Of a stretch of 64,000 nucleotides of DNA, positions 1-64,000 are shown in pieces. Source of the stretch: Actinobacteria bacterium HGW-Actinobacteria-6 (lineage in GTDB: Bacteria; Actinomycetota; Coriobacteriia; Anaerosomatales; Anaerosomataceae); contig PHEU01000001.1 of assembly GCA_002841295.1 (NCBI GenBank), positions 1 through 64,000 on the forward strand, given 5' to 3'. Below the pieces are notes generated by a model. It ran no database searches. It had not been told where the DNA came from and saw only the letters and a program-made list of their open reading frames with translations. Every line of letters begins with the position of its first letter. The first letter of the stretch is position 1. A program made the translations under genes and the position numbers.

Positions 1-26
1 AGTCCCAATAGGGGAGGAACACCACG

Positions 27-485
27 ATGGATATCATGGCGCTCATCGATCGGATCGAAGAACTGCTCGACTCCGGTCGCAACGTGCCGTTCTCGGCCAA
101 CAAGATGGTTGACCCTGACAAGGTCTATGAGATCATCGACGAGATCCGGGCAAACTTCCCCGACGAGCTCAAGCAAGCTCGCTGGATCGTGAAGGAACGC
201 CAGGAGATGCTCGAAGAAGCCGAGAAGGAAGCCAACCGCGTTCTCGAAGAGGCACGCGACCGTGCCCAGGCAATCGCGAGCGATCAGGAGATCGTCAAGC
301 TTGCCGAGCAGCAGGCGGCCGACATTCTGGACAACGCGCGTAACCGCGAGCGCGAGATTCGTCTCGGCGCGGAGGATTACGCTGACGAAATGCTTGCGAA
401 CCTCGAGGTCAACCTCGGGAAGCTCCTCACCGCGGTTCAACGTGGTCGCGATCGCCTCCAGGGCAAGGTCGGTCAGCGTGGCTGA
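27..485 (+). CDS. Coiled-coil ATP synthase subunit b-like / DivIVA-like protein
   Basis: This is a 152-residue protein with no signal peptide or membrane segment. From about residue 45 to 125 it is rich in Glu, Ala and Arg, with the spacing of a long amphipathic coiled coil. That resembles the stalk of F-type ATP synthase b subunits or the DivIVA tail. The first 40 residues look globular. Actinobacterial genomes often carry such a protein, annotated only as ATPase or coiled-coil protein, just before the DUF177-rpmF pair, and the same order is seen here. The start ATG follows a GGGGAGGA ribosome site, and the stop overlaps the next gene by 8 bases, so the two are probably co-translated. The function is unknown; a scaffold or cell-division role is only a guess. 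Confidence 0.8.
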   Translation: MDIMALIDRIEELLDSGRNVPFSANKMVDPDKVYEIIDEIRANFPDELKQARWIVKERQEMLEEAEKEANRVLEEARDRAQAIASDQEIVKLAEQQAADILDNARNREREIRLGAEDYADEMLANLEVNLGKLLTAVQRGRDRLQGKVGQRG

Positions 486-1026
486 GGTAGCCCCTCGTGA
501 GCTGAGAGTCGACGTCACCGGCATTCTGGACGAACTGGCAGACACGATAGACGTCGAGATGGAGTTTGCGCTCGAACCCATCGAGCTCGGCCCCCAGCGC
601 TTCACTCCGACTGGTCCGGCCGAGTTAAGCGTGCTCCTGACATACACCGGCACCGGAATCGTAGCGAGCGGAACGGTCGCCGTTGACGTGACAACCACAT
701 GTGCCAGGTGTCTGACCGAGTTCGACATGGCAGTCGTCGGGGATATTCAAGGCCTCTACGTGCGTCCTGGCGTTGAGGCTGAAGTCCCGGAAGAACAGGA
801 AGCCGAGCAGATAACGGGTCGACACATTGACCTGATGCCAGCCGTCAACGCCGGCTTTGCGCTCGCACTTCCATTCGCACCGTTGCACGCGCCGGATTGC
901 GTTGGAATGTGCGTGACATGCGGGAAGGATCTCGCAGAAGGACCATGCGACTGCGGTGAGGATTTCTCGCGTTCGCCGTTCGCGGTTCTGAAAGACGTCG
1001 TCACGAGCGAAGACAACGACGTCTGA
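478..1026 (+). CDS. DUF177 (YceD) family protein
   Basis: This 182-residue protein belongs to the DUF177/YceD family, which is almost always found directly before rpmF. YceD and its plant homologue are linked to 23S rRNA accumulation and large-subunit assembly. The family cysteines are visible: CARC near residue 78, and a second set CVTCG...CDCGED near residues 144-160, which would fit a metal site. I chose the GTG at 478, inside the end of the upstream gene, because it gives the usual N-terminus (a short lead, then a beta-rich domain). Longer in-frame starts only read the upstream gene out of frame. The promoter for rpmF lies beyond its stop. Confidence 0.88.
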   Translation: MAEVAPRELRVDVTGILDELADTIDVEMEFALEPIELGPQRFTPTGPAELSVLLTYTGTGIVASGTVAVDVTTTCARCLTEFDMAVVGDIQGLYVRPGVEAEVPEEQEAEQITGRHIDLMPAVNAGFALALPFAPLHAPDCVGMCVTCGKDLAEGPCDCGEDFSRSPFAVLKDVVTSEDNDV

Positions 1027-1029
1027 GCC

Positions 1030-1127
1030 TTGCCAGAGCCATGCTCCATTGTGCTATAGTGTCGCTTTGCGCCACGACCCCGGTCGTCGCACGATCAACG
1101 TTGAAGTATCGCGCCGCACTACGGCGC
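1030..1127 (+). promoter_or_regulatory. Putative rpmF promoter and leader hairpin
   Basis: A TTGCCA box at 1030-1035 and an extended -10 (TGC then TATAGT, 1055-1060) are separated by 19 bases, a wide spacing that the extended -10 could offset. The leader holds a 6-bp GC-rich hairpin (arms 1111-1116 and 1122-1127, 5-base loop) ending just before the AAGGGAG ribosome site of rpmF. The promoter is inferred from the consensus match alone. Confidence 0.5.
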
Positions 1128-1148
1128 CTTGAAGGGAGAATTACCACC

Positions 1149-1325
1149 ATGGCTGTGCCCAAGAGGAAGACGGGTCGCTCCGTCACGAACTCCCGCCGTT
1201 CGTGCCACAAGCTTGAGGCGCCGGCGCGCTCCCTGTGCCCGCAGTGCCATCAGGTCAAGCTTCCGCATCGTGTATGTGGCGAATGCGGGTATTATGATGG
1301 CAAGGAGATCGTCGAGACGGACTAG
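1149..1325 (+). CDS. rpmF: 50S ribosomal protein L32
   Basis: This is L32, a 58-residue component of the large ribosomal subunit. The N-terminus MAVPKRKTGRS is the family signature. The zinc-ribbon form is present, with CPQC and CGEC pairs in the second half, so this is the C+ (zinc-binding) version. I chose the ATG at 1149 because an AAGGGAG ribosome site lies just upstream and L32 always starts MAVPK. A longer in-frame reading from 1041 would run through the promoter. A rho-independent terminator follows immediately, so rpmF can end a transcript separate from the metabolic genes downstream. Confidence 0.97.
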   Translation: MAVPKRKTGRSVTNSRRSCHKLEAPARSLCPQCHQVKLPHRVCGECGYYDGKEIVETD

Positions 1326-1331
1326 TAACCG

Positions 1332-1360
1332 GCGCCCCTTAGTGGGGCGCTGTTTCGTTT
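1332..1360 (+). terminator. Rho-independent terminator after rpmF
   Basis: A perfect 7-bp GC stem (1332-1338 with 1344-1350) has a 5-base loop and is followed by TGTTTCGTTT. It lies directly after the rpmF stop, so it should end the DUF177-rpmF transcript. Confidence 0.75.
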
Positions 1361-1379
1361 ATGGAGAGGATGAGCGTCA

Positions 1380-3473
1380 GTGCTCGAACAGTTCTTCTCT
1401 CCTCGCTCTGTTGCAGTGGTCGGCGTTTCCCGCGAAGAGGGGAAGGTCGGCCATTACATATTCGACAACCTTCTCAAAGCCGGTTTCCCGGGTGATGTCT
1501 ATCCGGTGAACCCGCGGGCAGCGGATGTACATGGACACGTGTGCTATCCGAGCATCACCGATGTCCCTGGCCCCGTAGATCTTGCGATCATCGTTGTCCC
1601 GGCAGCGCATGTTGCTTCGGTTGTCGAGGAGTGTGGGCAACACGGTACTCAATCGGTGATCGTCATCTCGGCCGGGTTCAAAGAGACCGGCCCCGCCGGC
1701 GCTGTATTGGAGCGAGACGTACTCGCAGCGGCCGCACTGCACGGAATACGCGTTCTCGGCCCGAACTGCCTCGGTCTCATCTCCACATCAAGCGACCTGA
1801 ACGCGTCGTTCGCGCCCTCAATGCCCGGGCAGGGCACGATCGCTTTCATGTCGCAATCAGGTGCCCTCGGCACAGCTGTCCTCGACTGGGCGGCCGGTGA
1901 GGGGATTGGACTTTCGAGATTCGTCTCACTCGGCAACAAGGCAGACGTCTCAGAAGTCGACCTCGTTCGTACGTGGACAGACGACCCCGACACAAGTGTC
2001 GTCGCTGCATACCTTGAAGCTGTCAGCGACGGCCGCGCTTTTGTTGATGCAGCGTCCGAGCTTTCTGCAGTCAAACCACTCATCGCACTCAAGGCTGGTG
2101 GCTCCGACGCCGGCGCACGAGCCGTGTCATCGCACACCGGCAGCCTCGCTGGCTCCGAGCAGGCGTACGACGCAGCGTTCCGCAAGGCCGGGGTGATCCG
2201 TGCGCGTTCGGTACAGGAGCTCTTCGACTTCTCCGTGGGGTTCGCTCGACAGCCGTTGCCGAGCGGCCCCGGCCTGGTGATACTCACCAACGCTGGCGGC
2301 CCCGCCATCCTTGCAACTGACGCATGTGAGCGTTCGGGCGTTTCGCTGTCATCGCTTGAGCCTGAGACCATTCAGGCCCTGCGCGAGGCATTGCCGGCTG
2401 CTGCTGCGTTCTATAATCCCGTTGACGTTCTCGGCGATGCAACGCCCGAGCGATACGAAGTCGCAGGCAAGATTCTCGCAAAGGATCCCAACGTTCGCGC
2501 GATTCTGGTGATTCTCACACCTCAGGCGATGACACAGGCCTCCGACATCGCACGAGTCGTCGTCGAACTCTCGAACTCGTCACGACTACCGGTCTTTGCC
2601 AGCTTCATGGGCAAAGGCGCCGTAGCGGAAGCGATTCCGATTCTGCGCGACGGCCTCGTTCCGCACTTCGAGTTCCCGGAGCGGGCTGTAGCGACGCTCG
2701 GGGCAATGCTCCAGCACCGTCGGCAGTTGGATGCGCCGCGTACCAAGCCGCCGGTGATAGTGGCCGATACAGCCGCAGTACGGCAGGCCATCGACCATGC
2801 AGCCGCAGCCGGGCGCACGTTCATCACCGAGCAGTCCGCGTCTCTGATCGCCGAGGCATACGGCATCACCGTCCCAGCCGGCGGACTCGCTAAAGATCTG
2901 GAAGCAGCACGGATTCTCGCCGACGAGGTCGGATACCCTGTCGTGCTCAAGATCGCGAGCCCGGATATCCTGCACAAGTCAGACATTGGCGGCATCCGCG
3001 TTGGGATATCCAACGAGGCCGAGCTCGATGAGGCGTACGAGGACATCATCAACAAGGTACGCGCACGTATGGAAGATGCAAACATCTGGGGCGTGACCGT
3101 TCAGCGGATGCTCGACCCTGGCCGAGAGGTGATCATCGGGGTCAACCGCGACCCGCAATTCGGCCCGCTGTTGATGTTCGGTCTCGGGGGTATCTACGTT
3201 GAGGTCATGAAGGACGTGACATTCAGGCTTTGTCCCGTGACAACGGACGAGGCCAGGACGATGCTCTCCGAGATTCGTGGATTCGGCCTCTTGCGAGGAG
3301 CGCGAGGACAACATGCAGCCGACCTCGACGCAGTCATCGACACCATCGTACGGATATCGGCGCTGGTAATCGACTTCCCTGAAATCACTGAACTCGATAT
3401 CAATCCGCTCATCGTTGCTGACAAGGGTGGCGGCGCAGTCGCGGCCGACATTCGTATCGGAATCGGAGGATGA
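1380..3473 (+). CDS. Acetate-CoA ligase (ADP-forming), fused alpha-beta
   Basis: This is a 697-residue NDP-forming acyl-CoA synthetase. It interconverts acetyl-CoA, ADP and phosphate with acetate, CoA and ATP, giving substrate-level ATP in fermenting anaerobes. The order is a CoA-binding Rossmann domain (about 5-130), two succinyl-CoA ligase-like domains (about 150-300 and 310-450) and an ATP-grasp domain (about 480-697). The phospho-histidine motif SSHTGSLAG places the catalytic His at residue 252, and the ATP-grasp part has the expected YPVVLKIASP...HKSDIGG run. This is the single-chain form with alpha and beta subunits fused. The GTG start follows GGAGAGG. The exact acyl substrate (acetyl, propionyl or branched) cannot be read from sequence. 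The next gene follows after 2 bases. Confidence 0.9.
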   Translation: MLEQFFSPRSVAVVGVSREEGKVGHYIFDNLLKAGFPGDVYPVNPRAADVHGHVCYPSITDVPGPVDLAIIVVPAAHVASVVEECGQHGTQSVIVISAGFKETGPAGAVLERDVLAAAALHGIRVLGPNCLGLISTSSDLNASFAPSMPGQGTIAFMSQSGALGTAVLDWAAGEGIGLSRFVSLGNKADVSEVDLVRTWTDDPDTSVVAAYLEAVSDGRAFVDAASELSAVKPLIALKAGGSDAGARAVSSHTGSLAGSEQAYDAAFRKAGVIRARSVQELFDFSVGFARQPLPSGPGLVILTNAGGPAILATDACERSGVSLSSLEPETIQALREALPAAAAFYNPVDVLGDATPERYEVAGKILAKDPNVRAILVILTPQAMTQASDIARVVVELSNSSRLPVFASFMGKGAVAEAIPILRDGLVPHFEFPERAVATLGAMLQHRRQLDAPRTKPPVIVADTAAVRQAIDHAAAAGRTFITEQSASLIAEAYGITVPAGGLAKDLEAARILADEVGYPVVLKIASPDILHKSDIGGIRVGISNEAELDEAYEDIINKVRARMEDANIWGVTVQRMLDPGREVIIGVNRDPQFGPLLMFGLGGIYVEVMKDVTFRLCPVTTDEARTMLSEIRGFGLLRGARGQHAADLDAVIDTIVRISALVIDFPEITELDINPLIVADKGGGAVAADIRIGIGG

Positions 3474-3475
3474 CC

Positions 3476-4543
3476 ATGCGCGCGATTCTCGTCACATCCA
3501 CGGCAGCGTATTCGGGCAAGAGCGGTCTATCGCTTGCGCTCATCAGCACGCTTGCTGCGAGGGGACTCAACGTTGGGTACTTCAAGCCATACGGTGCGAT
3601 GCCCATCACGGTCGATGGCGTGCTGACCGATCAAGATGCCCTCTACATCAACAAGACGCTCCAGCGACCGGCGCCAACAGAAGCTGTGTGCCCGATCGTA
3701 CGGACACAGGCGCTGGTTGAGGCCGTCCTGGCACACGCTGAGGGTGATCTTTCCACCGCGGTCTCTGAGAGCTACCACACCTGCTCTGAAGGTCGCGACG
3801 TCATGGTCATAGAGGGTCCGAGTGACCCGTTCCAGGCGTCAGCGCTCGGTCTGGCTGCACCGGACCTTGCCGTCATGCTCGGTGCCCAGATGCTTCTTCT
3901 CGATCGACCGCGCGCCAACGACTTGCCAGACTCGGTGATTTGCGAGTCCCGGCGTCTCGGAGAACTGCTTCGCGGAGTCATCTTCAACTGGGTGCACGAG
4001 TCTCAGGCGGAGTTCGTTACCGGCAGACTCGCACCATACCTTGAGTCACGCAACATCCCCGTCTTCGGAGTGATTCCTCATGACACGGCACTCTCGTCTG
4101 TGACGGTGCACGAGATCGTAGATGCCCTCAACGGCGCAGTCCTCTCGGCAGAAGATCAGCTCGATGAGGCGGTTGAAACGTTCATGGTCGGCGCGATGGG
4201 CCAGGACAAGGCGCTGCGGTTCTTCCGCCGCAAGGCGCGAAAAGCGGTCATCACGGGCGGCGACAGGGCCGACGTGCAGCTGGCGGCACTTGAAACGAAC
4301 ACACGCTGCATCATCCTGACTGGCAACATGCCGCCGTCCTCGCTTGTTCTGTCCCGTGCCGAGGAGCTTGGTGTGCCGATCCTTCTCGTTGACACGGACA
4401 CCCTCACCGCCGTTGAGAAGATGGAACACCTCATGGGCCACACGCGTCTTCACGATGCGACAAAGGCTGATAGAATACGCGAGATGTTTGAACGTTCCGT
4501 TGATATAGGTGCGCTTGCAAAGGCCTTCGAGATCGAACTCTGA
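3476..4543 (+). CDS. BioD-like P-loop / DRTGG domain protein (phosphotransacetylase-associated family)
   Basis: This 355-residue protein has an N-terminal dethiobiotin-synthetase-like P-loop domain (about 1-205, with the GKSG loop at 14-17) and a C-terminal DRTGG domain (about 215-320, around VITGGDRADVQ). The same pair forms the N-terminal regulatory part of long phosphotransacetylases, but the catalytic Pta domain is absent. Homologues are called BioD-like phosphotransacetylase family proteins. It lies 2 bases after the ADP-forming acetyl-CoA synthetase, which suggests a sensor or modulator of acetyl-CoA or acetyl-phosphate metabolism; that role is inference. The GGAGGA ribosome site at 3465-3470 favours the ATG at 3476 over the one at 3470, which overlaps the site itself. 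Confidence 0.82.
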   Translation: MRAILVTSTAAYSGKSGLSLALISTLAARGLNVGYFKPYGAMPITVDGVLTDQDALYINKTLQRPAPTEAVCPIVRTQALVEAVLAHAEGDLSTAVSESYHTCSEGRDVMVIEGPSDPFQASALGLAAPDLAVMLGAQMLLLDRPRANDLPDSVICESRRLGELLRGVIFNWVHESQAEFVTGRLAPYLESRNIPVFGVIPHDTALSSVTVHEIVDALNGAVLSAEDQLDEAVETFMVGAMGQDKALRFFRRKARKAVITGGDRADVQLAALETNTRCIILTGNMPPSSLVLSRAEELGVPILLVDTDTLTAVEKMEHLMGHTRLHDATKADRIREMFERSVDIGALAKAFEIEL

Positions 4544-4557
4544 CCCCGGGAGCGAAC

Positions 4558-5550
4558 GTGACCAACAACACTGTGACTATCGCTGTTGACGCGCTCGGGG
4601 GCGATGATGCACCCGCCGTTGTGCTTGACGGAGTCGACGCCGCACTCGCGACCGACCCCAGTTTGATGATAGCGCTCACAGGTCCTGAAGACGTCGTCGT
4701 CCCGTTTGCAGCGGCGCGCAAGCGGGTTCGCGCCGTTCCGACGACTGAATTCATCGACATGGGCGAGCACCCGGCCAATGCCGTGCGTTCCAAGAAAGAC
4801 TCCTCGATCGTGGTGGGATGTCGCCTCGTGAAAGACGGAGAGGCCGCCGGGTTCTTCTCGGCAGGCAACACCGGCGCGTGCATGGCCGCTGCGACGCTTA
4901 TCATGGGTCGCATCGCCGGCGTCTCCCGACCTGCCATCGCCACAGTGATTCCAGCCGCCGAGCGGCCTAGTGTACTGCTCGATGTTGGCGCGAACGCGGA
5001 CGTGAAGCCCGAGAACCTGGTGCAGTTCGGTCTCATGGGCCGCGCGTACGCGCAGGTGGTTCTCGGCATTGATGAACCCAGCGTCGGGCTCCTCAATATC
5101 GGCGCGGAGCCCACCAAAGGGTCAATTCTTGCTCAGGAAGCCCACGTCCTCATGATCGAGGGGGTGCCCGGATTCACCGGCAACGTCGAAGGACGGGAGA
5201 TTGCCGAGGGAACCACTGACGTCATCGTTACCGATGGCTTTACGGGCAACGTCGCACTCAAGCTACTCGAGGGCCTCGCCAAGACGCTCCTGACCCAGGT
5301 TAAGAACGCAATGACTTCCACTCCGGTCAGGTCGCTCGCGGCTTCTGTACTGAAGGCGCCGCTCATGGAGCTGAAGGAGCGGATCAATCCAGACACATAC
5401 GGCGGTGCGCCGCTTCTTGGTGTACGGGGTGTCTGCATCATCGGGCACGGCAGCAGTAATCCCCGCGCAGTGGCTGCTGGCATCGACGTTGCTGCAAGAG
5501 CCGCCCGCGGCGGGCTGACCGATCGCATCGCGACCGCGGTGGCCAAGTAG
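4558..5550 (+). CDS. plsX: Phosphate acyltransferase PlsX
   Basis: PlsX converts acyl-ACP to acyl-phosphate, the donor for PlsY in phosphatidic acid synthesis. The protein is 330 residues, the usual size. It starts with the family signature IAVDALGGDDAP and keeps the central FFSAGNTGA and LDVGAN motifs. The GTG start follows a GGGAG site 14 bases after the preceding stop. It heads the fatty acid cluster, as in many Gram-positive genomes, and so links phospholipid head-group assembly to acyl chain supply. About 100 bases separate it from fabH. Confidence 0.95.
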   Translation: MTNNTVTIAVDALGGDDAPAVVLDGVDAALATDPSLMIALTGPEDVVVPFAAARKRVRAVPTTEFIDMGEHPANAVRSKKDSSIVVGCRLVKDGEAAGFFSAGNTGACMAAATLIMGRIAGVSRPAIATVIPAAERPSVLLDVGANADVKPENLVQFGLMGRAYAQVVLGIDEPSVGLLNIGAEPTKGSILAQEAHVLMIEGVPGFTGNVEGREIAEGTTDVIVTDGFTGNVALKLLEGLAKTLLTQVKNAMTSTPVRSLAASVLKAPLMELKERINPDTYGGAPLLGVRGVCIIGHGSSNPRAVAAGIDVAARAARGGLTDRIATAVAK

Positions 5551-5647
5551 GCCGCGCCGGCTACGTCCGGGACCTGAGAACGAACATGTATACTACTCGG
5601 ACATTTCAGGCGACAGTTGCCGCTCGAACCAGGGGAGCATCCTCTCA

Positions 5648-6637
5648 ATGACCCATGCAGCGATCACAGGCGTTGGCGCATTCCTGCCAGAACGCATTGT
5701 CACAAACGACGACCTTGCGACGATGGTCGAGACTTCAGATGAATGGATCCGGACGCGAACAGGCATTCGGGAACGTCGTTTCGTATCCGAAGGTGAGACG
5801 ACGTCTGACCTCGGCGCCGGAGCTGCGTTGGCAGCGCTCGCTGATGCAGGGCTCGAACCAAGCGATATCGACTTGCTCGTAGTCGGGACGTCAAGCCCGG
5901 ATATGATCATGCCGTCTACGGCATGTCTCGTGCAGGCTAAGATCGGGCTTACGTGTCCGGCCTTCGACGTCATGGCAGCATGCACCAGCTTCATCTACGC
6001 CATTCACACCGCCACAACAGCTATCGAATCTGGCAGAGCACGTCGCGTCTTGGTCATCGGCGCTGACGCGCTCACACGCCTCGTCGACTTCAGTGATCGT
6101 CGCACGTGTGTGCTCTTCGGAGACGGCGCCGGAGCCTTCGTTCTTGAAGCGAGCGAGGGACCAGGCGTGCTCGGCATCGATCTTGGCTCAGACGGAAGCC
6201 GTCCAGAGGTGCTCCAGGTTGCTGCAGGCGGCGCAACCATGCCAGCGAGCATCCAGACGGTTGAAGATGGGCTTCACTTCCTCTCAATGAACGGCCAAGA
6301 GGTCTTCAAGTTCGCGGTGCGCACGATTCCTGCCACCACGAAGAAGGCACTGGCCGCATCCGATCTTTCGATTGACGACCTCACCTGGCTGATTCCGCAC
6401 CAGGCGAACCAGCGCATTCTTGACACGGTGGCCGACAGACTGAAGCTGCCACATGAACGAGTGTTCTCCAATATTGAACTGCTCGGAAATACCTCCGCAG
6501 CGTCGATTCCGCTTGCGGTGAACGACCTGTATACTAGCGGCAACCTGCGCCAGGGCGATGTCTTGGCGCTGGTCGGCTTTGGAGCCGGTTTGACCTGGGG
6601 GGCCGCAATAGTACGTTGGACCAAGGAGGACCTCTAG
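5648..6637 (+). CDS. fabH: 3-oxoacyl-ACP synthase III
   Basis: FabH starts fatty acid synthesis by condensing an acyl-CoA primer with malonyl-ACP. The protein is 329 residues with a thiolase fold. The catalytic triad is visible: Cys112 in AACTSF, His251 in PHQANQ and Asn281 in LGNTSAAS. The ATG follows AGGGGAG. The 97-base gap upstream holds a TATACT box at 5589-5594 but no convincing -35, so an internal promoter is possible but unproven. The gene leads a tight fab run ending with fabF. Whether it prefers acetyl-CoA or branched primers cannot be decided here. Confidence 0.96.
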   Translation: MTHAAITGVGAFLPERIVTNDDLATMVETSDEWIRTRTGIRERRFVSEGETTSDLGAGAALAALADAGLEPSDIDLLVVGTSSPDMIMPSTACLVQAKIGLTCPAFDVMAACTSFIYAIHTATTAIESGRARRVLVIGADALTRLVDFSDRRTCVLFGDGAGAFVLEASEGPGVLGIDLGSDGSRPEVLQVAAGGATMPASIQTVEDGLHFLSMNGQEVFKFAVRTIPATTKKALAASDLSIDDLTWLIPHQANQRILDTVADRLKLPHERVFSNIELLGNTSAASIPLAVNDLYTSGNLRQGDVLALVGFGAGLTWGAAIVRWTKEDL

Positions 6638-6638
6638 C

Positions 6639-7586
6639 ATGGCTCTGCGAACACGACTGACGACGCTACTCGGCATCGAGCACCCGATCATTCAGGGTGG
6701 AATGGCCTGGACCGCAACCGCGGAACTTTCTGCCGCAGTGAGCAATGCCGGCGGGATAGGCATAATCGGTGCCGGACACATGCCGACCGATTTGCTCCGC
6801 GAACAGATCCACATGGCCAAGGCGCTCACCGACAAGCCGTTCGGCGTGAACCTGATGCTGCTCACCCCTCACATCGACGACATCGTACAGATGGTGCTCG
6901 ACGAGCATGTCCCGGTGGTCACTACCGGCGCCGGTAGCCCGAGCAAGTACATGGCCGCACTCAAAGCCGCGGGCATCAAGATCATCCCGGTCGTACCGTC
7001 GGTGGCGCTAGCCAAGCGCATGGAGTCCATCGGTGCTGACGCCGTTATCGGCGAAGGCATGGAAGCCGGCGGCCACATTGGCGATCTTACGACTCTGGTC
7101 CTGACGCCTCAGCTGGCTGACGCCGTGTCGATTCCCGTGATCGCCGCCGGTGGAATCGCCGACGGTAGGGGAATGGCGGCGGCATTCGCTCTTGGCGCCG
7201 AGGGCGTGCAAATCGGCACTCGTTTCATGTGCGCCGAGGAGTGCACGATCCATCCTGACGTCAAGGATGTGCTCATCAAGGCCAAGGACCGCGACACCGT
7301 CGTGACCGGACGTTCGACGGGTCACCCGGTCCGCGTAATAAAGAACAAGCTCGCCCGCGAGATCATGGAGCTTGACCGTGAGGGCAAGGCCGAGGAGATC
7401 GAGACCCTCGGAGCCGGCAAGCTCGCACTTGCCATGCGTCAGGGAGATATCGCGATGGGTAGCCTGATGGCTGGCCAGATCGCCGCTATGGTCTGCCGTA
7501 TCGAGTCCGCAGCCGACATCGTCGCCGACCTTATGAACGGTGCCGAGGAGGTCATGCGTGCGCTCGGGACCACACCAGAGGCGTGA
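6639..7586 (+). CDS. fabK: Enoyl-ACP reductase II (FMN-dependent)
   Basis: FabK reduces the enoyl-ACP double bond in the last step of each elongation cycle, using FMN and NAD(P)H. The 315-residue protein starts with the family run LLGIEHPIIQGGMAW, has the catalytic His in EAGGHIG (His146), and has the FMN phosphate motif IAAGGIADGRGM. No FabI or FabL is encoded in the window, so FabK appears to be the main enoyl reductase, which would imply natural triclosan resistance. It starts one base after the fabH stop, with a GGAGG site inside the fabH end. A second FabK-like gene lies 3 kb downstream. Confidence 0.93.
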   Translation: MALRTRLTTLLGIEHPIIQGGMAWTATAELSAAVSNAGGIGIIGAGHMPTDLLREQIHMAKALTDKPFGVNLMLLTPHIDDIVQMVLDEHVPVVTTGAGSPSKYMAALKAAGIKIIPVVPSVALAKRMESIGADAVIGEGMEAGGHIGDLTTLVLTPQLADAVSIPVIAAGGIADGRGMAAAFALGAEGVQIGTRFMCAEECTIHPDVKDVLIKAKDRDTVVTGRSTGHPVRVIKNKLAREIMELDREGKAEEIETLGAGKLALAMRQGDIAMGSLMAGQIAAMVCRIESAADIVADLMNGAEEVMRALGTTPEA

Positions 7587-7596
7587 GGATAGGATA

Positions 7597-8514
7597 ATGA
7601 AGACTCACGCACTCGTATTCCCTGGTCAGGGCTCACAGCGTGTCGGCATGCTCGACGTACTGCCGGAGCACGAGGATCTCTCACGCCTTCTCGACGCCGC
7701 CGAGGGTCTGTCTGGTTTGCCGCTGCGAGCAATCGCGGCTACAGGACCCGCCGAAGAGCTCTCAGATACCCGTGCCGCTCAGCCGCTTCTGTACCTGACG
7801 GACCTGGTCTGGGGCAGGAGTCTGCTCGATTGCGGAGTGCAACCTGCGTTCGTAGCCGGACATAGCCTCGGCGAATACGCAGCACTGGCAATTGCCGGGG
7901 TGTTCTCCGCAGAGGCAGGCCTAGAGCTCGTAATCGAGCGCTCGACACTCATGGCCGCAACAGCCGCCTCCACACCAGGAACAATGGCGGCGGTCCTCGG
8001 ACTCAAGCGAACGGTCGTGGCTGAGCTCGTAGAAGACCTGAGCAGCGTCTGGCTCGCGAACGACAACTCTGACACGCAAGTCGTTCTCTCGGGCACGCAC
8101 GCCGGCATCGAAGCTGCAACGGTCGCGCTGACCGCCGCAGGTGCCCGGCGTGTCGTACCGCTTACAGTTGCGGGCCCGTTCCATTCACCGCTCATGGCCC
8201 CCGCCGGAGACCGCTTCGCCGGAATCCTTGCCGAGGCACAATTCAGCGACTCGACGATTCCGGTGTTGCAGAACACAGACCCGACACCTACGTCCGCCGA
8301 GAGACTCATCAAATCACGGCTCATCGGGCAGATCACCAGCCCGGTTCGCTGGACCGAGACGGTAATCGCGCTTCGCGATGCGGGCGTCGAGGTCATCGTC
8401 GAGGCCGGGACCGGCTCGGTACTGACCGGGCTCGCGCGAAAAGTCGAGGGTATCGAGAGTATCGCCGTTGAAGACCGCGGCATCGAACGCGTCCTGGAGG
8501 TGCTAGAGGCATGA
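7597..8514 (+). CDS. fabD: Malonyl-CoA:ACP transacylase
   Basis: FabD moves the malonyl group from CoA to acyl carrier protein, making the elongation substrate. The protein is 305 residues, beginning with the typical HALVFPGQGSQ. The nucleophile is Ser90 in GHSLGEYAA and the catalytic His is His196 in VAGPFHSPLM. I chose the ATG at 7597, preceded by GAGGATAGG, over a longer in-frame start at 7540 that lies within fabK. Its last 4 bases overlap the fabG start as ATGA, showing translational coupling. Confidence 0.96.
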   Translation: MKTHALVFPGQGSQRVGMLDVLPEHEDLSRLLDAAEGLSGLPLRAIAATGPAEELSDTRAAQPLLYLTDLVWGRSLLDCGVQPAFVAGHSLGEYAALAIAGVFSAEAGLELVIERSTLMAATAASTPGTMAAVLGLKRTVVAELVEDLSSVWLANDNSDTQVVLSGTHAGIEAATVALTAAGARRVVPLTVAGPFHSPLMAPAGDRFAGILAEAQFSDSTIPVLQNTDPTPTSAERLIKSRLIGQITSPVRWTETVIALRDAGVEVIVEAGTGSVLTGLARKVEGIESIAVEDRGIERVLEVLEA

Positions 8515-9266
8515 GCGACCTGACCGGAAAGATCGCGCTCGTCACCGGAGCCAATCGTGGCATCGGTGCCGAGATCGCGTACGAGCTTGGGCTTCGCGGT
8601 GCAACCGTCGCGGTGAACTACCGTGGAGACGATTCCGGTGCACGTTCAGTGCTAGCTCGCCTGGCCGAGGCCGGTGTCTCGGCCGAGAGCGATGCGTTCA
8701 TGGGCGACGTGACCAGCTCCGAGTCGTGCACCGCACTCATTAGCGATGTCGTCGCGCGATACGGACGGCTTGACGTTGTCGTGAACAACGCTGGCATCAC
8801 ACGAGACGGACTGCTCGTTCGAATGTCTGACGATGACTGGGAATCAGTCATCAGCACCAATCTCAGTGGCGCCTTCTACGTTACGCGCGCTGCCTCGAAA
8901 GTCATGATGAAGCAGCGCTCCGGCTCTATCGTGAACATCTCATCCGTGGTCGGTCTTGTCGGCAATGCCGGCCAGGCAAACTATGCCGCTGCCAAAGCAG
9001 GCCTCATCGGCCTCACAAAATCAGTCGCGAGGGAGCTCGCTTCACGAAACGTTCGCGTAAACGCTATCGCCCCCGGATTCATTGAAACCGACATGACCGC
9101 TGCTTTGCCCGAGGCCGCGCGAGATGGTGCCCTCGGCAGCATCTCAATGAAGCGCTTCGGCTCTCCTGTCGATGTTGCCGCTGCGGTTGCGTTTCTTGCT
9201 TCCGATGACGCGGCATACATCACCGGCCAGGTTCTGGCCGTCGATGGAGGAATGACATTCGCCTGA
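8511..9266 (+). CDS. fabG: 3-oxoacyl-ACP reductase
   Basis: FabG is the NADPH-dependent short-chain dehydrogenase that reduces beta-ketoacyl-ACP. The 251-residue protein has the nucleotide loop TGANRGIG near residue 12, the structural NNAG motif, and the catalytic Ser145, Tyr158 and Lys162 (YAAAK). The C-terminus carries the usual ITGQVLAVDGGM. It overlaps fabD by 4 bases and lies 52 bases before the acpP start. Together with the neighbours this gives all elongation steps except the dehydratase FabZ/FabA, which is not in the window. Confidence 0.96.
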   Translation: MSDLTGKIALVTGANRGIGAEIAYELGLRGATVAVNYRGDDSGARSVLARLAEAGVSAESDAFMGDVTSSESCTALISDVVARYGRLDVVVNNAGITRDGLLVRMSDDDWESVISTNLSGAFYVTRAASKVMMKQRSGSIVNISSVVGLVGNAGQANYAAAKAGLIGLTKSVARELASRNVRVNAIAPGFIETDMTAALPEAARDGALGSISMKRFGSPVDVAAAVAFLASDDAAYITGQVLAVDGGMTFA

Positions 9267-9318
9267 TCGCGGCAACGCGTCATAATCACCGTGACAGGAC
9301 AGAGAGGAGGTGCATCAC

Positions 9319-9558
9319 ATGAGCAACGAAGAGATTCTGCAGAAAGTCACCGAAGTCATCGTCGAGCAGCTGAACGCTGACGAGGCAGATGTGACCCTGG
9401 AGGCATCGTTCATCGACGATCTTGGCGCTGACTCGCTCGATATCGTCGAGCTCGTCATGGCGCTCGAAGAGACGTTCGGCGTTTCGATTCCCGACGAGGA
9501 AGCCGAGGGTATCAAGACCGTCGGCGACGCTGTCGACTACATCACCACCAACGTCTAA
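9319..9558 (+). CDS. acpP: Acyl carrier protein
   Basis: ACP carries the growing acyl chain on a phosphopantetheine arm. The protein is 79 residues and acidic, with the attachment site Ser39 in the GADSLD motif. A strong GAGGAGG ribosome site (9304-9310) is 8 bases before the ATG at 9319; a GTG at 9310 lies inside that site and is unlikely to be used. A strong hairpin follows the stop, before the second FabK-like gene, and could help set a high acpP message level relative to the neighbours. Confidence 0.97.
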
Positions 9559-9584
9559 GCGCCCAACGTCGTGAACGCTTCGTC

Positions 9585-9611
9585 TCCCGGCCGGTCCGTG
9601 ACCGGCCGGGA
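9585..9611 (+). other. Strong hairpin between acpP and the FabK-like gene
   Basis: An 11-bp perfect GC-rich stem (9585-9595 with 9601-9611) closes a 5-base loop. No T run follows, so it is more likely an mRNA 3'-end stabiliser or processing point for acpP than an intrinsic terminator. Confidence 0.55.
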
Positions 9612-9646
9612 CGAACGCGTCTCGCGCAGACCGCCGGAGGATTCGC

Positions 9647-10609
9647 GTGGAACTTCCCCCGCTCAGAATTGGAACTCGAATTGCCCGTCTGCCGATCGTG
9701 CAGGGCGGTATGGCCGTGCGCATCTCTATGGCACCGCTTGCTGCCGCAGTCGCCGAAGCTGGCGGAGTCGGGCTCATCGCAGGTTCGGGGCTGAGCGCAG
9801 GCGAGCTCACCGCTGAAGTCCGCAGCGCCCGCGAGGCCACTTCAGGCGTTGTCGGTGTGAACATCATGGTTGCCATTCGCGCGTTCAAGGAGCTGGTTCA
9901 CGCCGCGATCGACGGCGGAGCCGATATCATCGTCGCCGGCGCGGGCTTCTCGCGCGACGTCTTCGGCTGGTGCCGCGAAGCGGGCGTAGAGTGCGTCCCG
10001 ATCGTGGGCTCAGAGCGCGTCGCGAAGCTCGCCGAGCGGTTCGGTGCTTCGGCTGTCGTGGTCGAAGGTCATGAGGCCGGCGGACATCTCGGCACTGATG
10101 AACCGATGCTCCAGCTTCTTCCGCGAATAGTTGAATCCGTCAGCATTCCCGTGATCGCTGCCGGCGGCGTTGTCACTGGCGCCGACATCAGAGCTGCACT
10201 CGACGGCGGGGCGGCCGGCGTCCAGATGGGCACCCGATTCGCGGCCACTGTTGAGTCCTCTGCATCAGACGCGTTCAAGCAGATGTACGTTGATGCCACC
10301 GACGAAGACATCGTGCTCATCAAGAGCCCTGTTGGTCTTCCGGGGCGTGCAATCCGTAACCCGCTCACCAATCGGCTCATGGCCGGCGATTACCCGGTTA
10401 TCGACCGTTGTGTAGCGTGCCTGAAAGACTGCGGCAAGGAGTACTGCATCATCGACAAACTCGTCCGCGCGCAGGAGGGCGATGTCACTGGCGGGCTCGT
10501 GTTCGCCGGTTCAGCCGCAGCTCGCGTCCACGACGTCCCCACGGTCCGCGTGCTTATGGAGCGCCTTGTGGCCGAGTACAACGCCGCGACTCTAGGAGGA
10601 ACCGCATGA
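9647..10609 (+). CDS. FabK / nitronate monooxygenase-like flavoprotein with a cysteine cluster
   Basis: This 320-residue protein belongs to the FMN-dependent NPD family, which holds FabK and nitronate monooxygenase. It starts with RLPIVQGGMAV, has the catalytic-type His in EAGGHLG near residue 146, and has the FMN loop IAAGGVVTGADIR. Unlike the fabK upstream, its C-terminal part carries a cluster with spacing C-x2-C-x3-C-x4-C (10411-10448) before a GLVFAGSAAARV run. Firmicute NPD-family members have related cysteines, but their role is not known to me. Its place between acpP and fabF argues for a fatty-acid task, such as a second enoyl reductase, rather than nitronate detoxification. The GTG start follows CGGAGG; the stop overlaps fabF by 4 bases. 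Confidence 0.8.
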   Translation: MELPPLRIGTRIARLPIVQGGMAVRISMAPLAAAVAEAGGVGLIAGSGLSAGELTAEVRSAREATSGVVGVNIMVAIRAFKELVHAAIDGGADIIVAGAGFSRDVFGWCREAGVECVPIVGSERVAKLAERFGASAVVVEGHEAGGHLGTDEPMLQLLPRIVESVSIPVIAAGGVVTGADIRAALDGGAAGVQMGTRFAATVESSASDAFKQMYVDATDEDIVLIKSPVGLPGRAIRNPLTNRLMAGDYPVIDRCVACLKDCGKEYCIIDKLVRAQEGDVTGGLVFAGSAAARVHDVPTVRVLMERLVAEYNAATLGGTA

Positions 10610-11838
10610 GCAGACGTGTCGTCGTTACCGGCATAGGTGCGGTTTCCGCTCTCGGGCCGAACGCCACAAGTACGTGGGACGGCCTCATCGCCGGACGCTC
10701 CGGCGTTCACGAGGTGACGGCGTTCGATGCAAGCGCATACAACACCCGGTTCGCCGCCACGCTGGACGACTGGGATCCCTCGCCATGGCTCGACTCAAAA
10801 GAGACGCGCAGAATGGCCCGGTTCCAGCAGTTCGCAGTGGTTGCTGCCGAGGAGGCCCTTGCCGACTCCGGTCTCGTCATCGATGACAGCAACGCCGAGC
10901 GCGTGGGCGTCATCGTCGGCTCGGGTATCGGCGGTCTGGGCTCGATGGAAGACCAGCACAACATCCTCCGCGACAAGGGTCCGGGCCGAATCAGCCCGTT
11001 CCTAGTCCCGATGATGATCGTCGACCTGGCCGCAGGCCATATCTCGATTCGCTCCGGAGCCAAGGGGATCAACTACGCGCCCGTCTCGGCATGTGCCACC
11101 GGCAATCACTCGCTCGGCGAAGCATTCGAGGCGATTCGCCGTGGTTCGGCCGACGCTGTCATTTCAGGCGGCTTCGATTGCGGCGTCACGCCACTCGGGC
11201 TCGCGGGCTTCTGCGCTGCCCGAGCGCTCTCCACACGTAACGATGACCCGGTTGGCGCTTCTCGGCCATTCGACGCCGGCCGCGACGGCTTCGTCATGGG
11301 AGAGGGTGGCGGCATCCTCATACTCGAGGAACGCGAGCAGGCACTCGCACGTGGCGCACACATCTACGCGGAGCTGGTCGGCTACGGTGCAACCGCGGAC
11401 GCGTATCACATGACCGCGCCCGCGCCTGACGGCAGTGGTGGACGCCGCGCTATGCAGCTGGCACTCGCTCAGTCCGGACTCGCCCCGAGCGAGATCGGCT
11501 ACATCAACGCTCATGGAACCTCCACGCCTCTCGGCGATGCTGCCGAGACCGGCGCGATCAAGGCGGTCTTCGGCGCCGATGTCCCTCCTGTGTCCAGCAC
11601 CAAGTCCATGACCGGGCACCTGCTTGGCGGAGCGGGCGCTCTGGAAGCCGTCGCGTGCGTGATGGCCATCAAGAACGGCATTTTACCCCCGACGATCAAC
11701 TACACCGACCCTGATCCGGCGTGCGACCTCGACTACGTGCCGAACGTGGCGCGCAAGGCCGAGGTCCCGGCGGCGCTCAGCAACTCATTCGGCTTCGGTG
11801 GGCACAACGCGTGCCTCATCTTCGCCCACCACTCATGA
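10606..11838 (+). CDS. fabF: 3-oxoacyl-ACP synthase II
   Basis: FabF carries out the elongating condensation of acyl-ACP with malonyl-ACP. The protein is 410 residues. The Cys-His-His triad is present: Cys163 in SACATGNHS, His303 in NAHGTSTPLGD and His338 in SMTGHLLGGAG. I chose the ATG at 10606 after TAGGAGGA; a longer reading from 10408 only traverses the preceding gene in another frame. It overlaps the upstream stop and the downstream rnc start, both as ATGA, so it sits in one translationally coupled unit. Confidence 0.96.
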   Translation: MSRRVVVTGIGAVSALGPNATSTWDGLIAGRSGVHEVTAFDASAYNTRFAATLDDWDPSPWLDSKETRRMARFQQFAVVAAEEALADSGLVIDDSNAERVGVIVGSGIGGLGSMEDQHNILRDKGPGRISPFLVPMMIVDLAAGHISIRSGAKGINYAPVSACATGNHSLGEAFEAIRRGSADAVISGGFDCGVTPLGLAGFCAARALSTRNDDPVGASRPFDAGRDGFVMGEGGGILILEEREQALARGAHIYAELVGYGATADAYHMTAPAPDGSGGRRAMQLALAQSGLAPSEIGYINAHGTSTPLGDAAETGAIKAVFGADVPPVSSTKSMTGHLLGGAGALEAVACVMAIKNGILPPTINYTDPDPACDLDYVPNVARKAEVPAALSNSFGFGGHNACLIFAHHS

Positions 11839-12542
11839 CGCCTGCTGGCGACAGGCTCGCGCGTGCCGAGGAGATCCTCGGCTATGTGTTCAACGACCGA
11901 ACGCTCCTTGACCGCGCGCTGACGCACCCTTCGTATGCGACCGAGCACCGGAAGCAAAGCTACGAGCGCCTCGAGTTCCTCGGCGATTCGATCCTCGGGT
12001 TCGTTGTGGCCGAGGAGCTCTTCAACCGATATCCAACGGCGCCCGAAGGTGAGCTCACCAAGCGCAAGATCGCTGCTGTCTCGGGGATGAACCTGGCGAA
12101 TGTATCCGAATCTCTCGGCCTGGCCGAGTTGGTACTGCTCGGGCGAGGGGAAAGTGCAAGCGGTGGCAGGTCCCGTCGCTCGCTCGCCGAGAACATCGTC
12201 GAGTCGCTCATCGCGGCCGTCTATCTCGACGGCGGGATGGAGCAGGCGCGCGCACTCGCGCTGAGGCTCATAGCTGACGTGCTGGATGCCGGCCTCTACG
12301 GCGCACCGGCTGAAGACCCGAAATCCATCTTGCAGGAGTACACGCAGGGTTCGCTCGGCAAACTGCCGAGCTACCGCGTGACAGGGTCGGTCGGTGAGCC
12401 GCACAATCGCACGTTCATGGTGGAAGTGCACGTTGGAGAGCAGTTTCTTGGCAGTGGTTCGGGTCGGTCGAAGAAGGAAGCTGAGAAGGCTGCAGCGTCG
12501 GCGGCAATCAGGGCTTTTGGACTGCGCTCCGGCGAGGAGTAG
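11835..12542 (+). CDS. rnc: Ribonuclease III
   Basis: RNase III cleaves double-stranded RNA, including rRNA precursors and structured mRNA leaders. The 235-residue protein has the signature ERLEFLGDS at 44-52, with metal ligands Glu47 and Asp51, and the second acidic set near Glu123. At the usual Asp of that set the protein has Asn120, a substitution I recall from many apparently functional RNase IIIs. The C-terminal double-stranded RNA-binding domain spans about 160-230. It overlaps fabF by 4 bases and precedes smc, as in other Gram-positive genomes. Structured leaders elsewhere in this window could be its targets. Confidence 0.95.
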   Translation: MTPAGDRLARAEEILGYVFNDRTLLDRALTHPSYATEHRKQSYERLEFLGDSILGFVVAEELFNRYPTAPEGELTKRKIAAVSGMNLANVSESLGLAELVLLGRGESASGGRSRRSLAENIVESLIAAVYLDGGMEQARALALRLIADVLDAGLYGAPAEDPKSILQEYTQGSLGKLPSYRVTGSVGEPHNRTFMVEVHVGEQFLGSGSGRSKKEAEKAAASAAIRAFGLRSGEE

Positions 12543-12634
12543 CCGACTCTGGCTGTGATAGCATGGTTCGCGTTGCGAGAGGGGCGCCGGCAAGCCTGCC
12601 ACACCCCGTGAGAACACGTCCGGAAGGGTAGCCG

Positions 12635-15600
12635 TTGTACCTCAAGTCCCTCACGCTGAAGGGGTTCAAATCCTTCGCAGACCGCAGCAAGATCTCACTC
12701 GAGCCCGGGGTAACGGTCATCGTCGGCCCCAACGGTTCCGGCAAGTCGAACGTCTCTGACGCCGTATTGTGGGTTCTCGGCGAGCAATCCGCGAAGTCGC
12801 TTCGCGGAAACGCCATGGAAGACGTCATCTTCGCGGGTTCATCTGCGCGCCAGGCCGTAGGTGTTGCCGAAGTGGACCTCGTACTCGACAACAGCGATGG
12901 TACGCTGCCCCTCGAGTTCAACGAAGTGAGCATCACACGCCGCATGTTCCGCAACGGCGAGAGTGAATACCTCATCAACCAGTCGCCGTGCCGACTCATG
13001 GATATCCAAGAGTTGCTGCACGACACTGGCCTGGGCCGTGACACACACTCGATCATCAGTCAGGGCCGTCTCGACGAGGTCCTGAACTCAAAACCCGAAG
13101 AACGCCGTGCGCTCATCGAAGAAGCCGCCGGCGTGCTTAAGCACAAGAAGCGCAAAGAACGCGCGCTTCGCAAGCTCACGGCGATGGACGTCCATGTAGA
13201 GCGCATCCGCGACATCCTCGGCGAAATCGACCGCCAGTTGCGCCCACTGCAGCGACAGGCCACCAAGGCTGCCGAGTATCGTGACGCAGCGTCCCGGCTT
13301 CGGGATCTGGAAGTCGCCCTCGCCGTGACCGACCTGCGCGACCTGCAAGGTGGTTGGGACGGCGTCGAGAAGCGCGAACGCGAGCAGGACGCGGAAGTCG
13401 AGCTTGCGCGCTACCGCCTCACCGAGAAGGAGCGCGAGCTCTCAAAGTTCCAGTCGCTACTGGAGGAGAAGGGCCTGTTCGTCGGCGACCTCTCTGAGCA
13501 GCGCCGCCGGCTGCAGTCGGTACTCGAGCGCGTGAACTCCGGGTTGCTGCTGCTTGAGGAAAAGGGCAAGAACCTCGTCGAGCGCCTCTCTGAGCTGCGC
13601 CAGAAGATCCACCAGAGCGAGTCCCGCCTCGGCCAGCGCGACACCGAGGCCGAGCAGATCGCTGAAGAGCGTGCCGTCACAGAAGCCCGTATCCAGGCGC
13701 TCTACACGCAGCTGGGAGAGCTCCGCCGCGAGTCAGAAACGGCCCGCAAGGGCCGCATGGCAGCCGACGAGGCACTCTCTGCGTCACTCGCCGGACAGCG
13801 TCGCTTCCGCAAGGAGACCGACGACGCTCGCACGGAGCTCGCCGGCGTGCAGCAAGCACTCTCCGGCTTCGCACTTGAGACCGAGATGCTGGCAGAGCGG
13901 ATCGAGGCTGTGCGTACACAGCGCTCCGCTCTCGGCCAGACGCTCGCTTCTCGCCGCGACCACGTATCGCAGGTGCAGGCGAAGCTCGACCACGCCCGCA
14001 AGCAGGCTTCGCTCGCCGAATCCGACGTGGATAAGCGCGTTCGCCTGCTTGAAAGCCGCAACACCGACCTGACCTCGCGCCGTGACGAACTCTCGGAAGT
14101 CCGTGCCGAGATACGTGCGCTGGAAGAAGTCGACCGTGCGTTTGAGGCCGCATCGCCGGCGCTTGCCTGGCTCATCTCAAAAGAACGCGAACTTCCCGAT
14201 GTGGTGGGTCCTGTTACTGACCACGTCTCGGTGCCCGAAGAGTATGAAACGCTGCTTGAGAACGCACTCGGCAGTGATGTGTTCTGCGTACTCGTGAAGT
14301 CACGCGGCGCAGCTGGCAACGTTGTGTCGCTGCTTGAGGCGAACGACGTCGGCGATTACTCGCTCATGCCGCTCGACGCTATGCCTATCCCATGCCCGGC
14401 AGGCCCCGGCTCGCCGCTCATCGACTCGGTCACCGCCGAGGCAAGCATCCTGAATGCACTCGGCGGTCTCCTCGGCGACATCCGCGTTGTGGACTCGCTG
14501 GAAGATGCGTTGCGGGCTGCTGCGGCACCCGGCGCAGCATGCCGATTCGCGACCCGCGCCGGCCACATCGTCTGGCCGACAGGTAAAGTGCGCGTCGGAC
14601 CGCAAACAGCAGGGGATGCGAACGTCCTCGGAAGAAAGCGCCGGCTCACCGAGTTGCGCGACCGTCTCTCGGCCGTCGATGCATCGCTTGGCGAAGCCGA
14701 AGCCGCTGTAGCGGCCGCCGTAGATGCGCTTGCTGCCGCACAGCAGGATGCACTCGAACTCACGCAGACGATCGCATCACTCGGCGGCGAGGTCTCCTCA
14801 GCGCGCGAGGAGGTTGGTCGCCTCGAGCAGTCGGTCACCGGTCTTGACGCCGAGGCTGCACGGATCGATGTGCGCATACGGCAGATCGAAGAGCGTACTG
14901 CAAAGGACCGTCCTCAGGAACGCAAGCTCGCTGACACCATCCAGGCTGGAATCAAGCGCCTCGAAGAACTCGAAGAAGAAGCAGTCGTGCGACGTGAGGA
15001 GCGCGACGATCGCTTCCGGGACGAGACCGCCGTGTCCGCACGTCTCTCAACATGTCAGGTCGAGATCGCCGCAGTCTCCGAGCGCGAGGTCCACCTCAAG
15101 CGCCGTCACGCGACCGTCAACGCTGATGCCGACGAGCTTGGAGTCTTGGTCGAACAGTCGCGTCAGACCGAGGCGGCCCTTGAAGTCTTGCGTGAGCGCC
15201 TGCAGCCGCTCCACGACCTGTACACCATCTTGCTTGAGCGAGCCGAGCATTGGGCTGTCAGACTGCGTGACCGTGCCCGTTTCGAGCAGGCCGATTCGGA
15301 GTCGCTGCGGACCACGATTCACGATGCCCAGGAAGGCGTACGTACCGCCCAGGCAGAGCTGGACATCGTCAATGAAGCCATGTCCGATATCCGAGTCGAG
15401 AAGGCTCAGCTTGAGGTACAGGTGCGCGCTGCCGCCTCGAGAATCGTCGAGGAGTTGGGCATCCCGCTTGAGACTGCGCTGCAGACTGAGCCCGTCGAAG
15501 ACCGCGAAACCGCTATGGAGGCCGCGCATCGCCTGCGCAAGCGCATCGCAAACCTCGGCCCGGTGAACCCTGTCGCCGTGGAAGAGTACGACCAACTCAA

Positions 15601-16180
15601 CGCGCGACGTGAGTTCCTCGGCAAGCAGCTCGATGATCTCCTCGCAAGCAGGGGAGCGTTGCAGAAGGTCGTCTCCGCCATTGACCGCAAGATGCGCGAT
15701 CGGTTCCTCGAGACGTTCGAGCACGTCGATCACCACTTCCAGGAGATCTTCTCGCTGCTCTTCCCGGGCGGTCAGTCTTCGCTGAGACTGACCGATCCCG
15801 ACAACCCTGAGACGACAGGCGTCGAGGTCGTCGCACAGCCGCGCGGCAAGCGCCTGGCCAAGATGACGCTCCTCTCCGGTGGAGAGAAGTCGCTTACAGC
15901 CCTCGCGCTGCTCTTCGCGCTGTACCGCACCCGTCCGTGCCCCTTCTATATCCTCGATGAGGTTGAAGCCGCACTCGACGACACGAACCTCCGTCGCTTC
16001 ATCGCCTTCACAGACAGCATGCGCGAGCACACGCAGTTCATCGTCGTGAGCCACCAGCGTCGCACGATGGAAATGGCGGACGTGCTCTACGGCGTCTCAA
16101 TGCAAGCCGACGGCGTGAGCAAGGTCGTCAGCCAGAAGCTCCAGCGAGTGCTCGCTAGTACCGAGCAGGTGCTCTCGTGA
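12635..16180 (+). CDS. smc: Chromosome segregation protein SMC
   Basis: SMC is the ATPase of the bacterial condensin that organises and separates chromosomes with ScpA and ScpB. At 1181 residues it is full length. The N-terminal Walker A GPNGSGKSN is at 31-39. Long coiled coils flank a hinge at about 520-655, and the C-terminal head has the LSGGEKSLTALALLF signature near 1080 and Walker B FYILDEVEAALDD near 1105. The start is TTG at 12635, preceded by GGAAGGGT and giving the typical MYLKSLTLKGFKSF. Its GTGA end overlaps ftsY. ScpA and ScpB are not in the window. Confidence 0.97.
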   Translation: MYLKSLTLKGFKSFADRSKISLEPGVTVIVGPNGSGKSNVSDAVLWVLGEQSAKSLRGNAMEDVIFAGSSARQAVGVAEVDLVLDNSDGTLPLEFNEVSITRRMFRNGESEYLINQSPCRLMDIQELLHDTGLGRDTHSIISQGRLDEVLNSKPEERRALIEEAAGVLKHKKRKERALRKLTAMDVHVERIRDILGEIDRQLRPLQRQATKAAEYRDAASRLRDLEVALAVTDLRDLQGGWDGVEKREREQDAEVELARYRLTEKERELSKFQSLLEEKGLFVGDLSEQRRRLQSVLERVNSGLLLLEEKGKNLVERLSELRQKIHQSESRLGQRDTEAEQIAEERAVTEARIQALYTQLGELRRESETARKGRMAADEALSASLAGQRRFRKETDDARTELAGVQQALSGFALETEMLAERIEAVRTQRSALGQTLASRRDHVSQVQAKLDHARKQASLAESDVDKRVRLLESRNTDLTSRRDELSEVRAEIRALEEVDRAFEAASPALAWLISKERELPDVVGPVTDHVSVPEEYETLLENALGSDVFCVLVKSRGAAGNVVSLLEANDVGDYSLMPLDAMPIPCPAGPGSPLIDSVTAEASILNALGGLLGDIRVVDSLEDALRAAAAPGAACRFATRAGHIVWPTGKVRVGPQTAGDANVLGRKRRLTELRDRLSAVDASLGEAEAAVAAAVDALAAAQQDALELTQTIASLGGEVSSAREEVGRLEQSVTGLDAEAARIDVRIRQIEERTAKDRPQERKLADTIQAGIKRLEELEEEAVVRREERDDRFRDETAVSARLSTCQVEIAAVSEREVHLKRRHATVNADADELGVLVEQSRQTEAALEVLRERLQPLHDLYTILLERAEHWAVRLRDRARFEQADSESLRTTIHDAQEGVRTAQAELDIVNEAMSDIRVEKAQLEVQVRAAASRIVEELGIPLETALQTEPVEDRETAMEAAHRLRKRIANLGPVNPVAVEEYDQLNARREFLGKQLDDLLASRGALQKVVSAIDRKMRDRFLETFEHVDHHFQEIFSLLFPGGQSSLRLTDPDNPETTGVEVVAQPRGKRLAKMTLLSGGEKSLTALALLFALYRTRPCPFYILDEVEAALDDTNLRRFIAFTDSMREHTQFIVVSHQRRTMEMADVLYGVSMQADGVSKVVSQKLQRVLASTEQVLS

Positions 16181-17091
16181 GCACGTGGCTCGACAAACTG
16201 ACCCAAGGGCTTTCGCGCACCAGAGAGCAGCTATCCGGACAACTGAACGTACTGCTCGGTCGTGGTCCCGATGTAGATGAGCAATTCTGGACCGAGCTTG
16301 AAGACGCACTCATCGGCGCTGACATGGGCGTGACTGCTGTGACGGAGATGGTCGAACGCCTCCGTGACTCGGCGAAGCGCCAGGCTCTCCCCGACGCACG
16401 GGCCGTCCTCGAGCATCTTGCATCTGAGATCGCCGATGAGCTGCGGATGGACGATACGGCAGATTTCATCGACGCGTCCCCGTCGACCGTGCTGGTCGTA
16501 GGCATCAACGGCACCGGCAAGACCACGACCGTTGGCAAGCTCGCCAAAGCTGCGGCTGACGAAGGCAGGAGCGTCTTGATCGGCTCGGCAGACACGTTCC
16601 GCGCCGCAGCCGTCGAACAGCTGCATATATGGGCGGATCGGGCTGGCGTACCCATCGTGGAGAGCGACCGCGGAACCGACCCCGCATCGGTTGCCTTCGA
16701 CGCGGTTCGAGAGGCCAAGAATTCAGGTGCAGACTTGCTGCTCATCGATACCGCGGGGCGCCTGCACACGTCGAAGGACCTTATGGCCGAGCTCTCAAAG
16801 GTCAAGCGAATCGTCGAGCGAGAGAGCAGCGCGCCAGTCAAAACGCTGCTCGTGATGGACGCGACCACCGGACAGAACGGGCTCACGCAGGCACGAGAGT
16901 TCAACGCCGCTGTCGGAGTCGACGGCATCGCGCTCACAAAGCTCGATGGAACCGCCAAAGGCGGAATCGCCGTGGCGGTGGTGCGCGAGCTCGGTGTGCC
17001 GATCTTGCGTATCGGCGTTGGAGAGGGCGCAGACGACCTCCGGCCGTTTGATCCGGAGGAGTTCGCCTCGGCGCTCGTAGGCCTCAGCTAG
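16177..17091 (+). CDS. ftsY: Signal recognition particle receptor FtsY
   Basis: FtsY docks the SRP-ribosome complex at the membrane translocon. The 304-residue protein has a short N-terminal region, then a four-helix N domain and the GTPase G domain with GINGTGKTTT near 109-118, DTAGR near 191 and TKLDGTAKGG near 250. It lacks the long acidic A domain of enterobacterial FtsY, which is normal for many Gram-positives. The GTG start overlaps the smc stop by 4 bases. Its partner Ffh is encoded 0.6 kb downstream. Confidence 0.96.
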   Translation: MSTWLDKLTQGLSRTREQLSGQLNVLLGRGPDVDEQFWTELEDALIGADMGVTAVTEMVERLRDSAKRQALPDARAVLEHLASEIADELRMDDTADFIDASPSTVLVVGINGTGKTTTVGKLAKAAADEGRSVLIGSADTFRAAAVEQLHIWADRAGVPIVESDRGTDPASVAFDAVREAKNSGADLLLIDTAGRLHTSKDLMAELSKVKRIVERESSAPVKTLLVMDATTGQNGLTQAREFNAAVGVDGIALTKLDGTAKGGIAVAVVRELGVPILRIGVGEGADDLRPFDPEEFASALVGLS

Positions 17092-17093
17092 AG

Positions 17094-17645
17094 ATGCCCC
17101 ACTTCGTTCCAACATTGCCAAGCGACCGACGCCACATACCGTTGCTCACGGTACTCGTGCTGGCGCTTATCACTGTTATCAGTGTGTTCTACATCGCGAA
17201 CATCGTTGTGAAGGTCGACGGTGAATCCATGCTACCCACGCTTCAACACGGCGATCGGGTACTCGTGACGAGAGGCCACGGCATCGTGCAGCGCGGCGAT
17301 ATCGTCTCCTTCTCGGCAGTGATCGACGGGAAGAAGGACAGACTCATCAAGCGCGTGGTCGCACTCGGTGGAGATACGGTCGAGGTCAGCGGGGACACCA
17401 TTCTTGTTAACGGAGCTCCTGAAGCTGGCACGTACGACTACATCAACGGCGATGAGGCGTTCCATATCGGTCCGCTCAGTATTCCGGCCAGAAGCGTGTA
17501 TGTACTCGGAGATAACCGTCCGGTCTCACTAGACAGTCGATTCTTCGGCCCGGTCGAGCTGGACCAGGTACGCGGCAAGGCAGTCTATGTGATCTCGCCT
17601 GTTACCCGCTTCAAGCGCATTGACGCGACGGGCGGGCGACCGTAG
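17094..17645 (+). CDS. lepB: Signal peptidase I (first copy)
   Basis: This type I signal peptidase cleaves signal peptides from exported preproteins at the outer face of the membrane. The 183-residue protein has one membrane segment (about 16-38), then the catalytic Ser45 in DGESMLPTL and Lys86 in DRLIKRVVALGGD, and the GDNR box near 142. It starts 2 bases after ftsY; a GAG triplet is the only trace of a ribosome site, so translation is probably coupled. A second, distinct signal peptidase lies at 21078. The position between ftsY and ffh groups targeting and processing functions. Confidence 0.92.
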   Translation: MPHFVPTLPSDRRHIPLLTVLVLALITVISVFYIANIVVKVDGESMLPTLQHGDRVLVTRGHGIVQRGDIVSFSAVIDGKKDRLIKRVVALGGDTVEVSGDTILVNGAPEAGTYDYINGDEAFHIGPLSIPARSVYVLGDNRPVSLDSRFFGPVELDQVRGKAVYVISPVTRFKRIDATGGRP

Positions 17646-17682
17646 CCTAGACACTCACAACCCTCGGCCACGGAGATGGCAT

Positions 17683-19023
17683 ATGTTCCAGAATCTCAGC
17701 GATAGGCTCCAAGATGTATTCTCGCGCCTGACAGGGCGCGGCAAGCTTTCAGAGGCCGATGTCGACGCGGCGATGCGCGAAGTGCGCATGGCACTGCTTG
17801 AGGCCGACGTCAACTTCAAGGTGGTCAAGGAGTTCGTCGCCAAAGTGCGCGAGCGTGCTGTAGGCGCCGACGTGATGCAGAGCCTCACTCCCGGGCAAAT
17901 GGTCGTCAAGATAGTCCTGGAGGAGCTCACAGCGCTCATGGGTGGCAACGAGGCGCGTCTCGCGCTCTCCGGCCGCGTTCCCAACGTCATCATGCTGGTC
18001 GGCCTCCAGGGCGCAGGTAAGACCACTGCAGTCGCGAAGCTGGCGAACCTGCTTCGCAAGCAGGGCAAGCGCCCGCTGATGGTCGCATGCGACGTCTATC
18101 GTCCTGCTGCTATCGACCAACTCGAAGCGCTCGGTCGAGAGCTCGATATCCCTGTCTATCGCGGCGAGGGAACCGACGCGGTCGCGATCGCCAAGGCTGG
18201 CGTGAGAGACGCGATCGACCGACTCCGCGACCTGGTCATCATCGATACGGCCGGTCGGCTCCACATCGATGAAGAGATGATGTCCGAGGCAGCCGCAATC
18301 AAAATGGCCGTCAAGCCCGAACAGGTCCTCATGGTCGTCGACGCGATGACCGGTCAGGACGCGGTCAATGCCGCGTCGGCATTCGCCGAGCGCGTCAACT
18401 TCGACGGTGTGATCATCTCCAAGCTCGACGGTGATGCCCGAGGCGGAGCGGCGCTCTCCATCCGCGCTGTCACCGGCAAACCGGTTCTCTTCGCAAGCGT
18501 GGGGGAGAAGACGGACAACCTTGAGGTATTCCGTCCAGACGGTATGGCCCGGCGAATCCTCGGTATGGGCGATGTCGTCTCTCTCATCGAGAAGGCACAA
18601 GAAGCGTTCGATGAGGATACGGCCGTCGACACCGAGGAGCGACTGCGTGCGGGTACCTTCACGCTCGATGACTTCCTCGGCCAACTTCGCCAACTCAAGA
18701 AGATGGGCTCGATCAAAGACATCATGGCCATGATTCCGGGAGCCAACAAACTTCCCAAGGACGCCGAGATCGACGAAGGCGCCCTGGTTCGCACCGAGGC
18801 GATCATCCAATCGATGTCGGCCAAAGAACGCGCGAAACCGTCACTGATCAACGGATCACGCCGTGAGCGCATCGCAAAAGGCGCTGGCGTGACGGTCTAC
18901 GACGTCAACCAGATGCTCAAACAATTCGCGGCTGCTCAGAAGATGGTCAAGCAGATGGGCGCGCAGCAGGGCAAAGGAAAGCGCCGGCGTCGTGGCCTCG
19001 GCATGCCTGGAATGCCGTTCTAG
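17683..19023 (+). CDS. ffh: Signal recognition particle protein Ffh
   Basis: Ffh binds signal sequences and the 4.5S RNA to form the SRP. The 446-residue protein has an N domain, a G domain with GLQGAGKTT near 107-115, DTAGR near 188 and SKLDGDARGG near 246, and a methionine-rich M domain from about 325 that ends in the basic run KGKRRRRGLGMPGMPF. I chose the ATG at 17683, preceded by GGAG, because it gives the conserved MFQNLSDRLQ start; the longer reading from 17620 overlaps the lepB end. A promoter for rpsP lies just after the stop. Confidence 0.96.
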   Translation: MFQNLSDRLQDVFSRLTGRGKLSEADVDAAMREVRMALLEADVNFKVVKEFVAKVRERAVGADVMQSLTPGQMVVKIVLEELTALMGGNEARLALSGRVPNVIMLVGLQGAGKTTAVAKLANLLRKQGKRPLMVACDVYRPAAIDQLEALGRELDIPVYRGEGTDAVAIAKAGVRDAIDRLRDLVIIDTAGRLHIDEEMMSEAAAIKMAVKPEQVLMVVDAMTGQDAVNAASAFAERVNFDGVIISKLDGDARGGAALSIRAVTGKPVLFASVGEKTDNLEVFRPDGMARRILGMGDVVSLIEKAQEAFDEDTAVDTEERLRAGTFTLDDFLGQLRQLKKMGSIKDIMAMIPGANKLPKDAEIDEGALVRTEAIIQSMSAKERAKPSLINGSRRERIAKGAGVTVYDVNQMLKQFAAAQKMVKQMGAQQGKGKRRRRGLGMPGMPF

Positions 19024-19044
19024 AGCACAATCTCACTGCCTGCT

Positions 19045-19073
19045 TTGACCCCGCAGGATTCATGACCTATCAT
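19045..19073 (+). promoter_or_regulatory. Sigma-A-type promoter for rpsP
   Basis: TTGACC (19045-19050) and TATCAT (19068-19073) are separated by exactly 17 bases, the best promoter match in the window. It lies between ffh and rpsP, so the rpsP-khpA-rimM-trmD-lepB set can be transcribed on its own. Confidence 0.7.
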
Positions 19074-19097
19074 TGCAACTTGCTCTTGCTCGGACAC

Positions 19098-19114
19098 GGC
19101 GGCATAACGCCGCC
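19098..19114 (+). promoter_or_regulatory. Hairpin in the rpsP leader
   Basis: A 6-bp GC stem (19098-19103 with 19109-19114) with a 5-base loop ends 6 bases before the GGAGGT ribosome site of rpsP. It could tune ribosome access. Its shape resembles the hairpin before rpmF. Confidence 0.45.
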
Positions 19115-19132
19115 CTACACGGAGGTGAACTG

Positions 19133-19558
19133 TTGGCAGTCAAGATCCGTCTGGCACGCGCCGGCGCAAAGAAAGCGCCGCTCTATCGTGTCGTCGCAGC
19201 CGATGCGCGCGCGCCGCGTGATGGCAAATTCATTGAGATTCTCGGGCGCTACAACCCGCGTACCCAGCCTTCGACCGTCGAGCTCGATCTCGTCAAGGTC
19301 GACAAGTGGCTCGCAGTAGGCGCTACCCCCACGGAAGCGGCCGGCAAGCTGATCGCAATCGCGAAAGGCGAGAAGGTTGCTCCTATTGGCGTGACAAAGA
19401 TCTCCAAGAAGGCTCGCGCCAAGGCTGACGCCGAGGCCAAAGCTGCTGCTGACGCTGTTGAAGCCAAGGCTGCTGCCGACGCTGCTGCAGCGGAAGCTGC
19501 TGCCGCACCGGCTGAGGAGCCTGCCGCTGAGGCCGAAGCTCCGGCTGAAGCCGAGTAG
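19133..19558 (+). CDS. rpsP: 30S ribosomal protein S16
   Basis: S16 is a small-subunit assembly protein. The core (residues 1 to about 85) has the family start [19 protein letters not shown] and the GRYNPRT motif. The protein is 141 residues because of a C-terminal tail of about 50 residues made almost only of Ala, Glu, Lys and Pro; the usual length is 80-90. Tails of this kind are seen in some actinobacteria. The start is TTG at 19133, 6 bases after GGAGGT; the longer ATG reading at 19073 would begin within the promoter's -10 box. Confidence 0.95.
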
Positions 19559-19561
19559 CAG

Positions 19562-19810
19562 ATGACCCGAACCGCCGACACTGACGAGCTTGTACGGTTT
19601 CTCGTTACGTCGCTTGTGGATAATCCGGATGACGTGTCGATCGCAAAGCAGACCGGCCCTGACGGGTCGGCCTACGAGGTCACAGTCAACCCGGACGACA
19701 TCGGCAAAGTCATCGGTCGCCAGGGACGCGTCATCAAGGCGATTCGCACGCTTGTGCGCGCCGCCGCGTCCATCGACGGCAGCGATGCGTCGGTGGAGGT
19801 TCTCGGCTAA
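19562..19810 (+). CDS. khpA: KH-domain RNA-binding protein KhpA
   Basis: KhpA is a single KH-domain protein that, with KhpB (EloR/Jag), binds RNA and affects cell elongation and division in Gram-positive bacteria. The protein is 82 residues, the normal size. The KH GxxG loop is in DDIGKVIGRQGRVIKAIR, near residues 45-62. The ATG follows the rpsP stop by 3 bases. Its place between rpsP and rimM is the conserved one. The KhpB gene, usually near rnpA and yidC, is not in the window. Confidence 0.93.
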   Translation: MTRTADTDELVRFLVTSLVDNPDDVSIAKQTGPDGSAYEVTVNPDDIGKVIGRQGRVIKAIRTLVRAAASIDGSDASVEVLG

Positions 19811-19814
19811 AGCG

Positions 19815-20327
19815 ATGGATGCGCCGTTCGTATCTGTCGCGCGGGTTATCAAGACGCACGGACTCCAAGGGGAGGTCGCAGTGAAGCCACTGCTCGACCT
19901 TCCCTTTGATGTGCTTGTAGGTAAGGAACTATGGGCCGTCCCGCCTATCGCCGGTGCGAGCGCGCTCAGGTTGCTGAGCGTCAGACCTGGTCCAAAGGGG
20001 CCGCTGCTCACGATCACCGGAGTCACGACCACTGCCGCAGCTCGGGCACTGGCCGGATCCACGCTGCTGGTCCGTGCTGGTGACATTCCAGAGGGCTGGG
20101 ATGACGACGAGTTCGATCCGATTGGCTTCGCGGTGGCAGATACCGAGAAGGGGTCGATAGGCACGATCACCGACGTCATCTACACCGGCGCAAACGACGT
20201 TTGGGATATAAGCGGGCCCTTCGGGCAGGTTCTCATTCCTGTGATTGACGAGGTCATACTGGAGATCGACGAAGATCAGCGCTTGATCACAGTCGCGCTT
20301 CTTCCCGGTTTGCTGGACGAGGACTGA
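19815..20327 (+). CDS. rimM: Ribosome maturation factor RimM
   Basis: RimM helps assemble the 30S head domain by binding S19. The 170-residue protein has the N-terminal RimM beta-barrel, with VARVIKTHGLQGEVAVKP near residues 7-24, and a C-terminal PRC barrel from about 95 (PIGFAVADTEKGSIGTI). The ATG at 19815, 4 bases after the khpA stop, is chosen because it gives the normal length; the longer reading from 19590 passes through khpA in another frame. The stop lies 1 base before trmD. Confidence 0.95.
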   Translation: MDAPFVSVARVIKTHGLQGEVAVKPLLDLPFDVLVGKELWAVPPIAGASALRLLSVRPGPKGPLLTITGVTTTAAARALAGSTLLVRAGDIPEGWDDDEFDPIGFAVADTEKGSIGTITDVIYTGANDVWDISGPFGQVLIPVIDEVILEIDEDQRLITVALLPGLLDED

Positions 20328-20328
20328 C

Positions 20329-21081
20329 ATGCGAATCGACATAATCAGCATATTTCCCGAGATCTTCGAGCCAACGCTCGGTTCGTCGATGCTCGGTATC
20401 GCACGCGACAAGGGCGCAGTGACGTTTGCGATCCACAACTTGCGCGACTGGGCTGAGGGCAAGCATCGCACCACTGATGACTACCCGTTCGGCGGCGGTT
20501 ACGGCATGGTCATGAAACCGGAGCCGTTCTTCTCGGCAGTCGAGGCCGTCAAGGCGCTCGATGATGCGCCGGCCACGGTCGTCCTCATGTGCCCGCAGGG
20601 TCGCAGGCTCGACCAGAAGCTCGTGGAGGACCTCTCCAAGCGTGAGCGACTCGTCATCCTCTGCGGACGCTACGAGGGCGTAGACGAGCGCGTACGCTCT
20701 CTCGTGGACATTGAAGTATCCGCCGGCGACTACGTACTCACGGGCGGCGAGCTGCCTGCGATGATCTTGGTCGATGCCGTCACTCGACTTCAGCCCGGCG
20801 TTCTCGCCTCGGAGACGTCTATCGAAGAAGAATCGTTCTCATGGGGACTCCTGGAGTACCCTCAGTACACGCGTCCGGCATCATTCCGCGGGATGGACGT
20901 ACCTGAGGTGCTACTTAGTGGCGATCACGGACGCGTGGACCGTTGGAGACGCACCGAAGCTATTCGCAGAACCGCCCAAAGACGCCCCGACTTACTCCCG
21001 GGTGCCGATCTGAGTTCTGAAGAGAGATCTTTCGCCGAGGAAGCGCTCGGTTCAAACGCACCGGAGGGAGACACACTGTGA
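20329..21081 (+). CDS. trmD: tRNA (guanine37-N1)-methyltransferase
   Basis: TrmD methylates G37 next to the anticodon, using S-adenosylmethionine, and prevents +1 frameshifting. The 250-residue protein has the SPOUT knot motifs: the start MRIDIISIFPEIFEP, the GGGYGMVMKPEP loop, the LCGRYEGVDERV segment and LTGGELPAMILVDAV. It follows rimM after one base, and its stop overlaps the next gene as GTGA. The rimM-trmD pairing is one of the most conserved in bacteria. Confidence 0.97.
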   Translation: MRIDIISIFPEIFEPTLGSSMLGIARDKGAVTFAIHNLRDWAEGKHRTTDDYPFGGGYGMVMKPEPFFSAVEAVKALDDAPATVVLMCPQGRRLDQKLVEDLSKRERLVILCGRYEGVDERVRSLVDIEVSAGDYVLTGGELPAMILVDAVTRLQPGVLASETSIEEESFSWGLLEYPQYTRPASFRGMDVPEVLLSGDHGRVDRWRRTEAIRRTAQRRPDLLPGADLSSEERSFAEEALGSNAPEGDTL

Positions 21082-21695
21082 TCGGCGATAGCGAGCAGTA
21101 CCAAGATCGCGACATCAATGAGTCGTCCACGTTCGATATCGATGGCTCTATGGATGATGTCAAGGTTGAGACGCCACCGTCGTTCCTTCGCTGGCTGGGC
21201 GAGCTTGTCCTCATGGTCGTCCTCGCCTTTGCGCTGGCAACGGGGATACGAACATTCGTGATACAGCCCTACGTGATCCCAACCGGCTCGATGATTCCGA
21301 CTATCGGAATCGGCGAACGAGTGCTGGCGAACAAGTTCATCTATCGCTTCGGGACACCGCAGGTAGGTGACGTCGTGGTCTTCGACGACCCGACAGGAAC
21401 CGTCCCGACGCTCATCAAGCGCGTGGTTGCTGTCGGTGGACAGACTATCGACATTCATGACGGCGCCGTGTACATCGACGGTGTGAAGCTCGATGAGCCA
21501 TACACACACGGCAAGCCCACCGAGCCAGGAGATGTGCTTCTCCCGCTCAAGATTCCGGCAGGTCAGGTCTGGCTCATGGGGGACAACCGAACGAACAGCC
21601 ACGATGCGCGGTGGTTTGGTGCGCAGCCCGCAGAGATCATCCACGGACGGGCATTCGTACGGTATTGGCCCTTGAATCGATTCACTAGCCTCTAG
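21078..21695 (+). CDS. lepB: Signal peptidase I (second copy)
   Basis: This is a second type I signal peptidase, 205 residues. A hydrophilic N-terminus of about 38 residues precedes one membrane segment (about 40-58). The catalytic pair is Ser71 in PTGSMIPT and Lys114 in TLIKRVVAVGG, with GDNRTNSHDARWFG as the later box. It is closer to the common Gram-positive SipS/LepB form than the copy at 17094, and it sits in the usual trmD-lepB-rplS position. The GTG start overlaps the trmD stop by 4 bases. Confidence 0.95.
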   Translation: MIGDSEQYQDRDINESSTFDIDGSMDDVKVETPPSFLRWLGELVLMVVLAFALATGIRTFVIQPYVIPTGSMIPTIGIGERVLANKFIYRFGTPQVGDVVVFDDPTGTVPTLIKRVVAVGGQTIDIHDGAVYIDGVKLDEPYTHGKPTEPGDVLLPLKIPAGQVWLMGDNRTNSHDARWFGAQPAEIIHGRAFVRYWPLNRFTSL

Positions 21696-21698
21696 TGA

Positions 21699-21728
21699 TT
21701 GCGCGTCAGCGAGCGGCTAGTCTATACT
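21699..21728 (+). promoter_or_regulatory. Putative rplS promoter
   Basis: TTGCGC (21699-21704) and TATACT (21723-21728) are 18 bases apart, just after the lepB stop. The leader then carries a 12-base palindrome (21738-21749) before the AGGAACG ribosome site. Confidence 0.55.
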
Positions 21729-21783
21729 GTCCACTCGTGTCTTAAGACAATACTGCCGGCGGCATGAGATAGGAACGTAACAG

Positions 21784-22128
21784 ATGAACAGAATCCGAGC
21801 GATCGAGCAGCAGCAGATCCGTGAAGACCTGCCCGCATTCTCGGTTGGCGATACCGTCAAGGTGAGCTACAAGGTCGTTGAAGGTGCCAAGGAGCGCGTT
21901 CAGCTCTTCCAGGGCATCGTCATTCGCCGTCACGGCGCAGGCGCTCGCGAGACCTTCACGGTCCGCAAGCTGTCGTATGCGGTCGGCGTGGAGCGCACGT
22001 TCCCCGTGCACTCGCCCAAGATCATGGCTCTCGAAGTCGTCACACGCGGCAAGGTTCGCCGCTCCAAGCTGTACTACCTTCGCGACAAGGTCGGCAAGGC
22101 TGCTCGCGTCAAGGAGCTTCGCTCCTAA
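21784..22128 (+). CDS. rplS: 50S ribosomal protein L19
   Basis: L19 lies at the 30S-50S interface. The 114-residue protein has the normal length and the family blocks [27 protein letters not shown] and the C-terminal [15 protein letters not shown]. The ATG lies 9 bases after an AGGAACG site. A putative promoter is directly upstream and a strong hairpin terminator directly downstream, so rplS can form a single-gene transcript. Confidence 0.97.
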
Positions 22129-22154
22129 GAGGAGTCACCGCTTATGGCTTTCGC

Positions 22155-22187
22155 AACGGACCCGGGATCATTCCCGGGTCCGTTCGT
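22155..22187 (+). terminator. Hairpin terminator after rplS
   Basis: A perfect 13-bp stem (22155-22167 with 22172-22184) closes a 4-base loop. Its 3' side ends in GTT and is followed by CGTATTC, so the T run is poor and termination may need a factor. Confidence 0.6.
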
Positions 22188-22225
22188 ATTCGGGTAGGGT
22201 GGACTCACACAGCCAAGGAGTCACA

Positions 22226-23002
22226 ATGTCCCAGCTTTCAGTAGCCGAGATACACCGCATGCTATCAGGCGCCGCGAGTGCGGATCTCCCGGAGATCATC
22301 AGTCGTCTCTCGCCAGACCCGCGCTTGGGCGTCAGAGACGCGATCGGGCGCGCGCAGCGGCGGCTCGATCGAGAGCTGGCCGAACACGCGCGGCTTGAAC
22401 GGATGGCCGAGCTGCAGATTTCACTGCATGCCAGCGGCTATGTTGTCGTTGCCGGAGTCGACGAGGTTGGCCGAGGTTGTCTGGCCGGGCCGGTCAGCGC
22501 GGGCGCTGTGGTGCTGAATGCCGAGACGCGCATTCAGGGCCTCGACGACTCCAAGCGCCTCACTCCCGAGATGCGGGTCCATATGGATGCCGAAATTCGA
22601 GCGTCAGCGCTCGCCATTGCCGTTGCGCATGTCGATCCGATCCTGATAGACGGCCTTGGAATCGCCGCCGCAAACCTGCTCGCCATGCGCCGGGCCGTCG
22701 CGGCCCTCGGAGTGCCGGTCGACCACGTCATCGTCGATGGTCTCCCTGTGGACATGGGCGTGGTTTCGACAGCGGTCGTAGGGGGAGACCGGCGCGTCTC
22801 GGCGATTGCAGCCGCTTCTATCGTTGCGAAAGTCGCGCGAGATGCCATGATGCGCGATTTCGACGAACAGTTCCCCGAGTACGGGTTCGGCGCGAACAAA
22901 GGATATGGAACGGTGGAGCACATCGAGACGATTCGTCGGATCGGCCCCTGTGTCTTGCACAGAATGAGCTTCGCGCCGTGTTCTCAGAACGCCCTGTTCT
23001 GA
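22226..23002 (+). CDS. rnhB: Ribonuclease HII
   Basis: RNase HII removes ribonucleotides and RNA primers from DNA duplexes. The 258-residue protein has the catalytic motif GVDEVGRG, with Asp79 and Glu80, and further acidic residues in DGLPVD and the VARDAMM region. A 70-residue helical extension precedes the catalytic domain, as in Gram-positive RnhB proteins, which begin with a similar helical lead. The ATG at 22226 follows AAGGAG; the much longer in-frame reading from 21878 overlaps rplS and is spurious. Confidence 0.95.
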   Translation: MSQLSVAEIHRMLSGAASADLPEIISRLSPDPRLGVRDAIGRAQRRLDRELAEHARLERMAELQISLHASGYVVVAGVDEVGRGCLAGPVSAGAVVLNAETRIQGLDDSKRLTPEMRVHMDAEIRASALAIAVAHVDPILIDGLGIAAANLLAMRRAVAALGVPVDHVIVDGLPVDMGVVSTAVVGGDRRVSAIAAASIVAKVARDAMMRDFDEQFPEYGFGANKGYGTVEHIETIRRIGPCVLHRMSFAPCSQNALF

Positions 23003-23071
23003 TCGGGTTCTGTCCCAGGTAAGCGATGGTTTTGAACCTCCTGTCATCGTGTGATGCGGGAGGTGGTCCGT

Positions 23072-23437
23072 ATGGACAAACAGGAGACCGGACGCCGCGG
23101 CGAAGACGCAGCGGCGGCGTATCTCGAACGTACCGGAATGACGATCGTGGATAGAAACTGGCGGTGCCCATCGGGTGAGGTAGACATAGTCTTCCTGGAC
23201 GGACAGACTGTGGTGCTTTGCGAGGTGAAGACCCGAACCACCGATGCCAAGGGCACGCCGGAGGAGGCAGTCACACCGCAGAAACAGCGCCGGATAGGGC
23301 GTATCGCGCGGTCATACCTTGCCGAGGCAGGTCTTGAACCGTGTCCCGTTCGATTCGATGTCGTCAGCATTCGAGTTCTGGCCGAGGACCGGGCGCTCCT
23401 TAGGCACCATCGCGCCGCTTTCACCCTGGACGGCTGA
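23072..23437 (+). CDS. UPF0102 (YraN) endonuclease-like protein
   Basis: This 121-residue protein has the YraN family pattern: a start of the form GRRGEDAAAAYL, then GEVDIVF and VLCEVKTRT. These are the Glu, Asp and ExK residues of an endonuclease-like fold. The biological role is not established. It lies between rnhB and comM, the standard position. I chose the ATG at 23072 because GGGAGG sits 8 bases before it; starts at 23051 and 23054 lack such a site. The comM ATG follows the stop by one base. Confidence 0.92.
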   Translation: MDKQETGRRGEDAAAAYLERTGMTIVDRNWRCPSGEVDIVFLDGQTVVLCEVKTRTTDAKGTPEEAVTPQKQRRIGRIARSYLAEAGLEPCPVRFDVVSIRVLAEDRALLRHHRAAFTLDG

Positions 23438-23438
23438 G

Positions 23439-24920
23439 ATGCCGCAGGCGACGGTCTATGCAGCAACGATCACCGGAGTTGAAGCGCGGTCGGTGGAGGT
23501 CCAGGCTGATGTGTCCTCGGGCCTACCCGGGTTCTCCATTGTAGGATTGGCCGACACGGCCGTGCAGGAGGCGCGCGACCGGGTCAGAAGCGCAGTTCGA
23601 GCGGCCGGGTTCGAGTTCCCCAATGCTCGGGTGCTGGTGAATCTGGCGCCAGCGCCATTGCGGAAGCACGGTACCGGATTCGATTTGCCAATTGCGCTCG
23701 CAATCCTGACAGCAACCCGTCAGATACCGACAAGGCTTACCGAGAGCGCTGCGGCGGTGGGCGAACTGGCGCTTGATGGCAGCATCCGCCCGGTGGCAGG
23801 CGCGCTCGCACACGCACTAGCAGCGTCACGAAGCGGGTACGACCTGATCGGTCCTAGCGGTGCGTTGGGACCCGCGCAATCGGTGGACGGGCTCACATGC
23901 AGGTGTCTGAATTCGCTCCAGGACTTGCGGCAAGGGTCGCTCAACGATGCTCCAAAGCACGCCGCGCCACGCTCAGAAATCAATGCCCCTGACCTCTCAG
24001 AGGTCGCTGGTCATGAAGGCGCCAAACGCGTTCTTGAGATTGCAGCGGCAGGTGGGCACAATCTGCTCATGATCGGCCCTCCGGGTTCAGGCAAGACGCT
24101 GCTTGCACGGAGGCTGCCCGGAATAATGCCACCGCTCGACAAAAGCGAGCGGCTCGACTCGGCACTCGTGCATTCCGTAGCTGGTCTGGATGAGACGACC
24201 GTGCTTGATGGCGTACGGCCATTTCGGGCTCCCCACCACACATGCTCCATCGCAGGCCTTGCGGGGGGAGGGTCCCCACCGCGGCCCGGCGAGATGAGCC
24301 TGGCTCACAACGGAGTGTTGTTCCTTGACGAGTTGCCCGAGTTCTCACCATCAGCACTCCAGACGCTCCGACAGCCGATGGAAGACGGAGCGCTCACCCT
24401 GGTGCGTGCCGAGGGACGAGTCAGGTATCCGGCAAGATTCACCCTTGTTGCGGCGATGAACCCTTGCCCGTGCGGCTTCCTAGGCGACCCAGAGCGCCCA
24501 TGCAAGTGCGCCGAGGGAAATGTGCGAAGGTACGCCGCCCGCATCGGAGGCCCGCTGATGGATCGGATGGATCTTGTCGTCCGGGTCGACCGAATCGATC
24601 CAGATCTGCTCCTTGGCGCACCGCCGGGCGAAGCGACTTCAGGCGTTAGAGAACGCGTGCTGAGAACTCGCGAGTTTGCACGACTGCGCGGCGGTCTGTC
24701 AGCTGCACTATCCGGTGCACCGCTCTTGAATGTCTGCAGGCTTACGCCCACCACCGCGAGACTGTTCTCGGAGACGGCTCGTTCTCACCACCTTTCTGGC
24801 AGAGCCGTAACGCGCATCCTGCGCGTAGCGCGCACTCTGGCAGACATGAACCAGTCGCCGGAAGTGCTGGCCGAGCATCTTGCGGAGGCTGTCGGATATC
24901 GCGGATGGGACAACGAGTGA
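23439..24920 (+). CDS. comM: ComM/YifB family Mg-chelatase-like AAA+ protein
   Basis: ComM is a hexameric helicase that promotes branch migration during natural transformation. The 493-residue protein has an N-terminal Lon-like domain (about 1-170, with SSGLPGFSIVGLAD), an AAA+ module with Walker A GPPGSGKT at 213-220 and Walker B GVLFLDELPEF, then a cysteine-rich stretch NPCPCGFLGD...CKC and a C-terminal Mg-chelatase domain. All parts are intact. It is followed by dprA with a GTGA overlap, so two transformation genes are coupled here, although no uptake machinery is in the window. Confidence 0.94.
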   Translation: MPQATVYAATITGVEARSVEVQADVSSGLPGFSIVGLADTAVQEARDRVRSAVRAAGFEFPNARVLVNLAPAPLRKHGTGFDLPIALAILTATRQIPTRLTESAAAVGELALDGSIRPVAGALAHALAASRSGYDLIGPSGALGPAQSVDGLTCRCLNSLQDLRQGSLNDAPKHAAPRSEINAPDLSEVAGHEGAKRVLEIAAAGGHNLLMIGPPGSGKTLLARRLPGIMPPLDKSERLDSALVHSVAGLDETTVLDGVRPFRAPHHTCSIAGLAGGGSPPRPGEMSLAHNGVLFLDELPEFSPSALQTLRQPMEDGALTLVRAEGRVRYPARFTLVAAMNPCPCGFLGDPERPCKCAEGNVRRYAARIGGPLMDRMDLVVRVDRIDPDLLLGAPPGEATSGVRERVLRTREFARLRGGLSAALSGAPLLNVCRLTPTTARLFSETARSHHLSGRAVTRILRVARTLADMNQSPEVLAEHLAEAVGYRGWDNE

Positions 24921-25795
24921 AGACAGACAGGCACGTCCGAAACGAAATCGGCATCGGTGACCCCTCGTACCCGAATTGCCTTCGCGATCTCTCCGACCCG
25001 CCGAAGACCCTGTACGTCATCGGCGACATACGCCTCTTCACGCCCGGACTAGCGGTCATCGGTGCCCGACGGGCGACACCATACGGATTGCAGAGCGCAC
25101 GCCGCTTCGCGGGATGGGCTGCCGCATGTGGGGTCACGGTTGTCTCCGGTGCGGCGATCGGCTGCGACAGGGCAGCACAACTAGCCGCACGCGAGACTGA
25201 CGGTCACAGCATCGCTGTTCTCGGATGCGGGGCCGACGTTGACTATCCGGCGGCCTCGCGCGAGTTGCTGGCTGACCTCAGACGAAACTGTGCCGTCGTC
25301 TCGGAGCTACCATGGGGAACACCACCGACGCGGTGGGCGTTCGCCAAGCGCAACAGAATCATAGCCGCGTTGTCCGCCGCTGTTCTCGTGGTGGAAGCGG
25401 GGCTACCAAGCGGAACGTTCTCAACTGCGGACTTCGCTCTCGACATCGGCCGCGACGTGATGGCTGTCCCCGGATCTATCAACCATCCGGAATCCCGAGG
25501 CGCCAATCGTCTGATCCGACAAGGAGCCACTCCCATAACAGACGTGTCCGAACTCGGTGATGCACTCCGACAAGCAGGGCTCGCTTTGGATAGGGAGTGC
25601 CGTGATGCTGAGGCACGCATCGGCAATGACCCGCTTGAACGCGCACTCACTGCAGATGCGATGCGTCCCGATGATCTTGCGCGCGCACTTGAGTGCGACA
25701 TCATGACGGTGGCACGTCGACTTGGAGAACTGGAGATGGTGGGTCTGGTCGTTCGCTATCGGGATGGAAGGTACGGGCTGAACACAACACCGTAA
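24917..25795 (+). CDS. dprA: DNA-processing protein DprA (short, divergent form)
   Basis: DprA loads RecA on incoming single-stranded DNA. The 292-residue protein starts directly at the Rossmann-type domain (about 12-220) and lacks the N-terminal SAM-like domain of many DprAs. A C-terminal winged helix (about 230-290) is present. The usual SGLARGID motif reads SGAAIGCD (77-84), and the later GSG-type loop reads LPSGTFSTADFA, so the protein is divergent. VIGARRATPYG, AVLGCGADVDYP and AVPGSINHPESRGANRLI still place it firmly in the family. The GTG at 24917 overlaps the comM stop; ATG at 24905 is an alternative start. Confidence 0.85.
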   Translation: MKTDRHVRNEIGIGDPSYPNCLRDLSDPPKTLYVIGDIRLFTPGLAVIGARRATPYGLQSARRFAGWAAACGVTVVSGAAIGCDRAAQLAARETDGHSIAVLGCGADVDYPAASRELLADLRRNCAVVSELPWGTPPTRWAFAKRNRIIAALSAAVLVVEAGLPSGTFSTADFALDIGRDVMAVPGSINHPESRGANRLIRQGATPITDVSELGDALRQAGLALDRECRDAEARIGNDPLERALTADAMRPDDLARALECDIMTVARRLGELEMVGLVVRYRDGRYGLNTTP

Positions 25796-25844
25796 CCAGC
25801 CTCCTGACGCTACAATGCGGAAGTACCCGACAACTGGAGATCTC

Positions 25845-27212
25845 TTGGCATCGATGAGCGCGCTCGACACCGTGACCGTGATCGGCGGAGGGCTGGCCGG
25901 CTCAGAAGCGGCATGGCAACTCGCCATTCGAGGTATACCCGTCCGCCTGATGGAGATGCGACCGACTGTCGTATCTCCGGCGCACCACAGCGACGGACTC
26001 GCCGAGCTGGTCTGCTCGAATTCCTTCAAGAGTGATGACCCGGCAACGGCAACCGGCATGCTAAAGCGCGAACTCGAGGCGCTGGGTAGCCTGATCATCG
26101 CAGCAGCCAGAGCCGCTGCGGTTCCGGCGGGCGCTGCGCTCGCAGTCGACAGGGACGGCTTTTCGGCGTCAATCACCGAGTTGATCGAGAGTCATCCACT
26201 GATTGAACTCGTCAGGGAAGAGGCGACTGTAGTCCCGGATGGCGACGTGGTCATCGCGAGCGGCCCACTGACCAGCGCCAACCTTGAGCGCGCGCTATCT
26301 GAGCTCGTTGGCGATTCACGGCTCGCGTTCTTCGATGCCGCCGCACCCATAGTTGCTGCGGAGTCCATCGACATGAAGCGCGCATTTCGCGCCTCCCGCT
26401 ACGACAAGGGGGAGGGCGCAGACTACATCAACTGCCCGATGAATCGCGAACAGTACGATGCTTTCCTCGGTGCAATCCTTGATGCAGATCGCGTCATCCT
26501 GAAGGAATTCGAACAGAAGGACCTCTTCCAGGCATGCCAGCCGATCGAAGAGGTTGCGCGGTGTGGCGCGGATGCGTTGCGATACGGAGGCATGAAGCCA
26601 GTAGGGCTCGTAGACCCAGCCACCGGAGAAAGACCATGGGCAGTTCTACAGCTTCGTGCTGAGAATCACGCGGCGACAGCGTACAACCTGGTTGGCTGTC
26701 AGACCAACCTCACATTCAGCGAACAGCGCCGCGTATTCTCTTTGGTTCCGGGCCTTGAGAACGCCGAATTCCTGCGCTACGGAGTGATGCATAGAAACAC
26801 GTTCGTCGACGCACCGCGCCTGCTTGCGGCTGACCTTTCGCTTCGCTCGAACCCAAGAATCCGCATCGCCGGCCAGCTCTCTGGCACCGAAGGTTATTTA
26901 GAAGCCGCTGGCGGGGGACTCGTAGCGGCGCTCGGCATCGTCAATGCTCGTCTGGGTCATCAGACCCTTCCAATCCCCGAAGACACGGCCCTGGGTAGTC
27001 TCATCGCCTACGCAACGAACCCGGACACCAGCCGCTATCAGCCGATGCATGTCAACCTCGGCATCATGCCACCGATGGATTCTATCCGCGCCAAACGCGC
27101 ACGCCGCGCCGCAATAGCCGAACGCGCCGCAGCAGCGATGCTTGAGTACTCCCGAGCACATGCCGAGGCTCTCCACCCAGCATTGGCCGCAGCATCGGAG
27201 ATCGTCGGGTGA
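25845..27212 (+). CDS. trmFO: Methylenetetrahydrofolate-tRNA-(uracil-5-)-methyltransferase
   Basis: TrmFO is a flavoprotein that methylates U54 of tRNA, using methylene-tetrahydrofolate rather than S-adenosylmethionine. The FAD-binding loop VIGGGLAGSEAAWQLA is close to the N-terminus, and CSNSFKSD, MNREQYDAF and the C-terminal NLGIMPPM block match the family. I chose TTG at 25845 because GGAG lies 5 bases upstream; ATG at 25854 is a close second. The ATG at 25815 overlaps a TACAAT box at 25811-25816 that could be a -10 element. The stop overlaps xerC. The order dprA-trmFO-xerC is as in Firmicutes, but topA is missing between the first two. Confidence 0.93.
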   Translation: MASMSALDTVTVIGGGLAGSEAAWQLAIRGIPVRLMEMRPTVVSPAHHSDGLAELVCSNSFKSDDPATATGMLKRELEALGSLIIAAARAAAVPAGAALAVDRDGFSASITELIESHPLIELVREEATVVPDGDVVIASGPLTSANLERALSELVGDSRLAFFDAAAPIVAAESIDMKRAFRASRYDKGEGADYINCPMNREQYDAFLGAILDADRVILKEFEQKDLFQACQPIEEVARCGADALRYGGMKPVGLVDPATGERPWAVLQLRAENHAATAYNLVGCQTNLTFSEQRRVFSLVPGLENAEFLRYGVMHRNTFVDAPRLLAADLSLRSNPRIRIAGQLSGTEGYLEAAGGGLVAALGIVNARLGHQTLPIPEDTALGSLIAYATNPDTSRYQPMHVNLGIMPPMDSIRAKRARRAAIAERAAAAMLEYSRAHAEALHPALAAASEIVG

Positions 27213-28105
27213 GCATTCACGATGCAGACGCCCTGATCGCCGCGTACCTTGAGTCCCTTCAGGTGGAGCGCAACGCGTCTCCTCGGACAGTGGAAGCGTA
27301 CTCGAGCGACCTTGCACAGTTCTCAGACTGGCTTGAGCGTCAGAGCTATGACATAGCGGCGCTTACGTACCGCAACCTGCGTGGTTTTCTCGGCGAATTG
27401 GACCGAGCCCGATACTCACGTCGGACCATAGCCCGTAAGCTATCGGCAGTGAGGTCGTTCTTCGTCTTCCTCGTTGAGAGGGGAGTCGTTGCAGGCAGTC
27501 CCGCCGACGTCGTCGCAACACCGAAGCTTCCAACGCGCCTGCCGGTAATTGCCTCGGCCGAGACGATCGCTGCCCTGATTGAGGCGCCGGATGCGTCTAC
27601 ACCCGGCGGTCTCCGCGATCGCGCCATCCTGGAACTACTGTATGCAGGGGGACTTCGCGTATCAGAGCTCACGGGGCTCGACGTAGGGGACGTGGATTTC
27701 GCACAAGGACAAGTTCGAGTTCTCGGCAAGGGCTCCAAAGAACGGATCATTCCGATTCATCGCATAGCCTGTCAGCGCATTTCCGAGTACGTCTCTTCGG
27801 GGCGCCCGAAGCTGAACAAGCAAGACGAGTCGGCGCTGTTCCTCAACCGACTCGGAGGCAGGCTTTCGGCTGATGGCGTGCGCAGACTCATGAAACGCTA
27901 CCTGCAAATCACAGGTTCTGCTCAGGCATTAAGCCCACATGCGTTGCGTCATAGCTTCGCCACCCATATGCTTGAAGCAGGAGCGGACCTACGCTCCGTA
28001 CAGGAGCTTCTAGGGCACGTTGCCCTGTCAACCACCCAGATTTATACTCACTTGAGCACGCAAAGGCTCCAGGACGTACACAAGAACGCACATCCGCGGG
28101 GCTAA
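27209..28105 (+). CDS. xerC: Tyrosine recombinase XerC
   Basis: XerC resolves chromosome dimers at dif with XerD. The 298-residue protein has a SAM-like core-binding domain (about 5-90) and a catalytic domain with the full set of residues: Arg150 in GGLRVSELTGL, Lys174, His244 and Arg247 in HALRHSFATH, His270 in LLGH and the nucleophile Tyr279. The GTG start overlaps the trmFO stop. Placement between trmFO and rpsB is typical for the chromosomal enzyme, so a phage integrase is unlikely. FtsK, which activates Xer recombination, is encoded at 57653. Confidence 0.92.
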   Translation: MSIHDADALIAAYLESLQVERNASPRTVEAYSSDLAQFSDWLERQSYDIAALTYRNLRGFLGELDRARYSRRTIARKLSAVRSFFVFLVERGVVAGSPADVVATPKLPTRLPVIASAETIAALIEAPDASTPGGLRDRAILELLYAGGLRVSELTGLDVGDVDFAQGQVRVLGKGSKERIIPIHRIACQRISEYVSSGRPKLNKQDESALFLNRLGGRLSADGVRRLMKRYLQITGSAQALSPHALRHSFATHMLEAGADLRSVQELLGHVALSTTQIYTHLSTQRLQDVHKNAHPRG

Positions 28106-28126
28106 TTGAACAAAGGGGCACGCTTA

Positions 28127-28918
28127 ATGCGGTCACAGGCGGGCAGTGACGTCACGATCTTCTGGGACGCCTTCAAGGGGACGGGGGACCTCGTCGCCAG
28201 GGAGCAACTGATACTCAACTACTCGCCACTGGTGAAGTACGTCGCCGGTCGCTTGTCTTCGAATCTGCCTCAGAACGTTGAGACGTCTGACCTCATCTCC
28301 TATGGAGTATTCGGGCTGATCGACGCAATCGAGAAGTTCAGCCCCGAGCGCGGCATCAAGTTCGAAACGTATGCAATCGCTCGCATCAAGGGTGCCATCA
28401 TCGACGAGCTACGTGCGATGGACTGGGTGCCCCGATCCGTTCGTGCACGCGCGAGAGAGATCGAAGGCGCGTACGTTGCACTTGAGAACAAGCTCAAGCG
28501 AGTTCCTTCGGATACCGAAGTCGCCGCCCATATGAACATCAGCAAGAAGGACCTGGACGATATCTTCACAAAGCTGTCGTACACCTCCGTCGTCTCCTTT
28601 GAGGAGTTGTGGTCCGGAGGAATGGACCGTGACGATCGGAACAGCCCGGTCGCGACCATCAAGGACGACACCGCCGAAGATCCGGTTCAGGTCTTTGAGA
28701 GTGCAGAGCTGAAAGGCATACTCTCGAAAGCAATTGAGCGCCTGCCTGAACGCGAGAAGGTCGTCATCGCGCTGTACTACTACGAAGGACTCACGCTCAA
28801 GGAGATCGGGGCTGTACTCGGCGTTACAGAGTCTCGAGTGAGCCAGCTCCACACCAAGGCAGTACTTCGACTCAGAGCGCGACTGCATGCAGCACAGGGC
28901 TTCATACCGGCTAGCTGA
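28127..28918 (+). CDS. whiG: RNA polymerase sigma factor, WhiG/FliA family
   Basis: This is a sigma-28 type factor of 263 residues. Region 2 is visible as LVKYVAGRL...SDLISYGVFGLIDAIEKF, with the promoter-melting segment FETYAIARIKGAIIDELR. Region 3 is VPSDTEVAAHMNISKKDLDD, and region 4 holds the helix-turn-helix LTLKEIGAVLGVTESRVSQLHTKA. In Streptomyces whiG, a sporulation sigma factor, also lies just upstream of rpsB-tsf; in motile bacteria the family drives flagellar genes. Neither flagellar genes nor an anti-sigma factor is in the window. I chose the ATG at 28127 because AAAGGGG lies 9 bases upstream; TTG at 28106 has no such site. Confidence 0.9.
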   Translation: MRSQAGSDVTIFWDAFKGTGDLVAREQLILNYSPLVKYVAGRLSSNLPQNVETSDLISYGVFGLIDAIEKFSPERGIKFETYAIARIKGAIIDELRAMDWVPRSVRARAREIEGAYVALENKLKRVPSDTEVAAHMNISKKDLDDIFTKLSYTSVVSFEELWSGGMDRDDRNSPVATIKDDTAEDPVQVFESAELKGILSKAIERLPEREKVVIALYYYEGLTLKEIGAVLGVTESRVSQLHTKAVLRLRARLHAAQGFIPAS

Positions 28919-28933
28919 CAGGAAGGCTACCTC

Positions 28934-29521
28934 ATGGCGGGCGAGCGCATCCTCATTGTGGAAGACACCGAACTTCTGAGGCGCATCTATCAGGACAGGC
29001 TCACGCAAGACGGCTACATAGTACTCACCGCAGGCGATGGCCTCGAAGCTCTGGCAGTGCTGCGCGCCAATCCTGTTGACCTCGTGCTCCTCGACCTCAT
29101 CATGCCGCGTATGGGCGGTCTCGATGTTCTTGAGTCGATGAAAGCGGATCCTCGCACCGGCAACCTTCCCGTTGTCATCCTGACGAATCTCGGAGAAGAA
29201 TCAGCGATCAAGCGTGCGCTCGAGCTTGGCGCACTGGACTACCTCATCAAGAACCAGGCAAAGCCGGCGGACGTGGCCGAGAAGATTCGACTGGTCCTCG
29301 ACAACCTCGGAGGTTGCACCGGCTCCGATGAGTCATACAAACTCGTCGTTCGCGATCGCGAGGTAGATGCCGAGTGCTTCATCAAGAAGGCTGGCCTTCC
29401 CCGACGTTTCTGGTGTCCGGCCTGTGAGGTTGAGCTCACACTTGAACTACTGCCTAAGTCCGATCGCGCAGGCTGGTATGACGCTCACGTCATATGCCCG
29501 ATGTGCGGTCGTGAGTTCTAA
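28934..29521 (+). CDS. Response regulator receiver fused to a C-terminal zinc ribbon
   Basis: This 195-residue protein begins with a complete receiver domain (about 1-122): acidic pocket Glu10 and Asp11, phospho-acceptor Asp54 in LLDLIMPRMGG and conserved Lys106. It has no DNA-binding output domain. The last 70 residues instead hold two cysteine pairs, CPAC at 161-164 and CPMC at 188-191, with the spacing of a zinc ribbon, so the output may be a protein or RNA contact. No histidine kinase lies in the window. The gene follows whiG by 15 bases with a GGAAGG site, so the pair is probably one operon. I do not recognise a named family for this architecture. Confidence 0.85.
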   Translation: MAGERILIVEDTELLRRIYQDRLTQDGYIVLTAGDGLEALAVLRANPVDLVLLDLIMPRMGGLDVLESMKADPRTGNLPVVILTNLGEESAIKRALELGALDYLIKNQAKPADVAEKIRLVLDNLGGCTGSDESYKLVVRDREVDAECFIKKAGLPRRFWCPACEVELTLELLPKSDRAGWYDAHVICPMCGREF

Positions 29522-29711
29522 GGCCGACTCCACCTTCCTGGAGTACAGTCAGACGCTTGGTATGCCGAACCGGGTATGATACCCTGTCACGGCTCGTAAT
29601 CTTGCACGTCCGTGGACCCGCACGCCGGTGCCCAATTTGGAATCCTCCGAATTGGAAAGCGTGGCAGGGGATGAAGCGGACGGACGTACAACCGACGTTG
29701 GAGGAACCACC
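29522..29711 (+). promoter_or_regulatory. rpsB leader region with a strong hairpin
   Basis: The 190-base gap before rpsB contains a TATGAT box (29575-29580) within a small inverted repeat (29572-29576 with 29580-29584), without a clear -35. A 10-bp hairpin (arms 29632-29641 and 29646-29655, one G-T pair, 4-base loop) lies 56 bases before the start. rpsB leaders in other bacteria are targets of S2 autoregulation, so this hairpin is a candidate site here. That role is inferred. Confidence 0.5.
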
Positions 29712-30536
29712 ATGACCACAGTCTCTATGAAGAATCTGCTCGAAGCTGGTGTTCACTTCGGACACCAGACCCGCCGCTGGAACCCGAAGATGAAGCCGTA
29801 TATCTTCACCGAGCGTAACGGCATCTACATCCTCGATCTCCAGCGCAGCCTTCGCGAGATCGACGCCACGTATCGCTTCGTGCGCGACCTGACCGCCCGT
29901 GGCGGTTCGGTATTGTTCATCGGCACCAAGAAGCAGGCACAGGAGCCCACCTCCGCAGAAGCCACTCGCTCATCGATGCCGTACGTCAACCAGCGCTGGC
30001 TCGGCGGAATGCTCACGAACTTTGTGACCATCCGCAAGCGGATCGCCCGCATGGTCGAGCTTGAAAACATGGAAACCAACGGCGTAATGGCCAGCCTTCC
30101 CAAGAAGGAAGCCACCAAGCTTCGCACAGAACTCGGAAAGCTCCAGAAGAACCTGAACGGAATCCGCGACATGAACTCGCTGCCGGACGCCGTGTTCGTT
30201 GTTGACACCAAGAAAGAGAGCATCGCTATCGCCGAGGCTCGCCGACTGAAGATCCCGATCATCGGACTCGTTGACACCAACGCAGATCCCGATGAAGTCG
30301 ACTTCGTCATTCCCGGCAACGACGACGCGATTCGCTCGGTCGGACTCATCTGCCGCATCATCGCGGACGCTGCAGTTGACGGTCGCGTGGCCGCCGGTCT
30401 CGCCGTTGAGCCTGTCGACGAAGCAGCTGTCGCTGCAGCTGAAGCCACTCCTGTGGCCGAAGCCGCACCTGTAGCTGAGCCGGCTGTGCCGGTTGTCGCC
30501 GCGGAAGCCGCACCTGCGACTACCGAAGCCGAGTAA
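29712..30536 (+). CDS. rpsB: 30S ribosomal protein S2
   Basis: S2 joins late in small-subunit assembly. The 274-residue protein starts [20 protein letters not shown] and has the family blocks [21 protein letters not shown] and [20 protein letters not shown]. The last 45-50 residues form an Ala-Glu-Pro-Val-rich acidic tail like that of S16 in this window. I chose the ATG at 29712 after TTGGAGG; the longer reading from 29628 passes through the leader hairpin. tsf follows 60 bases later, the usual pairing. Confidence 0.96.
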
Positions 30537-30551
30537 TTAGTCCTTTCAGGG

Positions 30552-30567
30552 ACGCCCTTGCGGGCGT
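30552..30567 (+). promoter_or_regulatory. Small hairpin between rpsB and tsf
   Basis: A 6-bp stem (30552-30557 with 30562-30567) with a TTGC loop lies between the two genes and ends 13 bases before the AGGAGG site of tsf. There is no T run, so attenuation or mRNA processing is more likely than full termination. Confidence 0.4.
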
Positions 30568-30596
30568 ACCACTTCCTACTAGGAGGCACTGCAGGC

Positions 30597-31499
30597 ATGG
30601 AGATCACCGCAAAGATGGTCAAGGACCTGCGCGAGATTACCGGCGCAGGGATGATGGATTGCAAGAAGGCACTCATTGAGGCCGAGGGAAACATGGACGC
30701 CGCTGTCGACATCCTTCGCACGAAGGGTCTTGCCGCGCTCGCCAAGAAGGCCGGCCGTGCCACGAATGAGGGCGCTGTCGCCGCATACGTCAACGAGTCT
30801 GGCTCTGTCGGCTCACTCGTCGAGGTCAATTGCGAGACCGACTTCGTCGGCATCAACGCTGCGTTCCTCAGCTTTGTGAATGACCTCGCGGCGCACGTCA
30901 GCACTGCCGCCCCGGCAGACGTATCGGCCCTTATGGCGCAGACGTTCTCAGGCCGTGAGCACACCGTCGAGCAGGTGCTCGGCGAAGTCGTCAGCAAGCT
31001 TGGCGAGAACATGAACATCACCCGATTCACCCGCCGAGAGGTTTCCGGCACCGGTGCGGTTGGCAGCTACGTCCACATGGGCGGCAAGATCGGCGTGCTC
31101 GTTGAAGTTGCGTTCTCTAACGCTGCCACGGCCGCCAGGCCTGAGGTTGCGGCACTACTTCGCGACATGGCGATGCAGGTTGCAGCGGCCGCGCCAATCG
31201 CCGCAACCCGCGACGAAGTTTCGACCGACGTCATCGAGCATGAACTGTCGATCTTCCGCGCCCAGGCAGCCGAGTCCGGCAAACCTGAGGCGATTCAGGA
31301 GAAAATGGCCGAGGGTCGCATCCAGAAGTTCTACAAAGAGGTCTGCCTTACCGAGCAGGTCTTCGTGAAGGACCCTGACATCACCGTCAGCCAGCTCATT
31401 GCCAAGATCTCCAAAGAGGTCGGTGACGAGATCACGCTCATCGCCTTCGAGCGCTTCGCGCTCGGCGAAACGAGCGACACAGAACCTGAAGCCTGTTAA
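30597..31499 (+). CDS. tsf: Elongation factor Ts
   Basis: EF-Ts exchanges GDP for GTP on EF-Tu. The 300-residue protein has the N-terminal UBA-like region with TGAGMMDCKKAL, the core with NCETDFV and two dimerisation subdomains, and the C-terminal QPFVKD-like segment, here EQVFVKDPDITV. I chose the ATG at 30597 with AGGAGG 10 bases upstream. Two hairpins follow the stop, so much of the transcription probably ends here and pyrH has its own control. Confidence 0.96.
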   Translation: MEITAKMVKDLREITGAGMMDCKKALIEAEGNMDAAVDILRTKGLAALAKKAGRATNEGAVAAYVNESGSVGSLVEVNCETDFVGINAAFLSFVNDLAAHVSTAAPADVSALMAQTFSGREHTVEQVLGEVVSKLGENMNITRFTRREVSGTGAVGSYVHMGGKIGVLVEVAFSNAATAARPEVAALLRDMAMQVAAAAPIAATRDEVSTDVIEHELSIFRAQAAESGKPEAIQEKMAEGRIQKFYKEVCLTEQVFVKDPDITVSQLIAKISKEVGDEITLIAFERFALGETSDTEPEAC

Positions 31500-31511
31500 C
31501 AGGCTGTACAC

Positions 31512-32328
<817 letters not shown>

Positions 32329-32329
<1 letters not shown>

Positions 32330-32886
32330 TGGGCGCAAAGAACCTGTCTGAAGCCATCGATCACATGGACAAGGCACTTGGAGCGCTTGCTCACGAGTTC
32401 GCGAGCGTGCGTACCGGTCGTGCGTCCGGATCGCTTCTCGAGAAGATTGTCATCGAGTACTATGGCACGCCGACACCGCTCTTACAGATCGCGTCAGTGA
32501 GTGTGCCCGAGGCGCAGATGCTCGTCATCAGCCCGTACGACAAGACTGCACTCGGGGCAATCGAGAAGGCTATTCAGGCGTCTGACCTCGGCTTGAACCC
32601 TGGCAACGACGGCCAGGTCATCCGACTGCCGTTCCCACCACTTACCGAGGAGCGCCGCAAGGATCTGGCGAAGCTCTGTCGCACCTACGCCGAGGAGAGC
32701 CGCGTTGCTGTGCGCAACATCCGCCGCGACGTGAATGATCACCTGAAGAGGGAAGAGAAGGACGCTGAAATCTCGCAAGATGAGCTGCGTCGCTTCGAAG
32801 CCGAGGTCCAGAAGACCACGGACTCGCATATCAAAGAGATTGACGAGATGCTCAAGCGCAAAGAGCTGGAGATCATGGAGGTCTAG
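32329..32886 (+). CDS. frr: Ribosome recycling factor
   Basis: RRF splits the post-termination ribosome with EF-G. The 185-residue protein has the normal size and the conserved blocks VRTGRAS, YYGTPTPLLQIASVS, NDGQVIRLPFPPLTEERRKDL and the C-terminal helix. The ATG at 32329 shares its first base with the pyrH stop and follows AGAGGAGGG; a longer reading from 32218 overlaps pyrH and is not credible. uppS follows after 5 bases. Confidence 0.97.
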
Positions 32887-32891
32887 GCACC

Positions 32892-33668
32892 GTGCCCGCA
32901 GACCGTTCTTCTCTCGAGAGATTCTTCTCCTCAAAACGCGACCGTGAAATGCTCGGCGACCTCGACTTGGACGCCGTGCCTCGGCATGTTGCGATCATCA
33001 TGGACGGCAACGGGCGCTGGGCATCCAAGCGCGGCCTTCCACGTGCGGCCGGCCACCGCGCCGGAGTGAAAGCAGTACGGGAGGTTCTCTCTGCCGCAAT
33101 TGAACTTGGTATCGAGTACCTGACCGTCTACTCGTTCTCGAGCGAGAACTGGAGTCGCCCGGCCGAAGAGGTCAACACCCTCATGCGACTCTTCGTCGAA
33201 GTCCTGGAACGCGAACTCGACTCATTGCAGAAGCTAGGCATCAAGGTGCGCGTGATAGGCCAGGAGGACGTTGTACCGTCTGAGACGATGGCTGCGTTTC
33301 GACGCACCGAAGACCAGACCGCCGAGAACACGAAGCTCACGTTTGTTGTCGCTCTCAACTACGGCGGTCGGACTGAAATCACTGACGCAGTCAAGGCGCT
33401 TACTCAGGATGTAATCGCCGGCAGGCTCGACCCAACGTCGATCGACGAGGACTGCATCGCAGAGCGCCTCTATACCAAAGGGATGCCCGACCCGGATCTC
33501 GTGATCAGAACAAGCGGAGAGATGCGCATCTCAAACTTCCTGCTATGGCAGATCGCTTACAGCGAGCTATGGGTGACGGCCGTGCTCTGGCCGGATTTCT
33601 CACGACACGACCTACTGCGCGCGCTGGTTGACTTTCAGCGCCGCGAACGACGCTTCGGAGGGCGCTAA
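32892..33668 (+). CDS. uppS: Undecaprenyl diphosphate synthase
   Basis: UppS adds cis-isoprene units to farnesyl diphosphate to make the C55 lipid carrier for the cell wall. The 258-residue protein has the catalytic Asp38 in the IIMDGNGRWA motif, the SSENWSRP block near 100, and RTSGEMRISNFLLWQIAYSE at the substrate end. The first 28 residues are a non-conserved charged lead. The GTG start is 9 bases after GGAGGT. The gene links the MEP genes dxr and ispG downstream with uppP at 56834, which recycles the same carrier. Confidence 0.96.
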   Translation: MPADRSSLERFFSSKRDREMLGDLDLDAVPRHVAIIMDGNGRWASKRGLPRAAGHRAGVKAVREVLSAAIELGIEYLTVYSFSSENWSRPAEEVNTLMRLFVEVLERELDSLQKLGIKVRVIGQEDVVPSETMAAFRRTEDQTAENTKLTFVVALNYGGRTEITDAVKALTQDVIAGRLDPTSIDEDCIAERLYTKGMPDPDLVIRTSGEMRISNFLLWQIAYSELWVTAVLWPDFSRHDLLRALVDFQRRERRFGGR

Positions 33669-34499
33669 GTGACCGACCAACCTATGAAACCAAGGACTCT
33701 GAAGGATTTCTGGCTTCGTCTGGCCACAGCTCTCGCTATCGGCGTCGCTTTCCTCGGCAGCATCGTGTTTGGCGGGTCGCTGGGTCTAGCGGTCGTTGTT
33801 GCTTTCGTCGCCGTGGCTGCCGCTGCCGAGTTCTACTCGATTCTCCGTCGGGAGCGCCGCCTTCCCAATGAGCTCTTTGGGCTCGCAGCCGTGGCGGCTA
33901 TGCCGTTTGCCGCTTCACTGTACGGCCCGTACGGGCTGACGATTGTCATGAGCGCACTTGTTATCGCCTCGCTCCTGTGGCACATCACGTTTCCGCAGGT
34001 GCGCGCCGCTGATACAGCAGTGACCGTGTTCGGAGCCGTCTATGTGGGCTTCACCCTCGCGCACCTCGTGCTTATCAGGGAACTCGACGCCGGTACTGAA
34101 CTTGCAATCGCAACCGTGGCGGCCGTGTGGGCCAACGACACCTTCGCATACGTGATCGGCTCGTCTCTCGGTCGACACCGCATGGCTCCCCACATCTCAC
34201 CAAAGAAGTCATGGGAAGGGTTCATCGCAGGGACGCTGTTCACAACGCTCGTCTGGGTTGCGGTCTACTACGTCGCTGATACCGGACTCTCCCTTGCGTG
34301 GCTCATCACCGTGGGTCTCGCGGCCTCATGCGCGGCCGTCGTCGGCGACCTTGCCGAGTCACGCTTGAAGCGTGAGGCACTCATGAAGGACTCGAGCGGA
34401 TGGCTGCCCGGTCATGGGGGATTCCTGGACCGATTTGACAGCATGATTCTCGTATCGATCGTCACCTACCACATGCTCGTACTCGCAGGTGCTCGATGA
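33669..34499 (+). CDS. cdsA: Phosphatidate cytidylyltransferase
   Basis: CdsA makes CDP-diacylglycerol from phosphatidic acid and CTP, the branch point to all phospholipids. The 276-residue membrane protein has about seven hydrophobic segments. The family signature spans residues about 225-262: SRLKREALMKDSS, then PGHGGFLDRFDS. It starts immediately after the uppS stop and overlaps dxr by 4 bases. Its product is the substrate for PgsA, encoded at 62548, and its input comes through PlsX at 4558. Confidence 0.95.
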   Translation: MTDQPMKPRTLKDFWLRLATALAIGVAFLGSIVFGGSLGLAVVVAFVAVAAAAEFYSILRRERRLPNELFGLAAVAAMPFAASLYGPYGLTIVMSALVIASLLWHITFPQVRAADTAVTVFGAVYVGFTLAHLVLIRELDAGTELAIATVAAVWANDTFAYVIGSSLGRHRMAPHISPKKSWEGFIAGTLFTTLVWVAVYYVADTGLSLAWLITVGLAASCAAVVGDLAESRLKREALMKDSSGWLPGHGGFLDRFDSMILVSIVTYHMLVLAGAR

Positions 34500-35641
34500 G
34501 CTCTCGACTGCGAATCGCAATCCTCGGCTCAACTGGATCTATCGGGCGCCAAGCGCTCGATGTAGCCTCACGGTTCCCTGAGCTCATTGAGGTAGTCGCG
34601 CTCGCTGCCGGTAGAAACGCCGCCGCGCTCGGCCAGCAAGCCAGTCACTTCAACGTAAAGCACGTCGCAATCGCCGAACCTGCACTCGAAGCCGGACTTG
34701 CGAGCGCACTACCTGATGCGGAAGTCACCAGCGGTGCCGGGGCAGTCGTCGAGCTTGCCACATTGCCCGAGGTCGACCTCGTCCTGAACGCACTCGTTGG
34801 CGCTGCTGGACTCAGGGCATCGGTTGCGACCCTCAAGACCAGGAAACGGCTGGCGCTCGCCAACAAGGAGTCTCTGGTTGTCGGTGGAGAGCTCGTGATG
34901 GCGCTGGCCACGTACCCCAACGCCATCATCCCTGTTGACAGCGAACACTCTGCAATCTTCCAGTGTCTTCTCGGAGAGCCGGCCGAGAGCGTCTCGCGCA
35001 TCTGGCTCACAGCTTCTGGCGGCCCGTTCCGTGGACGGGACCGTGCGTCGCTTGCGAGCGTGACTGTCGCCGAAGCGCTCGCACACCCGCGGTGGACAAT
35101 GGGGCCGAAGATCACGATCGACTCGTCAACGCTCATGAACAAGGGTCTGGAGGCGATCGAGGCGCGACACCTCTTCGGGGTCGGCTACGACACGATAAAG
35201 ATCGTCGTGCATCCGCAGTCGTGTATTCACTCGATGGTCGAATTCGCCGACGGATCCGTCAAGGCTCATCTCGGCGCCACAGACATGCGCATTCCGATTC
35301 AGTACGCACTGAGTCACCCCGATCGCTGGGGGGCTCCAGTGCCTCCGGTGGACTTCGCTACACTCGGCACCCTCGACTTTGAAGAGCCTGACTACGATGC
35401 TTTTCCGGCGCTCACGCTCGCGCTCGAGGCAGGACGCATTGCCGGCACCATGCCGACTGCGATGAATGCGGCAAACGAAGTCGCGGTTGCAGCATTCCTG
35501 AGCGGGGAGACCGGCTTCATGGACATACCTCGTACCGTCGAAGCAGTCATGGGCGCTCACGATCTACAGGCTCTGGAGAGCATCGAACAGGTTGAGGCCG
35601 TCGACGAATGGGCCCGTGCCAAGGCACGCGAAACACTCTAG
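34496..35641 (+). CDS. dxr: 1-deoxy-D-xylulose 5-phosphate reductoisomerase
   Basis: Dxr catalyses the committed step of the MEP isoprenoid pathway, converting DXP to MEP with NADPH. The 381-residue protein has the NADPH loop ILGSTGSIGRQ near 9-19, the ALANKESLV block near 120, and the metal and substrate residues in PVDSEHSAIFQC near 147 and IDSSTLMNKGLE near 205. It overlaps cdsA by 4 bases. With ispG 1.3 kb downstream it shows that the organism uses the MEP route. Confidence 0.97.
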   Translation: MSSRLRIAILGSTGSIGRQALDVASRFPELIEVVALAAGRNAAALGQQASHFNVKHVAIAEPALEAGLASALPDAEVTSGAGAVVELATLPEVDLVLNALVGAAGLRASVATLKTRKRLALANKESLVVGGELVMALATYPNAIIPVDSEHSAIFQCLLGEPAESVSRIWLTASGGPFRGRDRASLASVTVAEALAHPRWTMGPKITIDSSTLMNKGLEAIEARHLFGVGYDTIKIVVHPQSCIHSMVEFADGSVKAHLGATDMRIPIQYALSHPDRWGAPVPPVDFATLGTLDFEEPDYDAFPALTLALEAGRIAGTMPTAMNAANEVAVAAFLSGETGFMDIPRTVEAVMGAHDLQALESIEQVEAVDEWARAKARETL

Positions 35642-35709
35642 CTTGCTCGTGGCGTGGTGTTTGCTCGCCTAGAGGGAAGCTATGACTGAGAAGAAGGAAG
35701 GCTGACCGG

Positions 35710-36963
35710 ATGAGCGCTGCTCTCGGGAGTATCAACGTCGTATTCTGGGGAATCCTTACATTCTCCATTCTTGTTGTCTTGCACGAAGGCGGGCACTTCC
35801 TCGCGGCGCGGGCGTTCGGCGTGAAGGTGCACGAGTTCATGATCGGCCTTCCCGGACCGGCGCTGCGCCTCCAAACGAAGAACATGGCCTGGGGAATCAC
35901 AGCGATCCCGCTCGGCGGATACGTCCGCATTGCCGGCATGGAGCCAGGCGCAGAGGACGAGCTGCTCGGGCCCGCGCTCCATGCGATAGCGACTGCGGGC
36001 CGCCTAAACGCAGCCGACCTGTCCCGCGTGCTGATGATTCCACGCGAGCGGGCAACGGCGCTGCTCACGACACTCGAAGACTGGGCTGCTATCGTGCCGG
36101 TCGATGAGACGGCTTACGAGCCCACCGCAGCCGTGGACCGCAACGCAGACGCCACGGCGATGATCGATGCAGCCCGCTCGATAACCTATCGCGGCCTCAA
36201 GACCTGGAAGCGCATCGTCGTTCTCGTTTCTGGTGTGGCGGTGAACCTGATTACAGCGATTCTGACCTTTACGATCGTGCTCTCGGTATTTGGAGCCTAT
36301 CAAGCCTCACTAGAGTTCGCGACCGTTCAACCTGATTCACCTGCTGCAGCTGCGGGACTACTTGCTGGCGACCAGCTCGTTTCCCTGGATGGCACAAAGA
36401 TCAGCACGTGGGATGAATTTCTTGCCGCTATGGGGAAGACGAGCCCTGGCGATAGTATCTCCATTGGCGTGCTCAGCAACGATGTGGCGCGCACCTTCAC
36501 CGTGACGCTTGGCGAGAAGGAGGGTCACGGCTATCTAGGCGTGGGCCCCGGCGTTGAGAAGGTTCGCTACTCGGTCGCACGCGCAGCCGGTCAGGCGTTC
36601 ATGTACACAGGGATGGTCTTTGGCGCCATCGTGAACTTCTTCAATCCGTCTACCTTCTCGGAGTCTGCGCAGTCGTCGCGAGGTATCGTTGGTATCAGCG
36701 TTATGGCAGCCGACGCCGCCAAGGCAGGCGCTCTAGACTATGCATGGCTCATCGCGCTGCTGTCTCTCTCGCTCGGCGTTATGAATATCATGCCGATACC
36801 GCCGCTCGATGGAGGAAAGATCGCACTTGAGATCATCGAGCGCATCGCCGGTCGTCCGTTCGGCAGGCGATTCTCTCTCAGTCTCAGTGCCGCCGGTGCG
36901 ATTCTGCTCTTCTCCCTCATCGGGTATCTCATGTACGCCGACGTCGCACGACTCGTTCAGTAG
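35710..36963 (+). CDS. rseP: RIP metalloprotease RseP/RasP with an inserted domain
   Basis: This site-2 protease cuts substrates within the membrane, such as anti-sigma factors or signal peptide remnants. It is 417 residues. The zinc motif HEGGH is at 25-29 in the first membrane segment, and the second ligand block MPIPPLDGG is at 361-369. A PDZ domain lies at about 205-265. Between GMEPG (76-80) and the second membrane segment there is an insert of about 80 residues (82-163). Its pattern of helices, then LEDWAAIVPVD and a short wing, resembles a winged helix. The usual family has a much shorter loop there. The ATG follows GAAGGAAGG at a distance of 13 bases. The dxr-rseP-ispG order is conserved. 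Confidence 0.92.
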   Translation: MSAALGSINVVFWGILTFSILVVLHEGGHFLAARAFGVKVHEFMIGLPGPALRLQTKNMAWGITAIPLGGYVRIAGMEPGAEDELLGPALHAIATAGRLNAADLSRVLMIPRERATALLTTLEDWAAIVPVDETAYEPTAAVDRNADATAMIDAARSITYRGLKTWKRIVVLVSGVAVNLITAILTFTIVLSVFGAYQASLEFATVQPDSPAAAAGLLAGDQLVSLDGTKISTWDEFLAAMGKTSPGDSISIGVLSNDVARTFTVTLGEKEGHGYLGVGPGVEKVRYSVARAAGQAFMYTGMVFGAIVNFFNPSTFSESAQSSRGIVGISVMAADAAKAGALDYAWLIALLSLSLGVMNIMPIPPLDGGKIALEIIERIAGRPFGRRFSLSLSAAGAILLFSLIGYLMYADVARLVQ

Positions 36964-36989
36964 CGGACCAAACAGCGGGGGAGGCACGG

Positions 36990-38066
36990 ATGATCTCACG
37001 TCGACAGACACGACGGGTCACTGTTGGCGCGGTCGCAGTAGGCGGCGACGCACCCATCGCTGTCCAGTCGATGACGAACACCGACACTCGCAATCCTGAC
37101 GCCACGCTCGCCCAGATCGCTCGGCTCGCTGACGCCGGCTGCGAAATCGTGCGAGTCGCTATCCCGCATGCGGACGCGCTTCCCGGATTCGCTGAGATAT
37201 GTGCAGCGTCCCCGCTCCCGGTCGTGGCCGACATCCACTTCGACCATCGGCTCGCGATCGAGGCGACACGCCTCGGTGCGGCGAAGCTCCGCATCAATCC
37301 GGGCAATATCGGATCGCTGGACCGTGTCGACGCCGTCATCGAGGCAGCCGGGGCTGCAGGGATTCCCGTACGCATCGGGGTGAACGCCGGCTCACTGGCA
37401 ACCGAGTACCAGGACCGCGACTGGCCGCTTGCGCAGAAGCTCTTCGCCAGCGCCGTCTCATATTGCGAACACATCTCCGGTCTTGGTTTTGAGGACATCG
37501 TCGTCTCGGCCAAGGCGTCCTCAGTGAACTCAACCATAGAAGCGTACAGGCTGCTCACCAACGAGCTGCCGTACCCGCTGCACATCGGGGTAACGGAGGC
37601 CGGCACGAGCCTCTCGGGCACGGTGAAGTCCTCTGTCGGCCTAGGCGTCTTACTTGCCGAGGGAATCGGCGATACCTTGCGCGTCTCGCTCACAGCTGAC
37701 CCGGTCGAGGAAGTCATCGTGGGCTGGGAAATCCTCTCGGCGCTCGATATCCGGCGGCGTGGCCCGGAACTTGTGAGTTGCCCGACGTGCGGTCGCTGCG
37801 AGGTCGACATGGTTCCTATCGCGCAGGAGGTCGAGCGTCGCCTCCGAAGCATGCGCACGCCGGTGAAAGTCGCCGTCATGGGGTGCGCGGTCAACGGTCC
37901 GGGCGAGGCGCGGGACGCGGATGTCGGTGTGGCTTCAGGCAGGGGAGTCGGACTGCTCTTCCGACGCGGCGAAGTAATCCGAAAGGTTCCCGAGGCTGAG
38001 ATAGTCGATGCGCTCATGGCCGAGGTAGAAGCACTTGATCGAGAGCTGCGAGCTGCCGAGAAGTAG
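36990..38066 (+). CDS. ispG: 4-hydroxy-3-methylbut-2-enyl diphosphate synthase
   Basis: IspG reduces ME-cPP to HMBPP with a 4Fe-4S cluster, the penultimate MEP step. The 358-residue protein has the short bacterial architecture: a TIM barrel (about 1-245, with VQSMTNTDT, ADIHFDHRLA and RINPGNIG) and a C-terminal cluster domain with CPTCGRC and GCAVNGPGE as ligands. GGGGGAGG sits 5 bases before the ATG. Such enzymes are oxygen-sensitive, in line with an anaerobic host. A GC-rich hairpin (38072-38088) follows the stop. Confidence 0.96.
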   Translation: MISRRQTRRVTVGAVAVGGDAPIAVQSMTNTDTRNPDATLAQIARLADAGCEIVRVAIPHADALPGFAEICAASPLPVVADIHFDHRLAIEATRLGAAKLRINPGNIGSLDRVDAVIEAAGAAGIPVRIGVNAGSLATEYQDRDWPLAQKLFASAVSYCEHISGLGFEDIVVSAKASSVNSTIEAYRLLTNELPYPLHIGVTEAGTSLSGTVKSSVGLGVLLAEGIGDTLRVSLTADPVEEVIVGWEILSALDIRRRGPELVSCPTCGRCEVDMVPIAQEVERRLRSMRTPVKVAVMGCAVNGPGEARDADVGVASGRGVGLLFRRGEVIRKVPEAEIVDALMAEVEALDRELRAAEK

Positions 38067-38071
38067 CGTGC

Positions 38072-38088
38072 GGCGCGTGGCACGCGCC
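38072..38088 (+). other. GC-rich hairpin after ispG
   Basis: A 6-bp GGCGCG/CGCGCC stem (38072-38077 with 38083-38088) has a 5-base loop and lies 6 bases after the ispG stop. It has no T run. It may mark the 3' end of the uppS-ispG transcript. Confidence 0.4.
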
Positions 38089-38146
38089 CCCCAGGACTGC
38101 TATCCTTGCTAGCGGTACAGACGCAGATCGCTGGAGGGAGTCAACA

Positions 38147-38536
38147 ATGGGGGACATGGTCAAGGTTGCGATCGTCGGTGGGGGACGAACTGCCCTGCCG
38201 CTCTTTGAAGACTTCCTGAAGCGTCCGTTCATCGAGGTCATCGGCATCGCAGATCGCGATGCCTCAAGCCCCGGCGCAAAGCTCGCTATCGAGAAGGGCA
38301 TCTTCTTCACCGAACATGCTGATGTTCTCGCCGCAAAAGCGTCAGAGATCGATGTCATCATCGAAGTCAGCGGTGACCCTTCGGTCAAGCCGGCACTCAA
38401 GGATGCATTCCAGGCCCAGGGCAACCGACACACCATCATTCTTCAGGATGTTGTCGCTCGGCTCTTCATCAGTATCATCCAGAACAGCCAGGAACTCGTC
38501 GAGTCGTTCCACCCGAACGACCACGGCATCGGCTAG
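38147..38536 (+). CDS. Small Rossmann-fold NAD(P)-binding-like protein of unknown function
   Basis: This 129-residue protein begins with the dinucleotide-binding pattern VKVAIVGGGRTALPLFEDFL and continues IEVIGIADRD...EIDVIIEVSGDPSVK, the layout of the N-terminal half of a dihydrodipicolinate-reductase-type Rossmann fold. No catalytic domain follows. Similar lone or fused domains occur in some anaerobes, for instance at the N-terminus of sensor proteins, but I know no assigned function. A GGAGGGAG site selects the ATG at 38147. It has hairpins on both sides (38072-38088 and 38556-38581), so it is probably expressed alone between ispG and proS. A redox or ligand-sensing role is a guess. Confidence 0.8.
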   Translation: MGDMVKVAIVGGGRTALPLFEDFLKRPFIEVIGIADRDASSPGAKLAIEKGIFFTEHADVLAAKASEIDVIIEVSGDPSVKPALKDAFQAQGNRHTIILQDVVARLFISIIQNSQELVESFHPNDHGIG

Positions 38537-38555
38537 GCATTCAGCACGACCGTAC

Positions 38556-38583
38556 CGGGCGCCGGGACGTCCCGGCGCCCGTT
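38556..38583 (+). terminator. Perfect 26-base palindrome / terminator before proS
   Basis: Positions 38556-38581 form a perfect 26-base GC-rich palindrome, which folds to an 11-bp stem with a 4-base loop. Only TT follows. It probably ends the short upstream transcript. Confidence 0.55.
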
Positions 38584-38608
38584 CGCTATCACCGGCAAGG
38601 GAGCACCC

Positions 38609-40339
38609 ATGACAGTCGCACTCAAGATGTCCGGCATCTACGCGCCCACGCTCAAGGAGGATCCGTCGGAGGCAGAAATATCCTCCCATCGGCTTCTCCT
38701 GCGTGCGGGCATGATTCGCAAGGTAGCCGCCGGCATCTACACGTTTCTGCCACTGGCATGGCGCTCCATCCGCAAGATCGAACAGATCGTTCGCGAGGAG
38801 ATGGACGCTATCGGCTCCCAGGAGCTCATGCTGCCGATCGTCCAACCAGCCGAGCTGTGGCATGAGTCAGGCAGGTGGGAGCTGTACGGTCCCGAGCTTG
38901 CGCGCCTCCAGGATCGCGGCGGGCGGGACTTCTGTCTCGGTCCCACGCACGAGGAGATCATCACGGCCCTGGTCCGCAATGAGGTCCGCAGCTACCGCGA
39001 CCTGCCGCTCTCTCTCTATCAGATCAACATGAAGTTCCGAGACGAAGCGCGCCCGCGTTTCGGGCTGCTCCGTGGTCGTGAATTCATCATGAAGGATGCG
39101 TACTCATTCCACGCAACACAGGAGTCACTCCAGGAGCATTACGACGACCAGGCGCGCGCGTACGGTCGCATCTGCGATCGTCTGAGCCTCGATTGGCGTC
39201 CAGTCAAGGCTGACTCGGGCCAGATCGGCGGCAAGGTCACGACCGAGTTCATGGCGCTTGCCGAGAATGGCGAAGCGGCTCTCGTCTACTGCGATTGTGG
39301 CTGGGCTGCCAACGAAGAGGCCGCCGAAGTAGTCGTGCCGAGGCACCCACAGATCACCGAAGCACGCCCGATGGAGAAGGTACACACTCCGCAGATTCGC
39401 ACGATTGCCGAGCTTGCTGCGGCTTTCGGTGTGGCTGAACATGACACCGTCAAGACCATGGCTGGCAAGACTCCCGAAGGACGTCTGGTATTCCTCTGTG
39501 TGCCCGGTGACCGCGATCTCAACCCGCTCAAGGCCGATCGCGTCGTGAATGGGCTTGAGTTGCTCGACGAGGATGACTTCAAGCGCTTCGACATCCCCAA
39601 GGGTTCGCTTGGGCCAGTCAATCCTCCCGAAGGTGCCCTCGTTGTAGCTGACCTCTCACTGCAAGACGAAGTCGCCTGGGGAATTGGTGCCAACGAAAAC
39701 GACTACCACTACTTCGGCGCATCACCCGGCCGCGACTTCGAAATCGAACTCTGGGCTGATCTGGTGCTCGCCCAGCCCGGTGACGGCTGTCCCGAGTGCG
39801 GCGGCGTGCTGAAAGGCGCCCGAGGCATCGAGGTCTCGCAGGTGTTCCAGCTTGGCACACGTTACTCGGAGGCCATGGGTGCGACGTTCACCGCCGAAGA
39901 CGGCAGCGAGCAGCCATTCCTCATGGGCTGCTACGGCGTGGGAGTCTCACGCTCACTTGCAGCCGTAGTCGAGCAGCACGGTGACGAATCCGGCATCAGC
40001 TGGCCCGTCTCGATCGCACCGCTTGAAGCCGCAGTCGTGCCGCTATCAGTTGGCGACGACGTCGTCTACCCGGTAGCCGAGCAGATATGGCGCGAGCTGG
40101 CCGCGGGCGGCGTGGAGGTTGTGATTGACGACCGTGACGAGCGAGCCGGTGTGAAATTCAACGACGCGGATCTGATCGGCTGGCCGTATCAGGTCGTCGT
40201 CGGCAAGAAGGGTGTGGCAGCAGGAATCGTTGAGGTCAAGACCCGCGCGACGGGCGAGCGCATCGAGGTTCCGATCGCCGAAGCCGCACGAACCGTCGCA
40301 GAGATGGTGCGAAATGCGGCGACCAGCCTACTCTCGTAA
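38609..40339 (+). CDS. proS: Prolyl-tRNA synthetase (bacterial type)
   Basis: ProS charges tRNA-Pro. The 576-residue protein is the bacterial class II form. The catalytic core has motif 2, FRDEARPRFGLLRGREFIMKD (split here as FRDEARPR and GLLRGREFIMKD), and motif 3, GCYGVGVSRSLAAVVEQ. An editing INS domain (about 225-400) lies between them, and a C-terminal anticodon-binding domain covers about 470-570. It starts after AAGGGAG, 27 bases after the palindromic hairpin. I see no T-box leader upstream. Confidence 0.97.
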   Translation: MTVALKMSGIYAPTLKEDPSEAEISSHRLLLRAGMIRKVAAGIYTFLPLAWRSIRKIEQIVREEMDAIGSQELMLPIVQPAELWHESGRWELYGPELARLQDRGGRDFCLGPTHEEIITALVRNEVRSYRDLPLSLYQINMKFRDEARPRFGLLRGREFIMKDAYSFHATQESLQEHYDDQARAYGRICDRLSLDWRPVKADSGQIGGKVTTEFMALAENGEAALVYCDCGWAANEEAAEVVVPRHPQITEARPMEKVHTPQIRTIAELAAAFGVAEHDTVKTMAGKTPEGRLVFLCVPGDRDLNPLKADRVVNGLELLDEDDFKRFDIPKGSLGPVNPPEGALVVADLSLQDEVAWGIGANENDYHYFGASPGRDFEIELWADLVLAQPGDGCPECGGVLKGARGIEVSQVFQLGTRYSEAMGATFTAEDGSEQPFLMGCYGVGVSRSLAAVVEQHGDESGISWPVSIAPLEAAVVPLSVGDDVVYPVAEQIWRELAAGGVEVVIDDRDERAGVKFNDADLIGWPYQVVVGKKGVAAGIVEVKTRATGERIEVPIAEAARTVAEMVRNAATSLLS

Positions 40340-40427
40340 GGCACTTAAGCGTTGGGTACGCTTCCGGGCTGGGTCTCCGATGGGTGAGGCCCGGGCGTCT
40401 TGCTCACTTTTCCGCGTGCTGAGCGTG

Positions 40428-40436
40428 TGCTAGAAT
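40428..40436 (+). promoter_or_regulatory. Extended -10 promoter for rimP-nusA-infB
   Basis: TGC followed by TAGAAT (40431-40436) is a good extended -10. The position 17 bases upstream reads TTTTCC (40408-40413), a weak -35. It lies 84 bases before rimP and just before the attenuator hairpin, which fits a regulated leader. Confidence 0.55.
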
Positions 40437-40467
40437 CTCGCTGCACGTCGAATCAGTAGTTCTTGCG

Positions 40468-40494
40468 AGAAGTGGGCTCACCCCCGCTTCTTTT
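40468..40494 (+). terminator. Attenuator-like terminator in the rimP leader
   Basis: A 9-bp stem (40468-40476 with 40483-40491, one T-G pair) and a 6-base loop are followed by TTT. It lies after the putative promoter and 26 bases before rimP. A short terminator directly before the rimP-nusA operon is common in bacteria and is thought to allow feedback on transcription by NusA. I infer the same here. Confidence 0.6.
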
Positions 40495-40519
40495 CGTCTG
40501 GAAGGAGGTCGGAGGCACT

Positions 40520-41008
40520 ATGAAGGATTTGGAAGGCGCTCTCAATGCGCTGTTGGAGCCGATGGCTTCCGACCACGACCTGGAACTGGTGGCCGTCGAG
40601 GTCGTCGGTCATGCGGGATCCCCGGTAGTCCGGGTGCTGCTTGACTCCACGAGCGGTGATGGCATCAGTATCGATGCGATCCTCTCGGCTAATTCATGGG
40701 TGTCCGATGCCCTCGATGCTGCCGATCTTATCTCCACTCGCTACACCCTGGAGGTGTCCTCGCCCGGCATTGAACGGCCGCTGAGGAAACGAAGCGACTG
40801 GGAGCGTTTCACGGGCCAAGACGCAACAATCAAGACAAATCGCCCGATTGAGGGAAGAAAGACGTTCACAGGGCGTATTGAATGCCTTGTCGAAGAAGAC
40901 GTACTCCTGGCGGTCGACGATACGACGTACACCGTACCGCTGGACGCTATCCGCAAGGCCAATCTTAAAGTCAACTTCGGTTCCAACGATGAAGGGAAGA
41001 CGCGATGA
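40520..41008 (+). CDS. rimP: Ribosome maturation factor RimP
   Basis: RimP aids 30S assembly. The 162-residue protein has the N-terminal alpha-beta domain (LELVAVEVVGHAGSPVVRVLLD) and a C-terminal SH3-like barrel. The family block YTLEVSSPGIERPL is at about residues 73-86. I chose the ATG at 40520, with GGAGG 4 bases and AAGGAGG 11 bases upstream; a longer reading from 40463 starts before the attenuator stem. It overlaps nusA by 4 bases. Confidence 0.95.
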   Translation: MKDLEGALNALLEPMASDHDLELVAVEVVGHAGSPVVRVLLDSTSGDGISIDAILSANSWVSDALDAADLISTRYTLEVSSPGIERPLRKRSDWERFTGQDATIKTNRPIEGRKTFTGRIECLVEEDVLLAVDDTTYTVPLDAIRKANLKVNFGSNDEGKTR

Positions 41009-42150
41009 GCTCGGAACTGATGGACGCGCTACGTCAGCTCGCGCGTGAGAAGAATATCGACGAGTACGAGATGCTCGACAAACTCGAGCAGACGCTCGCC
41101 ACAACGTATAAGAAGACGCTGGACCTCGAGAACGACGCCCGTGTGACGATCGACCGTGAGAACGGTCGCATCCAGGTCTTCGAACTCGTCCCCGTTGGCG
41201 GCACCGAAGAGGAGCCGCTCTTCGAGGACAACGACATCACCCCATCGGACATCTCACGCTTCGCGGCACAGGCCGCCAAGCAGGTCATCACCTCCGCAAT
41301 TCGCGAAGCCGAGCGTGAGCAGATCTTTGACGAGTATGCCGACCGTATCGGTGACAGCATCACCGGCACGGTTCAGCAGTCGGATTCACGCTACACGCTG
41401 ATCAAGGTCCGCGAGGGCGTGGAGGCGCTCCTGCCGCCGGCCGAGCAGCCGCAGAACGAGCGATACGATCACAACCAGCGCATCAAGGCGCTCATCATCG
41501 ACGTTCGTAAGTCCTCGGCGAATGAGCCGTCGATCGTTGTCTCACGCACCCACCCGAACCTCATCAAGCGGCTCTTCGAGCTTGAGGTTCCGGAAATCTA
41601 CGATGGTGTCGTCGAGATCAAGAGCGTGGCACGCGAACCCGGGCTGCGCAGCAAGATCGCAGTCTCATCCCGTGAGCCTGGCCTTGACCCTGTCGGCGCC
41701 TGTGTCGGCCCCAAGGGCAGCCGCGTGCGCATGGTTGTCGCAGAACTTCGCGGCGAGCGCATCGACGTAGTCCCGTGGTCTGACACACCGTCAACATTCG
41801 TCGGTAACGCACTCTCGCCGGCCAAGGTAACCACCGTCATCACCAACGATGCCGAGCACACCGCTACCGTCATCGTTCCCGACGATCAGCTCTCGCTTGC
41901 CATCGGCAAAGAGGGCCAGAACGCCCGCCTTGCAGCCAAGCTCACTGGCTGGCGTATCGACATCAAGAGCATGTCGCAGGCTATGGAGAGTGGACTCGCT
42001 CATGCGATCGCTGCTGGCGAGCAGATCGTCGATGAGGGTGATGGACGATGCATCGCCGAGACGAGCAACGGTATTCGCTGCCGCAACAAGAGCCTCCCCG
42101 GCAGCCTTTACTGCAGGATTCACGATAAGGAGGCCGGTGCGTCGGCATGA
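41005..42150 (+). CDS. nusA: Transcription factor NusA with a C-terminal Cys3His extension
   Basis: NusA binds RNA polymerase and influences pausing, termination and antitermination. The 381-residue protein has an N-terminal polymerase-binding domain (1 to about 125), an S1 domain (about 130-200) and two KH domains (about 205-340) with ACVGPKGSRVR and LAIGKEGQNARLA. The last 37 residues are unusual for the family. They hold C-x9-C-x10-C-x2-H at Cys349, Cys359, Cys370 and His373, which looks like a small zinc-binding knuckle. The acidic repeats of proteobacterial NusA are absent, as is normal outside that group. It overlaps rimP and ylxR by 4 bases each. Confidence 0.95.
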   Translation: MSSELMDALRQLAREKNIDEYEMLDKLEQTLATTYKKTLDLENDARVTIDRENGRIQVFELVPVGGTEEEPLFEDNDITPSDISRFAAQAAKQVITSAIREAEREQIFDEYADRIGDSITGTVQQSDSRYTLIKVREGVEALLPPAEQPQNERYDHNQRIKALIIDVRKSSANEPSIVVSRTHPNLIKRLFELEVPEIYDGVVEIKSVAREPGLRSKIAVSSREPGLDPVGACVGPKGSRVRMVVAELRGERIDVVPWSDTPSTFVGNALSPAKVTTVITNDAEHTATVIVPDDQLSLAIGKEGQNARLAAKLTGWRIDIKSMSQAMESGLAHAIAAGEQIVDEGDGRCIAETSNGIRCRNKSLPGSLYCRIHDKEAGASA

Positions 42151-42422
42151 AAGTGAAGAAGCCGCCGCTGCGGACCTGCCTCGGTTGTAGTCGTGAGGCA
42201 GATAAGCGCGAGCTGATGCGGTTCGTACGGACGTCGGACGGCGATGTGCATGTTGATCCTTCCGGCAGACTGAACGGGCGCGGCGGCTATGTGTGTAAGA
42301 ACAGCCAGTGCTTTGAGGCTGCAGTGCGAAAGAAGCGGTTCGCAGCCGCGCTCCACGCGAACTTGCGCGAAGAAGACATTGAGCGATTGAGACGAGAATT
42401 CGAGCAGACGCTTACCGATTAA
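42147..42422 (+). CDS. ylxR: YlxR (DUF448) nucleic-acid-binding protein
   Basis: YlxR is a small RNA-binding protein between nusA and infB, recently tied to RNase P modulation in Bacillus. The 91-residue protein has the family signature RTCLGC near residue 9, then ELMRFVRT, and NGRGGYVC near 43-50 with the second cysteine region KNSQCFEAA. It overlaps nusA by 4 bases, and infB follows within a few tens of bases. The L7Ae-like YlxQ gene found here in Firmicutes is missing. Confidence 0.93.
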   Translation: MKVKKPPLRTCLGCSREADKRELMRFVRTSDGDVHVDPSGRLNGRGGYVCKNSQCFEAAVRKKRFAAALHANLREEDIERLRREFEQTLTD

Positions 42423-42452
42423 GCGATGCTCGCGACCAGGACGGTGACGCCC

Positions 42453-44885
42453 ATGCCCGCGATGAGAGTACATGAGCTGGCCAAGGAGTTCGGGATGACA
42501 TCCCAAGAACTCCTGGATCATTTGGCCGAGCTCAAGATCCCAGCCAAGAACCACGCATCCACCCTCGTCGAGGCTTACGTGGACAAGATCCGCAAGAAGC
42601 TGGCGCCGGTCATTGCCGAGCACCTCGCCGTCGTTGAGGCCGAGCGTCTCAAGGAAGAAGAGGAGCGCGCAAAGACTGAAGCCAAGGAGGCTAAAGAGCG
42701 CCAGGCACAAGAGGCAATCGCTGCTGCCGAGCGTGAGGCCGCGGAGAAGGTCGCCCTTGCGGAGGCCGAAGCGCAGGCATTGCTCGACGCCGAAGCCTCT
42801 GAGGAAAACGAGCGCAAGCGCCTCGAGGAAGAAGAGCGCGTTCGCCGTCGCGACGAAGAGAACGCAAAGCTTGAGGCACACGCGCACGCCGAGAAGGAGC
42901 GCCAGGCCCTCGAGGAAGAGCGAAAGCGTGTCGAGACAGAAGAAGCCGAGCGTTACCGCCAGATGGCCCGCGAAGCCGAAGAGGCCCAGCGTCACCAGAA
43001 TCTCCTCGCCGAAGCGGCGAAGCTCGCCGCCAACTCGGGTCCTGTGAAGAACAAGAACAAGAAGAAGAAGGACAAGAAGCCAGTCGAGGTTGTAGCAGCC
43101 GAGGAGATCAAGGTCGCGGAGCCTGCACCTAAGCTCAGCGGCGGCGTCATCAGCGTGTCTGAAGCTACAACAGTCGCGGAATTCGCTGAGGCTCTTTCGT
43201 TGGCTCCGACTGAAATCATCAAGAGGCTCATGCTTCTTGGCGAGCTGATCACCGTGAACATGCCCATCGGTCGAACCACGATGGAGATTCTCGCGGAGGA
43301 CCTCAACGTCGAGCTGCGCTTTGTCGCGCCCGAGGCCGAGAGCTGCTTCGTCTTCGAAGACAGCGCGGAGGATCTTGTTCACCGTCCGCCGGTCGTGACC
43401 GTCATGGGCCACGTCGACCACGGCAAGACATCTCTTTTGGACGCTATTCGTGAGACTGGCGTCGCTGCAACTGAAGCCGGCGGCATCACCCAGCACATCG
43501 GCGCATCGGTTGTCACACACCAGGGTAAGCGAATCACCTTCATCGACACGCCTGGCCACGAGGCCTTCACCGCAATGCGCGCCCGAGGAGCCGACGTCAC
43601 TGACGTCGTCGTTCTGGTTGTCGCTGCCGATGACGGTGTCATGCCGCAGACGGTTGAGGCTATCCACCACGCGAAGGCTGCGGGGGTACCGATCATCGTC
43701 GCCGTCAACAAGATCGACAAGGACGGCGCCAACCCCGATCGCGTCCGCCAGGAGCTTGTTGAGCACGAAATCATCCCTGAGGAGTGGGGCGGATCCAACA
43801 TCTTCGTGAACGTCTCGGCGAAGCAGCGCCTCAATATCGACGATATCCTGGAGATGATTCTCCTTCAGGCCGAGATCCTCGAGCTCAAGGCAAACCCGAA
43901 AGCCAACGCCCACGGCGTTGTCATTGAAGCGAAGCTCGACCGTGGCCGCGGCCCGGTTGCAACCGTGCTCGTTCAGCGCGGCACCCTCCATGTGGGCGAC
44001 GCTGTTGTCGCCGGTACGACACACGGCCGCGTGCGCATGCTCGTGAACCCGCTCGGCGAAATCGTGAAGAGCGCTGGTCCGGCCGATCCGGTCGAAATCG
44101 TCGGCCTCTCCTCAGTTCCTACTGCCGGTGACGAGTTCCTGGTCGTCTGCGACGACCGTGAAGCCCGTCAGATCGCCGAGGAGCGCGCGCTCAAGATGCG
44201 TTTGGTCGCACATGGCAAGAAGCGCCACGTTACTCTTGAGGACCTGTTCTCACGCATTGCCGAGGGTGAATTGAAGGACCTCAACCTCGTCGTCAAGGCT
44301 GACGTTGGTGGCTCGATCGAGGCCCTCAAGGACGCGCTCGACAAGATGAACCAGGACGAGGTTCGCATCAATGTCATCCACTCCGGCGTTGGTGGCATCA
44401 CTGAGAGCGACGTCATGCTTGCAGACGCGTCTGACGCCATCATCATCGGCTTCAACGTTCGCCCTGAGCCTAAGGCAAAGTCCCTCGCCGAGCAGGAGAA
44501 GGTCGACCTGCGCATGTACCGTGTCATCTACCAGGCCATCGAAGATATCAACGCAGCACGCGTGGGCATGTTGGCACCGACCATCGAAGAGCATGACACC
44601 GCCCGTATCGAGATTCGCGAACTGTTCAAGGTTCCGAAGATCGGCGTCATCGCCGGTTGTCTCGTACAGGAGGGTGAAGTCACCCGCGATGACCAGGTCC
44701 GCATCGTCCGTCATGGCGCCATCATCTTTGACGGTAAGCTCCACTCTTTGCGACGCTTCAAGGACGACGTCAAGTCGGTCAAGGCCGGCTACGAGTGCGG
44801 TGTTGGCATCGAAGGCTTCCAGGACATCAAGGAAGGCGACGTTATCGAGACGTACCGCACCATTGAGGTAGCACGGGAGGAGTGA
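42453..44885 (+). CDS. infB: Translation initiation factor IF-2
   Basis: IF-2 brings initiator tRNA to the 30S subunit and promotes subunit joining. At 810 residues it has an IF2-N helix bundle ([20 protein letters not shown]), a long charged Glu/Ala/Arg/Lys region (about 50-215, probably coiled coil, ending in a lysine-rich run), a second IF2-N segment (about 225-275) and the GTPase core with GHVDHGKTS at 319-327, DTPGHE and NKID. Domains II to IV follow. The start is uncertain: ATG at 42453 has AGGA 11 bases upstream, while 42426 (ATG) and 42444 (GTG) are in frame with poorer sites. Confidence 0.94.
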
Positions 44886-44892
44886 CCTCGAA

Positions 44893-45270
44893 ATGAAGAT
44901 CACTCCCCGCACACGTAAACTGAACGAGTCGATACGGGAGGCCCTGGCCTCGATCCTCCTGGAAGAGGTCCAGGACCCCCGTGTTGACTTCGCGACCATA
45001 ACCGGGGCCCGCATCAGCCCGGACATGCGCTACTGCGAGATCTATGTAACCGCACATGGTGACGCAGAACGCTACGCCGAGTTGATGAAAGGCCTCGAGT
45101 CGGCCAAAGGCCGTATCAGAAACTCTCTCGGCAAGCGGGTCAGCCTACGATTCTTGCCTGCCCTCCGCTTTCACATCGACGAGAGTGTTGATGAGGGAAT
45201 GCGCATTTCCATGGCACTGCGCGACGAGGCTGAGCGCAGGCCGATAACACCGGACGAGGCGGCTGAGTAG
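44893..45270 (+). CDS. rbfA: Ribosome-binding factor A
   Basis: RbfA binds the 30S subunit near helix 1 of 16S rRNA and is needed for maturation and cold growth. The 125-residue protein has the normal size and the KH-type fold. Conserved parts are LNESIREALASILLEEVQDPR near the start and LRFLPALRFHIDESVD near residue 85. GGGAGGAG lies 9 bases before the ATG. The infB-rbfA-nrnA-truB-ribF order is the standard Gram-positive one. Confidence 0.95.
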   Translation: MKITPRTRKLNESIREALASILLEEVQDPRVDFATITGARISPDMRYCEIYVTAHGDAERYAELMKGLESAKGRIRNSLGKRVSLRFLPALRFHIDESVDEGMRISMALRDEAERRPITPDEAAE

Positions 45271-45272
45271 CG

Positions 45273-46244
45273 GTGTCCAGCCGGTCAGAGCGTCTGCAGC
45301 AGATTGCAGAGGCGTTGCTCTCGGCTCGATCCGTGGCTGTATGTGCACACGTCGATCCTGACGGTGACGCCATGGGCAGCATCCTCGGCCTCACGCATCT
45401 ACTGAGATGTTGCGGGGCTACCGTCACGCCCGTGCTTGCTTCCGGCGTGAGCGCGCCTGCAACGTACAGGTTCTTGCCAGGGGCTAATGAGTTTGTGCCC
45501 GCGTCTGAATCACCTGAGATTGATCTTGTGGTGGCGCTGGATGCTCCAGATCCTGCTCGCCTCGGCGATGCTCGCGATCTGGCGCTTGGGGCCTCGAAAC
45601 TCGTCGTGATCGACCATCATCCTGATAACAAGCTCTACGGGACGCTCAATCTAGTGGATGACCGCGCTGCCGCAACGGGAGAGATCATCTGGGAGCTGCT
45701 GCCGTATCTTGATTGTGTGGCTGACAAGCGCGTTGCGACGTGCCTGTACACAGCACTCATGACAGACACTGGTCGGTTCTCGTACGGAAACACAACTCCT
45801 GCAGCACTCCGTCGCGCTGCCGAGATGATCGAACATGGTGCCGATGCAGCGCAGCTCTATCAACACGTGTACGAGAGCCGCTCTCCGGCTGCGCTTGCAC
45901 TTGTTGCGCGCACACTCGCTAGATTGGCCTTCGCGAATGCTGGCCGAGTTGCGTACTCATGGATCGGTCCCGAAGACTTCATCGAGACAGGTGCGCTGCC
46001 CGAGGAGACCGAGAATCTCATCGACGAGATCCGTGTAGTGAGAGGTGTTGACGCTGTCGCACTCCTCAAATCATCGCATGACTCGGTTCGCGTGAGCCTT
46101 CGAGCGAAGAATGGCCATGACGTCGGACTGGTCGCTCGCACTCTTGGCGGTGGCGGACATTCGGCGGCAGCTGGCTTTACGAGAGCTGGAACCATCGAGT
46201 CGGTGCTCGCCGAGCTTCTCGCGCTCTTACCCTCGGCGAACTAG
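45273..46244 (+). CDS. nrnA: DHH/DHHA1 phosphoesterase (NrnA-type oligoribonuclease/pAp phosphatase)
   Basis: NrnA degrades nano-RNA (2-5 nucleotides) and dephosphorylates pAp. The 323-residue protein has the N-terminal DHH domain with CAHVDPDGDAMGS near residue 26, ALDAPD, and VVIDHHPDN near 113, all metal-binding motifs. The C-terminal DHHA1 domain ends in LGGGGHSAAAGF. The GTG start follows the rbfA stop by 2 bases with no clear ribosome site, so translation is probably coupled. Pairing with RNase J and PNPase in this window gives a full RNA-decay path from message to mononucleotide. Confidence 0.93.
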   Translation: MSSRSERLQQIAEALLSARSVAVCAHVDPDGDAMGSILGLTHLLRCCGATVTPVLASGVSAPATYRFLPGANEFVPASESPEIDLVVALDAPDPARLGDARDLALGASKLVVIDHHPDNKLYGTLNLVDDRAAATGEIIWELLPYLDCVADKRVATCLYTALMTDTGRFSYGNTTPAALRRAAEMIEHGADAAQLYQHVYESRSPAALALVARTLARLAFANAGRVAYSWIGPEDFIETGALPEETENLIDEIRVVRGVDAVALLKSSHDSVRVSLRAKNGHDVGLVARTLGGGGHSAAAGFTRAGTIESVLAELLALLPSAN

Positions 46245-46245
46245 C

Positions 46246-47145
46246 ATGGGACGCAGAGGCGCGACGGGACTAGCCGGCATCCTACTTGTCGACAAACCCG
46301 CCGGACTCACGAGTCACGACGTTGTCGCACGCATCCGTCGCCTGACGGGCGAGGGTCGCGTCGGGCACGCCGGTACGCTCGATCCGATGGCCACCGGACT
46401 GCTCGTGATACTCGTGGGGCCCTACACCCGGCTGGAACCATACATGAGCTCCGCCGACAAAACGTATAACGCAACTATCACGTTCGGCTCATCGACTGAT
46501 ACCGAAGACGCCGAGGGCGCCGTTGTCGCCTCGGCAGAAGTACCCGATAGTGTGCTGGATCGTACGTTTGCCGAGCGCGTCCTCGCTGGCTTCCTCGGGC
46601 CCCAGAAACAGCGTCCACCAGCGTACTCAGCCATCAAGGTGAACGGCACCGTTGCACATCGCGCAGCGAGGTCCGGTTCGCCGATCGAACTCGCCGAGCG
46701 AGACATCACAGTCTTCGAGGCGCAAGTCCTCGGCGTGGACGCGCGGCAATGTGCGTGGAACGTGTCCTTCCGGGTATCGAAAGGAACATACATCCGCTCA
46801 CTTGCCCGCGATCTTGGCGAGGCCGTCGGGGTGCCGTCACATCTGTCTGGCTTGCGGCGCACGGCGAGCGGACCTCTGAGTGTCGAAGACTCCCACCGCC
46901 TGGATGAACTGACCGACGTTGTGGGAGCATTCACCGATCCCATCGCAGCCCTCGGACTACCCGTCATTCACGTTGAGGACACGATGATCGCGAACGGATC
47001 ACCACTCGACATCGCACTTGCCCGGGGGCTTGCCGTCGATACCGACGTGACCGTGGTATGCAACGGGATACTGCGGGCGATCTACCGTGTCACGGGCGAT
47101 CGCCTGGTACCCAGGGTCGTTCTTCCCTCGGCGGACATATCATGA
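46246..47145 (+). CDS. truB: tRNA pseudouridine55 synthase
   Basis: TruB makes pseudouridine at U55 of the T loop. The 299-residue protein begins at the catalytic domain with ILLVDKPAGLTSHDVV, has the catalytic Asp46 in GHAGTLDPMATG, and has the KTYNATITFG and RPPAYSAIKVNG blocks. A C-terminal PUA-like part follows from about 230. The ATG at 46246 lies 1 base after the nrnA stop; the longer reading from 46111 lies inside nrnA. It overlaps ribF by 4 bases. TrmFO in this window modifies the neighbouring T54. Confidence 0.95.
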   Translation: MGRRGATGLAGILLVDKPAGLTSHDVVARIRRLTGEGRVGHAGTLDPMATGLLVILVGPYTRLEPYMSSADKTYNATITFGSSTDTEDAEGAVVASAEVPDSVLDRTFAERVLAGFLGPQKQRPPAYSAIKVNGTVAHRAARSGSPIELAERDITVFEAQVLGVDARQCAWNVSFRVSKGTYIRSLARDLGEAVGVPSHLSGLRRTASGPLSVEDSHRLDELTDVVGAFTDPIAALGLPVIHVEDTMIANGSPLDIALARGLAVDTDVTVVCNGILRAIYRVTGDRLVPRVVLPSADIS

Positions 47146-48077
47146 GTCACGTCATCACATTCGAGCGAGACATGCAGCCACTTGGTGATGCGGTCGTCGC
47201 CATCGGCGTGTTCGACGGGGTACATCTCGGTCATCAGACGCTGATTCGCGACGCGATCGATATAGCTCGCACGCGAGAAGTGCGCTCGGTTGTCCTCACG
47301 TTCGACCGCGATCCGGACAGGGTCGTCATGCCCGATCGTGCTGCGCCACAGCTTCTTGAACTCGAGGACAAGGTGCGGCTTCTCTCGGCTCTGAATCCGG
47401 ACGTGGTGCTGGTGGTCCCGTTCGATACCTCTCTGGCGGCGATGGCCCCCGAGGCGTTCGTCAACGAGGTGCTGGCTGCTGCTCTCACGCCTACGACCGT
47501 CGTCGTTGGCCACAACTTCCGCTTCGGAACCGCTGCGTCAGGTGATATCGACACGCTCACGTCCCTTGGGCGCACTCACGGGTTCACGGTTCACAGTCAC
47601 GACCTGCTCGAGGTTGACGGCCTGCCTGTGACATCGACCAGAATTCGCCGAGAGCTTGCGCAGGGCGACGTGGAGTCGGCAGCCCGGCTGCTCGGAAGAA
47701 AGCACTACGTGACCGGTCGCGTCGTCCGCGGCAGGGGAGCAGGCCACGGTCTCGGTGCGCCAACCGCGAACGTCCTCACACACTCCTGGTCCGCATTGCC
47801 TCTCGATGGTGTCTACGCGGCATTTGCATGCATCGGCAATGAGAGGTACCTGTGCGCCGCATCGGTGGGAGTTCCACCAAGCTTTCCGGCTGCGACTGAG
47901 CGACTCGAGGCGCATCTTATCGACTATTCGGGAGCCGACCTCTACGGAGAATCGCTCTCGATTGAATTCGTGGATCGCCTGAGAGCTCAGCGTCGATTCG
48001 ACGATCCGGATCTTCTCGCCACGGCGATTGCCGAGGACATTTCGCGCGCCCGCGTTGTGCTCGCGGAAGCCCGCTGA
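47142..48077 (+). CDS. ribF: Bifunctional riboflavin kinase / FAD synthetase
   Basis: RibF turns riboflavin into FMN and then FAD. The 311-residue protein has an N-terminal adenylyltransferase domain with GVFDGVHLGHQ at 22-32, the VVGHNFRFG block, and a C-terminal riboflavin kinase domain (about 185-305) with GRGAGHGLGAPTAN. It overlaps truB by 4 bases, leaving no room for an FMN riboswitch. Its products serve FabK, the FabK-like protein and TrmFO in this window. It is the last gene before the rpsO promoter. Confidence 0.96.
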   Translation: MSHVITFERDMQPLGDAVVAIGVFDGVHLGHQTLIRDAIDIARTREVRSVVLTFDRDPDRVVMPDRAAPQLLELEDKVRLLSALNPDVVLVVPFDTSLAAMAPEAFVNEVLAAALTPTTVVVGHNFRFGTAASGDIDTLTSLGRTHGFTVHSHDLLEVDGLPVTSTRIRRELAQGDVESAARLLGRKHYVTGRVVRGRGAGHGLGAPTANVLTHSWSALPLDGVYAAFACIGNERYLCAASVGVPPSFPAATERLEAHLIDYSGADLYGESLSIEFVDRLRAQRRFDDPDLLATAIAEDISRARVVLAEAR

Positions 48078-48095
48078 GGCGGCGCGAATACCGTC

Positions 48096-48124
48096 CTGAC
48101 GCTCACGCCAACACGTGATATACT
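48096..48124 (+). promoter_or_regulatory. Extended -10 promoter for rpsO
   Basis: CTGACG (48096-48101) and TATACT (48119-48124) are 17 bases apart, and TGA precedes the -10, making an extended -10. It lies between ribF and rpsO and gives a leader of about 85 bases. Confidence 0.65.
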
Positions 48125-48217
48125 CGTTCGGCTGTTCTGGTACCCCTGCCTGTGATGAGCGAATCACCAACGCTCACCTCGGACAGGGGCGAATCTGATT
48201 GAAGGGTGAAAGAGAAT

Positions 48218-48487
48218 ATGGCACTAGAGAAGGACGTAAAGTCCGCAATCATCGCCGACCACGCTCGCACCGAGGGTGACACCGGCTCCGCAGAGGTTCA
48301 GATCGCGCTGCTCACGCAGCGTATCCGCGACCTTACCGAGCACCTCCGCTTCCACAAGCACGACCACCACACCCGTCGTGGTCTACTGCAGATGGTCGGT
48401 CAGCGCCGTCGCCTTCTGAACTACCTCAAGAAGAACGACATCGAGCGCTACCGTGCGATCGTCGCAAAGCTGGGGCTGCGCAACTAA
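48218..48487 (+). CDS. rpsO: 30S ribosomal protein S15
   Basis: S15 binds the central domain of 16S rRNA early in assembly. The protein is 89 residues, the standard length, with [22 protein letters not shown] and [21 protein letters not shown] chose the ATG at 48218 over an in-frame GTG at 48206 because the length then matches the family and the GAAGGGTGA site lies about 10 bases upstream. A strong hairpin separates it from pnp. In E. coli the same pair is divided by RNase III and PNPase control. Confidence 0.96.
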
Positions 48488-48505
48488 TTTCGTGAATCGG
48501 CTCGT

Positions 48506-48532
48506 GAAGGCGGGAGACAATCTCCCGCCTTC
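48506..48532 (+). terminator. Strong hairpin after rpsO
   Basis: A perfect 12-bp stem (48506-48517 with 48521-48532) with a 3-base loop follows the rpsO stop. No T run follows, so it may stabilise or terminate the rpsO message only partly. Confidence 0.55.
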
Positions 48533-48541
48533 CGTGTCATA

Positions 48542-48584
48542 GGGGCGCAAGCCCCGGGTACGTTCCTGCAAGGACGTAGGAACG
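48542..48584 (+). promoter_or_regulatory. Two hairpins in the pnp leader
   Basis: A 5-bp stem with a GCAA tetraloop (48542-48555) is followed by a 7-bp stem (48561-48567 with 48578-48584) just before the pnp ribosome site. In E. coli, structured pnp leaders are cut by RNase III and then degraded by PNPase for feedback. A comparable role here is inference. Confidence 0.45.
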
Positions 48585-48607
48585 ACTGAAGAGGAAGAGG
48601 AAGAGGC

Positions 48608-50791
48608 ATGGGAAAAGTCACTGAAACGTTCGAACTGTTCGGCAAGGAATACACGCTCGAGACTGGCGAACTCGCCAAGCAGGCCGGCGGAGCGATTCTC
48701 GTCCGCCAGGGCGACACGATGGTGCTCGTCACGGCCACCGCATCCAAGTTCCCCAAGGATCTGGATTTCTTCCCGCTCACGGTTGATTTCGAAGAGCGGA
48801 TGTACGCTGCAGGCAAACTTCCTGGCGGCTTCGTGAAGCGCGAGACGCGTCCGTCTGAGAAGGCAACGCTGACCGCGCGCATGATCGACCGTCCGATTCG
48901 CTCGTCATTCGCTGACGGCTTCCGCAACGAAGTACAGGTCATCGCGACCGTTCTCTCCGCGGACCAGGTCAACCAGCCTGACGTCATCTCGATCATGGGC
49001 GCTTCATCCGCACTGCTCGCCGCAGGCATCCCGTTCGAGGGTCCGCTTGCCGGCGTGCGCGTTGTGCGCGACGAAGACGGCGCGTTCATCGTGAACCCGA
49101 CGTTCGAAGAGGCCGAGTTCTCGGACCTCGATCTGATCGTTGCGGGTAGCAAGGACGCCGTCTACATGCTCGAAGCCGGCGCCCACGAGGTGAACGAAGA
49201 GGACATGCTCGCAGCCCTCATGTTCGCCCAGGAGGCTATTGCGGCCTTCTGCGAAGTGCAGGAGAGGTTCCTCGCCAAGATCGAGATCACGCCCATGGAG
49301 ATCCAGATTCACCAGATCGACCCGGCTCTCAAGGACCGTGTCTTCTCGGCAGGCTCCGACAAGATGAAGACCGCGCTGCACAACGCCGACAAGCACGCCC
49401 GCATGGGTGACGTCGCCGCGGTGAAGGACGAGATCCTCGCCACGTTCACCGCCGAGGAGATGGCTGCAGACGGCAAGGATATCAAGGCTCTCCTGAAGCA
49501 GCTTGAGAAGAAGACCATGCGCACCATGGTCCTCGAAGAGGGCGAGCGCGCCGATGGCCGCAAGCTCGACGAGGTCCGCCAGATCACGACGACCGCCGGC
49601 TACCTGCCGCTGTCGCACGGCTCCGGTCTCTTCACCCGCGGACAGACGCAGGTCCTCTCGGTGCTCACCCTCGGAATGCTTTCCGAATGGCAGCGCATCG
49701 ACACGATCGACGTGGCCGAAGGCAAGCGCTACATCCATCACTACAACTTCCCGCCGTTCTCCACCGGTGAGACTGGATTCATGCGTGGCCCGAAGCGTCG
49801 CGACATCGGCCATGGTGCCCTCGCCGAGCGCGCGTTGCTCCCCGTGGTTCCCGCCGAGGAGGATTTCCCGTACACGATCCGCATCGTCTCCGAGGTGCTT
49901 GAGTCAAACGGCTCAAGCTCGATGGGTTCGGTCTGCGGCTCCACCCTCGCGCTCATGGACGCTGGCTGCCCGATCAAGGCTCCCGTCTCCGGTATCGCAA
50001 TGGGTCTCATCAAGGAGGGCGACGACGTCGCTATCCTGACCGACATCCAGGGCCTCGAGGACTTCCTCGGCGACATGGACTTCAAGGTCGCAGGTACAGA
50101 GAACGGCATCACGGCGATGCAGATGGACAACAAGGCCAAGGGCCTCTCCGTGGACATCCTCCGCCGTGCGCTCATGCAGGCCAAGGAAGGTCGCGCATTC
50201 ATCCTCGGCAAGATGATGGAATCGATCGACGAGCCCCGTGAAGAGCTCAAGCCCTTCGCACCGCGCGTGGTCACCATCAAGATTCCGACGGACAAGATCC
50301 GCGACATCATCGGCCCCGGTGGCAAGATCATTCGCGCCATCATCGAGGAGACCGGTGCGCAGATCGACGTCAACGACGACGGTACGGTCTACGTCGCATC
50401 GCGTGACGCCGGCGGACTCGCCGCAGTGGAGCGCATCAAGGCGATCATCAAGGACGTCGAGCCGGGCGAGCACTTCACCGGTCGCGTCGTGTCGATCCAG
50501 CCGTTTGGTGCCTTCATCGAGCTCATCCCCGGCAAGGACGGCCTGCTGCACATCTCGCGTATCGCCAAGGGTCGCATCGAGCGCGTTGAAGATGTCGTGA
50601 ACGTCGGCGACGAGGTCGAGGTTGTCGTGCTCGAGATCGACGATCGCGGCAAGGTCAGCCTGGACGCCGTCAACAAGTTCGACGTGCCCGAGAAGGCTGC
50701 TGGCTCGTCTGACGCACCCAGCTCAGACAGCCGCCCGCCGCGCCGCGATGACCGCGGTCGCGACGATCGCAAGCCGCGTAGGCATCACTAA
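48608..50791 (+). CDS. pnp: Polyribonucleotide nucleotidyltransferase
   Basis: PNPase degrades RNA 3' to 5' by phosphorolysis. The 727-residue protein has two RNase PH domains (about 10-145 and 320-465, with FTRGQTQ and NGSSSMGSVCGS), a helical linker, a KH domain at about 560-615 (IIGPGGKIIRAI) and an S1 domain at about 619-690 (FTGRVVSIQPFGAFIEL). It ends in a short Arg/Asp-rich tail. The ATG follows a purine-rich GAGGAAGAGG site. The next gene, an M16 peptidase, starts 4 bases after the stop. Confidence 0.97.
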   Translation: MGKVTETFELFGKEYTLETGELAKQAGGAILVRQGDTMVLVTATASKFPKDLDFFPLTVDFEERMYAAGKLPGGFVKRETRPSEKATLTARMIDRPIRSSFADGFRNEVQVIATVLSADQVNQPDVISIMGASSALLAAGIPFEGPLAGVRVVRDEDGAFIVNPTFEEAEFSDLDLIVAGSKDAVYMLEAGAHEVNEEDMLAALMFAQEAIAAFCEVQERFLAKIEITPMEIQIHQIDPALKDRVFSAGSDKMKTALHNADKHARMGDVAAVKDEILATFTAEEMAADGKDIKALLKQLEKKTMRTMVLEEGERADGRKLDEVRQITTTAGYLPLSHGSGLFTRGQTQVLSVLTLGMLSEWQRIDTIDVAEGKRYIHHYNFPPFSTGETGFMRGPKRRDIGHGALAERALLPVVPAEEDFPYTIRIVSEVLESNGSSSMGSVCGSTLALMDAGCPIKAPVSGIAMGLIKEGDDVAILTDIQGLEDFLGDMDFKVAGTENGITAMQMDNKAKGLSVDILRRALMQAKEGRAFILGKMMESIDEPREELKPFAPRVVTIKIPTDKIRDIIGPGGKIIRAIIEETGAQIDVNDDGTVYVASRDAGGLAAVERIKAIIKDVEPGEHFTGRVVSIQPFGAFIELIPGKDGLLHISRIAKGRIERVEDVVNVGDEVEVVVLEIDDRGKVSLDAVNKFDVPEKAAGSSDAPSSDSRPPRRDDRGRDDRKPRRHH

Positions 50792-50795
50792 TACT

Positions 50796-52052
50796 GTGAG
50801 CAGCACTTTCTACGATAAGACCGTCACGGACGGCGGCATCGAGGTCATCACTGAGACCATCGATGCCGTCCGTTCTGTGGCGATCGGTATCTGGTTCGCC
50901 GTCGGAAGCCGCGACGAGGGCCCTGCCGAGGCGGGCATGTCCCACTTCATGGAGCACATGATGTTCAAGGGCACGCCCACCCGCACGGCTGCGGAGATCT
51001 CCGAGCACTTCGACCGGCTCGGCGGCGAGCTCAATGCCTTCACCAGCAAGGAATACACGTGCTTCTACGCTCGCGTTCTGGACAACCACGTCGACGACGC
51101 CGTAGAAGTGCTCTCGGATATGGTCGTCAGCAGCCTTCTTGCTGATGAAGCCATCACCTCCGAGCGCGAGGTCGTCCTCGAGGAGATATCGCGGCACGAC
51201 GACACGCCTGATGACGCGATTCACGAGCTCTTCGCGTCAACGCTGCTGCCCGATCATCCTCTTGGCTTGCCTGTTCTCGGCCAGCGGGAGACCGTCGGCG
51301 GTTTTGACAACGCAGCCTCGGTCGATTTCCATCGCCGCCACTACGTGACGGGTAATGTGATCGTGGCCGCCGCTGGTAACGTCAAACACGAGCAGGTCGT
51401 CAGACTCGTGGAGCGGTACCTCAAGCTTCCTGAAGGTCCGCGTACTCCAAGAGGCGAGCGAGAGCCGGAAGTCGCCTCGGCACTGCGCGTCATCCGCAAG
51501 GAGACCGAACAAGCTCATATCGCCTGGGGTGTCCGTGGCTTGCGCGCCGACTCCGATGATCGATTCACCATGTCGGTACTCGATTCTGTTCTCGGCGGCG
51601 GCATGTCATCGAGGTTGTTCCAGGAGGTTCGTGAGAAGAACGGCCTGGCGTACGCGGTCTTCTCGTACCACTCGCTGTACCTCGACACCGGTCAGTTCAC
51701 CGTTTATGTGGGCACACGACCGAGCAACGCCGAGCAGGCCATCACGATCATCAAGCGTGAGGTCGACAAGATCACCGAGAGCGGCATCACCGCCGAAGAG
51801 CTCGACCGCGCCAAGGAAAGCATGAAAGGCTCGCTGGTACTTGGCCTTGAGAGCACCCGGGCGCGCATGTCTCGCCTCGGCAAGTCCGCTGTCACAAACG
51901 GGCAGCTGCTTTCGATGGACGAGCTGGTCGAGCGCGTTGACGCGATCACCGGCGAGGACGTTCAGGCGCTCGCGCAGAAACTCTTCTCGGGACCACAGGT
52001 CCTGGCGATGATCGCGCCGCTCGATGCCGAGGATGTCGCACACCTGCTGTAG
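50796..52052 (+). CDS. M16 family zinc metallopeptidase
   Basis: This 418-residue protein is an M16B-type peptidase of the kind found after pnp in many Gram-positive genomes. The inverted zinc motif HFMEH is at 50-54, and the third ligand Glu130 lies in VVLEEISRHDD. The C-terminal half has the family RxxxY-type region, SSRLFQEVREKNGLAY. It has no signal peptide, so it is probably cytoplasmic. The natural substrate is not established. The GTG at 50796, 4 bases after the pnp stop, gives the proper start; the longer reading overlaps pnp in another frame. Confidence 0.93.
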   Translation: MSSTFYDKTVTDGGIEVITETIDAVRSVAIGIWFAVGSRDEGPAEAGMSHFMEHMMFKGTPTRTAAEISEHFDRLGGELNAFTSKEYTCFYARVLDNHVDDAVEVLSDMVVSSLLADEAITSEREVVLEEISRHDDTPDDAIHELFASTLLPDHPLGLPVLGQRETVGGFDNAASVDFHRRHYVTGNVIVAAAGNVKHEQVVRLVERYLKLPEGPRTPRGEREPEVASALRVIRKETEQAHIAWGVRGLRADSDDRFTMSVLDSVLGGGMSSRLFQEVREKNGLAYAVFSYHSLYLDTGQFTVYVGTRPSNAEQAITIIKREVDKITESGITAEELDRAKESMKGSLVLGLESTRARMSRLGKSAVTNGQLLSMDELVERVDAITGEDVQALAQKLFSGPQVLAMIAPLDAEDVAHLL

Positions 52053-52073
52053 CCACACTCTGGGAGGGATTGC

Positions 52074-52844
52074 ATGATCCGAGTCATCGTCACCGGCGCG
52101 GCCGGAAAGGTGGGCCGGGAAGTCCTCTCGGCAGTCAGCACTGAATCCGACATGGAGCTTGTTGCTGCCGTCGATCCGCTGCACGCTGGTGAAGCATTTG
52201 AGGGCATCACGCTCGCAGCCGACCTTGCGACCGCGATTTCCGAGTCCTCACCCGACGTGCTGGTCGATTTCACCCACCCAACCGTTGTTGCTGACAACAT
52301 CAGCTGCGCGCTTGCTGCGGGCGTCCACTGCGTCGTGGGCACGACCGGTCTCACGACCGAGACGCTTCAAGGGCTTGCCGCTGGCGCCAAAGATGGAGCT
52401 TGCCTGTTCGTGGCTCCCAACTTCGCCATCGGTGCGATCCTCATGATGCGCTTCGCTGCAGAGGCCGCTCGCTTCATGCCTCACGTCGAGATCATCGAGC
52501 TGCACCACGACCGCAAAGCTGATGCGCCGAGCGGCACAGCCCTTCGCACCGCCGACCTCATCGCGAAAACACGTGTCAGCGTCCCGGTTTCGCCGGGTCG
52601 CGAGACCGAGATCGCCGAGGGTGCTCGTGGAGCGTTCGTTGAAGACATCAGCATTCACTCGATTCGACTGCCCGGGCTTGTCGCGCACCAGGAAGTACTC
52701 TTCGGTGGTCAGGGCCAGACTCTCTCGATCCGCCACGACACCATCGACCGCACGAGCTTCATGCCTGGAGTGCTTCTCGCCGTGAGGGAAGTCGGAAAGC
52801 ACAGCGGGCTGGTCGTTGGCCTCGAACGCTTGATGGGTGAGTAG
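52074..52844 (+). CDS. dapB: 4-hydroxy-tetrahydrodipicolinate reductase
   Basis: DapB reduces the product of DapA on the way to diaminopimelate and lysine. The 256-residue protein has the cofactor loop TGAAGKVG at 7-14, the central GTTGLT block, and the catalytic His144 and Lys148 in IELHHDRKADAPSGTA. GGGAGG lies 8 bases before the ATG. It heads dapB-lysC-dapA. In other actinobacteria dapB and dapA also lie between the M16 peptidase and RNase J, often with thyX, which is absent here. Confidence 0.96.
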   Translation: MIRVIVTGAAGKVGREVLSAVSTESDMELVAAVDPLHAGEAFEGITLAADLATAISESSPDVLVDFTHPTVVADNISCALAAGVHCVVGTTGLTTETLQGLAAGAKDGACLFVAPNFAIGAILMMRFAAEAARFMPHVEIIELHHDRKADAPSGTALRTADLIAKTRVSVPVSPGRETEIAEGARGAFVEDISIHSIRLPGLVAHQEVLFGGQGQTLSIRHDTIDRTSFMPGVLLAVREVGKHSGLVVGLERLMGE

Positions 52845-52845
52845 T

Positions 52846-54069
52846 ATGCCTCAGCGTCCTGTCGTCGTCATGAAATTCGGCGGCACGTCGGTCGCGACTG
52901 TGGACGGACGCAACGCGATAGCGCGTCGCGTCACAGCTGCTCTCGAGCTCGGTCGAGCGCCCGTCGTGGTCGTCTCGGCAATGGGCCGCAAAGGCGCCCC
53001 GTATGCGACCGACACGCTACTTGGCCTTGTCGAAGGACTTCCCGGAGACGATCGTGAACGCGACTTGCTCGCGTCAACCGGAGAGCTCATCTCGGCTGTG
53101 TTAATCGCACACGAGCTTCGCTCGACAGGAATTGACGCACACGCCCACACGGGAGCAGAAGCAGGCATCGGCACAGACGGCGAGTACGGCTGCGCCACAG
53201 TCACAGACATCTATCCGGAGCCAATGCTCGCTGCGATCGAACGGGGAGAGGTGCCAGTCGTAGCCGGCTTCCAGGGCATGGCGCCTGACGGCACGCTAAC
53301 GACTCTGGGCAGAGGCGGGAGCGACACAACAGCGTGCGCCCTCGGCGTCGCGCTCTCCGCCGAGACAGTCGAGATCTACACCGATGTCGACGGAATCATG
53401 AGCGCAGACCCGCGAACATGCGACGCTGCGGACGTACTCGATGTCATCCGCGCCGACGAGCTCTTCCAGATGGCACGCCACGGTTCACGCGTCGTACACA
53501 CGCCGGCTGCAGAACTTGCCCTTGGAAGCGGTCTGGCGGTGCGAGTCCGCAACACCTTCTCCGAGCACCCCGGCACACTCGTCGCCGATATCGGCTCATA
53601 CCAGCCAAAGGCGCTGGCGACTGCTGTCTCAAGCGTTTCCGGCATCGCGCGGGTGCGCGTCGCCCTTTGCGCAGCAGAGGGGACGACCGAACACATGCTT
53701 GCGCAGGCGCGTGTCTATCGCGCGATGGCCGACGCTGGCATTTCGCTCGACATGTTCACTCCCACCACCGACACGCTCGTATTCACCGTTGCGGATAACG
53801 ATCTCACCCCCGCATGCGGCGTGCTTGCAGGCCTGAGTCTCACGTGCGAGGTCCTCACCGGCCTTGCCAAGGTCACGCTTGTTGGTGCGGGAATGCACGG
53901 CGTTCCCGGTGTAATGGCCCGACTTGCCGAGTATCTGTCGGCCGCGGCCGTCAACGTGCTGCAGACTGCCGACAGTCACACTACAATCTCCGTGCTGGTT
54001 CCTGGCGAGCAGGCAGAAGCAGCTGTGAACGCGATGCATAGCGGTTTCGGGCTCAGCGTGCGCGCCTAA
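52846..54069 (+). CDS. lysC: Aspartate kinase
   Basis: LysC phosphorylates aspartate, the first step towards lysine, threonine and methionine. The 407-residue protein has the N-terminal KFGGTS motif at 10-15, TLGRGGSDTTA near 150 and a C-terminal pair of ACT domains (about 260-407) that usually bind lysine or threonine for feedback inhibition. I chose ATG at 52846, one base after the dapB stop with GGTGAG just upstream; GTG at 52837 is in frame but lacks a site. Placement inside the dap operon suggests it is the lysine-committed enzyme. Confidence 0.95.
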   Translation: MPQRPVVVMKFGGTSVATVDGRNAIARRVTAALELGRAPVVVVSAMGRKGAPYATDTLLGLVEGLPGDDRERDLLASTGELISAVLIAHELRSTGIDAHAHTGAEAGIGTDGEYGCATVTDIYPEPMLAAIERGEVPVVAGFQGMAPDGTLTTLGRGGSDTTACALGVALSAETVEIYTDVDGIMSADPRTCDAADVLDVIRADELFQMARHGSRVVHTPAAELALGSGLAVRVRNTFSEHPGTLVADIGSYQPKALATAVSSVSGIARVRVALCAAEGTTEHMLAQARVYRAMADAGISLDMFTPTTDTLVFTVADNDLTPACGVLAGLSLTCEVLTGLAKVTLVGAGMHGVPGVMARLAEYLSAAAVNVLQTADSHTTISVLVPGEQAEAAVNAMHSGFGLSVRA

Positions 54070-54125
54070 CGGCTCAAAGTACCTCAGAACGGCAACGCGA
54101 ATTCGTCGCCATTAGCCAGGTGTGG

Positions 54126-54172
54126 CACAATGTGCGTTAGATCATGCATCTGCCCGGGGCCTTGCTGCCCCG
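54126..54172 (+). promoter_or_regulatory. Possible dapA promoter and leader hairpin
   Basis: An extended -10-like TGG-CACAAT (54126-54131) lies upstream without a good -35. A 6-bp GC hairpin (54155-54160 with 54167-54172) ends 20 bases before the dapA start. The 122-base gap is too short for a lysine riboswitch, and I see none of its structure. Confidence 0.35.
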
Positions 54173-54191
54173 TTGAGTAGGGGAGTCAACT

Positions 54192-55085
54192 ATGACCGAG
54201 CCGCGATTCGGGCGTCTTCTCACCGCGATGGTGACGCCTTTCACCCCCGATGGTGAACTCGACCTTGTCCGCGCACAAGAACTTGCGCTGCGCCTGCTCG
54301 ACCAGGGCAGCGAGGCGCTTGTCGTCTGCGGGACCACTGGCGAGTCACCGACCGTGTTCTACGACGACAAGCTTCGCCTCTTCGCGGCGGTTCTGGAAGC
54401 CGTCGATGGACAGGCGCCAATCATCGCGAACGCTGGCGACAACTGCACGGATGACTCTGTGGAGTTCGCGAAACAGGTCGTTCGCCTCGGCGTGGATGCC
54501 GTCATGGCTGTCGTGCCCTACTACAACAAGCCTCCGCAAGAAGGCTTGTACCGGCATTTCGGTGCGATTGCATCCGCAGTAGATGTGCCGGTTGTGCTGT
54601 ATAACATCCCGGGACGCTGCGTGGTCAACCTTGAGAGCGCAACCACCATCCGGCTGGCTTCAGACTTCGAGAACATCGTGGCAGTCAAAGAGGCAAGCTC
54701 TAACCTCACACAGATTGCGTCCATTATCGATGCCGCTCCGGTCGGCTTCGAAGTGCTTTCCGGCAACGACGAAGACACGCTGCCGATGATGGGTCTCGGA
54801 GCTACCGGTATCATCTCGGTGGCATCGCATATCGTCGGCCCGCAGATGGCCGAGATGCTGAACGCTCAGGCGTCCGGCGATCACACGCGCGCTTTGAAGA
54901 TCCACCTGGAACTCATGCCGCTGTTCAAGGCGCTCTTCATGACGGCAAATCCGATCATGGTGAAGAAGGCACTTGAGCTCGTGGGCTTCCCGGTAGGAGA
55001 GACCCGGCTCCCGCTGATCTCCGCCAGCGCAGATCAGACCGCGGAGCTCACACGCATCATGCGCCATATCGGCCTCATAGACTGA
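54192..55085 (+). CDS. dapA: 4-hydroxy-tetrahydrodipicolinate synthase
   Basis: DapA condenses aspartate semialdehyde with pyruvate. The 297-residue protein is a class I aldolase barrel. The Schiff-base Lys166 lies in VAVKEASSN, with Tyr137 in LYNIPGR and the GTTGESPT block near 47-54. TAGGGGAGTC precedes the ATG. Its product goes to DapB encoded 2 kb upstream. A weak 5-bp hairpin (55089-55102) follows the stop. Confidence 0.97.
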   Translation: MTEPRFGRLLTAMVTPFTPDGELDLVRAQELALRLLDQGSEALVVCGTTGESPTVFYDDKLRLFAAVLEAVDGQAPIIANAGDNCTDDSVEFAKQVVRLGVDAVMAVVPYYNKPPQEGLYRHFGAIASAVDVPVVLYNIPGRCVVNLESATTIRLASDFENIVAVKEASSNLTQIASIIDAAPVGFEVLSGNDEDTLPMMGLGATGIISVASHIVGPQMAEMLNAQASGDHTRALKIHLELMPLFKALFMTANPIMVKKALELVGFPVGETRLPLISASADQTAELTRIMRHIGLID

Positions 55086-55155
55086 TAGCCCGCACGAGCG
55101 GGTAGTTCGTTTCATAACCCTCAGACGCACGACAAGGAGCACGATCGAACAGCAT

Positions 55156-56829
55156 ATGGCCAGTAAGCAGAACCGACTCCGCGTTATCCCGCTTGGCGGG
55201 CTCGACGAGATCGGGAAGAACATGACCGTCATCGAGTATGGCGACGACATGGTCGTCATCGATGCCGGCATCATGTTTCCCGACGATGATTCGCCCGGTG
55301 TAGACCTGATTCTTCCGGACTACAGCTACATCGTGAAGCGCAAACACAAGCTTCGCGGCATCATCATCACTCACGGACACGAAGATCATACGGGTGCGTT
55401 GCCGTATCTGCTTCGTGATCTTGGCAACAACGTGCCGATTCTTGGGACGAAGCTCACCCTCGGCCTCATCAAGGGCAAACTCGAGGAACACCGCATCAAC
55501 AAGCCGAAGCTACGTGAGATCAAGTCCGGTGGGCACGTCAGCCTCGGGCCTTTTGGCTTTGACTTCATCGCGATGAACCACTCGATTCCGGATGGCGTAG
55601 CAGTGTTCATCCGCACGCCTGTGGGCAACATTCTGCACACGGGTGACTTCAAGCTCGACCAGACGCCGATCGACGGCGTGCCGACCGACTACGCGGGACT
55701 GGCCAAGGCTGCCCGCACCGGTATCACACTGCTCATGAGCGACTCCACCAACGCTGAGTCCCTTGGACACACGCCCTCCGAAGCAGTAGTCGGGGTCGCG
55801 CTTAGGCGAATCTTCGCCGATGCCGAGCAGCGCATCATCGTGGCGTCGTTCGCATCGCACATCCATCGCTTGCAGCAGGTCTGCGATGCGGCGGTTGCCG
55901 CAGGACGAAAGGTGGCGGTAACCGGTCGCTCCATGGTCAACAACACCAAGATCGCACGTGAACTCGGGTACCTCCATATTGCTGACGCCGACATCGTCGA
56001 CGCCTACGAGATGCAGGGACTTGCTCCCGAAGACGTTGTCGTTCTCTCGACTGGTAGCCAGGGCGAGCCGCTCTCAGCCCTCGCACGTATGGCAAACCGC
56101 GACCATAAGACCGTCACCGTCGAATCAGGCGACACCGTCGTGCTCTCGGCGACGCCTGTCCCGGGCAATGAAAAGGCTGTCAGCCGCGTCATTAACCGAC
56201 TTTTCAAGTCTGGCGCTCAGGTTGTACACAAAGGAACGGCGCAGGTTCACGTCTCCGGACATGCCGCAGCCGAGGAACTGAAGCTCATGCTCAATATCAC
56301 CAAGCCTACATATTTCGTTCCGATCCACGGCGAGACGCGGCATCTTCACGCCCATGCAAAACTGGCGACTGCTGTCGGGATTCAGGACAAGAACATCTTC
56401 ATCCTGGAAAACGGTGCGTGCCTTGAAATCTCCGAGAACGGGGCAAAAGTCGCCGAGCACGTCGACTCCGGTGTGGTGTACGTCGACGGATTGAACATCG
56501 GTGACATCGCCCAGGTCGTCTTGAGGGATCGGCAAGTTCTCTCAAATGATGGCGTTGCGCTGGTCATCGTGGCAATCGACGCGCAAACGGGAAAGTCGGC
56601 CGGAGAAGCCGAGCTGGTTCTGCGCGGTCTCATGCTCGCCGGCGGCGACGAAGAAGCCGTCTTGACCGAGGCCCGACAGCGCATCGCAAAAGTTCTCCAG
56701 CGAACCTCCACTGAAGGGGTTACCGATCACGGTGTCGTCAAAAAGGCGTTGCGCGATTCGCTCTCGCAGTTCATCTGGGAGCGCAGCAGGCGTCGTCCGA
56801 TGATCGTTGCTGTCGTCATGGAGGTCTAG
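55156..56829 (+). CDS. rnj: Ribonuclease J
   Basis: RNase J is an endonuclease and 5'-3' exonuclease central to RNA decay in Gram-positives. The 557-residue protein has the metallo-beta-lactamase motif HGHEDHTG (His73, His75, Asp77, His78), the beta-CASP part with SDSTNAE, and VPIHGETRHL late in the sequence. A single copy follows dapA, the actinobacterial arrangement. The best ribosome site, AAGGAG at 55134-55139, is 16 bases before the ATG, unusually far; no canonical start codon is nearer in frame. uppP follows after 4 bases. Confidence 0.96.
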   Translation: MASKQNRLRVIPLGGLDEIGKNMTVIEYGDDMVVIDAGIMFPDDDSPGVDLILPDYSYIVKRKHKLRGIIITHGHEDHTGALPYLLRDLGNNVPILGTKLTLGLIKGKLEEHRINKPKLREIKSGGHVSLGPFGFDFIAMNHSIPDGVAVFIRTPVGNILHTGDFKLDQTPIDGVPTDYAGLAKAARTGITLLMSDSTNAESLGHTPSEAVVGVALRRIFADAEQRIIVASFASHIHRLQQVCDAAVAAGRKVAVTGRSMVNNTKIARELGYLHIADADIVDAYEMQGLAPEDVVVLSTGSQGEPLSALARMANRDHKTVTVESGDTVVLSATPVPGNEKAVSRVINRLFKSGAQVVHKGTAQVHVSGHAAAEELKLMLNITKPTYFVPIHGETRHLHAHAKLATAVGIQDKNIFILENGACLEISENGAKVAEHVDSGVVYVDGLNIGDIAQVVLRDRQVLSNDGVALVIVAIDAQTGKSAGEAELVLRGLMLAGGDEEAVLTEARQRIAKVLQRTSTEGVTDHGVVKKALRDSLSQFIWERSRRRPMIVAVVMEV

Positions 56830-56833
56830 CAAC

Positions 56834-57649
56834 GTGAACATCCTGCACGCCGCAGTCCTTGGATTGATCCAGGGCGCTACCGAGTTCCTTCCGGTGTCGT
56901 CCTCGGGACATCTGGCCCTCACATACCGCATTTTTGGCGAGAAACCGAACCTCACGTTTGAGGTGTTCTTGCATGCTGCGACGCTGATTGCGATGCTCAC
57001 GTACTTCCGTGAGGACATCGTTCGATTGCTCACGGCTCTGCTGCCGAAGAACGCACATCGGAAAGATGACCGTCGCCTGATTCTCTTGATCATCGTCGCA
57101 ACAGGAGTCAGCGGAGCGATCGCGTTCGCGATGTCACCGTATATCGAGAGCATCTCGGATTCGACCTTGTGGGTCGGAATCGGATTCCTCGGAACCGCGG
57201 CGCTGCTCTCCCTGAGCGAGCTGTTGAGTCGGAGAGTGACTACGATCAGCGCTCCCGAGAAGCTCCACCCGCTCAAGGCGGCGTTCATCGGCGTGCTTCA
57301 GGGTATCGCCGTTCTCCCGGGCGTCTCTCGGTCCGGCTCGACGATTGCCGCCAGCATGTTCTCCGGACTCTCGCGTGAAGCAGGTGCTCGCTTCTCGTTT
57401 CTGCTTGGCATCCCACTTATCACACTTGCTGCTGCCAAAGACGGTCTCGACCTGCTCGGCGGCGCGAAGTCTCTGCCCGGCTTCTGGCCATCCGCTGTAG
57501 GTTTTTTGGCAGCCGGCCTGAGCGGATATCTCGCGATTGCCTGGCTGCTCAGCCTCGTGAAGCGGCATTCGTTGAACTGGTTCGCTGCGTATACCGCACT
57601 TCTTGGCACGACTCTGTTGGTTCTGAACTTCGTCTTCGCCAGGGGGTAG
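56834..57649 (+). CDS. uppP: Undecaprenyl-diphosphate phosphatase
   Basis: UppP (BacA) removes a phosphate from undecaprenyl diphosphate, recycling the wall carrier, and gives bacitracin tolerance. The 271-residue membrane protein has seven to eight hydrophobic segments and both signature motifs: GATEFLPVSSSGH at 14-26 and VLPGVSRSGSTI near 150-161. GGAGGT is 8 bases before the GTG at 56834; a longer reading from 56807 overlaps the RNase J end. It acts on the lipid made by UppS in the same window. Confidence 0.95.
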   Translation: MNILHAAVLGLIQGATEFLPVSSSGHLALTYRIFGEKPNLTFEVFLHAATLIAMLTYFREDIVRLLTALLPKNAHRKDDRRLILLIIVATGVSGAIAFAMSPYIESISDSTLWVGIGFLGTAALLSLSELLSRRVTTISAPEKLHPLKAAFIGVLQGIAVLPGVSRSGSTIAASMFSGLSREAGARFSFLLGIPLITLAAAKDGLDLLGGAKSLPGFWPSAVGFLAAGLSGYLAIAWLLSLVKRHSLNWFAAYTALLGTTLLVLNFVFARG

Positions 57650-57652
57650 AAC

Positions 57653-59893
57653 GTGAGTCCGGCAAAGAAAACACAGTCCCGCAAGCCCGCCAAGAGCGGC
57701 AACACGCCAAAACGCGCGCCCAAGCAGCCTCCTGCGCCGGCTCCCGTACTTGATGCCGAGAGCCGCCACGAAATCGTCGGAATCGTGCTCGCTGCTGTCT
57801 CGATCGCTCTCGGCATCACCGTTCTGAGCGAGTCCTCCGGCGTCGTTCCGCAGTTCGTCGCAGGCGCCTTGCGCCTCGGCTTCGGACTGGGCGCATATGC
57901 CATACCGGTCGTGGTGCTCCTCTGGGCAGTCACGTTCTTCGTCCGTGCGGTGCGCGTTGACGAGACGCGAGTCGGCATCGGCCTCGCGCTACTGCTCGTC
58001 TCGGCGATTTCGATCGCAGCCGTCGGCGCACCGGAGGCTATGCGCTGGGAGTCCGACGTGTTGGTTTCGCACGGCGGGTACGTAGGCGGCGGCGTCGCAT
58101 GGGGTCTCGGCACGCTCTTCGGGAGCGCCATCACCTATGTATTGCTCGGCGCTGTCGCGCTGATCGGTCTCGTATTCGCGGGCATGTCCATCTCAGAACT
58201 CGTCGACTGGGTGTCTGACGCCGTTCACAAGCCTGAGTTTGAGATCATCGAGGAAGACGAGCATGCACCGCGTCGACGTGCACCCAAGACGATGCCCCTC
58301 GCTGAGTTCGAGGAGCGCGAAGCAACACCTCCTACCGAGAAGCGCCGTCGCGGTCCCGATCCTGAGGCCGCGCGTCCCACCGTCCCGACATCTCACGTAA
58401 CCGCGCCGCGTGCGCTTGAAGGCTTCGAGCTGCCGTCGATGACGATGCTCACCCGCAGCCCGCATACCGCGGCTGCGAGCCGGGCAGACGAGAAGGAACT
58501 CAAGGCCACCGGCACGCTCATCGAACAGACGCTGGCTACGTTCGACATCTCCGCGCGCGTCGTCTCCTGGATTTCAGGCCCGACGGTCACCATGTTCGAG
58601 ATCGAACTCGCTCGCGGCGTTAAGGTCATGCGCATCACATCGCTTGCTGACGACCTGGCTCTCGCGCTCGCGGCGCCGACGATTCGCATCCTTGCACCGA
58701 TTCCGGGCAAGAGCTACGTCGGTATCGAAGTCCCGAACGACCGCCGCTCCACCGTCACGCTTGCTGACGTCCTTGACGGCGGTCCGCTCAATCATCCGAG
58801 CCCGCTGCTTCTCGGCATCGGCAAAGACGTCAGCGGAGACCAGATCACCGCCGACCTCGCCGGAATGCCGCACATGCTTATCGCTGGCTCTACCGGCACC
58901 GGCAAGTCGGTGTGCATCAACGCGCTCATCATGTCCTTGCTGATGCGTGCCACACCAGCCGAGGTGCGACTGATTCTGATCGACCCGAAGCGAATCGAGC
59001 TGAACCTCTACAACGGCGTTCCGCACCTCTACGTTCCGGTCGTCACAGAAGCCAAAGAGGCCGCCTCGGCACTTGCCTGGGCAGTTTCCGAGATGGACGC
59101 GCGCCTCAAGAGACTCCAGAAGGCCGGAGCTCGCAACATCGCGCAGTACAACGCACTGCTCCAGGAAGGCAAGGGTCCCGAAGACGCTGCCGAGATGCCC
59201 TATCTCGTTATCGTCATCGACGAGCTGGCCGACCTGATGATGGTGGCTGCGCGTGAGGTCGAAGACTCGATCTGTCGCCTCTCGGCACTCGCCCGTGCTG
59301 CCGGCATTCATCTCATAGTCGCAACCCAGAGGCCGTCCACAGACATCATCACCGGACTCATCAAGACGAACATCACGAACCGCATCGCTTTCGCGGTCTC
59401 GTCCGGTATCGACAGTCGCGTCATCCTCGACCAGGCAGGTGCCGAGAAGCTTGTAGGCATGGGCGATATGCTCTTCTCCACTCCGGCGTGGCCGAAGCCG
59501 AAGAGGGTACAGGGCGCGCTTGTGACCGAAGCCGAGATCAATAGCGTCGTGGAACACCTGAAGGCGCAGGCCGAGCCGGAGTACCATGAGGAGATTCTGC
59601 ACCTCAAGCTGGCCACGTCAGGCGGAGGCACGGCGAGCGACGATGACGACGACGATCCGCTTCTTTGGGAGGCGGCTGACATCGTGGTCACGAGCGGCAT
59701 GGGCTCAACATCTCTCCTGCAACGGCGCCTCAAGGTGGGCTACGCGCGTGCAGGGCGCATAATGGACATGCTGGAAGGCAAAGGAATCGTCGGACCACCG
59801 GACGGCAGTAGGCCGCGCGAGGTACATGCCGACGTCGAAGAACTTGAGTCGATCAAAGCGTTCGACCGTAAAGATCGCGAAGAAGCCCAGTGA
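57653..59893 (+). CDS. ftsK: DNA translocase FtsK/SpoIIIE
   Basis: FtsK pumps DNA through the closing septum and activates Xer recombination. The 746-residue protein has a basic N-terminus, four or more membrane segments (about 40-190), a charged linker (about 195-290) and a motor domain with Walker A GSTGTGKS at 412-419 and Walker B YLVIVIDELADLM near 520. The C-terminal winged-helix gamma domain (about 680-746) has SLLQRRLKVGYARAGRIMD. The linker is short compared with E. coli FtsK. AGGGGG precedes the GTG by 6 bases. Confidence 0.96.
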   Translation: MSPAKKTQSRKPAKSGNTPKRAPKQPPAPAPVLDAESRHEIVGIVLAAVSIALGITVLSESSGVVPQFVAGALRLGFGLGAYAIPVVVLLWAVTFFVRAVRVDETRVGIGLALLLVSAISIAAVGAPEAMRWESDVLVSHGGYVGGGVAWGLGTLFGSAITYVLLGAVALIGLVFAGMSISELVDWVSDAVHKPEFEIIEEDEHAPRRRAPKTMPLAEFEEREATPPTEKRRRGPDPEAARPTVPTSHVTAPRALEGFELPSMTMLTRSPHTAAASRADEKELKATGTLIEQTLATFDISARVVSWISGPTVTMFEIELARGVKVMRITSLADDLALALAAPTIRILAPIPGKSYVGIEVPNDRRSTVTLADVLDGGPLNHPSPLLLGIGKDVSGDQITADLAGMPHMLIAGSTGTGKSVCINALIMSLLMRATPAEVRLILIDPKRIELNLYNGVPHLYVPVVTEAKEAASALAWAVSEMDARLKRLQKAGARNIAQYNALLQEGKGPEDAAEMPYLVIVIDELADLMMVAAREVEDSICRLSALARAAGIHLIVATQRPSTDIITGLIKTNITNRIAFAVSSGIDSRVILDQAGAEKLVGMGDMLFSTPAWPKPKRVQGALVTEAEINSVVEHLKAQAEPEYHEEILHLKLATSGGGTASDDDDDDPLLWEAADIVVTSGMGSTSLLQRRLKVGYARAGRIMDMLEGKGIVGPPDGSRPREVHADVEELESIKAFDRKDREEAQ

Positions 59894-59920
59894 CCGCCCG
59901 CATGGAAAGGATGGCCTGCC

Positions 59921-60709
59921 ATGCCTGTCGGTGAAACCCTCGCTGCCGAGCGGCGTAAACAGAGCAAGAGCGTCACTGAGGTCGTTGCCGCGACGAACAT
60001 CATCGCGCGCCTGATCAACGCCCTCGAGGCCGGTCGCTATGACGAGCTACCTCAGCAGGCGTATGTCCGCGGTTACATCCAAAGCTACGCGAAATTCCTC
60101 GGCATGCCTGCTGCTCCACTGCTTAAGGAGTACGAGGCTGATCTTGGCCTGGGCAAGCCCCGAACGCGACTCGAAGAGGTGCCGGAGCGCACGGTCGTTC
60201 CGATGCGCGACCAGATGCACCACATCCCGACGAAGACGTGGCTCACGATCGTCGTCGCGATCATCGGCATCGGATTCGTGCTGTGGCTTGTGGGCACGGT
60301 GGTCAACCGAAGTGATGCGCCGCCGCCGATTCCGCCAGAAGCCGCCACGAGCACCATCGAACCCACAGAGTCGGTGCCCGGGGTCGCAACCGATACAGTC
60401 CCAGCCTCCGATACAGTGGGTACCGAGAGTCCCGGGGACGCTTCGAGCACGGTCAGCGATCAGGCATTTGTCCTCAAGGTGGCCGTTGCCGAAGGCGCCG
60501 CCTCATGGCTGCGCGTGACAGTTGACGGCCTCAAGGCATACGAAGGCACACTCTCGGGTGGTCAAACGAAAGAGTGGACCGTCACCAAGGATGCCGAAGT
60601 ACAGATCGGCAAACCCGACGAGGTCACGGTCACCCGTGATGGTGAAGCGGTATCACCGAAGTCAGTTAACGGCATCGGTATCGTCACACTCAGTACAACG
60701 GCTGAGTAG
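59921..60709 (+). CDS. RodZ-like membrane protein (HTH_25 and DUF4115)
   Basis: The 262-residue protein starts with an Xre-type helix-turn-helix of the RodZ class (GETLAAERRKQSKSVTEVV, then YVRGYIQSYAKFLGM near 48-62). One membrane segment follows (about 107-128), then a Thr/Ser/Pro-rich linker and a beta-rich C-terminal DUF4115 domain (about 180-262), which would be outside the membrane. RodZ links MreB to the wall machinery. Similar proteins lie between ftsK and pgsA-cinA in many Gram-positives. Whether it binds MreB here is unknown. Confidence 0.85.
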   Translation: MPVGETLAAERRKQSKSVTEVVAATNIIARLINALEAGRYDELPQQAYVRGYIQSYAKFLGMPAAPLLKEYEADLGLGKPRTRLEEVPERTVVPMRDQMHHIPTKTWLTIVVAIIGIGFVLWLVGTVVNRSDAPPPIPPEAATSTIEPTESVPGVATDTVPASDTVGTESPGDASSTVSDQAFVLKVAVAEGAASWLRVTVDGLKAYEGTLSGGQTKEWTVTKDAEVQIGKPDEVTVTRDGEAVSPKSVNGIGIVTLSTTAE

Positions 60710-60746
60710 TCCGTGCGCTTGGCGCGCGTCGCGAAGGGAGAGCCCC

Positions 60747-61244
60747 ATGGCTAAGGATCAGAGTTTTGACGTGGTCTCGCAGGTCGACATGCAAGAAGTC
60801 GACAACGCGGTCCAGCAGGCATCAAAGGAGCTCGTACAGCGTTATGACCTCAAGGACACCGGGGCGACCATCACCCTCGACAAGGCTGCAGCTGCGATAA
60901 CGGTTACCTCACCGAGCGATTTCACGTTCAAGCAAGTACAGGACGTCCTTGAGACCAAGCTCGTACGCCGCGAGATAGAGCTCAAGGCCGTGACGTGGGG
61001 CAAGCTAGAATCCGCTACCGGCGACTCAGTCCGCTGCACGGGTACGATCGTGAACGGCATCGATCAGGAGATCGCACGCAAGATCAACAAGGACATCCGC
61101 GAACAGAAGTACAAGGTCAAAGTCCAGATCGAGGGCGACAAAGTGCGCGTATCCAGCGCCAGCCGTGACGAGCTTCAGACGGTCATCACCTTCCTGAAGG
61201 CTGCGGATTACGGCATTCCGCTTCAGTTCAACAACTACCGGTAG
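60747..61244 (+). CDS. yajQ: YajQ family cyclic-di-GMP/nucleotide-binding protein
   Basis: This 165-residue protein matches the YajQ family throughout: the start SFDVVSQVDMQEVDNAV, the middle KAVTWGKLESA, and the end LQFNNYR. Members bind RNA or nucleotides, and some have been reported to bind cyclic di-GMP in Xanthomonas; the role in actinobacteria is unclear. I chose the ATG at 60747 after AAGGGAG; the longer reading from 60522 passes through the upstream gene in another frame. It is not a usual member of the ftsK-rimO-pgsA cluster. Confidence 0.94.
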   Translation: MAKDQSFDVVSQVDMQEVDNAVQQASKELVQRYDLKDTGATITLDKAAAAITVTSPSDFTFKQVQDVLETKLVRREIELKAVTWGKLESATGDSVRCTGTIVNGIDQEIARKINKDIREQKYKVKVQIEGDKVRVSSASRDELQTVITFLKAADYGIPLQFNNYR

Positions 61245-61252
61245 GGACTGGC

Positions 61253-62551
61253 GTGACAACCACACCTGCAATCCACTTCATCACGCTCGGCTGCCCGAAG
61301 AACGAAGTCGACAGCGATCGCATGAGCGCATCGGTCGGCTCGGCGGGCTACCGGGTCACCAACGACCTCGCGGAGGCTGACGTCGCGGTTCTCAACACCT
61401 GCGCGTTCATCACGGACGCGGTTGAAGAGGGCATCTCGGCGATCCTTGAACTTGCCGAGTGGAAATCCGGAGCTCCCGGCCGCGCCATCGTGGTCGCAGG
61501 CTGCCTGCCGTCGCGTTACGGCGACACGGTGGTGCCCGAGTTCCCTGAGGTCGATGCATTCATCCCAGTGGCCGAGGAGATCTCGCTCACCGACGTCATC
61601 GCTGGACTCACGGGCGCACCCGCAGGTCCCGGCGACGGGGGAGCGAAGCGTACGGCTCCGGGTCCGACAGCTTATCTCCAGATATCCGATGGTTGTCATC
61701 GGCGCTGCGCGTACTGCACGATTCCATCGATTCGCGGTCCATACCGCAGCGCGCCGCTCGGCGATATCGTTGCCGAGGCACGCTTCCTGGTCGAAGGCGG
61801 TGCGAGGGAGCTCGTGTTGATCGGCCAGGACATCTCTGCATACGGGCGCGATCTTTCCTCGGCAGAGGGGTTGTCCGACGTCTTGCGCGCGATCATCGCG
61901 ATACCAGGGGAGTTCCGGGTGCGCCTCATGTACGTGCAGCCGGACGGCGTGACCGACGAGCTCCTTGAGACGATGGCCGCAAGCGAGAAGATCTGCCAGT
62001 ACCTCGACATCCCGCTCCAGCATGCTGCGCGCGACGTGCTCAGGCGAATGCATCGCTCAGGAGATGCCGAAGCGTTCCTGCAGCTGATCGGGCGTATTCG
62101 CGCGGCTCTGCCGGATGTCTCGTTGCGGACCACGATGATGGCGGGCTTCCCCGGCGAGACTCGCGCCGATGCCCGCATCCTTGAGACCTTCATCCAAGAC
62201 GCCGCTTTCGACTACGTTGGCGTGTTCGCGTTCTCGCCGGAAGAAGGCACCGAGGCGGGATCGATGGAGGGGCAGGTTCCCAAGCGCACCCGTCTCGCAC
62301 GAGCACAGCGACTTCGCGACCTGGCCGACACATTCGGCATCGAGCGCGCAGTATCTCGCGTCGGCACCGAAGTGACCGTGCTGTTCGAGGGCGTCGATGA
62401 GAGTGGCGGAAGCATCGGCCGAACATGCGGTCAGGCCCCCGAGATCGACGGTGAGGTAGTCGTTGAAGATGACGTACCCGCCGGAGAAACGCGCGTTGTG
62501 CGCATCATCGACGCCGCAGGGTACGACCTTGTGGGGGAGCTGATCCGATGA
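61253..62551 (+). CDS. rimO: Ribosomal protein S12 methylthiotransferase RimO
   Basis: RimO adds a methylthio group to an Asp of ribosomal protein S12. The 432-residue radical-SAM enzyme has the auxiliary cluster ligands Cys14 (TLGCPKNEVDSD), Cys50 and Cys84, the radical-SAM triad CHRRCAYC at 148-155, and a C-terminal TRAM domain. The first motif with CPKNEVDSD separates it from the related tRNA enzyme MiaB. The GTG at 61253 is 8 bases after the yajQ stop. It overlaps pgsA by 4 bases. Confidence 0.95.
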   Translation: MTTTPAIHFITLGCPKNEVDSDRMSASVGSAGYRVTNDLAEADVAVLNTCAFITDAVEEGISAILELAEWKSGAPGRAIVVAGCLPSRYGDTVVPEFPEVDAFIPVAEEISLTDVIAGLTGAPAGPGDGGAKRTAPGPTAYLQISDGCHRRCAYCTIPSIRGPYRSAPLGDIVAEARFLVEGGARELVLIGQDISAYGRDLSSAEGLSDVLRAIIAIPGEFRVRLMYVQPDGVTDELLETMAASEKICQYLDIPLQHAARDVLRRMHRSGDAEAFLQLIGRIRAALPDVSLRTTMMAGFPGETRADARILETFIQDAAFDYVGVFAFSPEEGTEAGSMEGQVPKRTRLARAQRLRDLADTFGIERAVSRVGTEVTVLFEGVDESGGSIGRTCGQAPEIDGEVVVEDDVPAGETRVVRIIDAAGYDLVGELIR

Positions 62552-63183
62552 CAGACATCAACAACGCCGCAAACCGGGTCACGCTCGCCAGGATCCTGCT
62601 CATCCCTGTCTTCCTTGTGGTCTTGCTCGGGGAATGGCCGCAGTTCATGCCGCCGTCGGATTTCTGGTCGGCCGCCAAGCCATGGATTGCTGCAGCCATC
62701 TTCGCGCTTGTCGCCGCGACAGACGCTGTTGACGGCTACCTCGCACGCTCTCGCAACGAGGTCACCACCTTTGGTAAGTTCATCGATCCTCTCGCAGACA
62801 AGCTGCTCGTGACAGCCGCTCTCGTCGCACTTGTCGACCTCGACACGCTGCCGTCATGGATCGCGCTCGTGATCATCAGCAGAGAGCTCATCGTCTCCGG
62901 CCTTCGGATGGTGGCGGTGGCCGAGGGCAAAGTCATCGCGGCATCTTCGTATGGCAAGATCAAGACGATCGTTCAGATCATGGCCATCGTGGCCTTCATC
63001 GTGAAGGACAGTCCCGTCACGTCGCAGGTGGCAGGAACGGGAGCTGCGACTGCGCTCGTCTGGGGATCGTGGCTGGTGATGACCGCTGCGGTCATCCTGA
63101 CGATCCTCTCGATGATCGACTACTTCTATCACGCTCGCGACATCATCACAGGGCCGTGGTCTGGGAAACGCGATGCCGGCTAA
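62548..63183 (+). CDS. pgsA: CDP-diacylglycerol-glycerol-3-phosphate 3-phosphatidyltransferase
   Basis: PgsA makes phosphatidylglycerophosphate from CDP-diacylglycerol. The 211-residue membrane protein has the complete CDP-alcohol phosphatidyltransferase motif: Asp59, Asp62-Gly63, Ala66-Arg67, Gly76, Asp80 and Asp84. It has about six hydrophobic segments. It overlaps rimO by 4 bases and the next gene by 11. The order ftsK-rimO-pgsA-cinA, usually followed by recA, is standard in Gram-positives. Confidence 0.96.
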   Translation: MTDINNAANRVTLARILLIPVFLVVLLGEWPQFMPPSDFWSAAKPWIAAAIFALVAATDAVDGYLARSRNEVTTFGKFIDPLADKLLVTAALVALVDLDTLPSWIALVIISRELIVSGLRMVAVAEGKVIAASSYGKIKTIVQIMAIVAFIVKDSPVTSQVAGTGAATALVWGSWLVMTAAVILTILSMIDYFYHARDIITGPWSGKRDAG

Positions 63184-64000
63184 GCCCTTCGCAGCGATCG
63201 TCACGGTTGGCACAGAGCTCGTGACCGGCCAGCGCCTGGATACCAATGGTGCCGAGATAGCCTCGGCTCTGCTGGTTGCTGGCTTTGCGGTCGTAGAGAT
63301 GCTATCCGTGGCCGATGACGCGGCTAGACTCGCGCTACACCTCAAGCGTTTAACTGACGAGTGCGCCGTCGTGATTGTCACGGGGGGACTTGGACCCACA
63401 CACGACGACATCACGCGGGACGCGGCCTCTCACGCGCTTAGAAAGCCACTTCTTCGCGACGCATCCATCGAATGTGCACTTGCCGGAATCATTTCTCGCC
63501 ATCGCCACCCTGATGCGGCCGAGCAGGTACTGACGCAAGCCGACATCATCGAAGGCGCCACGGTGATCGCTCCTACAACCGGCACCGCTCCGGGACAGAT
63601 CATCCCGACGGCGACCGGTTACCTCGTCTTGCTGCCAGGACCGCCTTCCGAGATGCGCCCCATGCTTGCAGACTTCCTCAATGCTCACGGCTCGGCTACG
63701 CCTCCCGTGCGATTGCGTTCGTCCGGGGTTTCCGAGTCAGATGCGCAGCTTGCAGCGCAACGCGTTCTCGGCGATCGCGCCGACGTCGGACTCACGGTTC
63801 TGGCGGCTCCGGCCGACGTCGAGGTCGTGCTCTTCGACGAAGGAGCCGGCGCGACTGAGCTCACACGCCTCGGCGAGCTCGTGCGTGAAGCCCTCGGCGA
63901 TGCGTGCTACTCCTCGGATGGAAGCTCCATGGCCGAGACCGTCATCCGACTTGCCCGCGAGCGCGGCGTCCGGATCGCATGCGCGGAATCGTGCACAGGC
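63173..64000 (+). CDS. cinA: CinA family protein (partial, runs off the window)
   Basis: Translation from ATG 63173 is open for 276 codons to the window edge. The N-terminal part is the MoCF-like nucleotide-binding domain, with VTVGTELVTGQRLDTN at the start, VIVTGGLGPTHDDITRDA near 67-84 and LLPGPPSEMRPM near 153. The last residues in view, RIACAESCTG, begin the C-terminal CinA domain, an NMN deamidase and pyrophosphatase part of NAD recycling. The gene overlaps the pgsA end by 11 bases. The missing 3' part should hold about 140 residues, and recA often follows. Confidence 0.92.
   Translation, partial: MPAKPFAAIVTVGTELVTGQRLDTNGAEIASALLVAGFAVVEMLSVADDAARLALHLKRLTDECAVVIVTGGLGPTHDDITRDAASHALRKPLLRDASIECALAGIISRHRHPDAAEQVLTQADIIEGATVIAPTTGTAPGQIIPTATGYLVLLPGPPSEMRPMLADFLNAHGSATPPVRLRSSGVSESDAQLAAQRVLGDRADVGLTVLAAPADVEVVLFDEGAGATELTRLGELVREALGDACYSSDGSSMAETVIRLARERGVRIACAESCTG

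Follow-up and report, generated by a model that had tools for sequence, protein, structure and literature searches.

The window analysed here, a stretch of 64,000 nucleotides, carries between the sigma factor gene whiG and rpsB a gene (28,934 to 29,521, plus strand) for a 195-residue protein, called RRZ here, in which a receiver domain is joined to a four-cysteine ribbon; it was delimited by its ORF translation, the Pfam receiver model PF00072 and an alignment of orthologues. Encoded beside WhiG, RRZ has the appearance of a phospho-controlled input of a new type to that sigma factor, any contact between the two being putative. The reading we favour, with a confidence just short of an even chance, is that RRZ is an orphan response regulator that would be expressed with whiG and would tune WhiG and, through it, type IV pilus expression.

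The receiver and the four-cysteine ribbon

The receiver of RRZ spans residues 6 to 111 (28,949 to 29,266, plus strand), which match PF00072 with 89.3 bits against a curated cut-off of 30.2 (2.4e-25). All of its catalytic residues are intact: E10, D11, D54, N85 and K106 are kept in 52 of 52 orthologues of the order, and position 84 is T or S in the same 52. D54, whose codon lies at 29,093 to 29,095 (plus strand), is the predicted phosphoacceptor, a role known from the response regulator family, and phosphorylation of RRZ, by an unlinked kinase, would be expected from its membership of that family. The sequence-only reading had named E10, D11, D54 and K106 in the receiver and the cysteine pairs C161/C164 and C188/C191 further on, and the translation holds every one of them at the position given. 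Genome G000 has 41 receiver-like matches to RRZ, RRZ itself counted, and several long frames on its contigs C7 and C37 hold more than one receiver among these matches.

Beyond the receiver comes a linker of about residues 126 to 145 (29,309 to 29,368, plus strand), variable and predicted with low confidence: pLDDT falls below 50 at residues 126–138 and 142–144, and the mean majority fraction in the orthologue alignment is 0.36 at residues 121–134 against 0.75 in the receiver. The C-terminal domain (29,369 to 29,518, plus strand) is predicted to form one helix (residues 146–153), followed by a ribbon in which C161-P-A-C164 and C188-P-M-C191 enclose a beta hairpin (strands 169–174 and 182–187), with block pLDDT values of 71–80 over residues 161–195 and a mean of 70 when the ribbon was predicted on its own. 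Past residue 120 the only invariant residues are C161, P162, C164, C188 and C191, as counted in the 50 intact orthologues left from the 52 gathered once a copy cut at a contig end (L171) and a frameshifted one (L179) are excluded. H185 was invariant in the first 30 orthologues, but it is H in just 38 of the 51 readable rows of the larger set, the frameshifted L179 included, and the likely metal site is therefore C4. Two CxxC knuckles around a predicted beta hairpin, with the cysteines present in 50 of 50 orthologues, are what a zinc ribbon should have, and the C-terminal pattern reads as the signature of a metal ribbon, with zinc the probable metal to judge from the motif. Across 53 RRZ rows, two CXXC motifs occur in 50, three in L031 and none in the cut or frameshifted L171 and L179. 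In the last of these (genome G038) the receiver is intact and the ribbon out of frame, which may be an error of assembly or decay at an early stage.

No Pfam or NCBIfam model rises above its curated cut-off in the C-terminal part of the window's RRZ (the best Pfam ribbon score is that of PF23548, 20.4 bits against 27, and the best NCBIfam score 13.9 against 109), and no DNA-binding domain was found in RRZ. The sub-threshold Pfam matches are mostly zinc ribbons. A search of the PHROGs with the C-terminal part gave two matches only, at E 0.024, and a search of plasmids for the ribbon gave none; among PDB sequences the ribbon profile fits best to 6zxw_H (E 0.0011), annotated as uncharacterized; Trm112-like ribbons may be similar. 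Many of the weak structural neighbours of the predicted ribbon are RPB9- or TFIIS-type ribbons from RNA polymerase, and Elf1, RPB9, TFIIS and NrdR ribbons stand among these neighbours and the sub-threshold Pfam matches, as might be expected if the ribbon bound DNA or RNA, an unusual output for a response regulator, and if RRZ had targets that have nothing to do with WhiG. Yet the matches are weak (Z 2.9 and rmsd 2.2 over 36 residues for the best solved ribbon, E 0.35 for the best in Foldseek), no basic ribbon residue is invariant across the 50 orthologues, and zinc ribbons can also be protein-contact modules, all of which makes a nucleic-acid target rather unlikely.

Linkage to whiG and distribution of RRZ

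The genes next to RRZ in the window are on the plus strand like RRZ itself: xerC (27,209 to 28,105; PF00589, PF02899) abuts whiG, which runs from a TTG at 28,106 or an ATG at 28,127 to 28,918, and rpsB (29,712 to 30,536; PF00318) follows RRZ past a gap of 190 bp. Between the whiG stop at 28,918 and the RRZ start at 28,934 are 15 bp, the distance the sequence-only reading had given. It had also held that missing linkage to whiG in relatives would speak against a tie, and the neighbourhood survey found the opposite, with whiG as the immediate upstream, same-strand neighbour of RRZ in all 52 loci read in the order (30 first and 22 later, L013 counted although its whiG is partial at a contig edge) and a gap of 14 to 51 bp in 29 of 29 measured loci. 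From this short gap, whiG and RRZ are probably cotranscribed. rpsB comes after RRZ in 29 of the first 30 loci and 19 of the 22 later ones, at 141 to 245 bp in 29 loci, and contig ends explain its absence at L024, L171 and L185. At L169 (genome G017) there is no rpsB match in the stretch read past RRZ, though the contig runs on.

Nine other neighbours are housekeeping genes by Pfam, namely dprA, a GidA-family gene that we take to be trmFO, xerC, rpsB, tsf, an amino-acid-kinase gene that is pyrH by position, and the genes for ribosome recycling factor, RNase HII and a Mg-chelatase-like protein; no histidine kinase was found among these nine. An Rfam search over 28,000 to 31,000 gave no match at E up to 1, and scans for sigma-70 promoters and terminators gave no site between RRZ and rpsB. 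The WhiG promoter pattern has no match with two or fewer mismatches in the 64-kb window, where 2.4 would be expected, and whiG and RRZ are therefore not seen to be under WhiG's own control.

In a search of 61 genomes, made up of the window's own and 60 relatives, 50 gave a match to RRZ with E <= 1e-25, which, together with the invariance of the four cysteines in 50 of 50 orthologues, makes it more than a product of chance. A profile of the C-terminal part matched 51 of 396 genomes of the class, every one within the window's order, which is probably Anaerosomatales, and none of the other 327; within the order, RRZ is present in 52 of 69 genomes, counting one cut at a contig end (G019) and the one with the frameshifted ribbon (G038). 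A scan with exact peptide patterns, which misses diverged copies, yielded 37 named loci. Of these, 36 bear the label Actinobacteria, Actinomycetes, Actinomycetota, Coriobacteriia or Coriobacteriaceae, and the labels Anaerosomatales, Slackia and Aeromicrobium occur once each; the lowest-scoring locus, L074 (Aquibium, E 4e-4, 29 residues), probably matched by chance. In a sample of the phylum, ribbon matches were found in 5 of 396 genomes, four of the order and one, G675, of another class, in which it is the only one of 36 genomes with a match. A widespread architecture with a known, unrelated output, which would have argued against the original suggestion, was not found in the data searched, where the C-terminal domain is confined to one order and one genome of another class.

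In G675 an RRZ with the same ribbon lies away from whiG on contig C32, flanked by ORFs resembling acetyl-CoA synthetase and polysaccharide deacetylase. In the same genome rpsB comes immediately after whiG (65 percent identical), with no RRZ between them. Transfer or a misbinned contig could account for this copy. G675 has WhiG, so the two proteins can still meet, and linkage is not obligatory. The position of this sole outside orthologue, and the xerC-whiG-rpsB order found without RRZ in another class, would fit a gene with its own function that merely rides in an old and stable cluster; the linkage unbroken in 52 loci, the short gaps and the WhiG-specific signal that accompanies loss of RRZ (below) render such a hitchhiker improbable.

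Type IV pili and the loss of RRZ

The gene upstream of RRZ scores 369.1 bits with the NCBIfam WhiG equivalog PRK06288, above its cut-off of 343, and from the earlier label "WhiG/FliA" the first name stands and the second falls. Its best solved relatives are 6pfj (E 1e-94) and 6pfv (E 5.1e-94), named RNA polymerase sigma factor in the PDB, which we take to be the Streptomyces RsiG-WhiG complex. For Rubrobacter, an RsiG-WhiG switch is reported to control type IV pili, with promoters of the form TAAA / GCCGATAA (PMC8325347). Five genomes of the window's genus contain three exact copies of this pattern in all, each before a type IV prepilin gene, and the window's own genome has such a pilin promoter with one mismatch. 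With up to two mismatches it lies upstream of the pilin gene in 26 of 30 loci, whereas only 22 of 544 control windows from the same loci contain it, the 30 (L096 to L125) being the best-scoring of a pilin search in which 62 of 69 genomes matched; four of the five RRZ-less pilin loci are counted among the 26. The seven genomes with no pilin match comprise 5 of the 17 that lack RRZ and 2 of the 52 that bear it, counts that may reflect distance, since the query was taken from the window's genus, to which the RRZ-less genomes are only distantly related. Flagellin was found in none of the 69 genomes of the order by a search that was positive in 4 of 14 control genomes. From the pilin promoter and the absence of flagellin together, WhiG very likely drives type IV pili in the order, with or without RRZ, and the conserved WhiG/sigma-28-type pilin promoter in an order with no detected flagellin extends the Rubrobacter finding.

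Of the 69 genomes, 68 have a WhiG that is at least 65 percent identical, fragmented in G023 and G051; the exception, G041, has a distant sigma match only and is missing rpsB too, so the locus is missing from that assembly. Among the 17 RRZ-less genomes, 16 have rpsB, and in 15 of these whiG stands beside it with no intact RRZ, which means that RRZ is dispensable. In G034 (L095), one of the 15, a decayed, frameshifted RRZ remnant lies between whiG and rpsB, representing either a loss in progress or a fault of the assembly, the genome being 65 percent complete. In G051 (L094), the sixteenth, the place of RRZ between the whiG end and rpsB is taken by an ORF (1773–3281, minus strand) whose repeats look RCC1-like and cell-wall-binding-like by eye. 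In a tree built from WhiG, RpsB and XerC the presence of RRZ needs five changes (45 rows) or six (67 rows), at least four of which are forced by well-supported branches of the 67-row tree. When the tree is rooted on G675, RRZ occurs on either side of the order, the deepest forks being weak, so that repeated loss, at least four times with whiG kept, is the simplest reading. Since WhiG persists in RRZ-less lineages, as does the pilin promoter in four of five loci, modulation of WhiG is a likelier role for RRZ than essential activation.

A matched-sister test set RRZ-less groups against their nearest RRZ-bearing relatives in five contrasts (15 against 11 genomes) and counted overall-conserved columns changed on one side only, with 70 percent as the main threshold; it is the test relied on here, in a late form designed after earlier strict and loose tests had been seen. 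At this threshold the conserved WhiG columns changed on the loss and sister sides number 59:22, against 34:28 for RpsB, 28:54 for XerC and 32:37 for Tsf, in an alignment where some genes are cut at contig ends and where clade A, which has two parts, is compared with sisters that do not form a single clade. Fisher's test of WhiG against the three controls pooled gave 1.3e-5 at a threshold of 0.7, 1.8e-4 at 0.6, 4.9e-4 at 0.8 and 0.037 at 0.9, with columns treated as independent, which those of one lineage are not. The loss sides hold more genomes than the sister sides, an imbalance that the comparison between genes should absorb. Relative to the controls, four of the five contrasts favour a link between RRZ and WhiG, and the G116/G030 contrast goes the opposite way. 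The WhiG changes (loss/sister) are spread over sigma2 (20/8), sigma3 (10/2), sigma4 (10/2) and the C-terminal tail (12/4), densest in the tail (7 columns) and not confined to one surface, and no docking patch is therefore claimed.

In a first look at 29 against 15 rows, S51, R212 and Q264 of WhiG stood out among others. The strict test (columns 97 percent invariant in 52 RRZ-bearing rows) failed to reveal a link, with two WhiG columns against a null mean of 0.96, equalled by a fraction of 0.23 of the mock sets, and three columns in the control RpsB, where a fraction of 0.04 was as high. A looser test gave five WhiG columns against a null mean of 0.46, with none of 500 mock sets as high and no column in RpsB or XerC; it was dropped, as three of the five (51, 83 and 150) are common to the RRZ-bearing sisters of clade A. 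At R212, the genome whose RRZ lies elsewhere has K and two RRZ-bearing genomes have Q. A distance-matrix test of ribbon against WhiG gave a weak correlation (partial r 0.11) and was uninformative.

The matched-sister result gives modest support to a shared function of RRZ and WhiG, not to contact between them. Of the link to the sigma factor first proposed from position, the functional tie is thus modestly upheld, and the RRZ of G675 shows that position itself is not always kept. A weakened pilus system that relaxed both RRZ and WhiG would give the same signal, and the pilin no-match counts leave some room for this. The ribosome had also been offered as a contact, and rpsB is indeed the next gene on the same strand; the gap before it, however, is wide with RRZ and similar without it (67 to 361 bp between whiG and rpsB in RRZ-less genomes, 12 of 15 at 165 to 244), and neither RpsB nor Tsf changes in excess when RRZ is lost, so that a role of RRZ in translation through rpsB-tsf is very improbable and the suggestion is not supported. 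Some receivers, such as FrzS and PilG, act on the pilus machine or on cell polarity and not on transcription, and the ribbon of RRZ could likewise dock on a pilus protein, its gene being merely co-expressed with a pilus-making sigma factor. That WhiG most likely drives pilin suits such an action, whereas RRZ occurs as a single copy, next to whiG and away from the pilin matches, and the loss test singles out WhiG among four neighbouring genes (those of WhiG, RpsB, XerC and Tsf); we consider it unlikely, though of the alternatives it is the one to be taken most seriously.

A possible phosphorelay input to WhiG and its known counterparts

That RRZ acts somewhere in the WhiG pathway we hold to be somewhat probable; that it does so by direct contact with WhiG or its holoenzyme is a tentative suggestion to which we would give less than an even chance. 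In the mechanism proposed, a histidine kinase encoded elsewhere, perhaps a hybrid kinase, would phosphorylate D54, and the phosphorylated receiver would expose or rotate the ribbon, a putative protein-contact module whose target would be WhiG or the WhiG-RNA polymerase holoenzyme. RRZ might serve as a co-factor of WhiG or as a brake relieved by phosphorylation, and the output of WhiG so tuned would set type IV pilus expression. The fullest form of the idea, in which a phosphorelay input acts directly on a WhiG-class sigma factor through an undescribed C4 ribbon, whether it complements or replaces the c-di-GMP/RsiG switch, and thereby links type IV pilus production to a two-component signal in actinobacteria without flagellin, is possible and distinctly more doubtful than pathway membership. 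Were RRZ to feed a two-component signal into WhiG, two signalling currencies would meet at one sigma factor, and a function would be assigned to a response-regulator output specific to this lineage. The repeated loss of RRZ in nature provides a ready-made test, and the predicted pilin promoter a direct readout.

Control of a sigma factor by a response regulator is not new in principle, since RssB, HsbR and PhyR are response regulators that end in such control, the RssB-type adaptors by binding sigma and delivering it to a protease. They fuse a receiver to an effector that does not bind DNA, as RRZ probably does too; their outputs are other domains, whereas that of RRZ is a C4 ribbon, and we know of no regulator of this kind for WhiG. 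In the open-licence literature no paper was found on a receiver with a C4 ribbon as a two-component input to WhiG.

WhiI is part of the WhiG pathway, and both it and BldM bind DNA, whereas RRZ, an orphan regulator like them, retains the phosphorylation residues and has no DNA-binding domain that we could find. BldM and WhiI are described as orphan response regulators of Streptomyces development and called atypical (PMC4125116).

A dedicated input to WhiG is RsiG, a c-di-GMP-armed anti-sigma factor; according to a 2021 account, no sigma/anti-sigma complex other than RsiG-WhiG was known to be a target of c-di-GMP (PMC8325347). RRZ would resemble RsiG in being a dedicated WhiG input, and in Rubrobacter WhiG is reported to act on type IV pili from the promoter consensus found here; RRZ differs in that RsiG is a coiled coil with the motif E(X)3S(X)2R(X)3Q(X)3D and RRZ a receiver with a ribbon, the motif occurring in none of 53 RRZ rows. 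In five genomes of the genus, a DNA pattern for the motif matched 38 times and a reversed control 19 times. Of the 38 matches 28 were translated, and the one sequence that recurs among these, EAGVTRVSLGVQS, is not RsiG-like by eye; this search thus identified no RsiG, though the order may have one. The nearest architectural analogue of RRZ found is TackOD1, a cysteine-rich, receiver-associated domain of archaea, which is reported in type IV pilus loci and has 11 conserved cysteines, with five CXXC motifs and one HXXC (PMC5847659). Both join a receiver to a partner resembling a metal ribbon, and they part in the two CXXC motifs of RRZ as against the five CXXC and one HXXC of TackOD1.
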